This document shows positions 1 to 36,553 of a stretch of 36,553 nt of DNA, piece after piece. The stretch covers positions 1 through 36,553 of IMG/VR virus record IMGVR_UViG_3300042557_001361; one strand, 5' to 3'. The notes under the pieces were generated by a model. The model saw nothing but the letters and a program-made list of their open reading frames with translations, searched no databases and was not told the DNA's origin. Position numbers and translations under genes: made by a program. Positions within the stretch are counted from its first letter, which is position 1. Every line of letters begins with the position of its first letter. The stretch comes from a virus.

Positions 1-87
1 GAATGGCACATATGCTTTACCTGCCTGTGTAAACTTGATGTCCATATCTTTGCCAATACGACCTTTAATTGTTATTGCTGCACTCAT
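1..87 (-). CDS. ssb: single-stranded DNA-binding protein, 3' end beyond window
   Basis: Only the first 29 residues lie inside the window; the gene runs off the left edge. They read MSAAITIKGRIGKDMDIKFT and onward, which matches the first strand of the SSB OB fold (typical pattern GRLGRDPELRFTPSGKAV, then F). SSB coats single-stranded DNA in replication and recombination, which suits the exonuclease and annealing protein upstream. The start at 87 overlaps the WhiB stop as ATGA, and AGACAA lies before it, so translation is probably coupled. The family call rests on the N-terminus only. Confidence 0.75.
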   Translation of the reverse strand, partial: MSAAITIKGRIGKDMDIKFTQAGKAYVPF

Positions 88-359
88 TTGCTTGTCTCCA
101 TCCGGTCTACGATTTCTTTAATTTGTTTATTTCTAAGTCCACCCCAGATGCCATATACTGGCCAACTGTCAATTGCATACTGCAAGCAATTCATTCTGAC
201 TGGACATTGTCTGCACATTTTCAGTGCGATGTTTACTTCAATACCATTATTGTGTTCTGTATCAGGGAAGAACCAATCTGGATCGATAGTTGGATCAGTA
301 CACACTCCTCGCTTCATCCATTCTTGTGGAATTGCATCCATGGAGTGTTGGTTAATCAT
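84..359 (-). CDS. whiB: WhiB-family Fe-S transcriptional regulator
   Basis: The 91-residue product has the four cysteines expected to hold a [4Fe-4S] cluster: C20, then C49, C52 and C58 in the C-x2-C-x5-C spacing. The GIWGG turn follows at residues 70-74 and a short basic tail after it. WhiB proteins are found in Actinobacteria and their phages, where they bind the primary sigma factor and modulate promoters. I placed the start at 359, not at an upstream in-frame codon, because ATG there overlaps the preceding TGA as ATGA and the extra residues are not WhiB-like. It lies between a nuclease gene and ssb. This is the best single host marker in the window. Confidence 0.95.
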   Translation of the reverse strand: MINQHSMDAIPQEWMKRGVCTDPTIDPDWFFPDTEHNNGIEVNIALKMCRQCPVRMNCLQYAIDSWPVYGIWGGLRNKQIKEIVDRMETSK

Positions 360-694
360 TGATAGCCTGCCTCTTTCAGTAGTTGGATCATAATTTTGAC
401 TGGTACAACAGCAGGCCAATTCTCAATATCAGCCTCGCCTTGACCATTCTGTCTTAGCACTGCAATTGGGATTACGCCTTCTTTGATTCTTTTTGCTTGT
501 TGCTTCATTGCTGCTTTGGGATCGAAATCAGCTCTTGCTTTCATCTCCCAATCTACGCCAATGACTCCTTTGATGTCGGTTCCTGCAGCTGATGAGCTTG
601 TTGCCTCTGCATAAATCCAACCATTGTCTTTTAGATAGTTTGCAAAGATTAGTTCTGTTTCTCTGCCTCTTCTGCGTCTTGCTTCATTGGCCAT
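356..694 (-). CDS. PD-(D/E)XK-type nuclease-like protein
   Basis: The 112-residue protein starts with a basic stretch (MANEARRRRGRE). A plausible restriction-nuclease core follows: E13 in the first helix, D40 in AAGTDIKG, and E50-x-K52 in VDWEMKAR. This D-x(n)-E-x-K layout is that of the PD-(D/E)XK fold found in phage Holliday-junction resolvases and related endonucleases. The start at 694 has GGGGAGG at good spacing; an in-frame ATG at 712 has its ribosome site directly abutting and is less likely. The gene overlaps the zinc-ribbon gene upstream by 11 bases and WhiB downstream by ATGA. Resolvase function is inference; a nicking or restriction role is equally possible. Confidence 0.55.
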   Translation of the reverse strand: MANEARRRRGRETELIFANYLKDNGWIYAEATSSSAAGTDIKGVIGVDWEMKARADFDPKAAMKQQAKRIKEGVIPIAVLRQNGQGEADIENWPAVVPVKIMIQLLKEAGYQ

Positions 695-851
695 GTTTAC
701 CTCCCCAACCATCTCCTTTAAAGATGGCAGGAGTTGCAGAAAACAACTTGTTCATAGGTTGTTCACAACATTTAGGTCCATGCTCAGAAACTGAGTGCAT
801 AACTTCAACTGTCATTTGACACTTTTCACATCTGTAGTCATATGTAGGCAT
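684..851 (-). CDS. FmdB-like zinc-ribbon protein
   Basis: The 55-residue product begins MPTYDYRCEKC, the N-terminus typical of the FmdB/CxxC-CxxC regulatory zinc ribbons, followed by a second cysteine pair in KCCEQPMNK. Such ribbons bind zinc and are thought to act as regulators or adaptors, but no defined function is known for most. ATGATG occurs at the start: the first ATG overlaps the HNH stop, the second (851) gives the canonical family N-terminus and better spacing from GGGAGG, so I chose it. It sits in the nuclease-WhiB-SSB run and is one of several zinc-ribbon mini-proteins in this genome. Confidence 0.75.
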   Translation of the reverse strand: MPTYDYRCEKCQMTVEVMHSVSEHGPKCCEQPMNKLFSATPAIFKGDGWGGKHGQ

Positions 852-1117
852 CATTCCTCCCAAGAATTCTTTAGCCATCCAGTTTCTTTTGCTTGCTGTG
901 GATTGGTTGTTATCCAATAGTGACAATCATGGCAAAGTGCTACACAATTGTCTTTGTCCAAAATAGAACCACCTCGTGCTCTGGATTTTACTTCATGAAC
1001 TTCTGATGCCCATCGTTTCCAACAACGTTTACAGATTGGATTTTGTTCTAAAATCTCTGCAACTAGTTTTCTGCGTTCTACATAGATCTTTTGCATCTTT
1101 TTAGATCTTGCTCTCAT
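851..1117 (-). CDS. HNH endonuclease
   Basis: The 88-residue protein carries a complete HNH motif with structural zinc ligands: C29-x2-C32, the catalytic-type histidine in VHEVKSRARGG (H41), N57 in DKDNCVALC, and C62-H-D-C65-H66. This is the compact phage HNH type that often nicks DNA during packaging or recombination, or acts as a homing nuclease. It sits in the early region, not beside the terminase, so a link to packaging cannot be assumed. Its start overlaps the stop of the upstream gene as ATGA and its stop overlaps the next start, so it is part of a translationally coupled string. Confidence 0.9.
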   Translation of the reverse strand: MRARSKKMQKIYVERRKLVAEILEQNPICKRCWKRWASEVHEVKSRARGGSILDKDNCVALCHDCHYWITTNPQQAKETGWLKNSWEE

Positions 1118-1467
1118 GTATATTGACCCATAGCCTCAGATGAGAATTGTTGTCTAATTGCAGCGGATAACGATTGACCTATGCTAATTTGAGATCTAAG
1201 AGTGTTGATCCGCTCTTTGATTGCTCTTACTTGTGCTTCAGCAATTTCAAGATTCCACTTTTCATCAGCGCATGCAACTATCGCAGTTTGCTTGCGTTGA
1301 TCCATTGAACCTTCAGCTGATAGGAAAGCTTTAGCAAATTGGACTTCATAAGAAGCTTTAGCTTTGACTGCATAATCATCAGCTTTAGCAATATCATCAG
1401 TAGCAACATCAAGAAGCCTTGATAATTCACTGAGTCGCTTAACTACTTCTGCTTGATTAGGCAGCAT
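1114..1467 (-). CDS. coiled-coil protein of unknown function
   Basis: The 117 residues are almost entirely helical, with two heptad-rich stretches (about 5-45 and 65-100) and many Ala, Glu, Lys and Gln. I see no metal ligands, nucleotide motifs or membrane segments. Proteins of this size and shape are common between recombination genes in actinophages but have no assigned role that I know of. It overlaps the HNH gene downstream by ATGA and a small zinc-ribbon gene upstream by 11 bases. The ATG at 1467 follows AAAGGAAAGAAAA. A structural or oligomerising partner of a neighbouring nuclease is possible, with no direct support. Confidence 0.7.
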   Translation of the reverse strand: MLPNQAEVVKRLSELSRLLDVATDDIAKADDYAVKAKASYEVQFAKAFLSAEGSMDQRKQTAIVACADEKWNLEIAEAQVRAIKERINTLRSQISIGQSLSAAIRQQFSSEAMGQYT

Positions 1468-1594
1468 TTTTCTTTCCTTTCTGACAGTTGTTGCACATCA
1501 ATTGTTCACCCATCATCATTTGCAAACGTTGCAATGCTGTGGTATAAACCCAATCACCGCAAATTGAACATCTGTGGATATATTGATCAGTCAT
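1457..1594 (-). CDS. small two-CxxC zinc-ribbon protein (45 aa)
   Basis: This short frame reads MTDQYIHRCSICGDWVYTTA at the start and MCNNCQKGKKNAA at the end, giving CSIC and CNNC knuckles about 22 residues apart, which suits one zinc ion. Its ATG overlaps the stop of the ThyA homologue by 8 bases (ATGACTGA) and its TAA lies within the start of the coiled-coil gene, so it fills the only gap in this coupled string. Function is unknown; such mini-ribbons may bind nucleic acid or a partner protein. It is short, so the call rests on the cysteine pattern and the fit. Confidence 0.75.
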   Translation of the reverse strand: MTDQYIHRCSICGDWVYTTALQRLQMMMGEQLMCNNCQKGKKNAA

Positions 1595-2390
1595 GAATGC
1601 CTGCTAAGAAATGTTCAAATGGCGTAGCAGTCGATGATATACCGCCACCAATAATCATACGAGCATCTGAGCTGATCTCTTCAATATCATGGCCTGACCA
1701 TAATGGCTTGTATGGCATTTCTGTTATGTTTGATGCTTTAATGAATTCAGCTTCACGCATATGTTGCTCGTAAATGTGTAAACTTCCTACAGTATGCGAA
1801 TATGTACCCATTTCAATACCTAGTGCTTGAGCAATTGCACCTTGTAATGCAATGAACTGGACAAAATCGTATGGCATACCTAGGTATAGGTCATTAGATC
1901 TCATGCTCGTTCTTGCTAAAAGCTTATTGTCACGAATAAAGTATTGCAGTGATAGCGTACATGGTACATCTTTAACATCGGCGTTTGTATCTTTGTCAGA
2001 GTTGTAGATGGTTAATACAGCTTGACGAGATGAATCATCTTTTTTAAGCTGATGCACAACTTTGCGTAGATTGCCATGGATTCTAGGTCCATATGCACCA
2101 TGAAATATGCCATCGTCTAAAAAGTTCTTGAACACTTTTGAAGTGTCAACCATAAGCTCAGGCACTGATATCTGACCAACTAATTGCAAAGCTTCCATTG
2201 CACCAATACGCTGGTTAAGAGTTCGATTCTCAAGCATTAGAGGGATATGCCATGGCTTGGTAATTTCTAAGGTTGCATTGAGAACTTCAAATGTTTTCAT
2301 ACCACGTGGTGATATTTCTTTGCCTTGGTTTAGAACATAATTGGTAGCACATTCCAAGGCTTGGCTTGGCGTCTCAGTTACTAGGTACAT
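1587..2390 (-). CDS. ThyA-family dNMP methylase/hydroxymethylase, probably acting on dCMP
   Basis: The 267-residue protein aligns across the ThyA fold: R29 (phosphate arginine), E66 (general acid region), R122, catalytic C144 in DVPCT, the phosphate and substrate loop MRSNDLYLGMPYD, and H205/Y207 in GSLHIY. D167 matches the conserved Asp169 of E. coli ThyA. The residue equal to E. coli Asn177 is Asp (D175). Asn here reads the uracil edge; T4 dCMP hydroxymethylase has Asp, and changing Asn to Asp in L. casei thymidylate synthase turns it toward dCMP. So I infer a dCMP hydroxymethylase or methylase, not a normal thymidylate synthase. GGAGTAGTAC precedes ATG. It overlaps a P-loop kinase upstream and sits beside PLP and other modifying enzymes. 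Confidence 0.85.
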   Translation of the reverse strand: MYLVTETPSQALECATNYVLNQGKEISPRGMKTFEVLNATLEITKPWHIPLMLENRTLNQRIGAMEALQLVGQISVPELMVDTSKVFKNFLDDGIFHGAYGPRIHGNLRKVVHQLKKDDSSRQAVLTIYNSDKDTNADVKDVPCTLSLQYFIRDNKLLARTSMRSNDLYLGMPYDFVQFIALQGAIAQALGIEMGTYSHTVGSLHIYEQHMREAEFIKASNITEMPYKPLWSGHDIEEISSDARMIIGGGISSTATPFEHFLAGIHD

Positions 2391-2829
2391 GTACTACTCC
2401 GCTCTCAATGATTTGCTTGTCAATGTATTTAACTTCTTTGTATGCTTGCATAAATAACTCTTTAGCGTGAAGAACTTGTTCGATTTCATCATCTTCACCA
2501 CGGTTAAGCAATTCGTTTGCAATATCATCATCAGATCTAGTCATGATAATCAGACGAGTTCCCATCTTGGCAAATGCCCAATTGCAAATGTCAAAGCTTT
2601 CAGCATCAAACAATGATGGTCGATCGTAGATAATAGGCCAAACAAGCTCACCTAGATGCCAACGGTCAAGAACCATGTTTGTATTAGTGATTGGTTTTAA
2701 GTACTCTTCATACCACTTTGAATGTGTTGGTTTATCAGCATGCAAATATGTTGCTTTGTTTTGCTCTGCTAAACGTTTTGCGTAAGTGGTTTTGCCTGTA
2801 CCGTCTACACCTTCAATGATAGTAATCAT
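2374..2829 (-). CDS. P-loop (deoxy)nucleotide kinase-like protein
   Basis: The 151-residue protein opens with a thymidylate-kinase-like P-loop, IIEGVDGTGKTTYAKRL (about residues 4-20). It also has a DR-type motif in VLDRWHLGE (D55-R56) and an acidic lid-like segment NRGEDDE. It is shorter than cellular Tmk (about 205-215 residues). Beside a ThyA homologue, it may phosphorylate a modified dNMP toward the triphosphate, or, like phage 5-hydroxymethyl-dU DNA kinases, phosphorylate a hydroxymethyl base in DNA. The start at 2829 overlaps the PLP gene stop as ATGA; a longer in-frame start at 2844 is less likely. The stop lies 17 bases inside the ThyA gene. Confidence 0.8.
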   Translation of the reverse strand: MITIIEGVDGTGKTTYAKRLAEQNKATYLHADKPTHSKWYEEYLKPITNTNMVLDRWHLGELVWPIIYDRPSLFDAESFDICNWAFAKMGTRLIIMTRSDDDIANELLNRGEDDEIEQVLHAKELFMQAYKEVKYIDKQIIESGVVHVPSN

Positions 2830-3713
2830 CTGAACTCGCCCCACTCCCTGTAGCTATCTACTTCAGAGTGGGTCATCTTATCAGGCTTTACATCGCCTGC
2901 GACGTTCCATACTAAGGTGTTTTTATCTTTAGGTGCTCGTGTCTTGTCCAACATGAATCGCTCAAGTCCTTTGCAATCGTATGTTGGTGCGCTGTCAATT
3001 TCTTGGTTAATCTGATCTGCGTGGTCAGCTTTTTCTCTGAATCCTTTGTGGTAAGCCGATACATCTGCTCTACCGATTTCTCCTTTATGCAAGTTTCTAG
3101 CGACAGCCACACCGTGGAACTTGGCTTCTGGCCATGCAATTTGTAAAGTTCTTGTAAGCACTCCTGTACTAATGACTGATACAACGTCTCTAGGTTCATC
3201 ACGATCTCCCCATTGTTGGATAGTTGATTTGACTCCAGCCGCAACCACAAGTGGATGATCTAAGCCGAATGGAACAAACTGTGCATTGTTTTGCTCAGCC
3301 CATTCTTTTGCATATTTGTTCAGAACCGGCATTGCAGCAATACGGCGAAAGATTGGCTTTGCTCCTCTTTCAATGCAAACCAGCTGATGGTCGCTAACTA
3401 CCTTTGAAGCTGGCATAAATAAAGTCAGCTTTTTGTCGTACTTTTTTGCTAATGCGGCCAATGAAACACCTGCCCAACCAACACGTGGTTGCACATATAC
3501 AAGATGATCTGACTCCATGCTTCTCACCAAAAGATCGCCCCAACGACCTTTCGTACCGATACCGGTCATGGAATCGTCCCATATTGTCGCACCATGAAAC
3601 GTTGTGATGTTTGGTGCAGGTGCTTCATCAACCCAATCTCCAGCAAGTTCTAGCCACTCTTCCCGTGAGTTGTAACTATACTTGCTTGAAGAATCTTCTG
3701 TTATCTTAAACAT
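2826..3713 (-). CDS. fold-type-II PLP-dependent enzyme, ACC-deaminase/desulfhydrase-like
   Basis: The 295-residue protein resembles the tryptophan-synthase-beta/ACC-deaminase group. GIGTKGRWGDLL (K55) fits the Schiff-base lysine loop GGNKxRKLxxL. VQPRVGWAGVSLAALAKKY fits the following helix that normally carries QSNHTR, and VISTGVLTRTL fits the phosphate-cradling glycine loop. The usual SNH substrate residues and the multi-glycine loop are replaced, so this is a divergent member with unknown substrate. PLP enzymes occur in phage DNA hypermodification clusters, where they remodel amino-acid adducts on bases; the ThyA-kinase neighbours suggest that here. I chose ATG 3713 (AGAGGCAAAAA before it, ATGTTTAA overlap with the upstream stop) over 3755. 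Confidence 0.65.
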   Translation of the reverse strand: MFKITEDSSSKYSYNSREEWLELAGDWVDEAPAPNITTFHGATIWDDSMTGIGTKGRWGDLLVRSMESDHLVYVQPRVGWAGVSLAALAKKYDKKLTLFMPASKVVSDHQLVCIERGAKPIFRRIAAMPVLNKYAKEWAEQNNAQFVPFGLDHPLVVAAGVKSTIQQWGDRDEPRDVVSVISTGVLTRTLQIAWPEAKFHGVAVARNLHKGEIGRADVSAYHKGFREKADHADQINQEIDSAPTYDCKGLERFMLDKTRAPKDKNTLVWNVAGDVKPDKMTHSEVDSYREWGEFR

Positions 3714-4758
3714 TTTTTGCCTCTCGTAGTTTGTGATAAGTCCAATGCTTTTCATGGTGCGGTATTAGCGAGTTGTTTGTTGCTTGCCATAGTTCTAAAT
3801 GCTCATAACCTTTTGGTACATAGCATTCAACGTATCGGACATAATCACAAGCAACGTCTTCTAATGATAAACCTTTACCTAAACCTCGTTCTTCATCACG
3901 CTTATCATATGGACTTCTAAACTCTTCACAGATCCTGTCCATTGCAGCATCTAAAAAGTCTTTTTGCTTGTATCCTTCATTCTTGAATAACAAGTTTAAA
4001 GCTTCAATTGCATTTTTGCCATAGTTAACACGACTCCATGGATCAATTAGTTCAGGAAAATACTGTGCAACGTCCATTACAAATGCAGTCATGACAAAGT
4101 GAAAGCATTTCAATCCGTTATTTCTATGCCAATCATTGATCCAATTAACACCTTCTCGAATCGACATGGTCAATGGATTTTCTATGATGTAATTATAGAA
4201 ATCTTTAACTAGTCGAGGCATGTACTCTGCTATGTAAAGCTGAGATCCTTTCGGATAAACCTCATTTGGTTTAGGAAACTGTGGAATCTGGTTACCAATG
4301 CTAGTGAAGATTGGCCTTCCTGTTTTCATTTCACTTAGGACATAGTCCTTCATGTGAATCATATTGTCAGCTTCCAAGGCCATATCCGCCAGGATATTGT
4401 TTCTAAAGCCATGGTCGTAACTAAATGATGCACCTGACCCCGTGACTCGATGCAATAAAAACAGGAAGAACCAATCCATTGTGTGCAGATTGTATCCGTC
4501 GAAACGATTATCAATCTGCCACTTCTTTGGGTTGTTGCTTCCATACCAGATTTGCTGAATAGCATTACTAAAACCTGCAAATTCACGATCTACCGTGTCG
4601 TAAATCGTGATGTGATGCTGTAATGGATCGTCTACATGTAGATCTTCTGAAGTATCACGACCGTTTTCGCTTGCAATGTTGATGGTTTGCAAGACTGAAG
4701 CCTTCTGGTAGTATTTCTTAAAATCTTCCCAGTAAATAGTCTCAACGATTTTGGACAT
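3706..4758 (-). CDS. helical protein resembling amino-acid:DNA transferase / base pyrophosphorylase-like enzymes
   Basis: The 350-residue, mostly helical protein has a polar, conserved-looking core around FLFLLHRVTGSGASFSYDHG (about residues 98-117), with H103-R104, G107-S108-G109 and D115-H116-G117 followed by F-R-N-N. This recalls the domain described in phages with hypermodified thymine, called alpha-glutamyl/putrescinyl thymine pyrophosphorylase or amino-acid:DNA transferase. I am matching a remembered pattern, without an alignment, so the family name is tentative. Its position between the SGNH-like and PLP genes, upstream of a kinase and a ThyA homologue, supports a role in base modification. 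The start overlaps the upstream gene by 17 bases. If the family is wrong, this is an uncharacterised helical enzyme. Confidence 0.45.
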   Translation of the reverse strand: MSKIVETIYWEDFKKYYQKASVLQTINIASENGRDTSEDLHVDDPLQHHITIYDTVDREFAGFSNAIQQIWYGSNNPKKWQIDNRFDGYNLHTMDWFFLFLLHRVTGSGASFSYDHGFRNNILADMALEADNMIHMKDYVLSEMKTGRPIFTSIGNQIPQFPKPNEVYPKGSQLYIAEYMPRLVKDFYNYIIENPLTMSIREGVNWINDWHRNNGLKCFHFVMTAFVMDVAQYFPELIDPWSRVNYGKNAIEALNLLFKNEGYKQKDFLDAAMDRICEEFRSPYDKRDEERGLGKGLSLEDVACDYVRYVECYVPKGYEHLELWQATNNSLIPHHEKHWTYHKLREAKNV

Positions 4759-5740
4759 TGTTTACCAAATCCCATTCATAGAATTCTGGAGACAAATGTA
4801 CTGATCCAGGTTTTTCCATGTATGTACGAGCATAATCTTCAGGGTCGATTATGTACCAATTTTCTGGCCACTCATGCACATTGTCAAACTGATATTTCAT
4901 TTCGTTCGTCATAATCAGTCTTACACGGTCACGTTGTGGGTGAGATCCGTAGAATGCAGTTCCTTTATAGAAACCTGTCTTGGGGATCTTGCGCTCTTCA
5001 AACTCAATTGGATACGGTGCAGTTACTTCATAAGTTCCAATCAATCCACCTTCTTGTAAATACTGCAATTGGACTCTAAGATCGGTAATCAGCTTACGAG
5101 CAGATGCTGCAGGATCTAATTGACGGCACAAATGGTGACGGATATCGACGTTTCCTGCGTTGATTACAAGATGTGGCACAAAGTAATCAGGTAAGTATGT
5201 ATTTACTCCGCGCTCAATTAAACCATGCAGGGTCAAACCGTCATGACGGTAGACGACTGTATTTGGACGGTAACGAGATATAGAATGAGAGTCTCCAATG
5301 ACAACTCGTTGAATATCAAGTACAAGATCTTCATGCTTGATAACTTCACAGTCCATAAGCTGACGGATCTTGTCCCATTCTGTATCAGAAAAATCAAATG
5401 AAGTCTTTGCAGCACGAGGACGTAAGATTCTTTCAATGTCACCGATAGGCATATCTAACGCTTTAATGTTTGATAAGTCCATGTCTAATATTCTGGCGAT
5501 TCTGTTTCTAGTTTCTTCAGTGTACCCACCGAACAAATTAAATACTTCACCTTTGAATTCCATTGGTGTGGAAACCAACCATGTACCATCTTTAACTAAA
5601 TCATCATTGCCAAATGCAATCTCAGATTGTGTATTTAAGGCAGTATCTACCATGCATTTCTGCATTCTAGGCCAAGCAGAACGATGGCTCGCAATTCTAT
5701 CTGTAAATGAGGTGACTACATCATCAAGTACATATTTCAT
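4742..5740 (-). CDS. SGNH/GDSL-like hydrolase or acyltransferase
   Basis: The 332-residue protein has a helical N-terminal half without known motifs, then an SGNH-like core: VVIGDSHSISRYRP (G149-D150-S151, block I with the nucleophile), HGLIERG (block II glycine), and VINAGNVDIRHHL (G196-N197-V198-D199, block III). The block III segment resembles GEIDxRxH of capsule-related SGNH proteins. The C-terminal DxxH of block V is not intact: PGSVHLS has the His but Gly at the Asp position. It may add or remove an acyl group on a modified nucleotide, or have lost catalysis. The start overlaps the preceding stop as ATGA; a 15-bp near-palindrome (GGATGGTTACCATCC, + strand) lies just before it. Confidence 0.55.
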   Translation of the reverse strand: MKYVLDDVVTSFTDRIASHRSAWPRMQKCMVDTALNTQSEIAFGNDDLVKDGTWLVSTPMEFKGEVFNLFGGYTEETRNRIARILDMDLSNIKALDMPIGDIERILRPRAAKTSFDFSDTEWDKIRQLMDCEVIKHEDLVLDIQRVVIGDSHSISRYRPNTVVYRHDGLTLHGLIERGVNTYLPDYFVPHLVINAGNVDIRHHLCRQLDPAASARKLITDLRVQLQYLQEGGLIGTYEVTAPYPIEFEERKIPKTGFYKGTAFYGSHPQRDRVRLIMTNEMKYQFDNVHEWPENWYIIDPEDYARTYMEKPGSVHLSPEFYEWDLVNNVQNR

Positions 5741-5952
5741 GGGATGGTTACCATCCAACCTGATTCTACTTTTGCAATTGCACCTGGTACTTGATAACCA
5801 AAGTCGTAACCCATGCTTGCTAAGTAGATACTATTTTCGCTTGCAACTTTTGCACATTCTTCAGCTTGCTTGCGAGTTGAGTATGTAATCCAACCTACTT
5901 TACATCCACTTTCCCAGCTAATGTAATTGTCTGGATATTTTTTTACTGACAT
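5737..5952 (-). CDS. small protein of unknown function, first gene of the modification operon
   Basis: The 71-residue product (MSVKKYPDNYISWESG...) has mixed alpha/beta character, one Cys, several aromatic residues and no motif I recognise. The start at 5952 is set by AGGAGG at 5-base spacing, inside the shared leader motif AACCGCCAGGAGG; in-frame codons further upstream would run through the promoter. It overlaps the SGNH-like gene as ATGA, so it is the first gene read from the promoter near 5996-6025. Function is unknown; the position suggests an accessory or regulator for the downstream cassette. Confidence 0.8.
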   Translation of the reverse strand: MSVKKYPDNYISWESGCKVGWITYSTRKQAEECAKVASENSIYLASMGYDFGYQVPGAIAKVESGWMVTIP

Positions 5953-5960
5953 TTTTTCCT

Positions 5961-5970
5961 CCTGGCGGTT
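5961..5970 (-). promoter_or_regulatory. leader motif AACCGCCAGG fused to the ribosome binding site, copy 1
   Basis: The minus strand reads AACCGCCAGGAGG followed by AAAAA and ATG. The same AACCGCCAGGAG string occurs in the leader of the first early operon at 10442-10451. It may extend the Shine-Dalgarno site or be bound by a regulator. Confidence 0.6.
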
Positions 5971-5973
5971 AAT

Positions 5974-5989
5974 ATTAACTTGCGTTAAT
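5974..5989 (-). promoter_or_regulatory. 5'-UTR hairpin or operator, leader 1
   Basis: ATTAAC-TTGC-GTTAAT (+ strand) is a perfect 6-bp inverted repeat with a 4-base loop. It begins 6 bases downstream of the predicted -10 element, so it would form the 5' end of the transcript. The second leader has a hairpin of different sequence at exactly the same distance from its -10, which argues for RNA structure over a shared operator. Confidence 0.55.
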
Positions 5990-5995
5990 AAGTCC

Positions 5996-6025
5996 ATTGT
6001 ATCATGTATGTCCACGATTGTACAA
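5996..6025 (-). promoter_or_regulatory. predicted promoter of the modification operon
   Basis: On the minus strand TTGTAC (6025-6020) and TACAAT (6001-5996) are separated by 18 bases, close to sigma-70/SigA consensus. CGTGGACA lies in the spacer. The region lies after the stop of the dUTPase-like gene at 6036 and fills the only sizeable gap between the two early gene strings. Confidence 0.6.
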
Positions 6026-6035
6026 TCTAGCTTTT

Positions 6036-6467
6036 TCATTCAATATGTTCACAAGCAATTGGTGTGCATAGAACTGCAGTATCATCAAATGCACGTCCAC
6101 AAGTTGTGCACTTTCCTGCAACTCCGTCATATCCTGCAAGTTGGCGCTTTGCGTTTTTGTCTGCTTTAGCAAAATACATGTCTAGTAGTTCTTTTTCATT
6201 GGTGTTTGTAATCAGAACAAGGTTACACCAAAAATGTAGTACATCAATCAGCTCACCTAAATAAGCTTGACGGTTGACATGGCGAGATGTTGCCCATGGC
6301 TTCCAACCAGTTTCATTAAGAGCTTCATGCAATTCATCAGCTAATGCCAATGACATATCTCGGATATACTGAGCACGTTCTTCATCAGAAAGTGTTGTTA
6401 CATCCACACCGTAGTGTTTCTTTTGTAGTTCTCTTTGACGATCCAATATCATTTGTAATGCACTCAT
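6036..6467 (-). CDS. all-alpha dUTPase/dCTPase-type pyrophosphatase with C-terminal zinc ribbon
   Basis: The 143-residue protein matches the dimeric, helical dUTPase family (also T4 gp56 dCTPase-dUTPase and MazG relatives). Metal ligands appear as LADELHEALNETGWKPW (E45, E48) and GELIDVLHFW (E72, D75). The family hydrolyses dUTP and/or dCTP to the monophosphate. Unusually, the last 25 residues hold CTTC (120-123), C134 and C139, a likely zinc ribbon. Next to dCMP deaminase and upstream of a probable dCMP-directed ThyA homologue, it would supply monophosphate and lower the normal pool. GGAGGCAAACG precedes the ATG at 6467, which overlaps the dCMP deaminase stop as ATGA. Confidence 0.8.
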   Translation of the reverse strand: MSALQMILDRQRELQKKHYGVDVTTLSDEERAQYIRDMSLALADELHEALNETGWKPWATSRHVNRQAYLGELIDVLHFWCNLVLITNTNEKELLDMYFAKADKNAKRQLAGYDGVAGKCTTCGRAFDDTAVLCTPIACEHIE

Positions 6468-6889
6468 TCGTTTGCCTCCTGTTGTAGTGAGATGCCACAC
6501 GCATCTGCTAGTTTCTTTATTGAGTCTAGGTCATAGACTTTAGGATCGATTGTTTGTGAGTACATCACATACTTGATCCCATAACTTGCGATGACTTTAA
6601 TGCATTCTGCACATGGATGATGGCTTACGTACATGTATCCATCACGTGTTTGATCTGGTGTGCAGTACCTCAATGCATTAACTTCAGCATGAATCACAAA
6701 GCCACGCCTAGCGTCTCGATCGGCCCAACTGATGTTGACGCCAGGCGCAGCTCCGTTGTAGCCGATGCTGATTATGCTGTGATCTGAACGGAGAACACAA
6801 GCACCGACTTTAAAGTATGGATCTTCACTGCGATAGGAGGCAGCTTTCGCAATTTCCAATCCATATTTGTCCCAGGACATACGAGTCAT
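6464..6889 (-). CDS. dCMP deaminase
   Basis: The 141-residue protein has the zinc-dependent cytidine/deoxycytidylate deaminase motifs: H67-A-E69 in VIHAEVNAL and P92-C93-x2-C96 in HHPCAECIKV. An N-terminal segment, YFKVGACVLRSD, is typical of dCMP deaminases. It converts dCMP to dUMP, the substrate of thymidylate synthesis. If the phage ThyA homologue uses dCMP, deaminase and ThyA homologue would compete for it, as T4 dCMP deaminase and dCMP hydroxymethylase do. The start at 6889 overlaps the upstream TGA as ATGA; an internal ATG at 6880 is also possible. Confidence 0.92.
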   Translation of the reverse strand: MTRMSWDKYGLEIAKAASYRSEDPYFKVGACVLRSDHSIISIGYNGAAPGVNISWADRDARRGFVIHAEVNALRYCTPDQTRDGYMYVSHHPCAECIKVIASYGIKYVMYSQTIDPKVYDLDSIKKLADACGISLQQEANE

Positions 6890-7437
6890 GCACTAACTTC
6901 TTCAAGATGTGAAAGGACGAAATCAATCTCATCGTCAGTTAGGTCATTACTTGATGCCACTTCTCTGTCTACTAGACTTCTCACGGCTGTAAGGATCTCG
7001 TCCTTGTCAGCAATGTCAAATCCACGAAGTAAATCTACTATACGTTTTAGCGCTGGATTTGCACGCTTAATAGTAATTGTTTCAGGCATATTGCGTTCCA
7101 TGGCTAGTTCAACTTCTTCTCTAGATGCAATAGCTTTTTCAATTCCAATACCAAGAGCTCCGATTGCACGACCCCAGCAACTTGTTTCAAGGTTCTGTAT
7201 TTCAGAGCCACGAGTAAATGCTGTCTTACCTGGTAGATATTCTTGAGCTGTACCGATACCAGGTCGGGTATCGTTAGGAGTTCTGAATGCATATGCCTGA
7301 CCAATAACGATCAGCTGATCGCCAACCTGCTGGAACTTTAGATTTGGATCCATCTGTAATGAACCTTGCGGATACATCTCATAAAATAGTTTCATTCTTT
7401 GAGGCACATCTACATAGTTTTCTAGTCTTTTATCCAT
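6886..7437 (-). CDS. Erf/Sak-like single-strand annealing protein (probable)
   Basis: The 183-residue protein contains GIGTAQEYLPG and then SEIQNLETSCWGRAIGALGIG, like the conserved core of Erf-type annealing proteins of actinophages (ETxAxGRAL near a GxxxxE turn). These proteins pair complementary single strands during phage recombination. The C-terminal 55 residues are helical and acidic. It directly follows a RecB-type exonuclease gene (8-base overlap), the usual exonuclease-annealase pair, and SSB lies further down. The ATGGATAA overlap fixes the start at 7437. Family assignment is by motif memory, so fairly sure but not certain. Confidence 0.7.
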   Translation of the reverse strand: MDKRLENYVDVPQRMKLFYEMYPQGSLQMDPNLKFQQVGDQLIVIGQAYAFRTPNDTRPGIGTAQEYLPGKTAFTRGSEIQNLETSCWGRAIGALGIGIEKAIASREEVELAMERNMPETITIKRANPALKRIVDLLRGFDIADKDEILTAVRSLVDREVASSNDLTDDEIDFVLSHLEEVSA

Positions 7438-8188
7438 TTGTTTCTACTTTCTTCATTAGTTTGTCTATGAATTCCATGCGCTTTGAGACATCAATTACAG
7501 CTAAAAATGATTCCCAAGCATATTCTGAATCAGTCACCTCGTGAAATGTGGTTCCATCTGGTGTTATATGAACAATTGCAAGTCCATCAATTGCAGGCAA
7601 TGGCTTCTCAGAACCATCATCATCTAACCAAAACTCAGCTTTGGCATATGCAACTAACTGCATGGCCATTTCGCCATAAACAGCTTTGCTTGTTTTCCAG
7701 TCACAAAGATATGTTTTGCCAGCATATGGACCAGACTTAAAAGTCAAGATTGCATCAAAAGTACCTGCATACCAATGTGTTCTGCTTGCAATAACTTTCT
7801 CAGTCAAAACAGGGACTACTTCCCATTGATCTAGCCATTCAACATATCCATTTACGTACTGAGCAATTTCTGCATTAACTTCAGATTCTCCACCATGAAT
7901 GATGGTTTCTGCAATTGCATGCACATCAGTGCCACGAGCTGCAGCCTTGTCTCTTTCAGTCCAAGGTACCATTTTCATATGCTTAATTGCAGCTTCACGG
8001 TCACGTGATAGGAATGTGTCAAGGTTGTTAAAGTTATCTGCTACATATTCAGCAACCATTTTTGCTGCCCAATAAGGTAGAGCTGGTTTAGGCATGCCTC
8101 CACCAAGAAGAGTTGTAACTCCTTTAACTTCTTTGCCATCTAATTCGTATTTATGACCACGCTTTGTTTCAATTCGTTCTAATCCCAT
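7430..8188 (-). CDS. RecB/Cas4-type PD-(D/E)XK exonuclease
   Basis: The 252-residue protein has the full RecB-family nuclease pattern: H90 in ARGTDVHAIAE, E130 in PVLTEKV, D145 in GTFDAIL, D163-x-K165 in YLCDWKTSK, and Q177 in AMQLVAYA. Such enzymes resect double-stranded ends to expose single strands. It is paired with the downstream annealing protein, forming a phage recombination module. The start at 8188 overlaps the previous gene by 10 bases. No helicase or iron-cluster cysteines are evident, so I favour a phage exonuclease over a true Cas4. Confidence 0.88.
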   Translation of the reverse strand: MGLERIETKRGHKYELDGKEVKGVTTLLGGGMPKPALPYWAAKMVAEYVADNFNNLDTFLSRDREAAIKHMKMVPWTERDKAAARGTDVHAIAETIIHGGESEVNAEIAQYVNGYVEWLDQWEVVPVLTEKVIASRTHWYAGTFDAILTFKSGPYAGKTYLCDWKTSKAVYGEMAMQLVAYAKAEFWLDDDGSEKPLPAIDGLAIVHITPDGTTFHEVTDSEYAWESFLAVIDVSKRMEFIDKLMKKVETNG

Positions 8189-8511
8189 GATGTTTTCAAC
8201 ATTCTCTTAGTAAAGAAATTGGCAAGATCTGATTCATTAGCTTCGATCAGTCTAGAATAACGACTGGCAAAGTTATTTGAGATGGCAAATTGGTTTCCGA
8301 CACTACTAATGCCAATCTCCCAGCGAAGCTTATTTATTAGAAGATCTATTGAACAAATATCATGGCCAGCATTTTTCCATATCCGTGCAAGATCTACTAA
8401 CTGACGGTAGATATGTGGATTCTCATGGTGAAATCTGACAAATTGTTCATCAATTGGATCTGCAAGCAATGATAGTTGCTTTGGTGCTGCCCAACTCCTG
8501 GCGGTTTTCAT
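8179..8511 (-). CDS. conserved phage protein of unknown function
   Basis: The 110-residue protein has the signature FVRFHHENPHIYRQLVDLAR, then IDLLINKLRWEIG and a downstream NNFASRYSRLI. I recognise this pattern from widespread uncharacterised phage proteins near replication and recombination genes; I know no tested function. It is helical, lacks membrane segments and follows a good ribosome site (GGGAGAATAT then ATG). A copy of the AACCGCCAGGAG motif overlaps its codons 2-6, see the separate entry. Its stop lies 10 bases inside the exonuclease gene. Confidence 0.8.
   Translation of the reverse strand: MKTARSWAAPKQLSLLADPIDEQFVRFHHENPHIYRQLVDLARIWKNAGHDICSIDLLINKLRWEIGISSVGNQFAISNNFASRYSRLIEANESDLANFFTKRMLKTSWD
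8497..8506 (-). promoter_or_regulatory. AACCGCCAGG motif inside a coding start, copy 2
   Basis: The minus strand reads ATGAAAACCGCCAGGAG at the start of the 110-residue gene, so the 12-base string AACCGCCAGGAG of the two leaders recurs here within codons 2-6. There is no matching promoter or hairpin next to it, so its role here is unclear. Confidence 0.35.
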
Positions 8512-8523
8512 ATATTCTCCCTG

Positions 8524-8961
8524 TTATCTGTAAGCTTTAGGTACTAACAAATTGCATTTAGAGTTGACTCCCCAGTGGCGCCAACCTGACCAACTATGTT
8601 TAGCATTTAGAGCTGCAACAAATCCTATATCTTGGTAGATCGGTTCCCATGCATCTATAGGTTTTGATTGAAGGTGTTTCACCAACTTCTTTGCCTTAGA
8701 TTCATGCATTCCGTAATCCACTAAGCGATTTGCCACCATGAACGATAGTCCACGTCGCCATTGTTTATCTAAGAACTGCCATCTGCCTCTAGCTGATGAC
8801 CGATCTCCGACTGCTTTGTAGTTGTGTCTTGATTCGTGATAACTCACACAATCAGCATACGCTTTTTGTGAAGCTGGAACTGCTGCTGCAGCAAGCTTAA
8901 AGTCCGCTGCATTTGCCGGACTGGATGTCAACATAGATATTGCTAGAATCAACGCTATCAA
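8524..8961 (-). CDS. secreted lysozyme/transglycosylase-like protein
   Basis: The 145-residue product has a signal-peptide-like start (hydrophobic LILAISML, then SSPANA-AD). It then has a goose-lysozyme/Rpf-like core: CVSYHESRHNYKAVGDRSSA and GRWQFLDKQW, with E43 as probable catalytic Glu. It should cut peptidoglycan glycan strands outside the membrane. The start is TTG at 8961, set by AGGAGG at 6-base spacing. It sits in the early region, apart from the M15 endolysin, so it may serve as a second, exported lysin, aid entry if packaged, or remodel the wall early. Resuscitation-promoting-factor and SLT families are both possible. Confidence 0.7.
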   Translation of the reverse strand: MIALILAISMLTSSPANAADFKLAAAAVPASQKAYADCVSYHESRHNYKAVGDRSSARGRWQFLDKQWRRGLSFMVANRLVDYGMHESKAKKLVKHLQSKPIDAWEPIYQDIGFVAALNAKHSWSGWRHWGVNSKCNLLVPKAYR

Positions 8962-8983
8962 GGTTGCCTCCTTTGACGTTGGG

Positions 8984-9169
8984 TTAGGGTTGTTTAGATC
9001 TGATGATTTCTTCTAATGCGTCCTCGTAGACATAACGTAGTCCAGATGCTGACTTAAATCCAGCAACTTTACCGGTGTCCACCCACCGACGAAGGGTCTT
9101 AGAGTTAAGACCAATACGCTTTGCAGCTGCTCCTGTTGATAGAGCCTTGCGTGATACTGCTTCTTCCAT
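8984..9169 (-). CDS. MerR/excisionase-type helix-turn-helix protein
   Basis: The 61-residue protein reads LSTGAAAKRIGLNSKTLRRW followed by a short loop and GLRYVYEDALEEI. This is the winged-helix pattern of excisionase/MerR-like DNA-binding domains, with no extra domain. It probably binds DNA as an excisionase or regulator. ATG at 9169 follows AAGGGAGAATGATAAA. No integrase is visible in the window, so an Xis role cannot be tied to a partner; a regulator of the early operon is just as plausible. Confidence 0.8.
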   Translation of the reverse strand: MEEAVSRKALSTGAAAKRIGLNSKTLRRWVDTGKVAGFKSASGLRYVYEDALEEIIRSKQP

Positions 9170-9253
9170 TTTATCATTCTCCCTTGGTAGTTTGTTGTTT
9201 GTAAACATATTTTTGGATTTGTGTATACAATTCGCATGCAGCTGATTGGTTAA

Positions 9254-9263
9254 CCTGGCGGTT
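9254..9263 (-). promoter_or_regulatory. AACCGCCAGG motif, copy 3, between two genes
   Basis: AAACCGCCAGGTT lies in the 113-base gap between the 54-residue membrane protein and the HTH gene. It is nested in dyad symmetry: GATTGG and CCAATC flank ACC-gcca-GGT. A TATAAA box and a small GGC-gca-GCC hairpin lie just upstream on the minus strand. No ORF starts directly after it, unlike the two leader copies. Confidence 0.4.
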
Positions 9264-9282
9264 TCCAATCGGCTGCGCCAAT

Positions 9283-9447
9283 TTATAGGACGACACACTC
9301 CGTCATAGATCCCCAGCACCATCCTAGGAAGTCTGCATTTGGTGCGTCAATTCCAACCCACCATAGATTTGTGGCAATTTGCCAAATAAGAATTATGCCA
9401 ATTGCAATAGCAACGGCGCGTACACGCTTTCCACGCTTTGTAATCAT
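9283..9447 (-). CDS. small membrane protein (54 aa)
   Basis: The frame starts MITKRGKRVRAVAIAIGIIL and carries one hydrophobic helix (about residues 10-30). An aromatic, cysteine-containing tail ends in GWCWGSMTECVVL. The basic N-terminus predicts the N-in orientation. Similar one-helix proteins ending in a W-rich CxGSMTxC tail occur in actinophages; no function is known to me. The start shares a base with the upstream stop (TAATG), so it is coupled. Confidence 0.7.
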   Translation of the reverse strand: MITKRGKRVRAVAIAIGIILIWQIATNLWWVGIDAPNADFLGWCWGSMTECVVL

Positions 9448-9614
9448 TAGTCCCATGCCCCCATGTATTCTGACTTAGTAGCTGATTCTACCTTACAAGT
9501 CACAAAACTAGTTAATGCACCTAGTTCTTGGCCTGCCATTTCTTTTGCTTCTTCTTCTGACTTAGCCTCAATTGCTAGTGTAATTGTGGCCTGAACCTCA
9601 TAAGTTTTATCCAT
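9447..9614 (-). CDS. small protein of unknown function (55 aa)
   Basis: MDKTYEVQATITLAIEAKSE is followed by a helix and SFVTCKVESATKSEYMGAWD. The beta-alpha-beta pattern with alternating hydrophobics suggests a small ferredoxin-like sandwich. No catalytic motif is visible. The chosen ATG at 9614 lies in ATGGATAA, overlapping the stop of the zinc-ribbon gene upstream; an in-frame start further up would run through that gene. Confidence 0.65.
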   Translation of the reverse strand: MDKTYEVQATITLAIEAKSEEEAKEMAGQELGALTSFVTCKVESATKSEYMGAWD

Positions 9615-9753
9615 TTTTCTTGTGCACCCTTTCGTTATCTGCTCCACATTTTGGGCAGGTAAACCAATATGTTCCATGATGATCTTCTGCATCTCCCTCG
9701 TAGAGCTCATTGCAGTCGATATTGGAACAGTCCATTGAGACCTGCGTAAGCAT
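9607..9753 (-). CDS. small zinc-ribbon protein (48 aa), third of a tandem set
   Basis: The protein starts MLTQVSMDCSNIDCNELYEG and ends with TCPKCGADNERVHKKNG, giving C-x4-C and C-x2-C ligand pairs. Its ATG shares a base with the stop of the previous zinc ribbon (TAATG) and its TAA overlaps the next start by 8 bases. It is the last of three adjacent mini-ribbons. A second in-frame ATG at 9735 is possible. Function unknown. Confidence 0.7.
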   Translation of the reverse strand: MLTQVSMDCSNIDCNELYEGDAEDHHGTYWFTCPKCGADNERVHKKNG

Positions 9754-9872
9754 TACTTTGCCTTTGTCTTGTAATTACAATCAGGACACTGAAGATAATG
9801 CTTGAACTTTGGATCTCCGAATGTCATTGAACTGACTCCATACATTTCTGCATTACATTTAGGACAGTTCAT
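9753..9872 (-). CDS. small zinc-ribbon protein (39 aa), second of a tandem set
   Basis: MNCPKCNAEMYGVSSMTFGD and then YLQCPDCNYKTKAK form a classic two-knuckle zinc ribbon (CPKC and CPDC). It overlaps the upstream ribbon gene by 14 bases and the downstream one by one base. Ribbons of this form occur in transcription factors and nucleases, but as a free 39-residue protein its role is unknown. Confidence 0.75.
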   Translation of the reverse strand: MNCPKCNAEMYGVSSMTFGDPKFKHYLQCPDCNYKTKAK

Positions 9873-10005
9873 TTTGCACCAACTTAGAATGAAGTTCAGA
9901 ACAATCAAAGCAAACATCGGCAATGAATTGTTCACCATTATCGTACTTGTACCATTTCCGGTAAAAAGTAATTGCTTTCTTGCCACACATCTGACATTTA
10001 TACAT
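9859..10005 (-). CDS. small zinc-ribbon protein (48 aa), first of a tandem set
   Basis: MYKCQMCGKKAITFYRKWYK is followed by ADVCFDCSELHSKLVQNELS, giving CQMC and CFDC pairs, with aromatic and basic residues between. GGGAG at 7-base spacing supports ATG at 10005. It overlaps the upstream 72-residue gene by 8 bases. Function unknown; possibly nucleic-acid binding. Confidence 0.75.
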   Translation of the reverse strand: MYKCQMCGKKAITFYRKWYKYDNGEQFIADVCFDCSELHSKLVQNELS

Positions 10006-10216
10006 TGACGCACTCCCATGTATGTTGAGTTCCTTTAGGATGCTTACAGTCCATGTTCTTGTACGCAACTGCATCTTTGATAGTTGCGTTAATTTCCTTT
10101 TGAGTTGCTTCTGACATGTCCAAGTTAAAGTATTCTTCGATGATGCTTTCTAATTCTTTTGCATCTGATTCAGAAACTTTAGTAACCTTCATGATGTCTT
10201 TAATTAGTGGAGACAT
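9998..10216 (-). CDS. small helical protein of unknown function (72 aa)
   Basis: MSPLIKDIMKVTKVSESDAK begins a mostly helical protein with a C-terminal MDCKHPKGTQHTWECV, holding two cysteines and two histidines that could bind a metal. It overlaps the upstream gene as TAATG and the zinc-ribbon gene downstream by 8 bases, so it belongs to the first early operon. No family recognised. Confidence 0.7.
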   Translation of the reverse strand: MSPLIKDIMKVTKVSESDAKELESIIEEYFNLDMSEATQKEINATIKDAVAYKNMDCKHPKGTQHTWECVNV

Positions 10217-10434
10217 TAGCGAATCATCTCCTTAACAGTTGCTGCTTCGATTTCAGAAACTAAATCGTCAGCCATTTGTTTTTCTTCTTTTGTCCACAAT
10301 TTATATGCGTATTCATATTCGTCTTTTGTAACTGAAAGATCTGCGTAGCCAAATACCATCTTTTGAATATAGAACTTACGTGGTAATCCGCATGAATAAT
10401 TCCAACGGATATTTTGTTGTTGCATTGTAATCAT
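10216..10434 (-). CDS. first gene of early operon, unknown function (72 aa)
   Basis: The protein starts MITMQQQNIRWNYSCGLPRK; the C-terminal half is an acidic helix (YEYAYKLWTKEEKQMADDLV). The start at 10434 follows AACCGCCAGGAGTAAAA, the shared leader motif, so longer in-frame starts are rejected. It is the promoter-proximal gene of the operon that runs to 6036, a usual place for host-takeover proteins, but I see no motif to support a specific function. Confidence 0.75.
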   Translation of the reverse strand: MITMQQQNIRWNYSCGLPRKFYIQKMVFGYADLSVTKDEYEYAYKLWTKEEKQMADDLVSEIEAATVKEMIR

Positions 10435-10441
10435 TTTTACT

Positions 10442-10451
10442 CCTGGCGGTT
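10442..10451 (-). promoter_or_regulatory. leader motif AACCGCCAGG fused to the ribosome binding site, copy 4
   Basis: The minus strand reads AACCGCCAGGAGTAAAA and then ATG of the first early gene. The first 12 bases are identical to the leader at 5961-5970, and the distance to ATG is nearly the same. Confidence 0.6.
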
Positions 10452-10455
10452 TCAG

Positions 10456-10473
10456 TATAAGCGGTTGCTTATA
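10456..10473 (-). promoter_or_regulatory. 5'-UTR hairpin, leader 2
   Basis: TATAAGC-GGTT-GCTTATA (+ strand) is a perfect 7-bp inverted repeat with a 4-base loop. It begins 6 bases after the predicted -10, as in leader 1, although the arm sequences differ. Confidence 0.55.
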
Positions 10474-10479
10474 TGGACA

Positions 10480-10508
10480 ATTGTATACTGTCCACGGCAT
10501 TTGTACAC
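10480..10508 (-). promoter_or_regulatory. predicted early promoter
   Basis: On the minus strand GTGTAC (10508-10503) and TACAAT (10485-10480) are 17 bases apart; the -35 is weak. The stretch shares TGTACAA, CGTGGACA and TACAAT, in the same order, with the promoter near 5996-6025. A GGACA/TGTCC dyad (10475-10493) overlaps the -10 and could be an operator. Confidence 0.5.
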
Positions 10509-10543
10509 TCTATTTTAGAACTATTTTTTTCATACAGGTGATA

Positions 10544-10561
10544 CCAGAACATTTGTTCTGG
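10544..10561. promoter_or_regulatory. LexA/SOS-box-like palindrome
   Basis: CCAGAACATTTGTTCTGG has 8-bp arms around TT. Its core GAACATTTGTTC fits the Gram-positive LexA consensus GAAC-N4-GTTC. It lies about 36 bases upstream of the early -35, a position where a repressor or activator could act. A phage repressor binding it is equally possible; no repressor gene is visible here. Confidence 0.5.
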
Positions 10562-10704
10562 TTTATGCCCAGATCGGTTTGGATTGGCACCAGAGACTCG
10601 AACTATGCTTGGAGTATGAATATATTCGGAGACCGATTTCCCCGCGTCTGGGTGGACTTGGTGGACTCAACTTGGACAAACTAGGTAACAAAATGTTATA
10701 CAAA

Positions 10705-10735
10705 ACAAAAAAGGACCCCTTCCCGGAGGAAGGGG
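10705..10735 (-). terminator. intrinsic terminator of the late operon
   Basis: On the minus strand CCCCTTCC-TCCG-GGAAGGGG forms a perfect 8-bp, GC-rich hairpin, followed by TCC and TTTTTTGTTTTG. It lies 17 bases after the stop of the proteasome-like gene. On the + strand the U-tract is poor, so it works mainly for minus-strand transcripts. Confidence 0.9.
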
Positions 10736-10751
10736 CTTTCTTGAGGCTTGG

Positions 10752-11348
10752 TTAGTCTAAAAACTCTATGTAGGATTTACCATCTTTGGTTTGCAATGCA
10801 ATCTGTACTTGTCCACCTGAGTTGATGTCATAGCGGATAGCAGCTTTAACTGCAGCTTCTAGGATCTCAATGGCTTCTTCATAATCATCGCACTCTTCTA
10901 GGCCTAATGCATAAGCAGCACCAAGAGCAAGTTTCATGCCTGATCCTGTGCAATAAACTTTGTCCTTAGTTCTTTCTAAGCCGTAGCCTTCATCGATAAA
11001 GTAGAGAGTTCCATTGATAGCAACTATGAAGTCATTCTCAAATGATGCTGCCATTCCATCTGATTTAATGTCATAGCCAGACATTGCAAAGGTTTTGCGA
11101 AGAGATGGTACAAATGAATTCACCATAAACTTATCTAGATCTTTTGCTCTAGGAGCTAGTGGTGGATTAAAAGCATGTTGGATCAAGTTCATACCACGAA
11201 CAAGACCTGCAGCAGATACAAGGTACTTACCATTCTGTGCAATCTTTCCCATAGGAGAACAATCAGCTCTTAAGTCATAACCTGTTGTCTGTGTATCGGC
11301 GGCAATAATGCAGAAATCATCATGCTGAAATGCAATGAGCGTTGTCAT
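10752..11348 (-). CDS. proteasome beta/HslV-like Ntn-hydrolase
   Basis: The 198-residue protein begins MTTLIAFQHDDFCIIAADTQ. Removal of Met would expose Thr1, the nucleophile of proteasome-type Ntn-hydrolases. D17 is in the AADT motif, a lysine follows in MGKIAQNG near the Lys33 position, and SAAGLVRG matches the Gly47 loop. The usual family length is 170-240, so it is complete. It could be a peptidase acting on virion or host proteins, or an inactive relative that interferes with the host proteasome. AACGGAGGAAAA precedes ATG 11348. It is the last gene before the late terminator. Confidence 0.75.
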   Translation of the reverse strand: MTTLIAFQHDDFCIIAADTQTTGYDLRADCSPMGKIAQNGKYLVSAAGLVRGMNLIQHAFNPPLAPRAKDLDKFMVNSFVPSLRKTFAMSGYDIKSDGMAASFENDFIVAINGTLYFIDEGYGLERTKDKVYCTGSGMKLALGAAYALGLEECDDYEEAIEILEAAVKAAIRYDINSGGQVQIALQTKDGKSYIEFLD

Positions 11349-11614
11349 TTTTCCTCCGTTGCTAGTTCTCCACCGATTGCCATATACGCTGCGCCATCGA
11401 TCCAACCATCAAGTTTATCCGGTGATTGGACTAATCGTGCAACTTTTACTTGGTTCATACATAAAGCTACTTGCCACGTCTCAATCTTTGTTTTAAGTAC
11501 AACTGACCAGAGATCAGCAATACGCTTAAAGTTGTCTTCAGGATTGCCATACTCAGTTTGACGATCGTTATGAATGAGGTGAATCGCATCTTCTAAAATC
11601 TCTTTCCTGTTCAT
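11345..11614 (-). CDS. DUF6378-like phage protein
   Basis: The 89-residue protein shows the pattern MNRKEILEDAIHLIHNDRQT, then YGNPEDNFKRIADLW, a MNQVKVARL helix and DGWIDGAAYMAIGGEL. This is the widespread phage family annotated DUF6378, a small helical protein with conserved D, R and W residues. No biochemical role is established. It overlaps the metallophosphoesterase stop (TAATG-type junction) and the next gene as ATGA. Confidence 0.75.
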   Translation of the reverse strand: MNRKEILEDAIHLIHNDRQTEYGNPEDNFKRIADLWSVVLKTKIETWQVALCMNQVKVARLVQSPDKLDGWIDGAAYMAIGGELATEEK

Positions 11615-12663
11615 TAGTCAAGCCAAACCTGATATGCAGCAGTTACACGACCACGTTCTGGATCTATAAAATGTAGTCGTTGACTAGGAACACCCGAAGC
11701 CGCCATAGAGTCCCGTGCGTATCTGTTATCTGACTCCGTGGAACCAGTCCAATAGACAGAGCCAAGACCGTCGGATAGGGGTTCTTGCGCATGACGATGG
11801 TAATGACCAAGATAGATATCTTGGAAGGTCCAATCGAAAGCTCCTGCTTTCCAACGGTTTCCAGCTGCTTGCCACGCGGACGGAGAAGCGAAGCCAGATC
11901 TACCAACTTCATCGCCATGCATAAGCAAAGCTCTGTAGTTCCCGATCTCAATCTTCTGAATATCTTCAGTGCCATGAAGCGGATCCCATGTCAGCCTTTT
12001 AGCAACTTCTTCGTTACTGCACAGAAGTTGGCGAGCAAGCTCATAGCACATTCGATCGAAGTTGTCTGATTTCGGTACATGATCTCTCTTGGATCCAACT
12101 CGTCCATGATTTCCCCATTCTGCAATTACTGTAACGTTTTGGTATACAGCAAGAGCTTGTCGAATCACATCTACGATTAGTCGACTTACGACTATGTATT
12201 GGTCATATAAGCTGAGATCTATTTCCCATAATTGTGCTGGGTAGTTAAACAAACCTTCGACCATGTCACCGCCAAAGCAAACGACAACATCATTGACTGG
12301 ATGGTCTTGTCTTTGGATCTCGGTTATCTTTGCTGCCTTTGTGCAGAAATCCATTACGCGAGTGCGCATGATCTCTGAATTGTAACTAGTTGTTACTTTG
12401 CTTCCTTGCCAATCGGTAAGGTGCCAAAGTGCTACTTCATTTCGTTTACGACGCTTGTCAATTGCTGGACCTGCAATAGGTTTCATTGGTCCAAGTGCAA
12501 GCGTTGCATCTTTACATGCCTGAATTGTGGCATGGACTAATTCATCAGTACGTTGCTTGGACTTGTTTAGTTCTTTTTGTGTCCTTACAAGTGCTTGACG
12601 CAGTTCTGATATAGTTTCATCAGCTTCAAGTTGTAATTCTTTTGCTTCATCTGCAAAACTCAT
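11614..12663 (-). CDS. calcineurin-like metallophosphoesterase, SbcD/Mre11-like
   Basis: The 349-residue protein has an N-terminal coiled coil (about 1-45) and then metallophosphoesterase blocks in order: HLTDWQGSK, CFGGDMVEG, EWGNHGR, LMHGDE and LGHYHRH. The first block has Gln where DxH is usual. The family hydrolyses phosphodiesters with two metal ions, including Mre11/SbcD nucleases; related proteins are frequent in actinophage genomes. ATG at 12663 is preceded by GAGGGTTCA and overlaps the upstream TGA as ATGA, so I rejected a start seven codons earlier. Its position between lysis genes and terminator suggests a late role, possibly DNA repair or end processing. Confidence 0.8.
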   Translation of the reverse strand: MSFADEAKELQLEADETISELRQALVRTQKELNKSKQRTDELVHATIQACKDATLALGPMKPIAGPAIDKRRKRNEVALWHLTDWQGSKVTTSYNSEIMRTRVMDFCTKAAKITEIQRQDHPVNDVVVCFGGDMVEGLFNYPAQLWEIDLSLYDQYIVVSRLIVDVIRQALAVYQNVTVIAEWGNHGRVGSKRDHVPKSDNFDRMCYELARQLLCSNEEVAKRLTWDPLHGTEDIQKIEIGNYRALLMHGDEVGRSGFASPSAWQAAGNRWKAGAFDWTFQDIYLGHYHRHAQEPLSDGLGSVYWTGSTESDNRYARDSMAASGVPSQRLHFIDPERGRVTAAYQVWLD

Positions 12664-12908
12664 TGAACCCTCACACATGCACATTTGTTTCGTCTGTGCT
12701 TCCAGACTGCGGTTTCGCCGACTGGGTGACCATTCTTTTGCAGAAGTTCACTGATCTTTGAATTGGATACTGGTGATAGAAGCAAAGCAGTTAACGAGTC
12801 TGCATCTGCTCCTTCAAGCGTTGCATGGACTGTTCCTAGCAAACACTTTTTATCACGAATGGGATTTAGAAGTTGTTCAACTTCTTTTGAGAAGTCCCCC
12901 TGTGGCAT
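12660..12908 (-). CDS. small HTH-like DNA-binding protein
   Basis: The 82-residue protein ends with SKISELLQKNGHPVGETAVW and KHRRNKCACVRVQ. I recognise the pattern IAxxLxxxGHxVSxxxVxRHRxxxCxC from small actinophage helix-turn-helix proteins. It may be a regulator or a DNA-packaging accessory. GAGGACAT precedes the ATG at 12908, which follows a 53-base leader with two overlapping hairpins (see separate entry). Confidence 0.6.
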   Translation of the reverse strand: MPQGDFSKEVEQLLNPIRDKKCLLGTVHATLEGADADSLTALLLSPVSNSKISELLQKNGHPVGETAVWKHRRNKCACVRVQ

Positions 12909-12925
12909 ATGTCCTCAATCCTTAA

Positions 12926-12956
12926 AGTAGGTTTAGCAAATCCTACTACATAGTAG
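12926..12956 (-). promoter_or_regulatory. overlapping alternative hairpins, attenuator-like
   Basis: In the 53-base gap before the HTH gene, TAGTAG can pair either with CTACTA upstream (12943-12956) or with CCTACT downstream (12926-12947) on the minus strand. The two hairpins exclude each other. No U-tract follows. It could tune translation of the HTH gene after the holin. Confidence 0.35.
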
Positions 12957-12961
12957 CTAGA

Positions 12962-13147
12962 TTACTTCGAACCTTTACCGAATTCTACAGCTGAAGAATC
13001 AAGCCACTTAAGAAGTGGACCAGCAAATCCTGCTACAGCTGCCATTCCTAAAGTCTTGAGGTCTGTCTCTCCTGCAAGGTATAACGCTACTGCAGATGCT
13101 GCTGCTGCGCGAAACCATGTTAAGCTGATCTGCTTGAATTGCTCCAT
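12962..13147 (-). CDS. holin-like small membrane protein
   Basis: The 61-residue protein starts MEQFKQISLTWFRAAAASAV and holds one or two short hydrophobic helices (about 11-27 and 34-49), with a polar tail. It directly follows the M15 endolysin (stop and start overlap by one base) and is of holin size. Holins open the inner membrane at a set time so that the endolysin reaches the wall. Other small membrane proteins next to it could share this role, so which is the holin proper is not settled. Confidence 0.65.
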   Translation of the reverse strand: MEQFKQISLTWFRAAAASAVALYLAGETDLKTLGMAAVAGFAGPLLKWLDSSAVEFGKGSK

Positions 13148-13656
13148 TATTTATCTCCTTTGTTAGAGTGGACTTTGCAACAAGTGCAAACTTCGGTCTT
13201 GTATGCCTTTTTAGCAGGCACAGGTGTTACCTTTGCAATGACTTGGCTGACAATCTTTGGCTGGTTTAACCACCAGAACCAAGGTGATGTATCTTTGCCC
13301 ATGTCATCATTGATAGATATGTGCAGATGCTTGTTGTGTGGATTGCTACCGGTATATTTACGGTTGCCTTCTTTTGCACGTTCTTTTGACCATATCTTGC
13401 CCTGGAATATAAGGTACTTAACTCGCTTGTCTTCTTTTAGCTTTTCAAAGATATCGAAGCAATCAATTCCATGAGCAACGTCATGAGTTAAATCAACTGC
13501 AAAACCTGTGTTGTGATCTGAACTAGGACTTTGTTTGATGTGAGCTGCTGATGGTAAAAGTCCATCTGAGGCTTTCTTCCGAGAAGGCGATATCGCTGTG
13601 GCTTGTCGAAGTACAGCAATAGCGGCAGGTGTGGCTCTCTTTACAACAGGTTTCAT
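13147..13656 (-). CDS. M15-family peptidase endolysin
   Basis: The 169-residue protein has the zinc-peptidase signature of the D-Ala-D-Ala carboxypeptidase/L-Ala-D-Glu peptidase group: SSDHNTGFAVDL (H48, D55) and NPHNKHLHISI (H111, H113). It has no signal peptide, so it needs a holin. The C-terminal 40 residues (VSQVIAKVTPVPAKKAYKTE, then CTCCKVH) are basic and cysteine-rich and may bind the wall. The start at 13656 has GGAGAATA and the TAATG overlap; a longer in-frame reading would run into the upstream gene. Confidence 0.88.
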   Translation of the reverse strand: MKPVVKRATPAAIAVLRQATAISPSRKKASDGLLPSAAHIKQSPSSDHNTGFAVDLTHDVAHGIDCFDIFEKLKEDKRVKYLIFQGKIWSKERAKEGNRKYTGSNPHNKHLHISINDDMGKDTSPWFWWLNQPKIVSQVIAKVTPVPAKKAYKTEVCTCCKVHSNKGDK

Positions 13657-13931
13657 TATTCTCCATCTTTCTTCTCTTTTGGTTTTGACTTTAATCCATT
13701 TCCTGCAAGTACTCCTGCAAGAGAACCAGTCAGAAACACACACAAAGTGCTAACAAGATCAATGAAAGCAGCATCGTTTGGTGCTTGATCTCCTAACGGT
13801 TGTGTGATAAACAGCAAAGCATAGAGTAGTGCAAATACAGAACCAGCAAATACAATGGCTAAAATGATTCCTATAGTTACAATTAACCTTGCATGCAAGT
13901 CTTCTGGCGTTAGTTTATTTCTCGGGTTCAT
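13656..13931 (-). CDS. two-helix membrane protein of the lysis block
   Basis: The 91-residue protein has hydrophobic segments at about 15-43 and 57-78 and a charged tail KSKPKEKKDGE. Size, two helices and the basic end are typical of class II holins. It lies directly upstream of the endolysin, so it is a second holin candidate; it could also be an antiholin. Confidence 0.65.
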   Translation of the reverse strand: MNPRNKLTPEDLHARLIVTIGIILAIVFAGSVFALLYALLFITQPLGDQAPNDAAFIDLVSTLCVFLTGSLAGVLAGNGLKSKPKEKKDGE

Positions 13932-14106
13932 CTAATACTCCAGGCAAAATGTCTTTGGTACAAGTACCAGTTGGTAAACATTGAGGTGGGTTGCACTCTG
14001 GCTTTTCCCAGTTTTCAAACTCTTGGCATGGATATCTAACCCAGCCTTGATATCCACAACCGCTAAGAGTTGTTGCGAGTAAGAAGAATGCGATAAATCT
14101 CTTCAA
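13915..14106 (-). CDS. small lipoprotein, Rz1/o-spanin-like or superinfection type
   Basis: From a TTG at 14106 the product reads MKRFIAFFLLATTLSGCGYQ: a basic start, a short hydrophobic stretch and a lipobox LSGC. The mature part has many Cys and Pro (YPCQEFENWEKPECNPPQCL). Conserved small lipoproteins with this YPCQ-NW-PEC pattern occur near lysis genes of other phages. GGAG lies 7 bases before that TTG; another TTG at 14127 is in frame. It overlaps a membrane coiled-coil gene out of frame by 44 bases, the layout of Rz1 within Rz. Confidence 0.7.
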   Translation of the reverse strand: MKRFIAFFLLATTLSGCGYQGWVRYPCQEFENWEKPECNPPQCLPTGTCTKDILPGVLDEPEK

Positions 14107-14266
14107 CTTGTCGCTCCAATCTTGCAACCGAATCCTTCATTGAACTTCCACCATTTGGTTTTAATTCATTAAGATAGTGTTTTACAAGCCATCGGACTAC
14201 TCCTGCAAATGCACTAACAATTGCAATAATAGATACGATTAAACCTGCCCAATTTGCTGGAGTCAT
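14063..14266 (-). CDS. membrane-anchored coiled-coil protein, Rz-like or XhlA-like
   Basis: The 67-residue protein has one N-terminal transmembrane helix (WAGLIVSIIAIVSAFAGVV) and then a coiled coil ending KDSVARLERQVEEIYRILL. Topology and size match i-spanins and XhlA-type holin partners. Its 3' end overlaps the lipoprotein gene in another frame. In a host without outer membrane a spanin would be unexpected, so a holin-associated function is the alternative. Confidence 0.7.
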   Translation of the reverse strand: MTPANWAGLIVSIIAIVSAFAGVVRWLVKHYLNELKPNGGSSMKDSVARLERQVEEIYRILLTRNNS

Positions 14267-14281
14267 TTTGCACCTTTACGG

Positions 14282-14407
14282 TTATGGATTAGTGGTGGAC
14301 TTATTTAGTTGTGCTTTTAGAATTGCATTTTCCTGGACAAGTGCTCCTGCCCATTCACGCATGTTCTTTAGTACATCTTCGATTTCTACTTCGGCATTTT
14401 TTTCCAT
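14282..14407 (-). CDS. 41-residue coiled-coil protein
   Basis: MEKNAEVEIEDVLKNMREWA starts a short acidic helix that continues as a leucine-containing coiled coil (VQENAILKAQLNK). Its ATG abuts the stop of the tail fibre gene (TAAATG) and has GGGG at 7 bases. It fills a 140-base gap between tail and lysis genes. Function unknown; perhaps a fibre chaperone or a partner of the next coiled-coil membrane protein. Confidence 0.65.
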   Translation of the reverse strand: MEKNAEVEIEDVLKNMREWAGALVQENAILKAQLNKSTTNP

Positions 14408-16204
14408 TTATTTCCCCTTTAGTTGGTTGATTTCTTTGTACAGGTCTTGAATAAGAGCCAGCATTCCTGGAATAATAAAACGCTCATTCCAGTTTTCTGG
14501 ATTACCTTCAGCATCGTAATCTGCTGCTGTTGGGTAATGGTCACTTACTTCTTCAGCAATGAAACCTGGAACTGATGCGCCAACTCGATTGTCAGACATA
14601 TCAAGGTAATCAGGTTTGAATGTAAAAGCTCTAACTGGAAGTGCTAGTAACTTGTGTGGATCCATTTCGGTTACAGTTTCCAAGTTAACAATGTTTTCTT
14701 TGAATCGTATGCTTGAACCAGTCGTTCTACGCACTCGACCGTCAGAGTCAATTCGACCGTTAGGAGCCGCTGTTGAAATGGATGTGTCTTCGACATAAAA
14801 TCTTTCACTAACGTAAGTGGCAGGAGAATTAAGAGAAATGCGAGCGTCGCTAATTCCGATGGTATTAAGTAGCAATGCGTTACGCCGTACAGACATTGAA
14901 ACGTTGCCCGAACCCACGAACATCTGTGGAAATGCACCTCCATCAGGGTCAGCTGATGCACCATAATGCATCAAAAGTCCGCCTGAACCCAACGGTACAA
15001 TATGAGCAACTTGTGAACTTCCACTTGTGAATGAAATGGCATTTATGTTACTTTGTAAAACAATTTTATTTGTTCCAGGACTTGATAAAGCTGTTGCGTT
15101 TAATACCCAACCGCCAATTGTTCCTGATGTTGCTGTAACTGAACCAAGGCTTGATACAGCAAAAGTACCACTGTTAATGTTAAAAGCACCTGAGGTAATT
15201 GTTACAGCACCTCCGCTAGTAACAACAAAAGTTCCATTGTTAATGTTAATGGATCCACCGGTAATTGTTGCAGCTTCTAATGAAATGGCAACGCTAATGG
15301 TTCCTGCAGTAATTTTACCTGCATCAATGTTAGCAATTACAGCGCTTCCAATTGTCTTAGAAATCCAAGACGATCCACTCCACTCCCATTGTGCAATGAT
15401 TTGACCGCTGCCATTGTATTGCCACCAAACATCTCCTACAGTTGTGCCTGTTCCTGATGCTGCAGATGTTGAATAAATGATTTTATTCTTACCATTTGCT
15501 GATGTTTGAGCAGCATTTGCGGTTGAAAGAGCTGTAGCAATAGAAGCATCTTGAACTGATATCCATGATGAACCATCCCAGCGATAAGGTTTGTTTCCTG
15601 TATTAGTATCAAACCAAATGTCGCCAACTGTAAATGTTCCTGTTGGAGCTGTGCCTGAGTAATAAGTTCTATTTTTTGTAGCAATAGATCCGTCTTGAAC
15701 TGAAATCCAGTTAGTTCCATCCCAGCGGTATTGCTTATTGCCATCATCGGTATCAAACCAAATGTCGCCAACTGTATATGTTCCGCCTGTTGGTGGGGTT
15801 AATTGATAGTAAGTCTGAATTTTTTGAGATACCATCTCATCTAGACCGGCAATATCACCATCAATAACAGCTAAATCATCACTATCAGCTCCATAAACGG
15901 CACTTAAATCTTCATATGCGTATTCGTTTGGGTCTGCCCAAAAAGCATTTCCAAGTGGATCTGTAATAGGCAAGTTTATTGAATTGGCTACAGTAAATGT
16001 ATTTGTAGCAATAGCTGTAAGGGTAAAAGTCCCATTGTATTCATCAGGAAAAATACCTGAAACTAAAACAATGTCACCTACTGAAAATGTATGTCCAATC
16101 GCTGTATACGTTGCAGTCGTTGATGTACGAGTCACTGCAGTGATATCAAAGTTCTTGGTTGTAATATCTTCAGGAGTTACTGTAATTTGCGGTGAAATTG
16201 GCAT
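14408..16204 (-). CDS. tail fibre/tip protein with S74 chaperone domain
   Basis: The 598-residue protein has an N-terminal fibronectin-like region, then two clear 48-residue repeats (VGDIWFDTDDGNKQYRWDGTNW and relatives, about residues 130-225) and a weaker third, all resembling carbohydrate-binding beta modules. A beta-helical segment rich in Thr/Ser/Gly follows. The C-terminus (SSIRFKENIVNLE to the end) is the S74 intramolecular chaperone, which trimerises and then cleaves itself off. It follows the tail-tip gene and is thus a likely central fibre or receptor-binding protein. Confidence 0.85.
   Translation of the reverse strand: MPISPQITVTPEDITTKNFDITAVTRTSTTATYTAIGHTFSVGDIVLVSGIFPDEYNGTFTLTAIATNTFTVANSINLPITDPLGNAFWADPNEYAYEDLSAVYGADSDDLAVIDGDIAGLDEMVSQKIQTYYQLTPPTGGTYTVGDIWFDTDDGNKQYRWDGTNWISVQDGSIATKNRTYYSGTAPTGTFTVGDIWFDTNTGNKPYRWDGSSWISVQDASIATALSTANAAQTSANGKNKIIYSTSAASGTGTTVGDVWWQYNGSGQIIAQWEWSGSSWISKTIGSAVIANIDAGKITAGTISVAISLEAATITGGSININNGTFVVTSGGAVTITSGAFNINSGTFAVSSLGSVTATSGTIGGWVLNATALSSPGTNKIVLQSNINAISFTSGSSQVAHIVPLGSGGLLMHYGASADPDGGAFPQMFVGSGNVSMSVRRNALLLNTIGISDARISLNSPATYVSERFYVEDTSISTAAPNGRIDSDGRVRRTTGSSIRFKENIVNLETVTEMDPHKLLALPVRAFTFKPDYLDMSDNRVGASVPGFIAEEVSDHYPTAADYDAEGNPENWNERFIIPGMLALIQDLYKEINQLKGK
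15537..15824 (-). repeat. two 144-base tandem repeats in the S74 fibre gene
   Basis: The + strand string CAAACCAAATGTCGCCAACT occurs at 15610 and again at 15754, 144 bases apart, within longer similar units that each encode a 48-residue module ending in NWISVQD or SWISVQD. A third, diverged unit follows toward 15350. Confidence 0.75.
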
Positions 16205-16213
16205 AATGACCCC

Positions 16214-17362
16214 TTATGGAAGAATGACTCTAGTTTGACTAATTGGACTTGTGTACCATTCTGCATCCCAATCATCTGGGGTAATACGGTAATGGAATCC
16301 TTCAATAACAAGATTAAACGTTTGATTGCGACCATCTACTGTTGTCCGCTTAACAATACAAAGATCTTGGATTTCTGTTTCTAATAAATCAGGATACAAA
16401 ATATCCAAAGCTAAAGCTGTAAAACTGATTCCTTGAACAAGTGTTTTAGGAGCAGCATTTTTCTTTGCTAGGTATGTTGCAAGCTTATTGGCAACAGCAT
16501 CTCTTAGAATATAAGTATCTACTGTAACCTTTTTTAATCCGTATCTGCTAACAGAAACTGTATTCCTAAACAGTTTTTGCTTACCTTTATTGTTGTTAGG
16601 AGCATAGTTGACTACAGCAGCATTAACTAACTGGTATGTACCAGGTGTTGTATCAATTGCGTAGTACTCAACCTGTGTAGACGATCGGACATCATTGAAC
16701 TCTAATTGAGTTGGTCGGTTAAACTTGTTTTGCAAATTAACAAATGTTGCAATACCAGTTCTAGAAATATAGAAACAACCAGCTTCAGCGTCTTCACACT
16801 GATAAATGATGTCCATAATTGGTTCATCTTGTGCTGTTTTTGCAAGCGTTACAGTTCCTGTTAAGCTTCTCCATGAACCGCCAAGAGGCCAGTTTGCATA
16901 ATTAAGCATGCGTGTAATTCTTGCTGTGGTTGTTTCACCACTGAATTGAGCTGTTTTAAGAGCTGGTGCAACAAAGCGACCAAGAATAGATATGCCATCA
17001 ACAAATGTCATAGTTGCAGTTGCATCAAAGCCTGCATCGAGTTTAGTTGTTTCTAAGTATCCAACATACATGACATATGAAGAACCATTCCAAGTAGCAA
17101 CAAGACGAGCACGTAGATCAGCTCTTAATGCAGTTTGACCACCTGACCACCATGGACTAGAAGAGTTGTCTGGGTCATAGTCGCCTGATCGATTGTCAAG
17201 TGTGACAATCATTTGACCTGCATCAACTCGCATATCAGGGCGAGTACGTCCACGAGTTAAATCTACTAGACGCAAATCTGTACGTGGAACATCTGTATAT
17301 GCACCATTAAAAAAGAATTGAATCTTGATTGTAGGTGCATTAACTCCATCAAATGCGCCCAT
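16214..17362 (-). CDS. minor tail / tail-tip (hub-like) protein
   Basis: The 382-residue protein starts MGAFDGVNAPTIKIQFFFNG and has the motif pattern of siphovirus tail-tip proteins: a beta-rich N-terminus (LRLVDLTRGRTRPDMRVDAG, LDNRSGDYDPDN), then a hub-like core. It follows the tape measure and precedes the S74 fibre, the usual order of distal tail, hub and fibre. No enzymatic motif is seen. Exact role (Dit-like or Tal-like) is uncertain. Confidence 0.75.
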   Translation of the reverse strand: MGAFDGVNAPTIKIQFFFNGAYTDVPRTDLRLVDLTRGRTRPDMRVDAGQMIVTLDNRSGDYDPDNSSSPWWSGGQTALRADLRARLVATWNGSSYVMYVGYLETTKLDAGFDATATMTFVDGISILGRFVAPALKTAQFSGETTTARITRMLNYANWPLGGSWRSLTGTVTLAKTAQDEPIMDIIYQCEDAEAGCFYISRTGIATFVNLQNKFNRPTQLEFNDVRSSTQVEYYAIDTTPGTYQLVNAAVVNYAPNNNKGKQKLFRNTVSVSRYGLKKVTVDTYILRDAVANKLATYLAKKNAAPKTLVQGISFTALALDILYPDLLETEIQDLCIVKRTTVDGRNQTFNLVIEGFHYRITPDDWDAEWYTSPISQTRVILP

Positions 17363-17365
17363 GAA

Positions 17366-18769
17366 TTAGACTCCCAAGATAGAAGGATCTAGGCCTTTAC
17401 GGCGAAGTAATTGTGCCATATCATCACGAATTACTAGTGACAATTCTTTTTGAGTTACAACAGAACCTTGAATCTGATTCACTATTGTTACTCCACCAAT
17501 GCCCATATATTTGTTTAGTGGCACAACTGCTTCAGGGCCTGCTTCACCAATCATTGCAATGGTCGGACGATTAACAATTCCACCCTTTGCCATTCTTGGC
17601 ATATTACGGATTTCTGTATTTGGAAAAACCTTAGTTGATTCTTTTGACCATGATGGAATCTTTTTTGGATCATTAAGAAGTGCTTTACGATCTGCAATCA
17701 TTTTATCAGTTACTTTTTTGATGCCATAAAATGCTGCAGCGATACCTGCGATTGTCAGAAGGAACGGTGCCCATGCGACATTTACTGCAGTACCAGCTCC
17801 TGCCATTGCAGCTGAGCCTGTTGTAACTGCTTTTGTAAATCCAAGCCAAACTGCAGTTGCAGCAGCAACTGACTTTACGATTTGGAATGCTAAAAATACT
17901 TTATAGGCAGCATTTACTGCAATTACAGCAGCGGCAAGAGATCCAACGGCAACTGCAAGCTTTTGAAATTCAGTTTTGTTTTCTCTTACAAATGTCATGA
18001 TTTCTTTCATCTTTTTGACAAGGATAAGCATGTAAGGAATCAATTCAATACCAAGTTCAACTTTAAGATTCTCAAATTGAGCTGTAAGAATACGTTGCTG
18101 GTTAGCAAGACCTTCTGATGTACGAGCAAAGTCGCCTTGAGCCTTAGTTGATTGCTTAAAAATCAATGAATTAGCTGCAAGTACCTTTTGCTGTGGAGTC
18201 AATGCATCTTTAGTATTTTTGATAATGCCAAGACGCAAAGCTTCCTGCTTCATGGTCATTGCATCAAGAAGGACATTGTATCGACGAATTGGTTCATTCT
18301 CACCACGAAGAGCTGCGCCAATTGCTGTAATAGCATCAGCTGGAGATGTGTTGTAGAAAGATGCAAAGTCAGATGACAAACTTACAAGGTCAGTTGTAAA
18401 CTTTGTTAGATCTTTATCAGCAAGACCAGCAGACTGACCAAAAAGGGCAAATGTGGTTGCTGCATCCATTGCTGCACGTTGTGAAAGTCCATAGCTAACA
18501 TCAGCTGTTTTTGCATACTCTTCAATTGCTTTTGCTTGATCTCCAAAAACAACTTTGACCTTGGACGTCGTTTCTGCAAAATCGCTGGCTGCTTGGACAG
18601 CAACATTGGCTCCTGCAGCAACTGATGCAAACATCAAAGTTGCACGGCGGCTCATTTTGTTAAGAACTTCACCTGTAGATCTGGCCTTCATACCTAGTTG
18701 GTTGAGAGCCTTAGAAGCAGAAACGTCACGACCAATAAGGTTGACGCCAATGGAATAATCGCGTGCCAT
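17366..18769 (-). CDS. tail tape measure protein (short)
   Basis: The 467-residue protein has long helical stretches, hydrophobic segments at about 265-310 and 335-355, and the C-terminal MAKGGIVNRPTIAMIGEAGP followed by EAVVPLNK, a hallmark of tape measures. It follows the frameshifting chaperone pair. At about 0.15 nm per residue this length predicts a tail of roughly 70 nm, short for a siphovirus. AGGAG, which overlaps the end of the chaperone frame, sets the start at 18769. Confidence 0.93.
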   Translation of the reverse strand: MARDYSIGVNLIGRDVSASKALNQLGMKARSTGEVLNKMSRRATLMFASVAAGANVAVQAASDFAETTSKVKVVFGDQAKAIEEYAKTADVSYGLSQRAAMDAATTFALFGQSAGLADKDLTKFTTDLVSLSSDFASFYNTSPADAITAIGAALRGENEPIRRYNVLLDAMTMKQEALRLGIIKNTKDALTPQQKVLAANSLIFKQSTKAQGDFARTSEGLANQQRILTAQFENLKVELGIELIPYMLILVKKMKEIMTFVRENKTEFQKLAVAVGSLAAAVIAVNAAYKVFLAFQIVKSVAAATAVWLGFTKAVTTGSAAMAGAGTAVNVAWAPFLLTIAGIAAAFYGIKKVTDKMIADRKALLNDPKKIPSWSKESTKVFPNTEIRNMPRMAKGGIVNRPTIAMIGEAGPEAVVPLNKYMGIGGVTIVNQIQGSVVTQKELSLVIRDDMAQLLRRKGLDPSILGV

Positions 18770-18772
18770 TTT

Positions 18773-19230
18773 CTACTCCTGTTCTTTTTTAGGTAAAGCT
18801 TTTACTAAATCTTTAAGCACATCATATTCTATATCCCAGATATTTAATGGATTTATACCAGGATAATAATGGCATATGACGGCCATATTAGACCTTATGA
18901 ATCCGTAGGCTCCGCCATTTCTGAGCTTTCGGCCAGTGCTTTTTTTGGTTCTTCTTCAGGCCATGAGAAATCATCAATTGAATATTCATCAGATACATCT
19001 GCAATGGACAGCACTTCACCGTCTCGTGTTAGTACAATCCAGCACATTGCAAAGATAGCTTTTGCACGTGTGTAGTGCTTTGGTGGATTTTCTTGAGCTA
19101 GCGATGAAATCAGCATAACTCCGTCTAACTCGTAATGGTCTTCAATCATGGCAAGTTCTGTGCCTGTTGGACCTTTTACGCCTTGCTCTCCAGGAACTGG
19201 ATATGACTTACCTCTGATGATGATTGGCAT
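18773..19230 (-). CDS. tail assembly chaperone GT fusion by -1 ribosomal frameshift
   Basis: After residue K97 of the shorter chaperone, the sequence CCA-AAA-AAA-GCA (seven A on the minus strand) allows a -1 slip. The new frame then stays open for 55 codons (STGRKLRNGGAYGFIRSNMA, VICHYYPGINPLNIWDIEYD, and on) to a TAG at 18775-18773, giving about 152 residues. The segment MAVICHYY...PLxIWxLxY is like the T part of lambda-type GT proteins. The slip site, its location before the tape measure and the open frame together are strong evidence. Confidence 0.88.
18895..19230 (-). CDS. tail assembly chaperone G (non-shifted form)
   Basis: The 111-residue protein (MPIIIRGKSYPVPGEQGVKG...) lies directly upstream of the tape measure, is acidic at its C-terminus and carries the slippery heptamer near its end. 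G proteins keep the tape measure soluble and recruit tail tube subunits. It ends at TAA 18897-18895 when no frameshift occurs. AAGGGGAAAAGA precedes ATG. Confidence 0.85.
   Translation of the reverse strand: MPIIIRGKSYPVPGEQGVKGPTGTELAMIEDHYELDGVMLISSLAQENPPKHYTRAKAIFAMCWIVLTRDGEVLSIADVSDEYSIDDFSWPEEEPKKALAESSEMAEPTDS
18940..18946 (-). promoter_or_regulatory. slippery site for -1 frameshift
   Basis: The minus strand reads A-AAA-AAA-G in the frame CCA-AAA-AAA-GCA, so both P- and A-site tRNA-Lys can re-pair one base back. The stop of the 0 frame lies 14 codons later. Confidence 0.88.
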
Positions 19231-19240
19231 TCTTTTCCCC

Positions 19241-19792
19241 TTATAGTCGGATTTCTAATTCATCAAGTGCATCAACAAATGCCTTAATGACTTCTTCTCG
19301 TACTTCCTTCTTGTGTTTTAATACTGTAGGCAATAAAAATGGGTGGCTTTCCTGTTCAGCCCATGGACCTTGCCATGTACCTGATGTTGCTCCTTTTTCA
19401 GGAAACACAGGGTGGCGCCATTTCTTTCTGCTTAGTCCTTCCATGTAACGTGGAAGGGTTCTATATTTATTTGTCTTGGCTCTAAACTTAGATCCAGATA
19501 CACGAATACGCACACTGAATACGTTATTGCCAGTTGGATTTATCTTTACTTCTGTTGCCGCAGCAAGACCTTGACGAAAGCCCAGTCCTTGTTGCCCCCT
19601 ACCAGACACTTCAGTTTCTCCTCCTTGCGAAGGGATTGCAAGTGCTGCAACACGAACTTCTTGGACAATTGGTTTTGTTGTTGTTAAAATACGCTTTCTA
19701 AGATTCTTGGCAGTGTCCTGACTAATTTTACGTGTACCTTTGTAAAGTTTAGACAGATCTTCACTGCTAAGATAGATAGCGTCTTTTGCCAT
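19241..19792 (-). CDS. head-tail/tail completion protein (HK97 gp10-like)
   Basis: The 183-residue protein is basic, with helices at the N-terminus (SSEDLSKLYKGTRKISQDTA) and end, and an internal stretch that ends HPVFPEKGATSGTWQ and then HPFLLPTV, typical of gp10-like tail completion proteins. It lies between the tail tube and chaperone genes here. The call is by pattern and place. Confidence 0.65.
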   Translation of the reverse strand: MAKDAIYLSSEDLSKLYKGTRKISQDTAKNLRKRILTTTKPIVQEVRVAALAIPSQGGETEVSGRGQQGLGFRQGLAAATEVKINPTGNNVFSVRIRVSGSKFRAKTNKYRTLPRYMEGLSRKKWRHPVFPEKGATSGTWQGPWAEQESHPFLLPTVLKHKKEVREEVIKAFVDALDELEIRL

Positions 19793-20739
19793 TAAAGAGC
19801 GGCGTCCGGTGTTGTGTAAACTATAGTCAATGGAGAATCTGTTCCATTGTCATATGCTTCAAATGTAAACTCAACATCGATTGTTTCAGGTCCATTTACT
19901 TGTGGAGCTTCTCCATCAAACTTAGCAGCTGAAACTGTAATCTGTAGTGCTTCAGTTCCGCTAGCTGTTAGCGTCAATGAGAGTGATGTCTCTGTATCTG
20001 CTAAGAAACGAGAAAGCAAAGTTGTGTCAGTGAATTCTGCAACAACTGTTCCTGAAAGCTTACGGAATCCATTGTTTGTCTGCTCGGACTTAGCTCCAGC
20101 TGATCCTAAGTTGTAGCGATCAGTCTTAAGTGTGTTGTCCAACGTCATTGTGAATGACTTGATATTTGCAACTGCAGTTCCTGCAACTGTAACAGCACCT
20201 TGTGCAAAGTTAAATACTGAGCCAGATAGTGCATATGATGGTGTTGCTAATGCAGTTCCTGTTGTAAGTCCAGCAGCATCGATTGAGAATGAACCTGTAG
20301 CAATTTCACCATTAGCAACTGATAACTCAAATGAGCTGATTTTGCAGCCTGTAAGAGTCTTTGGAGTTACTGTGCCGCCGTATTGTGGCACACCAATCTG
20401 AGTTGTAAATGACTTGCCATATGGATCACCAAGTGTGAATGTAAAAGAACTTCCAACTTTTGCTGGAAACGTGCTAGTTGCGTGAGCAAGTAGCAAACCA
20501 AGTCCACGTGTTGGAAGATCAAGAATAATGTCGCCAGATGCATCAAATGTTGTTACGACACGGCGCTGTGAGCGAGGTAGTAATCCACCAGCTCGTAGAC
20601 CCATGCCGACAGACACGTTCTTGTTATATGTTGTCGCTTCAGAGGTAAACTCATAAAAGCGACTTACTGTAGCGGCTGTGTTAAAGGTTGTCTCTGTGGC
20701 GATGCCAAGGGACGAACCAATACCGGAACCAATTGCCAT
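19792..20739 (-). CDS. major tail tube protein
   Basis: The 315-residue beta-rich protein starts MAIGSGIGSSLGIATETTFN and contains FEFTSEATTYNK-like and DLPTRGLGLLLAHATSTFPA segments of phage tail tube proteins, with no other motif. It lies upstream of the chaperone pair and tape measure, where the major tail protein is expected. The overlap with the downstream gene (TAATG) shows coupling. Confidence 0.85.
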   Translation of the reverse strand: MAIGSGIGSSLGIATETTFNTAATVSRFYEFTSEATTYNKNVSVGMGLRAGGLLPRSQRRVVTTFDASGDIILDLPTRGLGLLLAHATSTFPAKVGSSFTFTLGDPYGKSFTTQIGVPQYGGTVTPKTLTGCKISSFELSVANGEIATGSFSIDAAGLTTGTALATPSYALSGSVFNFAQGAVTVAGTAVANIKSFTMTLDNTLKTDRYNLGSAGAKSEQTNNGFRKLSGTVVAEFTDTTLLSRFLADTETSLSLTLTASGTEALQITVSAAKFDGEAPQVNGPETIDVEFTFEAYDNGTDSPLTIVYTTPDAAL

Positions 20740-20748
20740 AGTTGTCTC

Positions 20749-20952
20749 CTAGTTGGCTTCTGCCGGTACATCCGGCGTTGATGGGGTTACTGAAACAGCA
20801 GCCTTATCAGCTGCAGTCCAATTATCTGTTTGTGCAAGAAGAGACGCTGCGGCTTCATCTGAAACATCAACGATTGCTCCTGCTTTTACGTCTAATCCCA
20901 AACTTGGGATATTTAGATCTCCAAGAGGTGAGATGTTTTTGATTTTTGCCAT
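20749..20952 (-). CDS. small conserved actinophage protein
   Basis: The 67-residue protein MAKIKNISPLGDLNIPSLGL...VDVSDEAAASLLAQTDNWTA has a short beta start and an acidic helix ending LLxQxDNW. Proteins of this pattern (a beta-strand start, an LLEQ-NW helix, a Pro/Thr tail) occur next to tail tube genes. Function unknown, probably a virion or assembly factor. Confidence 0.7.
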   Translation of the reverse strand: MAKIKNISPLGDLNIPSLGLDVKAGAIVDVSDEAAASLLAQTDNWTAADKAAVSVTPSTPDVPAEAN

Positions 20953-20960
20953 GATTCTCC

Positions 20961-21419
20961 TTAGGTTCTTGCCTTGTAATAGATAGTAAAATTGATTTGA
21001 ACTCCAGCACCTTGACTTGTTTGCACATAAGTTGGTGTGTGAGATTCTAAACCAGAGTAAAGAACTACACCGCCAAATGAAGGATCTGTTCTAATTACGG
21101 TATCAACAGCGCTAAGAAGTGCATATGCACTTGTTCTACATGTCGAAAGTTTAGTATCACCTGTCCATGATGATAACGTGCAGTTAACTGAACCATCTTC
21201 AAACATGGACTTTGCACCAAGTTGCTTATATTCATTGCGCAAGTTTGCAGCTACTACTTCGCCGTCTTCAGAACCATCGTGACCAATTGAGATCCAATTT
21301 GTAGGATCCGATGAATCTATTTCAATGCCATCATAGATCGTAGCCGTAGATAGGCTTGGAGCCGCTCTAAGAGCTGCTACAATAGCATCGATAAGTTGTG
21401 GAAATGCTGTAATTGCCAT
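20961..21419 (-). CDS. tail terminator-like protein
   Basis: The 152-residue protein (MAITAFPQLIDAIVAALRAA...) has the alpha-beta pattern of tail terminator proteins and ends GAGVQINFTIYYKART. It lies between the head-tail connector and tail tube genes, the place of the terminator that caps the tail and joins the head. Call by place and pattern. Confidence 0.65.
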   Translation of the reverse strand: MAITAFPQLIDAIVAALRAAPSLSTATIYDGIEIDSSDPTNWISIGHDGSEDGEVVAANLRNEYKQLGAKSMFEDGSVNCTLSSWTGDTKLSTCRTSAYALLSAVDTVIRTDPSFGGVVLYSGLESHTPTYVQTSQGAGVQINFTIYYKART

Positions 21420-22258
21420 TACGCAATACCTGGCAAACGAACTGGATCAAGCAATTCCATTACACGAAGAGGCATTGAGAATGAAGTACCTGGCATATAT
21501 TCATCGCCTGATTGACCTCTGCCCATTACGTTTGTAGATCCACGCTGTGTTTGCCACAAGTGGCGAACTTCTTCTAATAAACCTTGTTTTGCAGAAGGTG
21601 GTGGATTGATAAATCCTGAAACATATGAGATAACAATATTCTGAACTCCAGGAGCCCACACACCAAAGTAGTTAGGTCCTGATAACGATCCTACAGAAAG
21701 ACGCTGGACACGCTGACCTGTTGGATCTAGCATATATTGAGTTGGATCTACAAGATTTCCATTCTCATAAATGCTTGTAATCGACATTGCTCGAGGATTA
21801 CGAAGACGAATAATGTCCGTATTTCCATCATACTTCTCATTGACGAATGTGTCACGACCCAGAATAGAACCTACATAGTTCTGGCAAAGATCTGTTGCTG
21901 CGTCAATAAATCGACGAATCTCTTCATCATGAGTATCTACTGCAATATTTAAGTGTGACTTAACTTCATCTAGAGAAACAATGCTGATTTGGTCATAGTT
22001 GCGGACGGTAAAATCATCTGAATAAGCTGATGCGTTGTTTCCTGTAGCAACCCAGCGGACAACAAAACGGCCTGAAGTTGAAGGAGAGTAATTTACGTCA
22101 TAGATACCAACTGATGTATTAACTACGGTTGGATTTGTTGATGTTCCATCTGGAGCTGTAATCGTACAAGTAACTGCGGTTGCATTTGCTAAAGCTCCTG
22201 CTGCATCGGTGATTTTGACGCCAAGGGCAACAACGTCTCCTAAATCATAAACTGCCAT
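21419..22258 (-). CDS. head-tail connector with N-terminal Ig-like domain
   Basis: The 279-residue protein has two parts. Residues 1-88 are beta-rich (VALGVKITDAAGALANATAV to YSDDFTVRNYDQ) and resemble an Ig-like domain. Residues 92-279 start ISIVSLDEVKSHLNIAVDTH and match the gp6-like connector family (EVKxHLxI, IDAATDLCQNYVG, ending near LLDPVRLPGIA). Connectors form a ring under the portal. The extra domain may decorate the neck. Confidence 0.75.
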   Translation of the reverse strand: MAVYDLGDVVALGVKITDAAGALANATAVTCTITAPDGTSTNPTVVNTSVGIYDVNYSPSTSGRFVVRWVATGNNASAYSDDFTVRNYDQISIVSLDEVKSHLNIAVDTHDEEIRRFIDAATDLCQNYVGSILGRDTFVNEKYDGNTDIIRLRNPRAMSITSIYENGNLVDPTQYMLDPTGQRVQRLSVGSLSGPNYFGVWAPGVQNIVISYVSGFINPPPSAKQGLLEEVRHLWQTQRGSTNVMGRGQSGDEYMPGTSFSMPLRVMELLDPVRLPGIA

Positions 22259-22457
22259 TATTGCTCTCCATAACTACGCCTTGACGGACTCGATTTGACA
22301 AATTGCCCCTGTATGTTGTGTAATTAAAAGTAAATAACGGATTGTTATAGAACACATTTGGTGCTTCATAAGCAAAGCGGACTACGTTTGCTGCGTTAGA
22401 TAGCCGAGGTTGCATCTTCTGGAAAGGAGTTTGAAAGGGGAGCATTTTTGCTGCCAT
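22245..22457 (-). CDS. small protein overlapping the glycosyltransferase gene (70 aa)
   Basis: MAAKMLPFQTPFQKMQPRLS and on to FTFNYTTYRGNLSNRVRQ. The beta-strand-rich, basic 70-residue protein has no known motif. Its 5' end overlaps the GT4 gene by 62 bases in another frame and its 3' end overlaps the connector by 14 bases. AAGGAGAACAAA precedes ATG 22457. It may be a head or neck accessory protein. Confidence 0.65.
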   Translation of the reverse strand: MAAKMLPFQTPFQKMQPRLSNAANVVRFAYEAPNVFYNNPLFTFNYTTYRGNLSNRVRQGVVMESNNGSL

Positions 22458-23523
22458 TTTGTTCTCCTTCTAGTTGATACCAGCCATCGTCCCAAAGAGT
22501 GAGCAAGCGTTCAAAGTACTCTTCATACTGAATGCCGATTGTATCAAGACTGTAGTTCCCAATAGCCCATCTGCGGATAGATTCATTATTTAATTTTTTT
22601 ACATCTTCGGCTGCTTTCATAAACTCAGCCAAAGTCCTGCATCGATAACCGGTAAATCCTGGTATGTTGGTTTCTGTGAATGCTCCCCAGTCGGTTGTGA
22701 TAGTTGGAGTTCCACAGGCTTGTGCTTCGATAACCACATTACCAAATGGTTCTATATACAGAGTAGGTGCAAATGTTGCAATTGCTCCGCCCATAAGCTT
22801 GGCTCTTTCTTCAGGGCCAACAGATCCTACAAATTCACCATATCCGGTGCCTTCACCAGGACCTGCAAGGATCAGACGCTTACCTAGACGCTCACATACT
22901 TCTTGAGCGATCTTGTAGCCTTTGCGGTCAATTATTCTGCCAATGTAGAGATAGTAATCTCCATCATGGGTTCCCAAAGGGAACATTTTGGGTTCTAAGT
23001 AACCATTGATGACAACATCAAAAAACTGACCATCTACGGCAGTAGGGTTTTGATGTCCTGCGTAAACTGAGTGCATCCATGCATAGGATTCAAAGACTCG
23101 GTATTTGCTAAATACTCCACCATAGCCAACACCAAACTCGACTGACATGTGGTTAGGAAAAGCATCAGCAATTGGCTTCTGTGCAGTTCCACCGATCAGG
23201 CATATAAAGTCTTTTGGCTGGATCCGCTTATTGATCTGACTGATTGCCATACCATTAAACGTTTTCCAAAGACTGTTGTTGATATCAAATGGGTATTGAG
23301 TGTAATGAGTTGACCCGACTTGAGCTGATCTGTAGTCCTCGGTTGCACACACTATGTGTTCTGTTACGTCACATTCAGGTTTGACTTCTCCTGAGTATAG
23401 GAACACTTCATGTCCAAGGTCATGCATCATCATACAGAACCGACGGACTTTCTCGGTATAAGCACAGTTTGCAAACTTTTTTGTTACCTGCGTGTGTGGC
23501 AGTGCCACAATATGAAAACGCAT
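22396..23523 (-). CDS. GT4-family glycosyltransferase
   Basis: The 375-residue protein ends in the GT-B, family-4 pattern: YIGRIIDRKGYKIAQEVCER, LAGPGEGTGY, and EPFGNVVIEAQACGTPTITT followed by DWGAFTE. The glutamate of E-P-F-G-N and the E-A-Q-A-C-G region bind the nucleotide-sugar. It probably transfers a sugar to a virion protein, or possibly to hydroxymethylated DNA bases if the left-hand cassette acts. GGGGGGAATCA precedes the ATG. It belongs to the island between capsid and connector genes. Confidence 0.85.
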   Translation of the reverse strand: MRFHIVALPHTQVTKKFANCAYTEKVRRFCMMMHDLGHEVFLYSGEVKPECDVTEHIVCATEDYRSAQVGSTHYTQYPFDINNSLWKTFNGMAISQINKRIQPKDFICLIGGTAQKPIADAFPNHMSVEFGVGYGGVFSKYRVFESYAWMHSVYAGHQNPTAVDGQFFDVVINGYLEPKMFPLGTHDGDYYLYIGRIIDRKGYKIAQEVCERLGKRLILAGPGEGTGYGEFVGSVGPEERAKLMGGAIATFAPTLYIEPFGNVVIEAQACGTPTITTDWGAFTETNIPGFTGYRCRTLAEFMKAAEDVKKLNNESIRRWAIGNYSLDTIGIQYEEYFERLLTLWDDGWYQLEGEQNGSKNAPLSNSFPEDATSAI

Positions 23524-23544
23524 TGATTCCCCCCGAATCTGTTT

Positions 23545-23694
23545 TTAGAAGTTTGGTTTGTTCCAGTCAGGATTGTCTCTGTTTAAGTACGCCTGATAGT
23601 CAGAATTGGCTTCATTTTGAGGAATAAAAGAAATGGTGCCATCTTCATTTGTGCGTTCAATAAATCCATTTTCATTTTCAAAGTATGTGATCAT
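23545..23694 (-). CDS. small fibre-companion protein 3 (49 aa)
   Basis: The product starts MITYFENENGFIERTNEDGT and contains ANSDYQAYLNRDNPDWNKPN. It is related to the companion protein of fibre 2 (both share ANSDYxAYLNRDNPxW). ATG shares a base with the fibre stop (TAATG). A tail fibre chaperone or assembly factor is the likely role, from placement after the fibre. Confidence 0.7.
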   Translation of the reverse strand: MITYFENENGFIERTNEDGTISFIPQNEANSDYQAYLNRDNPDWNKPNF

Positions 23695-24677
23695 TACAAC
23701 TCCGCCGATGCCGTTAATTGGGTTGAATTGCCGTAAGAACCTGAAAAACCAGCACCAGCCGCAACAAGTTGAATTCCAGCTTGCGTGGTAGATGTTGAGA
23801 TGGTTTGAATAGAACTAAAATTTGCAGTTGTACCGGTATTTGTAAAAGTCACTGTTGCTTGTATGCGCATAGTCGTTGGTAATGAAAGCGGAACAATAAT
23901 TGATTGACCGCTTCCGCTTGCGTAACCGCCGACACTGTAACCATTAACGACTGCAAAATACCGCTGACACAATGCCAACTCCCCGCCGATTGAGCCGCCA
24001 GCGCGGGCGAATGGGGTCATTTGCACCCCAAGTTCATATTGAACACCAGTGATTTCAAAGTAATCGTTAGCGCCTGCAGTGCCTGTTGGTGTGAAGGCGG
24101 TAAGAATTGCAAGTTCAGTTGCATTTGATGGAACATTACCAGTAAAAAAGAAACGCTGCCAAGCGGTTGTTAATGTTACGCTTGTACCGATGAACTGCAC
24201 TCTGCCTGTAAAGTTTTCTTGGCTTTGATCTACTCCAGTTCCATACACTCCAAGAACTGTAAGGTTTGAAGTTGCTTCAGAGTAGTTCGCACCTTTGCGT
24301 GCGTAAAATGAAAAAGTAATTGTTTTACCAGCAAACTGAAGTGAGTTTGCAGTTTCAAAAGTAGTTGCGTACTCTAAATACTGAGTTGAAGTATTGCCTG
24401 AATCTCGTTGGATACGAGCGCAGTATTGAATGTTTGGTAGGTTGGTTGTGTCTGCAGTTGCCTGACGAGATACGGTTGCGCCAGTTGTAAAGTTGCCTCG
24501 TACAAAACGCCATCTGTCAGACATGTACTGGTATCCAGAACCTGTAAATGCAATGCTGGTTCCTCGTTGCCAAAAATCAAAACCACCGTTAATGCACGCG
24601 TTCTTGCCCGCAACAAACGGTGCAACCGCCCCGCCCAGGTTGTCTTGTTGATCAGCTATATCTCGAGCACGTGTCAC
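23694..24677 (-). CDS. tail fibre 3, carbohydrate-binding-module type
   Basis: The 327-residue protein starts from GTG (GTGA overlap) with MTRARDIADQQDNLGGAVAP. A core shared with fibres 1 and 2 follows: AGKNACINGGFDFWQRGTS, a beta-sandwich with FAGKTITFSFYARKG, then [20 protein letters not shown] and a Tyr-Phe. It ends SAEL like the other two. The core resembles a jelly-roll carbohydrate-binding domain; no enzymatic residues stand out. Likely a receptor-binding fibre. Confidence 0.8.
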   Translation of the reverse strand: MTRARDIADQQDNLGGAVAPFVAGKNACINGGFDFWQRGTSIAFTGSGYQYMSDRWRFVRGNFTTGATVSRQATADTTNLPNIQYCARIQRDSGNTSTQYLEYATTFETANSLQFAGKTITFSFYARKGANYSEATSNLTVLGVYGTGVDQSQENFTGRVQFIGTSVTLTTAWQRFFFTGNVPSNATELAILTAFTPTGTAGANDYFEITGVQYELGVQMTPFARAGGSIGGELALCQRYFAVVNGYSVGGYASGSGQSIIVPLSLPTTMRIQATVTFTNTGTTANFSSIQTISTSTTQAGIQLVAAGAGFSGSYGNSTQLTASAEL

Positions 24678-24856
24678 TTAGCTGCCTCCTCTTGTGGTGG
24701 TTGTGGCTTGCCCCATTCAGGGTTGTCACGATTTAAGTAAGCGTGGTAATCGGAGTTGGCAGGATCCATTGGGATCCATGACTCTGTTCCATCTTCGTTT
24801 AATCGCACAACAAACTGTGTGCCGTCTATTGATTCTTTTAATAAATAATTGCTCAT
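24674..24856 (-). CDS. small fibre-companion protein 2 (60 aa)
   Basis: MSNYLLKESIDGTQFVVRLN continues to PANSDYHAYLNRDNPEWGKP. It is a longer relative of the 49-residue companion of fibre 3. It starts in an ATGA overlap with the fibre 2 stop and ends in a GTGA overlap with fibre 3. Probable fibre assembly partner. Confidence 0.7.
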   Translation of the reverse strand: MSNYLLKESIDGTQFVVRLNEDGTESWIPMDPANSDYHAYLNRDNPEWGKPQPPQEEAAK

Positions 24857-25971
24857 AATTCTGCACTCCCTGATATCGCGCATTGACCAGAAACTGAGTT
24901 GTAAACTGTAAGCCAAAATGAAGATGCAGGATTGTACGCAGTAGCTCCAACATTTCCACCTGAGCCAACAGAGTAGGTCACAACTGTAATTGTTGGACTA
25001 ACTCGTTTAGGCACTTTCCAATAACCAACGGCATACAAGTTTGGTGTTGTAACAAGCGCATAGTCAGTTGATTCAAAGTACCGCTGACATAATGCTAATT
25101 CTCCAGCAATTGAACCAGAAGCTGTTTGGAACGGGGTAGCGACAGAACCTGGTTCAAGTTGCCAACCCCAAGTATCGATAGAAACTGAACCTATCGCGCC
25201 CGAAACGTGGAACAAAAAGATGTTAATGTATGAGCCAGCTCCTATTGTCTTACCTGCCATTGACCCAAGCGTTACGGTAAGCGTGTATCTCTGCCATGAA
25301 GTTGTGAGCGCAACATCTGCACTGCCAGAGCCGTTATTTGCAGAACCGCTGACACCAAAATATTGATTTATATACGTGCGTGCAAGGTGTGCAGATGAAG
25401 CCTTGGCCCAAAAACTGAACGTGACAGTTTGCCCAGCAAATGTTCTTACATCTTCGATTTTTTGTTGCAATTCCCAGTATGTGCCGCCAGCTGCATTTGC
25501 GAGTCTGTGGAAATAGGTGCCTTCGTAGCCTGCCACGGGAGCTGCACCTGGAGTAAAAGTCTGCTGAGACGCAGTAGCTGTTCCACCATTTACGTAAGCT
25601 TGGTATCTGTCTGCTGTAAAAATATTGCTACCGGCAGTTACTGAAATACTTGTACCTCTTTGCCAAACACCAAAGTCACCGTTAATCATTTTATTTTTGC
25701 CAGCGTATTGCATTGTGCTTGCCCAGTTAAGCCCATCAGCTTGTGAGCTATCGGCCATTAGAACTGATCCATCAGGGCCTACGCCTTGGCGAACAACTGT
25801 GCCTGATCCTGTGGCAGCAATGATGTCGCCTTTAGTTGTTACAACAGATGAAGAGATGGCTCCAATGGCAGCAGGCGTGTGTGAGTGTGGACCGATACCG
25901 ACTGGGATCCATGTATCTGTAGCTGAGTCGTAAACAAACCCAGGGCGTGATGTCTCGCCGATTGTTGGCAT
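24853..25971 (-). CDS. tail fibre 2, carbohydrate-binding-module type
   Basis: The 372-residue protein starts MPTIGETSRPGFVYDSATDT, followed by a repeat-like linker (VVTTKGDIIAATGSGTVVRQ) and the shared core [62 protein letters not shown], ending SAEL. It is clearly related to fibres 1 and 3. Likely receptor-binding fibre; cognate receptor unknown. Confidence 0.8.
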   Translation of the reverse strand: MPTIGETSRPGFVYDSATDTWIPVGIGPHSHTPAAIGAISSSVVTTKGDIIAATGSGTVVRQGVGPDGSVLMADSSQADGLNWASTMQYAGKNKMINGDFGVWQRGTSISVTAGSNIFTADRYQAYVNGGTATASQQTFTPGAAPVAGYEGTYFHRLANAAGGTYWELQQKIEDVRTFAGQTVTFSFWAKASSAHLARTYINQYFGVSGSANNGSGSADVALTTSWQRYTLTVTLGSMAGKTIGAGSYINIFLFHVSGAIGSVSIDTWGWQLEPGSVATPFQTASGSIAGELALCQRYFESTDYALVTTPNLYAVGYWKVPKRVSPTITVVTYSVGSGGNVGATAYNPASSFWLTVYNSVSGQCAISGSAEL

Positions 25972-26114
25972 TAGATTCCCTTCTTGATTGCTTCTTGTTG
26001 CGTTAGTATTTCATCATACATAGATTTTGGCATTGAAGTGAACGAACCATCATCATTTGAAATCACAACAAAATCCCTGCCGAATAAATCTGTGACAATC
26101 TTGATTTCATTCAT
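25971..26114 (-). CDS. small fibre-companion protein 1 (47 aa)
   Basis: MNEIKIVTDLFGRDFVVISN continues to DGSFTSMPKSMYDEILTQQE. It takes the same place after a fibre and has the same DGSxxxxP-type turn as the other companions but no NRDNPxW end. ATG lies one base after the fibre 1 stop; its own stop overlaps fibre 2 as TAATG. Function inferred from position only. Confidence 0.6.
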   Translation of the reverse strand: MNEIKIVTDLFGRDFVVISNDDGSFTSMPKSMYDEILTQQEAIKKGI

Positions 26115-26115
26115 T

Positions 26116-29100
26116 TTACAACTCCGCACTTACTGCTAGAAAGCCTGATGTTCCGTTTGTATCTATAAAGACAGGGAGTCCTGCGGTCATTCCTGCCGCA
26201 GTTACAGCCAGCGCAAAGTTGTTCGTTCCACCAGGTGAGGCGGTCACTACAGTCGGAGCATTCACATTGATTGTGCCAGATAGGTTCCAACCAACGAGTC
26301 TCAAGTCAACCCAAGTCACGGCCGCAGTAAAAGCTCTCTTTGTCACTTTCATTGGGAAAAACACGACTGCGGTAGTCGATGAAGCTGCCATTCCCCAGGC
26401 AATAGGGTCATTTAGCCCAAGAGAACCTGCGGATATTCTTTCATAGTACCGCTGGCACAAAGCCAACTCGCCACCGATTGAACCAGACGCGGTCTGGAAC
26501 GCAGTCGCAACCGACCCCGCCTCGAGTTGCACGCCCCAGATGTCAAAAGTGTTTGATTGAATGCCAAGCGAGCTGGTGCGAGAATTGAAATCAGTTCCAG
26601 CTGAAACCCAAATATTGAGTTCTAGAACTGAATCGTTGTTTGTGCCGAGCGTCTTGCCAGCTAAAGACGGAAGTGTGAACGTTCTCGAATAGCGCACCCA
26701 AGATGTTGAAATCGCAAGCTTCTGGACTCCACCAACGCCCTCAAGTCTTGCAGATGGAGAACCACCAGTTCCGAATGTTTCCACAAACTCAATAGACACA
26801 TTCGGGGTGCCGCTTGCAGCTTTAGCAAAAAACGAGACGGTGACGGTTTGACCCGCTAGAGTCCTGACATCTTCAATTCGCTGTGTGAAGATAGTGCCAG
26901 CAAAGCCAGAACTCTGGCCAGACGAGACGACACGCATGTACTGCTTGGCTTCGTAACCTGCAATCGGCGCAGTTCCTGGCGTGAATTGTTGTACTGAAAA
27001 TGCGCTGCTACCGCCGACGACATTTGTTCCGCTGAATCTGTCAACGATAAAAACAGAAGTTTCTGTTGTCAGCGTTTGACTTGAAAAAGCCCGCTGGTTA
27101 TAGAAACAATCGCCATTGATGATTTTATTCTTGCCAGCGAAGAACGAACTGGTGTTCAGTGGGAAGGCAGCATTAGCCGCAGCTTGTGTGTAGGTGTTGG
27201 CTGCAGTGAAAGTCGAAGTCGTGATGATTTCAACGTAGTCACCGACTGTGGTTGCAGTGGTGAGCACAATGCTTGTGCCATCGGTCGCAGTGTAATCCAC
27301 AGCGCGAACAAGAAGCACACCGTTTAGGTAGACCTGCTCAAAGCCGACAGTGTAGGCAAGTGCGAGTGAATAGTCGTCATTGCCACTGATTGTTGTGCCA
27401 GCTGTTGTAATCGCTTTGCGCCAGTACTGCTCAAAAACTGTAGTTGAAGTGGCGTCAGTGTCTAACCAAAGAGATCCATTGACAGCTCCTGTTGGCATTG
27501 ATGCTTGTGCGTAAGCTGCAGCAGGTCCTGTTGCTCCAGATGCTCCTGTAGGTCCAGTTGGGCCTGTTGGTCCTGGAACTGTACTATCTGCTCCTGATGG
27601 ACCTGTAGGTCCAGTTGGACCGGTAGCTCCATTTGTACCAGCAGGACCGGTTGCTCCGGTAGGACCGGTTGCTCCGTCAATTCCTGCAGCTCCTGATGCT
27701 CCAGTTGCTCCGACAGGGCCGGTTGCTCCAACGGGTCCAGTCGGTCCGGTTGCTCCGTCAATTCCAGCTGGACCAGTTGCACCTGTCGCTCCGTCCAATC
27801 CTGCAGGACCTGTTGCTCCGATCGGTCCAGTCGGACCAACGTCGCCTTGAATACCTTGAATACCTTGAGGACCAGTTGCGCCACTAGCTCCGACAGGGCC
27901 AGTTGCTCCGACAGGTCCAGTTGCTCCATCGACTCCAGCAGGACCGGTTGCTCCGGTTGCTCCAGCTGGACCGGTGGCTCCAGTAGCGCCATCGATTCCA
28001 GAAGATCCTTGTGGACCTGTTGGTCCTGTTGATCCGATCGGCCCAGTCGGACCTGTTGGTCCTGCAACTGTTGAATCAGCTCCACTAGGTCCTGTTGCTC
28101 CAATTGGTCCGGTCGGTCCAGTAGTTCCGGTTGCACCGATTGGACCGGTTGCGCCAGTTGCTCCTGTTGGACCTTGTGGACCTTCTGGTGCTTGAAGTGA
28201 TGTGATTACAAATGAATAATGTTGTGAACCTTCAGTGTAAAAGTTAACAGTTCGAGATATGCCATCAGTATTTTGTGCATATAGCTCAACAATCATACGA
28301 TCTGTTGCAGATACTGCCGAACTTGGCAAAACAATCTCTGTGTCAACTAATACTGGGTTTGTACCATCATACCCAATAAGTGTTGGGTCAGTATCGCCAA
28401 TTGTGGCAAGAACAGTTCCTGCATTGTTTGCTAACTTCAAGCGTGCAAATGCGTACACATCTGAAGTATCTGTTGGAACTCTAAAAAATAGTGAGAAACG
28501 CTGAACACCTGCAGGAATAAGTGTAAAACCAAATGGTTCAGTAATGTATTGCTGCATTAACTCAGTTGAATTTGCTGCAACAGAATTTGTAACTGTTTGC
28601 ATTGCAGCACCTGTTGGTTCTTCGCCAAGTTGCTTGTAACCAGTTAATTCAGTGATTGATTCATTGAAATAGTAGTAACGGCCAGTTGTGTAACCTTGTG
28701 GACCTGTTGCTCCAGTTGCGCCGGTTGGTCCTTCAGCTCCAGTTGCACCAATCGGTCCGGTTGGGCCAGTTGCGCCAATCGGTCCGGTTGATCCTGTAGG
28801 ACCTGGCACGGTTGAATCTGCCCCTGTAGGACCTGTTGCGCCAATCGGACCTGTTGCTCCAACTTCGCCTTGAATACCTTGCGGACCTGTCGAACCTGTT
28901 GGACCAATGTCACCTTGCGGACCTGTTGGCCCGGTTGATCCTGTTGCGCCAACTAAACCAGTTGCGCCTGTAGCACCGATTGGTCCTGTTGAACCAGTTG
29001 CGCCAATAGGTCCAGTTACACCGATTGGACCTTGGATTCCTTGAATTCCTTGTGGGCCAGTCGCTCCGATTGGGCCTGTTGGACCGGTTACTCCAATTGG

Positions 29101-29391
29101 ACCGGTTACACCGATTGGCCCGGTTGCTCCTGTAGCTCCAACAGGACCTGTTGGTCCAGTTGGTCCAGGTGTTAATTCAATATGTGCAATCGTGTTGTCG
29201 ATACCATCGAGTCGAGCTTTGACAGTAGGAGAGACTCCAGATGGATTGGTTCCTAATTCATTTTCAATTGCTTCAATTGCATCATTTGCATTTGCATGTT
29301 GAGCTGCGTGAGGTACGGTTGCTGAATCTAAATAATCTGTAGGCGTTGGATTATTGAAATCGTCTATGCCGCCAGGATAGTTAGTCGCCAC
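26116..29391 (-). CDS. large tail fibre 1 with two collagen-like blocks
   Basis: The 1091-residue protein starts from GTG (GAAGGAGATACC before it) with [20 protein letters not shown] and a helical N-terminus. Collagen-like G-P/A/V-T-G repeats fill about residues 76-245, then a beta domain ([16 protein letters not shown]...), and a second collagen block at about 403-655. The C-terminal 300 residues hold the core shared with fibres 2 and 3: [56 protein letters not shown] and [11 protein letters not shown], ending SAEL. It is probably a long trimeric side or baseplate fibre. Confidence 0.88.
27520..28195 (-). repeat. collagen-like repeat block 2 of fibre 1
   Basis: Runs of Gly-X-Y codons (about 80 triplets), mostly [15 protein letters not shown], with irregular DGATG units. 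Codon use varies strongly, so the DNA is not a simple perfect repeat. Confidence 0.8.
28690..29166 (-). repeat. collagen-like repeat block 1 of fibre 1
   Basis: Gly-X-Y triplets of the kinds GPT, GAT, GPI and GVT, similar to block 2. Length of such blocks often varies between related phages by recombination. Confidence 0.8.
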
Positions 29392-29412
29392 GGTATCTCC
29401 TTCATAGTAGAG

Positions 29413-29455
29413 GCAAGAGGGTTAAACGCCAGGGGGTAACACTTAACCCTCTTGC
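29413..29455 (-). promoter_or_regulatory. 13-bp hairpin at the end of the GT-A gene
   Basis: GCAAGAGGGTTAA and TTAACCCTCTTGC are perfect 13-bp arms around a 17-base loop. The first arm (minus strand) includes the stop codon of the glycosyltransferase. There is no U-tract, so it may slow transcription or mark an mRNA end and processing point. Confidence 0.75.
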
Positions 29456-30153
29456 TTTAGTTCTTTTATTGATTCGTCCCTGATTGGCTTATGATGTTCA
29501 TCGTTAAGCCAAAAAGTCTTTTTGTGTGAGCAAATTGCTCCCGTGTGTGCGTGGATAGGTATATCCAAAGACTTTAATCTTTTACTAAAGAGTAAATCTT
29601 CGCCGTACCATGTACCATTTATTGCACCATCAACAAACCAAGACCAGTTTTTGCCTTGATTATCAGTTGCATTTTCTTGTAATTTTAACAAAACATCTCG
29701 ATGAATGAGCAAACATCCTGTGCCTGCTGCATCAATTTCTACAACTTGATCTTGTGGATAGTCGTCTAAACATGATAAACCATGCTCAGTCATGCGATAA
29801 ATTGTAGGAACTGGCCTTAAATTGTCGCTATCATCTAGAAAAGCTGCAAATACTAAACCAGAAACAACTGGCCGCTCTTTATGGTGAGCTGTTTGCACTA
29901 GCAAATCAAAAGTATCTAATGTAAGTCTTTGATCTGAATCAAACATCAGCAACCATGCTGCATCTGTTTGTTCTAAAAAGTTTTTAACTAATACATTGCG
30001 AGATCTAGTTAGTAAACCTATATTTGAGACTTGAATGAACGAATCAAACTTATCCATGCGTTTACCACGGATCTGAAGTAGATCTACAACTAACTCAGCT
30101 GCTACAGAACCGTCATTGACCATGCCAATAACTACACGATCGCCTGACTTCAT
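29443..30153 (-). CDS. GT-A-type glycosyltransferase, GT2-like
   Basis: The 236-residue protein has a GT-A Rossmann-like start (RVVIGMVNDGSVAAELVVDL), a probable DxD motif in LLMFDSDQRLT (D72-S-D74), and WYGEDLLFSKRL later, the usual catalytic-base region. It likely transfers a sugar to a virion protein, since it lies between capsid and fibre genes; a DNA-base acceptor is another option. Hairpins lie on both sides of the gene and its 46-residue upstream partner, suggesting an acquired cargo unit. Confidence 0.8.
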   Translation of the reverse strand: MKSGDRVVIGMVNDGSVAAELVVDLLQIRGKRMDKFDSFIQVSNIGLLTRSRNVLVKNFLEQTDAAWLLMFDSDQRLTLDTFDLLVQTAHHKERPVVSGLVFAAFLDDSDNLRPVPTIYRMTEHGLSCLDDYPQDQVVEIDAAGTGCLLIHRDVLLKLQENATDNQGKNWSWFVDGAINGTWYGEDLLFSKRLKSLDIPIHAHTGAICSHKKTFWLNDEHHKPIRDESIKELKQEG

Positions 30154-30290
30154 CGTGTTTCTACTTTCAACTTTACATCTGCTGTTTCTACTTTGTTCAA
30201 TTCATCGATTAGTTCATCAAGAGCTGCAATGCCTTTGTTTTGAACAATCTCTCGAGCAGATTGAAGTCCTTCAAGAAATATACTTGCCAT
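30150..30290 (-). CDS. 46-residue helical protein upstream of the GT-A gene
   Basis: MASIFLEGLQSAREIVQNKG continues as one long amphipathic helix, IAALDELIDELNKVETAD and a basic end. AGGGGGAATT precedes the ATG at 30290. It overlaps the glycosyltransferase as ATGA. Function unknown; perhaps a cofactor of the enzyme. Confidence 0.7.
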   Translation of the reverse strand: MASIFLEGLQSAREIVQNKGIAALDELIDELNKVETADVKLKVETR

Positions 30291-30306
30291 AATTCCCCCT
30301 AGAATC

Positions 30307-30357
30307 TAGTATGTGTAGCGGTGATCCTACACTAGGCAGGACCACCGCTACATACTA
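30307..30357 (-). promoter_or_regulatory. long hairpin immediately after the capsid gene
   Basis: TAGTATGTGTAGCGGTG (30307-30323) pairs with CACCGCTACATACTA (30343-30357), leaving a 2-base bulge, and an inner CCT/AGG pair extends it. It begins 4 bases after the capsid stop. No U-tract follows on the minus strand, so it may be a partial terminator or an mRNA-stabilising 3' end. Confidence 0.75.
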
Positions 30358-30361
30358 AGGC

Positions 30362-31705
30362 TTAGAAGCCTGTTGGAACGATTGTTCCTGTACCTGTGAT
30401 TACAGATACGTTCTTTGCGAAGCGGTGAACCGCTGCTACGTAACCGTATGCCTGGAAGCGTACAGTCAAGTTAGCTGACAACACGTCTGGAAGAACGCGA
30501 GTCTTAACTCCACCTTCGAATAGGTATGAGTCATCGAACTTACCAACAAGGATTGGAGTCTGGTTTGTACCAGCACCTAGGTTGTTTGGCATTGTTGCAT
30601 CGATGTAGACAGGAACTCCGTGGATTGTACCAACGAGGCCTGCAGGTGCTCCTGGAGCTGTAACAACTCCGTTTGCATTCATTGGACCGCCAGCAGTTGG
30701 AACAACTAGTGGACGGTTTGCTGTGTCAACAGATGAAACAAACCAGTACCACATTTGTGGTGACATGATGATTGCATCAGCAGCACGGAAGCGGTTTGTT
30801 ACAACCTTTGAGATTGCCTTAGCAATTGCTAGCAATCCACCTTGTGCTGTTGGTGTTGTCTCAGTCCATGTTACTGGAATTGAGTTTGTTGTGTCATTGT
30901 ACTTGTTTACGAGGCCTTGGATTGTTCCATTTGTGCCATCGCTGTTACCAAGTACTGCTGTGTTAAGCTGTAGTGCGTAATCAGCCATCAAGTCGCCGAA
31001 GATCATGCGATCTAGGCCGCCTGCAAGTGGTGACTGCTCAACAAGCTGGATCGATGCATTCTCATAGCCTGAGATTGTACGAACTGCGCCTGTAGCAGTT
31101 GATGTTACCATGTCGCGTGTTGTAGTTGCAGCATTATCTGCAGACTGGAACGCTGTCTTGGTACCAAGTGTGATTGCTGGAATGTTGATGCTGTCTGTAC
31201 CGACTGGCAGTGCCATTCCTGTTAGCTTGTCTGCAGCTACGCGAGCAGCACGAGCAAACTCTGCATATTCGTTTGTTAGGTACAAAGGTGGAACGAAATC
31301 TCCGCCTGATGTATCTGTACGTGAGATATCGCGTGTTTCCACATCGACTTCACCTTGGTGACGATATAGACGCTCAAAAGCATCACGATCTCCACGGATT
31401 GTTGCTGCTGTAAGGTCACGGAAGTAAGAGTTACGTCCATCCTTATCATAGGTCATCGCTTCGCGAGTAACCTTTGCTCCGCCGAATGTTACTACGCCAG
31501 ATTCCTTGCGTGATTCTGCAAGTGCAATTGTGCGCTTTTCATTTGCCTGAGCTGTTGCGATGCGCTCATCTAGTGCTGCAATTTCATCTTGCTTCACTGA
31601 TGCTGCATCTAGAGCTTCTGCTGTAACTTCTTCTGTTGCGAGTGTTGTATCAACCTCGGCAACAAGAGCGTCACGCTGCTCGATGAGCTTTGCTGAGAGA
31701 GTCAT
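30362..31705 (-). CDS. major capsid protein, HK97 fold
   Basis: The 447-residue protein has an N-terminal helical delta domain (about 1-75, heptads around DEIAALDERIATAQANEK) that acts as scaffold and is usually removed by the protease. The HK97-type core follows (YFRDLTAATIRGDRDAFERL, then SGGDFVPPLYLTNEY, later PTAGGPMNANGVVT and GTIHGVPVYIDATMPNN). It follows the prohead protease, as usual. AAAGGGTCCAA precedes the ATG. Confidence 0.93.
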   Translation of the reverse strand: MTLSAKLIEQRDALVAEVDTTLATEEVTAEALDAASVKQDEIAALDERIATAQANEKRTIALAESRKESGVVTFGGAKVTREAMTYDKDGRNSYFRDLTAATIRGDRDAFERLYRHQGEVDVETRDISRTDTSGGDFVPPLYLTNEYAEFARAARVAADKLTGMALPVGTDSINIPAITLGTKTAFQSADNAATTTRDMVTSTATGAVRTISGYENASIQLVEQSPLAGGLDRMIFGDLMADYALQLNTAVLGNSDGTNGTIQGLVNKYNDTTNSIPVTWTETTPTAQGGLLAIAKAISKVVTNRFRAADAIIMSPQMWYWFVSSVDTANRPLVVPTAGGPMNANGVVTAPGAPAGLVGTIHGVPVYIDATMPNNLGAGTNQTPILVGKFDDSYLFEGGVKTRVLPDVLSANLTVRFQAYGYVAAVHRFAKNVSVITGTGTIVPTGF

Positions 31706-31759
31706 TTGGACCCTTTCCTGTTAGTGGGTGAATGACCGTCGGGGCTAACGCGCCGAGGG

Positions 31760-33097
31760 TTATGCCTTACGCTTGCTGCGTAAGGAATGTTGGTTGCGCT
31801 TGATGGCTAGTTTGCGCTTTGCAAGTTCAAGATCGTCTTGAGCTGAACGCATACCTACTGTTGTTGAGTCATAAGCTGGCAAAGTTACTACTGAAACCTC
31901 ATAAAGATCTAGATCTGTCAGAGTACGTAGTCCTTCTTCGCGAGTTTGGCCGTTTTCAGCTACTGTGAATGCAAACGACATCTTGTTAACATCTCCACGG
32001 CGCAATGCTGATGCAACTTCCGCTGCACGTGGGTTAGATGGATCAAGATCTGCTTCCATACGAAGACCAATTCGATCTTCAGATAGTTGAAGAGTTCCAG
32101 ACTGTGTTGCTGCTAATGGAAGTTCGCCCATGTCATGGTTAACTAGCAAGAAAACAGGATTACCTGTTTGAAGCGTGCGAGTAAATGCTCCTGGAGCAAT
32201 AACTTCGCGGAAATTAAGTCCCGTTGCTTCTTGATTGAATGTTGCAGCATAACCACCGATGCGAATTGAACCGTCTTCAGTATCCAAAGCACGGATTTCT
32301 ACATCCATCGTGATCTTTTCAGCGCTTGCAATTGCGCTCTTGCGCTCTTCTATCACCGCTTCGTCCTCCGCTTTCCGTGGTTCTTCTTCCACGATTTGCT
32401 CGTTTATTGGATCAGGATTCATAACATTTACTCCTAAAGATGATGATAATTGCCATTTCCACTTCTGATGTGAGTCAATTCTCTCAGCCAGGAAGTTGGC
32501 AATACCTTGTTGATTGTGCAAAATAGCGCAATCGAATGCTTCTGCAAGCTCTCCGATTAGCATTTCATTTGCAGATAAGATTTCAGCTGCCAAAACACGA
32601 GCATCTGTTACATTTGCTGCTGTTTCTGGCAATTCTGCTGTCAAAGCTATTGTTGAAAGACCTGCTAGAGCTGATTTTCCAAGCTTTCGTACATTTTCTG
32701 CAATTGGATCAATTGAACTGTATGCATCTCCATAGATTTCACCAAAAAGATCATGGTACTCGGCAAAATCAGGTCCCATGACATTCCAATGAGCTCCATG
32801 AGCCTTGAAATAGAATGAAACTACATTTGCAAGCAGTTCATTGAGCTCTTCTGCAAGATCTGGCGTAGATTCTTCTTCTTTTTCTTCAATTGTGATTAAA
32901 GCAATTGCTCTATCTTCAATTTTTGAGCAGATATTAGTTGCCCAGTCAGTACCGTTTTGCAATCCCCATGAATCTCTTACTTTTATCACGCTTTCGAATG
33001 ATAGAGAAGAGTTGTTTCTTACTTCTTCAGCAATAGAAGACTCTAATTGAGATGCTTCTTCTTGCACATTTTTAGGAATGCGGTACATTTCGGCCAT
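31760..33097 (-). CDS. Dps/ferritin-like domain fused to HK97-type prohead protease
   Basis: The 445-residue protein has three parts. Residues 1-75 are a helical domain I do not know. Residues 80-222 look like Dps: H103 in AHWNVMGPDF, H115 in EYHDLF, D130 in SSIDPIAEN, and E134. These four match E. coli Dps ferroxidase ligands H51, H63, D78, E82 with identical spacing (12, 15 and 4). Residues 262-445 are an S78/HK97-type prohead protease (IRIGGYAATFNQE, EVIAPGAFTRTL, H321 in NHDMG, S374 in NKMSFAF). The Dps part could protect DNA or bind iron in the capsid, or serve as scaffold. Unusual fusion; no frameshift signs. Confidence 0.85.
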   Translation of the reverse strand: MAEMYRIPKNVQEEASQLESSIAEEVRNNSSLSFESVIKVRDSWGLQNGTDWATNICSKIEDRAIALITIEEKEEESTPDLAEELNELLANVVSFYFKAHGAHWNVMGPDFAEYHDLFGEIYGDAYSSIDPIAENVRKLGKSALAGLSTIALTAELPETAANVTDARVLAAEILSANEMLIGELAEAFDCAILHNQQGIANFLAERIDSHQKWKWQLSSSLGVNVMNPDPINEQIVEEEPRKAEDEAVIEERKSAIASAEKITMDVEIRALDTEDGSIRIGGYAATFNQEATGLNFREVIAPGAFTRTLQTGNPVFLLVNHDMGELPLAATQSGTLQLSEDRIGLRMEADLDPSNPRAAEVASALRRGDVNKMSFAFTVAENGQTREEGLRTLTDLDLYEVSVVTLPAYDSTTVGMRSAQDDLELAKRKLAIKRNQHSLRSKRKA

Positions 33098-34317
33098 TAT
33101 TCAACTACTCCCATGATAGGCAGTGACTTATCTGAGTCGACGCCAAGCGGTGCCACTTCTCCGCCAGCTGTTACGCTGCCAGCAAGCGCCTGATTGAACA
33201 CGTCTCCACCAACATAAGGTTCGCGGCCTTGTAGTTGACGAGCTTCATTAGGCGACATTGTTCCTGCTTGGATATCCATTGCGTACACACGTGAACGTGT
33301 GAGAGCGTCTGTTCGTAGCAATGATGATGTATCAAACGCAACATCTTGGCCTGGTGGCAAAATCTGGCTCAATGCAATCTCGATTCTACGCAACCAAGGA
33401 GCAATTGTATGAGTTAAGAAGTTCAAAGATGCTTGTTCAACGTTCTGGTATGTTTGACCGTCGCTCATTGCACCAATAAGGTTTGCAGGGATACGATAAA
33501 CTCGAGCAATGTCACGGATTAGCTGCTCACGTGTCTGAATCAGTTCCATGTCAGCTGCAGATGATGTGATTGGCTTCCATTTCATGCCATTTGACAAAAC
33601 TGCAGGCAAACGATGCTTTCTGTGTGTTGCAAGCCAAGTATTGCGCAAAATCTGTGCTTGTTCATTAGTTAATTTTTCGTCTGTCTCTAAAACAGATGAA
33701 GGTGTGCCACCTTCTGCGTACCATTGTGCAAGGTGACGATCCATTGCCAATGCAATACCTGTGAGGTTGCGCGTCTGAATCAATGGTGAAACGCCAACCA
33801 ATGACTGCGGTGGGGTCAACCAACGCATGTGAATTAGGTCATCTTGAGGAATTTCATTGCCAAGGTGTAGATATCTACGTCCTTGCATGTTACCGGTAGG
33901 TAAAACTTGCATTTGATATGGGTGAAGCGGTGTTAATCCGATTGGATTGCCGCCTCTGTCACGATCGATGTGAATGTAAGCATTACCGTGCAAAGCGGCT
34001 GAAAACATCATCATTTGAACTAATTCGAACTGATTTGATACAGGATCTGGGTTTTTGATGATTGGATCTAAAGGAACAGCTACTCTTTGGCCATTTTTTA
34101 CATCATATTGACGCAATTGCAAAGATGAAACTGTATCAGCAAGCAAAGAAACAGAACCAAGAACAGTCGAAACACCTAGTGCAGTCCACTCATCAATGCG
34201 CTCACCGGCTGCAGATGTGATTGTAGTCTGACCGTATAGCTGTGAAAGTGGTGCCACGTAGTTGTTAAACTGTGGGTATCGACCATACAGCGGCGCTGCG
34301 CGCTTGATAATACTCAT
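33097..34317 (-). CDS. portal protein, HK97 family
   Basis: The 406-residue protein has the portal pattern: DPIIKNPDPVSNQFELVQMM, DLIHMRWLTPPQSLVGVSPL, RDIARVYRIPANLIGAMSDG, TIAPWLRRIEIALSQILPPG. It forms the dodecameric ring at one capsid vertex for DNA entry and exit. It starts immediately after the small membrane protein gene (ATGA overlap) and precedes the protease fusion. Confidence 0.94.
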   Translation of the reverse strand: MSIIKRAAPLYGRYPQFNNYVAPLSQLYGQTTITSAAGERIDEWTALGVSTVLGSVSLLADTVSSLQLRQYDVKNGQRVAVPLDPIIKNPDPVSNQFELVQMMMFSAALHGNAYIHIDRDRGGNPIGLTPLHPYQMQVLPTGNMQGRRYLHLGNEIPQDDLIHMRWLTPPQSLVGVSPLIQTRNLTGIALAMDRHLAQWYAEGGTPSSVLETDEKLTNEQAQILRNTWLATHRKHRLPAVLSNGMKWKPITSSAADMELIQTREQLIRDIARVYRIPANLIGAMSDGQTYQNVEQASLNFLTHTIAPWLRRIEIALSQILPPGQDVAFDTSSLLRTDALTRSRVYAMDIQAGTMSPNEARQLQGREPYVGGDVFNQALAGSVTAGGEVAPLGVDSDKSLPIMGVVE

Positions 34318-34481
34318 TCAGTTACCTCTAACGATGATAGATAGGACAGGATTAGTGCGAAGACGCCACCTACGATTAACGCAGTACCAAATCCCCAGTT
34401 GATACCTACTCCAATTGCGATTGCTAGTGCTCCAGCAATTTCAATTACAGTTGTAGCGATTTCTTTTAGTTGCTTACGCAT
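34314..34481 (-). CDS. small membrane protein between terminase and portal (55 aa)
   Basis: MRKQLKEIATTVIEIAGALA is followed by more hydrophobic residues (AIGVGINWGFGTALIVGGVF, ALILSYL), two transmembrane helices. GAGGGGGAAACAA precedes ATG 34481, within the end of the terminase gene. A small two-helix protein here is found in several actinophages; its function is unknown. It could be a membrane anchor for assembly or a superinfection protein. Confidence 0.7.
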   Translation of the reverse strand: MRKQLKEIATTVIEIAGALAIAIGVGINWGFGTALIVGGVFALILSYLSSLEVTE

Positions 34482-36021
34482 TTGTTTCCCCCTCGGACCA
34501 TGGATCAAATATAGAAGGCAGGAATCCGCCTTGTTGATGCCACCATGCTGCTCGATCAAGTGCCATGACCGAAGCCACAGCTAAGTCGATTCGACGTGTA
34601 GAACCTTTTTTATCTTTAGATAATCTAGTTCCTCGATTGTCGACCTTAAGTGTTGCGTTTCCCACGTGGCGAGAAAGCATAGGATCGCCATTATGAGAAA
34701 GAGTTTGGTTCATTACAGCTTCATAGAAGCGTGTTGTTGCAGGTGTCATACGAGATGATGTCTGCGGAAATGTGACAACAGGTAGATTTTCTTCTTCAAG
34801 TACTTGCATTGTTCTTGCCCAGCGATATGGATCGCATGCAATCTCAACTACCTGGTATTTTCTACATGCTTCTCGCAAAGCTTCTTCAACATCTAGAATT
34901 GGAATTTGCCAATCAGCATCTGCTTCTTCTGGTTTTTCCCAGGTGGCGACCGGGGCGATATGAAGGACTTCCCCGACCTCAACCGCCACGATCGCCGTGC
35001 AGTCGCCGTTAAACGACCCATCGAACCCTAACACGACTTGCTTGCCAGGTTCAATTTCACGTGCGTCTAACGCTGAGTCCCATGCACCATGAGGTAACCA
35101 GGTATCAGATGTGGCTGTCCATATGTTTAATCTTTTTGTTTTGAATTCAGGTTCTGGCGTCGAACGAATGGCAGAAGTAAAGTCATCTTTCGAAACGATG
35201 TCATCGAATCCTGGATTAGCAATCTTCCATGCATCAGGCGTACGATAATCGAGATCAGGATGAGCTTCCCACCAAGCAAAGAAGAAGGTCGGATCGTCGA
35301 TTTCACCTGAAGCAACCTTCTTTCCATACTCGTACATCTGAAAGCATAGAGAGTCTTTGCCAGAAATATCAGTTCTAACTCCTGCTGTGGTGATTGCCAC
35401 AAGCAGAGGTTCTCTACGTGCACCCATCGCAAGAGACATTACGTCCCAAAGCTCACGATTAGGCTGAGCATGAAGTTCGTCAAACGCAACGAAAGTAGGA
35501 GAAAGACCTTCCTTGGTAAATGCTTCAGCTGATAGTGCTTTGTACGTAGACCCTGTCTTTGGGTTGTAGATTGTGTCTCTGTACACATCTAACATATCGG
35601 CAAGCTCAGGTTGTAACCTGATCATGTCTTTTACGTTATTGAATACAATCTTAGCTTGGTCACGATCCGCCGCACATGAGTAGGATTCGCCGCCGTTCGG
35701 ACCAAGAATTAGGTGCTCAAGTACAATTGAGCTGAGCCAAGCAGATTTACCGTTCTTACGTGGAAGACCAATAAGAGCACGTTTGTGCTTTAGGCTGCCA
35801 TCTGGCTTTTCTGCAAATAGATGTCTAGTCAGCTCTTTCTGCCAACCACGAAATACTAGTGGCTCGCCAGTTAGACCTGCAATCGAATCTTTTGTGATTT
35901 TGCATAAAGCTTCAGCAAACTCAATGACATCGTCTCCACGAGTCTTCTTAAGTTGCTGCACTTCGGTTAGATGCTGTGGCTTCCAACCTGCAATCTTTTT
36001 TTGCCCCTGTTTTGCTGTCAT
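34474..36021 (-). CDS. terL: terminase large subunit
   Basis: The 515-residue protein carries the ATPase motifs: Walker A-type LPRKNGKS (residues 86-93), Walker B with catalytic acid in FVAFDELHA (D181, E182), and the nuclease D334 in LGFDGSFNGDCTAIVAV with D340. It packages DNA into the prohead and cuts it. Length is normal for HK97-like TerL. The start overlaps the small subunit stop as ATGA. Confidence 0.96.
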   Translation of the reverse strand: MTAKQGQKKIAGWKPQHLTEVQQLKKTRGDDVIEFAEALCKITKDSIAGLTGEPLVFRGWQKELTRHLFAEKPDGSLKHKRALIGLPRKNGKSAWLSSIVLEHLILGPNGGESYSCAADRDQAKIVFNNVKDMIRLQPELADMLDVYRDTIYNPKTGSTYKALSAEAFTKEGLSPTFVAFDELHAQPNRELWDVMSLAMGARREPLLVAITTAGVRTDISGKDSLCFQMYEYGKKVASGEIDDPTFFFAWWEAHPDLDYRTPDAWKIANPGFDDIVSKDDFTSAIRSTPEPEFKTKRLNIWTATSDTWLPHGAWDSALDAREIEPGKQVVLGFDGSFNGDCTAIVAVEVGEVLHIAPVATWEKPEEADADWQIPILDVEEALREACRKYQVVEIACDPYRWARTMQVLEEENLPVVTFPQTSSRMTPATTRFYEAVMNQTLSHNGDPMLSRHVGNATLKVDNRGTRLSKDKKGSTRRIDLAVASVMALDRAAWWHQQGGFLPSIFDPWSEGETNA

Positions 36022-36476
36022 TTTCTGCTTTGCCTCTTAGCTAGTAGCTGATCGAGAGCTGAGATCTTTTGTACTTCTGCGACGCCGAGTCTAGATCTTG
36101 AGACTGGGTCAAATCCTAGGCTAGCAATAGCCTTTGTGAAAGCATCATTGATCTGGATATATGCTCGAGCATCTGCCGACTCGAGGGTAGCCATGTACTT
36201 GGTCCGAGCCACGTGAGCAGCATCAGCCAATCGACAGGCATTCTCTACGGCATTCATGTCCGAGTGAGGACTGATCCACGCAATAGCTGAATCCCAGATT
36301 CTGTCCCAAAACTTCTTACCTTCATCGCCGAGCATCTCAGGATATTCTGGTTTGAATTCTGCCATTGGAAGAGGCGTAACTACAGCAAGTTCCTTTAATG
36401 GACGCCCACCGGAATCGTGGCCTGGAGTACGACCTGTCGCGCGCTTAACCTCTGCGGGTTTGGGTGGTCTGGCCAT
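36018..36476 (-). CDS. terS: terminase small subunit
   Basis: The 152-residue protein starts MARPPKPAEVKRATGRTPGH and has P27-like features: a basic Pro-rich start, then LGDEGKKFWDRIWDSA and a C-terminal SRLGVAEVQKISALDQL. It recognises the packaging site and feeds DNA to TerL. GAGGG at 8 bases precedes ATG 36476. Confidence 0.88.
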   Translation of the reverse strand: MARPPKPAEVKRATGRTPGHDSGGRPLKELAVVTPLPMAEFKPEYPEMLGDEGKKFWDRIWDSAIAWISPHSDMNAVENACRLADAAHVARTKYMATLESADARAYIQINDAFTKAIASLGFDPVSRSRLGVAEVQKISALDQLLAKRQSRK

Positions 36477-36553
36477 TAGGTTTTCCCTCGTTAGAAATCA
36501 TTATGGCCGCTCTGGTAGCCATTTGCCGGTTTTGAGCACATGTGAGAAGAGAC
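36477..36553 (-). other. end of window, probable 3' end of an upstream gene
   Basis: The minus strand reading from the right edge stays open in three ways: one frame ends NGYQSGHNDF at a TAA near 36492, one ends LKTGKWLPERP, and one runs on into the start of terS. Any could be the end of a gene before terS; too little is visible to choose. Confidence 0.3.

Follow-up and report, generated by a model that had tools for sequence, protein, structure and literature searches.

A gene cluster of very different uncultured viruses that appears to modify cytosine in viral DNA

Gene content of the locus

The window, i.e., the whole 36,553-nt stretch of DNA analyzed here (IMG/VR record IMGVR_UViG_3300042557_001361), belongs to a lake virus and contains a cassette of five overlapping minus-strand genes at positions 1587–5740 (Table 1). 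Going from the SGNH gene through those of F350 (a 350-aa protein), the PLP enzyme, and the kinase to the ThyA homologue, each gene overlapped the preceding one, by 17, 8, 4, and 17 nt. The dCMP deaminase and dUTPase-type genes were located, in this order, directly upstream of the cassette, as stated in the first-pass annotation of this DNA and confirmed by PF00383 and PF08761 matches. Divergence from the relative L013 was 5–19% at the second codon position and 44–57% at the third, and the cassette set was encoded on ~45 IMG/VR contigs; we therefore consider the genes to be real. Gene calls, overlaps, and relatives all agreed with the first-pass description of coupled minus-strand genes. The overlapping cassette genes stood, but its count of six genes within 1587–6889 did not, as this interval covers eight.

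Table 1. Features of the cassette region and the glycosyltransferase gene (window positions).
Feature	Position	Strand	Remarks
ThyA homologue	1587–2390	−	Start-corrected; PF00303, E = 6e-22; predicted dCMP 5-hydroxymethylase
P-loop nucleotide kinase	2374–2829	−	Start-corrected; phrog_761, E = 3e-9
Fold-type II PLP enzyme	2826–3713	−	Start-corrected; phrog_7093, E = 2e-28
F350 (350 aa)	3706–4758	−	Start-corrected; ADDT/aGPT-pyrophosphorylase/HMUDK_hel fold by model
SGNH-fold protein	4742–5740	−	Start-corrected; phrog_13881 (uncharacterised), E = 1.5e-48
71-aa ORF	5737–5952	−	AGGAGG ribosome-binding site upstream
Promoter candidate	6024–5996		Single 9/12 match with TG
dUTPase_2-type (possible dCTPase/dUTPase)	6036–6467	−	Nucleotide supply; PF08761, E = 1e-13; phrog_18650, E = 2e-35
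dCMP deaminase	6464–6889	−	Nucleotide supply; PF00383, E = 3e-20; phrog_174, E = 1e-34
Group 1 glycosyltransferase	22396–23523

A 71-aa ORF, which overlaps the SGNH gene by 4 nt, and a separate promoter had also been assigned to the cassette. The ORF was missing in the close relatives inspected (L046 and L042), where the dUTPase and SGNH genes overlap each other, and it is accessory at most. The promoter candidate was a single partial match, and promoter-like sites were fewer in the region than in shuffled sequences (7 vs. 16.3). Neither was supported as a meaningful member of the cassette.

Conservation of the module

Module counts were made on 24 non-redundant F350 loci, each with at least 4 kb of flank on both sides. 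The SGNH gene was present in 22 of them and the PLP gene in 21, with varying gene order. Loci obtained with PLP or SGNH queries also carried F350 wherever the contig was long enough. F350, PLP, and SGNH are a conserved module; of the neighborhood of six genes proposed initially, these three recurred together, but not the 71-aa ORF in the relatives inspected. SGNH and F350 were fused in L204, and SGNH occurred without an adjacent PLP gene in L231. Some F350 loci carried a paralogue, U334, without PLP or SGNH nearby, which counts against the cassette model. Across divergent viruses, the three genes stayed with Asp-type hydroxymethylases. The earlier proposal of a hypermodification cassette is supported. 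Its supposed restriction to actinobacterial viruses was not upheld, since the module was also found in T4-like viral contigs, including 57-kb and 164-kb records.

F350

F350 is predicted to be an all-alpha protein of the ADDT/aGPT-Pplase/HMUDK_hel fold group that would install an amino acid or amine on the modified base. The fold assignment comes from a single, moderately confident AlphaFold model (pLDDT 69.7). Foldseek search of this model against BFVD yielded an ADDT-named protein (E = 3e-13, prob 1.00), a second ADDT-named protein (E = 2.9e-4, 12% identity, prob 1.00), and Pplase1 (E = 0.022, prob 1.00); besides uncharacterised proteins, ranks 1–11 were occupied by ADDT, Pplase1, or HMUDK_hel. 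There was no match by fold in the PDB (the best was MutYX at E = 1). No Pfam family was assigned, and nothing relevant, ADDT PF18724 included, was detected in 38 members (the window protein and 37 diverse relatives) or in the PHROG scan. The earlier designation of this protein as ADDT/pyrophosphorylase-like is thus supported by the predicted fold but not by Pfam or the ADDT HMM. Comparison with ADDT and HMUDK_hel alignments by hhalign, proposed at the same time, gave no significant result, which counts against the cassette model; this is a weak test, as it also misses the known relationship between HMUDK_hel and ADDT (E = 0.019). The non-significant F350/HMUDK_hel path pairs FTSIG with YTGAY, GLKxF with GWGPF, and YGKNAIEAL with AGPGAIRGL, and was not used as proof because the known relatives fail the same test. 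By eye, EDVxCDYVRY stands opposite EHTLCEFDKY in this same non-significant alignment. aGPT-Pplase3 (PF18746) had no match anywhere in the set and is hence uninformative. At least 504 F350 relatives were confirmed in IMG/VR. No homologue was found in ~50,700 GenBank phage records with four diverse queries, and the F350 profile had no match in selected cultured-phage genomes.

PLP enzyme and kinase

Judging by its sequence, the PLP enzyme is a fold-type II homologue of phage M6 gp52 (hhalign E = 9e-11), which, together with its phrog_7093 match, bears out the first-pass assignment. Lys69 (numbering of the long ORF) was invariant within GTKxR, and cysteine synthases were among the sequence relatives. 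The gp52 gene belongs to the M6-type thymidine hypermodification cassette (PMC9476957).

The window kinase is most likely a 5hm-dCMP kinase, as suggested by the company its relatives keep. In DSL-LC01, Phendrix, and Sixama, all without the F350-PLP-SGNH module, it resembled TMK-like genes that adjoin Asp-type hydroxymethylases, and in phage nattely a gene beside a ThyA homologue. The known 5hmdU-DNA kinase type, suggested initially, was rejected as a first choice because these relatives adjoin hydroxymethylases in phages without the module. The Pfam scan gave no PF18748 or PF18723 match for the window kinase, whereas M6 gp54 does match PF18748. Neither G001 nor the 164-kb record G002 yielded a recognised 5hmdU-DNA kinase (PF18748, PF18723), and this counts against the cassette model.

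The ThyA homologue and the target base

The ThyA homologue has Asp at the position of E. coli TS N177 and Thr at that of H147 and retains the catalytic Cys146 along with Arg166, Ser167, Asp169, His207, and Tyr209, all as in T4 gp42. It is a predicted dCMP hydroxymethylase of the T4 gp42 type; the ThyA-type hydroxymethylase named at first was supported by these residues and the PF00303 match. In MetaGPA, positions 177 and 147 ranked as the top two markers for telling cytosine-modified contigs apart (PMC8670742). Because of Asp177 and Thr147, the modified base is almost certainly cytosine and not thymine, between which the first-pass annotation had not decided.

An alternative is an M6/ViI-type hypermodification of thymine, in which the ThyA homologue would produce 5hm-dUMP. 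The homology of the PLP enzyme to M6 gp52 and the ADDT-like fold of F350 would agree with it, and thymidine hypermodification genes have been predicted in actinophages, e.g., Tonitrus (PMC11955845). However, wherever a ThyA homologue next to the cassette could be read on the screened contigs, its position 177 was Asp, never Asn, vs. Asn177 in M6 gp58, and G001 and G002 had neither a 5hmdU-DNA kinase nor an ADDT HMM match. Thymine as the candidate base was rejected on the basis of Asp177, and we regard this explanation as a whole as highly improbable.

SGNH protein

The AlphaFold model of the SGNH protein had a pLDDT of 86.8 and matched SGNH/GDSL hydrolases of the PDB (Foldseek E = 2e-4, prob 1.00), so the initial SGNH-like call was substantiated by predicted fold. 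Ser151, His152, Asp199, Arg201, His203, and His315 were invariant and Asn197 nearly invariant in 37 members, with the catalytic Ser, Asn, and His blocks all kept. The Asp of the DxxH motif, three residues ahead of the His, was lacking (Gly312 in the window, non-Asp in relatives); Glu309 was conserved close to the Gly312 position. The lack of this Asp counts against the cassette model. The protein is a predicted esterase or acyltransferase whose substrate would be the modified base. Its N-terminal domain was faintly similar to T4 beta-glucosyltransferase (BGT): PF09198 was sub-threshold in 5 of the 37 members (best E = 0.013), and hhalign with T4 BGT gave E = 0.001, vs. 0.02 or worse for controls, over ~40 residues and below every curated threshold. 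The same domain was the sole PF09198-like place in the G002 record (E = 0.002, sub-threshold).

ORF233c (795 aa) of Aeromonas phage 44RR2.8t and ORF225c of phage 25 matched the SGNH region of the window protein at 28–34% identity. ORF233c is a fusion of the SGNH part with a domain weakly resembling HMUDK_hel (PF18723 E = 9e-4, sub-threshold). Both phages also encode gp42-type enzymes (55–57% identity), a further point for cytosine; no F350 homologue and no phrog_7093 PLP gene were found in their genomes. T4-type alpha- or beta-glucosyltransferases above the cut-off were detected in the positive control T4 but not in 44RR, phage 25, or the T4-like carrier G002.

These data bear on a different end product, acylated 5-hydroxymethylcytosine (5hmC). 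SGNH would bind 5hmC DNA via the BGT-like domain and acylate the 5-hydroxymethyl, with F350 flipping the base as its partner and the donor being prepared by the PLP enzyme; the ester would be either the final mark or a leaving group displaced by F350 in place of phosphate. The slightly higher frequency of SGNH compared to PLP, its fusions in L204 and 44RR, its occurrence without adjacent PLP in L231 and without phrog_7093 PLP in 44RR and phage 25, the BGT-like signal in G002, and the lack of a recognised DNA kinase in G001 and G002 all speak for it. On the other hand, the BGT likeness is short and sub-threshold, SGNH proteins are most often hydrolases, and no acyl donor is apparent; we consider acylated 5hmC unlikely.

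Proposed pathway

The gene cluster, which widely differing uncultured viruses have in common, appears to convert cytosine of their DNA to a new, decorated form. Our preferred reading, with a probability of about 0.6, is an amino-acid-type hypermodification of 5hmC, i.e., the M6 thymidine logic moved to cytosine and extended by SGNH, a new component. At the nucleotide level, where residues and families support the assignments, the ThyA homologue would convert dCMP to 5-hydroxymethyl-dCMP, the kinase would phosphorylate this product further in the direction of the triphosphate, and the pools would be adjusted by the dCMP deaminase and the dUTPase/dCTPase-type enzyme, so that 5hmC is brought into DNA. 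The steps past 5hmC, which we infer from homology, would proceed on DNA: F350, as a base-flipping protein, would couple the 5-methylene carbon of the base with an amine or free amino acid, the PLP enzyme would remodel the attached group, most likely by decarboxylation, and the SGNH protein would add or remove an acyl group. We propose only tentatively, with at least 504 F350 relatives in view, that the ADDT-fold protein, PLP, and SGNH yield an undescribed and possibly acylated derivative of 5-methylcytosine that stems from an amino acid or amine, the 5-hydroxymethyl being activated by acylation and not by phosphorylation. The modified base would be expected to help the virus evade restriction along with further defences that target DNA; in lake viruses, it probably serves as an anti-restriction shield.

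Given the glycosyltransferase encoded in the window, 5hmC could be glycosylated instead or additionally. The ThyA homologue, kinase, deaminase, and dUTPase might then only make 5hmC or methyl-dCMP for T4-like glycosylation, with F350, PLP, and SGNH as accessory proteins having another task; DSL-LC01 would be a parallel, as it encodes a glycosyltransferase and UDP-galactopyranose mutase in addition to its Asp-type hydroxymethylase. Yet the window glycosyltransferase sits among tail and tail-fibre genes, the three proteins are kept with Asp-type hydroxymethylases in divergent viruses, and the relatives of F350 and PLP stem from DNA modification systems, which makes this explanation improbable.

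Comparison with known systems

The M6-type cassette comprises a pyrimidine hydroxymethylase, nucleotide kinase, aGPT-Pplase1, aGPT-Pplase2, PLP enzyme, and rSAM (PMC9476957). The window cassette likewise combines a hydroxymethylase, a kinase, a pyrophosphorylase/ADDT-fold protein, and a PLP enzyme homologous to M6 gp52 in one cluster. It differs in its Asp-type (cytosine) hydroxymethylase vs. the Asn-type (dUMP) of M6, in F350 being undetectable by ADDT or HMUDK_hel HMMs, in a kinase that is not PF18748, and in having no radical SAM among the cassette genes and an added SGNH protein, rightly noted at the outset as unfamiliar in known clusters.

The 5hmC pathway of T4 consists of gp56, gp42, gp1, and alpha- and beta-glucosyltransferases. 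An Asp-type dCMP hydroxymethylase, a dUTPase/dCTPase-type enzyme, and a nucleotide kinase are common to both systems, whereas the tested T4-like carriers are without T4-type glucosyltransferases, and F350, PLP, and SGNH are present instead. The 5-carbamoyloxymethylcytosine system of MetaGPA is similar in that, on environmental phage contigs, an Asp177 hydroxymethylase and dCMP deaminase feed a 5hmC-modifying enzyme; it uses a carbamoyltransferase, which the Pfam scan did not find among the cassette genes (PMC8670742). As predicted for the window cassette, CmoA/CmoX/CmoY attach an amino acid to cytosine in phage DNA (carboxymethylcytosine-glycine), but they use carboxy-SAM, an amide ligase, and a homologue of C5-methyltransferases instead of 5hmC, PLP, or an ADDT-like protein (PMC12783734). 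The cultured phages 44RR and 25 share the SGNH region and encode a gp42-type hydroxymethylase and differ from the window by the gene content and fusion described above.

To our knowledge, amino acid installation by ADDT/pyrophosphorylase-type proteins with PLP remodelling has been described for thymine only. That this logic accompanies Asp-type dCMP hydroxymethylases in numerous environmental viruses leads to the prediction of a new modified cytosine. An SGNH-fold protein would gain a role in DNA chemistry and ORF233c of phage 44RR its first functional link, and a new cytosine-modifying set could serve epigenomic sequencing.

The C5-methyltransferase-like gene of the T4-like contigs was rejected as a core member, being present in only 4 of the 24 loci; its relatives occur in S-TIM5-type cyanophages.

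Gene content of the window

The 36,553-base virus record contains terminase, portal, head and tail genes. Together with a WhiB-like gene, this content is consistent with a freshwater actinophage; the WhiB-like gene points to a presumably actinobacterial host. All genes that the first-pass annotation had described for the minus strand were present. After start correction, successive genes from SGNH to ThyA overlapped by 17, 8, 4 and 17 nt, resembling a tightly coupled operon. Codon-position divergence between the window and its relative L013 revealed purifying selection on the cassette genes, and the gene set was carried by about 45 IMG/VR contigs. Two proposed elements were not upheld: the 71-aa ORF was missing from the close relatives inspected (L046, L042), and support for the cassette's own promoter was weak. 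The window glycosyltransferase may act on 5hmC, or on the virion or host surface.

Coordinates of features in the window and in related loci
Feature	Location	Strand	Remarks
WhiB-like transcription factor	window 84-419	-	PF02467, E=2e-15
HNH endonuclease, small	window 851-1117	-	PF01844; directly downstream of cassette
ThyA homologue	window 1587-2390	-	start-corrected
Kinase	window 2374-2829	-	start-corrected
PLP enzyme	window 2826-3713	-	start-corrected
F350 (350-aa protein)	window 3706-4758	-	start-corrected
SGNH	window 4742-5740	-	start-corrected
71-aa ORF	window 5737-5952	-	strong AGGAGG ribosome-binding site; insertion separating dUTPase from SGNH
dUTPase_2-type gene	window 6036-6467	-	upstream of SGNH-to-ThyA run
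dCMP deaminase	window 6464-6889	-	upstream of SGNH-to-ThyA run
Group 1 glycosyltransferase	window 22396-23523	-	amid tail-fibre genes; PF00534, E=3e-14; phrog_3408
U334	L098:8792-9847, L103:6928-7932, L209:7148-8149 and others		often paired with F350
HhH-GPD DNA-glycosylase-like gene	L230:5207-5983		PF00730, E=8e-8
HhH-GPD DNA-glycosylase-like gene	L245:2228-3082		resembles L230 gene in sequence
C5-cytosine-methyltransferase-like gene	L105:9882-11084; also L098, L099, L103, L169, L234, L250		PF00145, E=2e-15

Predicted target base and pathway

In thymidylate synthases, Asn at position 177 confers selectivity for dUMP and Asp for dCMP. In the MetaGPA study, positions 177 and 147 best divided enzymes of cytosine-modification-selected contigs from others (PMC8670742). 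The window ThyA homologue was identified by sequence as an Asp-type hydroxymethylase with Asp177 and Thr147, the same as T4 gp42, whereas gp58 of the thymidine-hypermodifying phage M6 has Asn177. Among the screened contigs, Asp occupied this position in all ThyA-family matches with a readable motif (four were unreadable), including T4-like contigs only ~30% identical to the window F350 and SGNH proteins. These residues lead us to predict cytosine as the target; of the two bases initially considered, thymine became very unlikely, no Asn177 occurring among the readable matches.

We give a probability of roughly 0.6 to the following pathway: viral DNA would contain 5hmC, F350 would install an amino acid or amine, the PLP enzyme would remodel the installed group, the SGNH protein would carry out acyl chemistry (either acylation or deacylation), and the modification would serve an anti-restriction role. 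A safer claim, which we consider very probable, is that cytosine undergoes some form of hypermodification by the cassette. The model is weakest at the activation of the 5-hydroxymethyl group. The screened genome records G001 and G002 (the latter a T4-like carrier) yielded no known 5hmdU-DNA kinase, and the window kinase did not match PF18748 in the Pfam scan; because its relatives adjoin hydroxymethylase genes in phages without the F350-PLP-SGNH module, it is likeliest a 5hm-dCMP kinase.

Known cytosine hypermodifications comprise glycosides, 5-carbamoyloxymethylcytosine (PMC8670742) and carboxymethylcytosine-glycine (PMC12783734). Among the openly accessible papers, with some key ones lying outside, none described an ADDT/PLP-type pathway acting on 5hmC or linked an SGNH protein to DNA modification.

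Proteins of the module

The PLP enzyme was homologous by sequence to M6 gp52 (phrog_7093, E=2e-28; hhalign, E=9e-11). PLP enzymes of such pathways reportedly decarboxylate the installed amino acid. In M6, gp52 is flanked by gp51, the ADDT gene, and by gp53, and the two kinase parts (gp54, gp55) are nearby; the published M6-type cassette has a PLP enzyme, an rSAM and two aGPT-Pplase proteins (PMC9476957). Relatives inside DNA-methyltransferase-annotated proteins of Erythrobacter phages (L003, L004) and adjoining ParB/sulfiredoxin genes in Microcystis phage Mae-JY30 (L005) possibly represent another PLP-linked DNA modification.

No relevant Pfam family was matched by 38 diverse F350 members, and the AlphaFold model (pLDDT 69.7, pTM 0.74) had no match in the PDB. 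In the viral structure library, its best match was an amino acid:DNA transferase-named protein (E=3e-13, 30% identity), and the next named match was a second ADDT-named protein (E=2.9e-4, 12% identity). Further down among the named proteins came an alpha-glutamyl/putrescinyl thymine pyrophosphorylase (E=0.022, prob 1.00) and, as weak matches, the HMUDK_hel proteins from phages phiW-14 and phiRSL1. Profile comparisons of F350 with ADDT and HMUDK_hel were not significant, but neither was the comparison of the known relatives HMUDK_hel and ADDT with each other. The ADDT/pyrophosphorylase-like assignment held for the predicted fold, and we treat F350, on structural grounds alone, as a divergent member of the ADDT/pyrophosphorylase/HMUDK_hel fold group and not of PF18724.

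A confident AlphaFold model (pLDDT 86.8) matched SGNH/GDSL hydrolases, in agreement with the initial assignment of the SGNH protein. Across 37 members Ser151 and His315 were invariant and Asn197 almost so; the DxxH Asp was absent. The N-terminal domain bore a faint, recurrent likeness to T4 beta-glucosyltransferase (sub-threshold in 5 of 37 members; hhalign, E=0.001), and was the sole such place, again sub-threshold, in the 164-kb G002 record. No T4-type glucosyltransferase scored above cut-off in G002 or the cultured Aeromonas phages 44RR and 25. On these grounds, the SGNH protein may bind 5hmC in DNA. Both Aeromonas phages also encode gp42-type enzymes, and in 44RR the SGNH homologue forms a fusion with a C-terminal part that weakly matches HMUDK_hel (E=9e-4, sub-threshold). 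In phage 25, a UDP-galactopyranose mutase gene (L002:3776-4840) lies two genes away from the SGNH homologue; DSL-LC01, a phage with an Asp-type hydroxymethylase, has a glycosyltransferase and a mutase (L006:17858-19994). These genes hint at galactofuranosyl-5hmC.

Conservation and gene order

With F350 as the sole query, at least 504 confirmed relatives were found in IMG/VR. Sequence comparison established a conserved module: of 24 non-redundant F350 loci flanked by 4 kb or more on both sides, 22 carried SGNH and 21 carried PLP. Gene order was SGNH-F350-PLP-kinase-ThyA in the window, ThyA-deaminase-F350-PLP-SGNH in T4-like contigs and ThyA-deaminase-SGNH-PLP-F350 in L235; in L204, a single frame encodes SGNH and F350. 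Some versions add the remote F350 paralogue U334 (hhalign, E=2e-5) and a C5-methyltransferase-like gene. In this pairing, U334 and F350 resemble the pyrophosphorylase-type protein pair found in M6-like phages. In L230 and L245, loci without PLP or SGNH, the HhH-GPD-like gene immediately precedes this pair. The C5-methyltransferase-like gene adjoins SGNH in some T4-like contigs and has relatives in S-TIM5-type cyanophages. F350 modules also occurred in contigs assigned to MAGs of Microbacteriaceae, Opitutales, Bacteroidetes and Thermoleophilia (L248-L251), which are probably viral contigs placed in these bins.

Follow-up and report, generated by a model that had tools for sequence, protein, structure and literature searches.

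Ferritin and Dps (mini-ferritin) genes carried by phages are generally classed as auxiliary and as an aid to the host under oxidative stress. The stand-alone phage Dps proteins described so far (phrog_3636), those of Gratiaviridae and of Lactobacillus phages among them, are the products of separate genes that have been read as oxidative-stress auxiliaries, and no fusion to a head protein is described there. Across the wider Dps family (Dps/DpsL/NAP, PF00210; 1n1q, 8ff9 and 3iq1), the proteins have in common a four-helix fold with a BC helix, an H/H/D/E set of metal ligands and an HWN motif. The canonical site has in addition an acidic fifth ligand, placed four positions beyond the second histidine, which is Asp67 in E. 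coli and Asp47 in L. innocua. DNA binding through a basic tail occurs in only part of the family. In phages with HK97-type heads, a gp4-like S78 protease (PF04586, phrog_80) with a characteristic His and Ser is encoded between the portal and the major capsid protein (MCP) genes. In phage lambda, the C protease and the Nu3 scaffold arise by in-frame internal initiation, so that the two products share a C-terminus. Finally, a ferritin-like enzyme is linked to an HK97-fold shell in the encapsulins, which carry ferritin-like cargo and in some cases, such as that of P. furiosus, have cargo and shell in one polypeptide (PMC7355545).

Here we describe a viral gene that shares features with each of these systems. 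The window, by which we mean the whole stretch of DNA analysed (36,553 nucleotides; positions 1 to 36,553 of the IMG/VR record IMGVR_UViG_3300042557_001361), encodes a protein that sequence comparison and structure modelling identify as a prohead protease of modular build, with a genuine Dps domain in its N-terminal arm. The fold, the ligands and the HWN motif are those of the Dps family, but the phage domain is embedded in a larger protein, is acidic, has no basic tail and has usually lost the fifth ligand. The protease part is the same domain as in HK97 gp4, with its His and Ser and its place between portal and MCP, whereas the fusion has a long N-terminal arm of interchangeable modules (nterm, Dps, AspD, Tudor PF11160 and, in one relative, a HAD-like segment) and its gene has in-frame internal starts. 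In lambda the short product of such internal initiation is the scaffold; here the short product is predicted to be the protease, and the long one to add Dps. The encapsulins offer the nearest functional analogy, although in our case the ferritin-like part is of the Dps type, is attached to the protease of a phage that packages DNA and is a putative cargo of the shell. Loci of relatives are referred to below by L-numbers.

Results

Architecture of the gene and its neighbourhood

A single unbroken frame of 445 aa at positions 31760-33097 (-) encodes, in order, an N-terminal domain, a Dps domain, a linker and an S78 prohead protease. Its start shares bases with the stop codon of the portal gene in a TAATG overlap. 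The frame is flanked by the genes for the portal (33097..34317, -) and for an MCP of the HK97 fold family (30362..31705, -), with the terminase genes upstream, the large subunit at 34474..36021 (-); Pfam and PHROGs agree on all three assignments. Residues 1-73 (32879..33097, -) make up a small helical domain, modelled with a pLDDT mostly of 81-89, which alignment shows to be a shortened form of the 'nterm' module seen in the relatives. The Dps domain follows at residues 79-222 (32432..32863, -) and is separated by an acidic, likely disordered linker (residues 225-260; 32318..32425, -; pLDDT 33-52) from the protease domain at residues 265-417 (31847..32305, -). The protease matches Peptidase_S78 (PF04586) over exactly these residues (E=6.2e-42) as well as the head maturation protease family phrog_80 (E=6e-51), and its H321 and S374 are invariant in 25 aligned sequences. 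A model of the full-length protein is confident at residues 1-60 and in the Dps domain, low in the linker and poor in the protease part. The earlier note on this DNA had claimed that one uninterrupted frame joins a Dps-like domain to an HK97-type prohead protease, and Pfam, PHROGs and PDB searches all agree with it.

Several other features of the window and its relatives were observed alongside. An HslV-family peptidase is encoded at 10752-11405 (-) (phrog_1040, E=7e-22), and a protein of 1091 aa that contains numerous collagen-like G-x-y repeats at 26116-29391 (-) (PF01391, E=3e-49), after which come two tail-fibre-like ORFs. Two glycosyltransferase genes lie within the structural region (29443-30153 and 22396-23523, -), one of them directly after the MCP gene. 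The MCP gene of the window is uninterrupted, while in several relatives it is split by a group I intron of ~200 nt (Rfam RF00028; L057:5069-5266, L046:6112-6309 and L030:7701-7896); the MCP genes of L038, L047 and L048 are similarly interrupted, at sites below the gathering score or outside the Rfam scan.

Fold and metal ligands of the Dps domain

The 445-aa protein matches the Pfam Ferritin family (PF00210, residues 83-221, E=1.6e-11) and the phage Dps family phrog_3636 (E=4e-24), and its top PDB sequence match is the Dps protein 1n1q (E=3.6e-15). An AlphaFold2 monomer model of residues 79-225, with a pLDDT of 95.8, consists of four long helices and a short BC helix (3-27, 33-60, 69-75, 88-115 and 119-143 in the numbering of the model). 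When this model was compared with the PDB by Foldseek, Dps proteins came out on top at a TM of ~0.9 and an rmsd mostly of 1.1-1.5 Å, with a TM of 0.92 to 1n1q. The earlier note had named a fold other than a ferritin-like one as one objection to its proposal, and because the structural matches are Dps proteins at this TM, that objection falls away.

The same note had reported all four ferroxidase ligands. That holds for H103 (codon 32789..32791, -), H115 (32753..32755, -), D130 (32708..32710, -) and E134 (32696..32698, -), whose spacing is 12-15-4 and which coincide with the ligands of Dps in alignments, but it omits the canonical fifth ligand, which is lost. The four residues are invariant in 125 of 125 distinct phage Dps sequences among the matches listed, a set that diverges to ~45% identity, and this makes it very likely that iron binding is conserved. 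In sequence alignments the position of the usual acidic fifth ligand is Glu in 1n1q and 3iq1 but Gly119 in the window (codon 32741..32743, -), and it is acidic in only 16 of the 125 phage homologues among the matches listed. The site therefore differs from the textbook one, and its ferroxidase rate and chemistry may differ as well. With a mean net charge of about -14 on the Dps domain, acidic neighbouring linkers and no basic tail, the earlier suggestion that the domain might shield DNA by binding it loses ground, and we disfavour the DNA-binding mode of Dps here.

Spread among phages

Scans of IMG/VR for Dps-bearing relatives, one of which alone gave 493 relatives, yielded at least 134 fusion ORFs. 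At least 87 of these are distinct once duplicates and fragments are removed, and they fall into at least 27 clusters at 90% Dps identity and at least 8 at 70%. The search for further Dps-protease fusions that had been suggested thus gave an ample answer and, since at least 87 distinct Dps-S78 fusion ORFs come from independent contigs, the fusion is not an accident of assembly and a chimera is excluded. The gene order TerL, portal, fusion, MCP is found in nearly all of the loci compared, and throughout the main lineage wherever the contig shows it. Frames that lack the protease stop at contig ends, except those of L036 and L022, the latter being cellular. Around Dps the modules vary, with an N-terminal 'nterm', an 'AspD' of ~130 aa and a Tudor-like domain (PF11160). 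In the divergent fusions L195, L208, L223 and L227 the order is nterm-Dps-protease, and the polyprotein of L195 (L195:3192-5537) has between nterm and Dps a HAD-like segment of the acid-phosphatase type (PF03767, E=3e-4, under the curated cut-off). In L006 and L142-L151 the same locus is found without Dps; the module is therefore optional and not essential to head assembly.

The nearest TerL is that of the Pontimonas phage phiPsal1 (49%) and the nearest MCPs are those of mycobacteriophages (40%), and by these likenesses the uncultured phages carrying the fusion are probably actinophages. The match to the phiPsal1 protease spans the protease part only. Among the isolated phages of INPHARED, no record covered 80% of the 445-aa protein, and the Dps matches obtained there with the Dps domain were all distant, at less than 60% identity. 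The cellular relatives comprise one GTDB contig, whose Dps is 33% identical. Examples from uncultured Caudovirales exist in BFVD/UniProt under automatic names and without comment (A0A6J7WIS1, 'Prohead protease', 432 aa; A0A6J7WPK9, 763 aa; A0A6J7XDU5, 333 aa), and the sequences themselves are therefore not new. In searches of openly available full texts, we found no paper on a fusion of Dps or ferritin to a protease.

Internal start sites

The earlier note overlooked an internal start that is predicted to make a Dps-free protease. Ahead of the protease module in the window, a Shine-Dalgarno (SD) sequence GGAGG (32365..32369, -), with a pairing energy of -10.6 kcal/mol to the anti-SD, precedes an in-frame GTG at residue 248 (32354..32356, -), where by sequence and energies the shorter product would begin. 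All 73 main-lineage loci have such an in-frame start with a strong SD before the protease module (mean -8.2 kcal/mol), and 71 of the 73 have a further ATG or GTG with a strong SD ~7 codons ahead of the Dps module (mean -10.4 kcal/mol), the counts and means being for the best site per locus within a short interval. These energies are comparable to that of the gene's own start, at -6.8 to -9.6 kcal/mol. Counted per codon, -7 kcal/mol is reached by 51% of the in-frame starts in the pre-Dps zone and 64% of those in the protease zone, against 1.5% elsewhere in the ORF. When 19-20 representatives of these related and hence non-independent sequences were shuffled synonymously so that the protein sequence was kept, the means were -5.1 at the pre-Dps site and -4.9 at the protease site, against the observed -9.2 and -8.3. 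Not one of 300 replicates was as strong at either site, which indicates selection at the DNA level on the internal starts.

The window and L001 are without the pre-Dps start, and the window retains the protease start. Among loci fetched later, L137-L139 and L109 repeat both sites and L141 has the protease site only. In the L195-type fusions, internal starts are absent at the pre-Dps and protease positions, so that they are not common to every fusion. An internal ATG in L036 (5953, -8.1) would yield free Dps. For the main lineage we infer that the fusion doubles as a nested gene, from whose one frame both a Dps-bearing and a Dps-free protease would be made.

The prediction of both forms also speaks for a rival explanation, in which oligomerisation of Dps clusters the protease or helps to form a protease-portal initiation complex, the metal doing no more than stabilising the dimer interface. 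The seat of Dps on the protease, beside the portal and MCP genes, is what such an assembly aid would call for, and the loss of the fifth ligand is in keeping with it. Yet the four metal ligands are the same in 125 of 125 sequences (among the matches listed) despite their divergence to ~45% identity, close relatives have the same locus without Dps, and other phages have Dps as a stand-alone gene, and we judge this explanation quite improbable. The idea in the earlier note that a Dps 12-mer might match the symmetry of the portal is speculative.

Selection and the linker

The median dN/dS is 0.086 for Dps, 0.092 for nterm, 0.102 for the portal, 0.110 for Tudor, 0.138 for MCP, 0.144 for AspD and 0.182 for the protease, and the Dps module is thus constrained at least as strongly as the head proteins. 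HK97-type proteases are removed during maturation, and a captured Dps could be a passenger with no role of its own that is destroyed together with the protease at that step; that the module is missing from some relatives would suit this. But a dN/dS below the protease's own, invariant ligands and retention across at least 27 clusters at 90% identity make such a passenger extremely improbable, and on the dN/dS and the ligands we reject a degenerate domain.

In the linkers that follow Dps, an R-S-(A/E)-like motif is present at 59 of the 73 loci against 5.4 expected by shuffling, a motif that was picked post hoc and a test that ignores relatedness. We consider it a candidate site of self-processing. 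By analogy, ETR|DISRTD in the MCPs is a candidate cleavage site of the protease.

Association with the head outside the main lineage

In L036 the order of the fusion is reversed, with the S78 protease first and Dps second. Its protease is only 29% identical to that of the window, and its Dps is 59% identical to that of the window and 66% to that of L008. The 'nterm' module, which elsewhere sits on the protease, is here on the C-terminus of the portal (L036:3428-5281). In a different group of phages, a related Dps gene lies directly behind a phrog_776 portal gene in at least 43 loci, where it starts between -117 and +25 nt from the end of the portal gene and stands alone or is followed by a DUF5824 region (PF19141). 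Two opposite orders of fusion to the protease, together with the portal-adjacent gene, point to delivery to the head; such a pattern is hard to explain by chance fusion, and a role at the head is indicated.

The main rival, protection of the host cell, gives these arrangements another meaning. In it, Dps is an auxiliary protein that defends the infected cytoplasm against reactive oxygen species (ROS) and Fenton chemistry, and its fusion to the protease, the product of a highly expressed late gene, is merely a convenient way to have it made. This is how a 'ferritin' and other ROS genes of freshwater phages have been interpreted (PMC6802176), and likewise the stand-alone Dps of gut phages (PMC8008677). 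Members of the same Dps clade also stand alone, away from the phrog_776 portal, in at least 12 loci, which fits a cytoplasmic role there, and host defence would conserve the ligands too. It accounts less well for Dps and protease being joined in two opposite orders, with the portal-adjacent gene as a third arrangement, or for a main-lineage frame without a start/stop pair that would give Dps free of the protease. Moreover, the late expression of head genes comes at a bad time for protecting the host. On balance we regard host defence as unlikely for the fusion, if less so than an assembly aid.

Within the phrog_776-portal group, further observations concern the genes that surround Dps. In L163, L173, L175, L179, L200, L207 and L225, Dps forms the N-terminus of ORFs of 389-753 aa with DUF5824 (PF19141), which immediately follow a phrog_776-type portal gene and frequently precede a giant ORF. 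In L102, a stand-alone Dps gene is directly followed by an open frame of 1988 aa or more (L102:6472-12435), and similar giant ORFs come after Dps in many loci of this group; the example in L164 has no match in Pfam or PHROGs.

Discussion

Our preferred reading, to which we give a probability of roughly 0.55, is that Dps is a head-associated module that protects against iron and ROS and is delivered with the protease. The fusion to a head protease suggests an iron-handling protein that becomes part of the virus head or, at the least, is produced along with it. With internal initiation in addition to the gene's own start, the infected cell would obtain the protease from a single frame both with and without Dps, and the form with Dps would enter the prohead with the protease or within an initiation complex of portal and protease. 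Cleavage of the flexible linker by the protease may follow, so that Dps stays in the head or close to it, where it would oxidise and sequester Fe(II) and use up H2O2. Head proteins and packaged DNA would in this way be guarded from Fenton damage, with no need for DNA binding.

A more far-reaching version has whole Dps cages in the heads, imported into the prohead by the protease and set free by the protease itself, where they would form a ferroxidase compartment of the virion against iron and peroxide around the genome, or would carry iron to the next host. We put this forward tentatively, with the odds leaning somewhat against it. If it is true, Dps-containing heads would be the viral counterpart of the iron-storing encapsulins.

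The family described here suggests that many phage ferritin and Dps genes may belong to the machinery of the head, and surveys that count them as helping the host may therefore misread them. It connects HK97-type heads with ferritin-like cargo, as is the case in encapsulins, and offers a concrete route by which iron could travel in virions. The prohead protease itself appears in this light as a rack of exchangeable modules.
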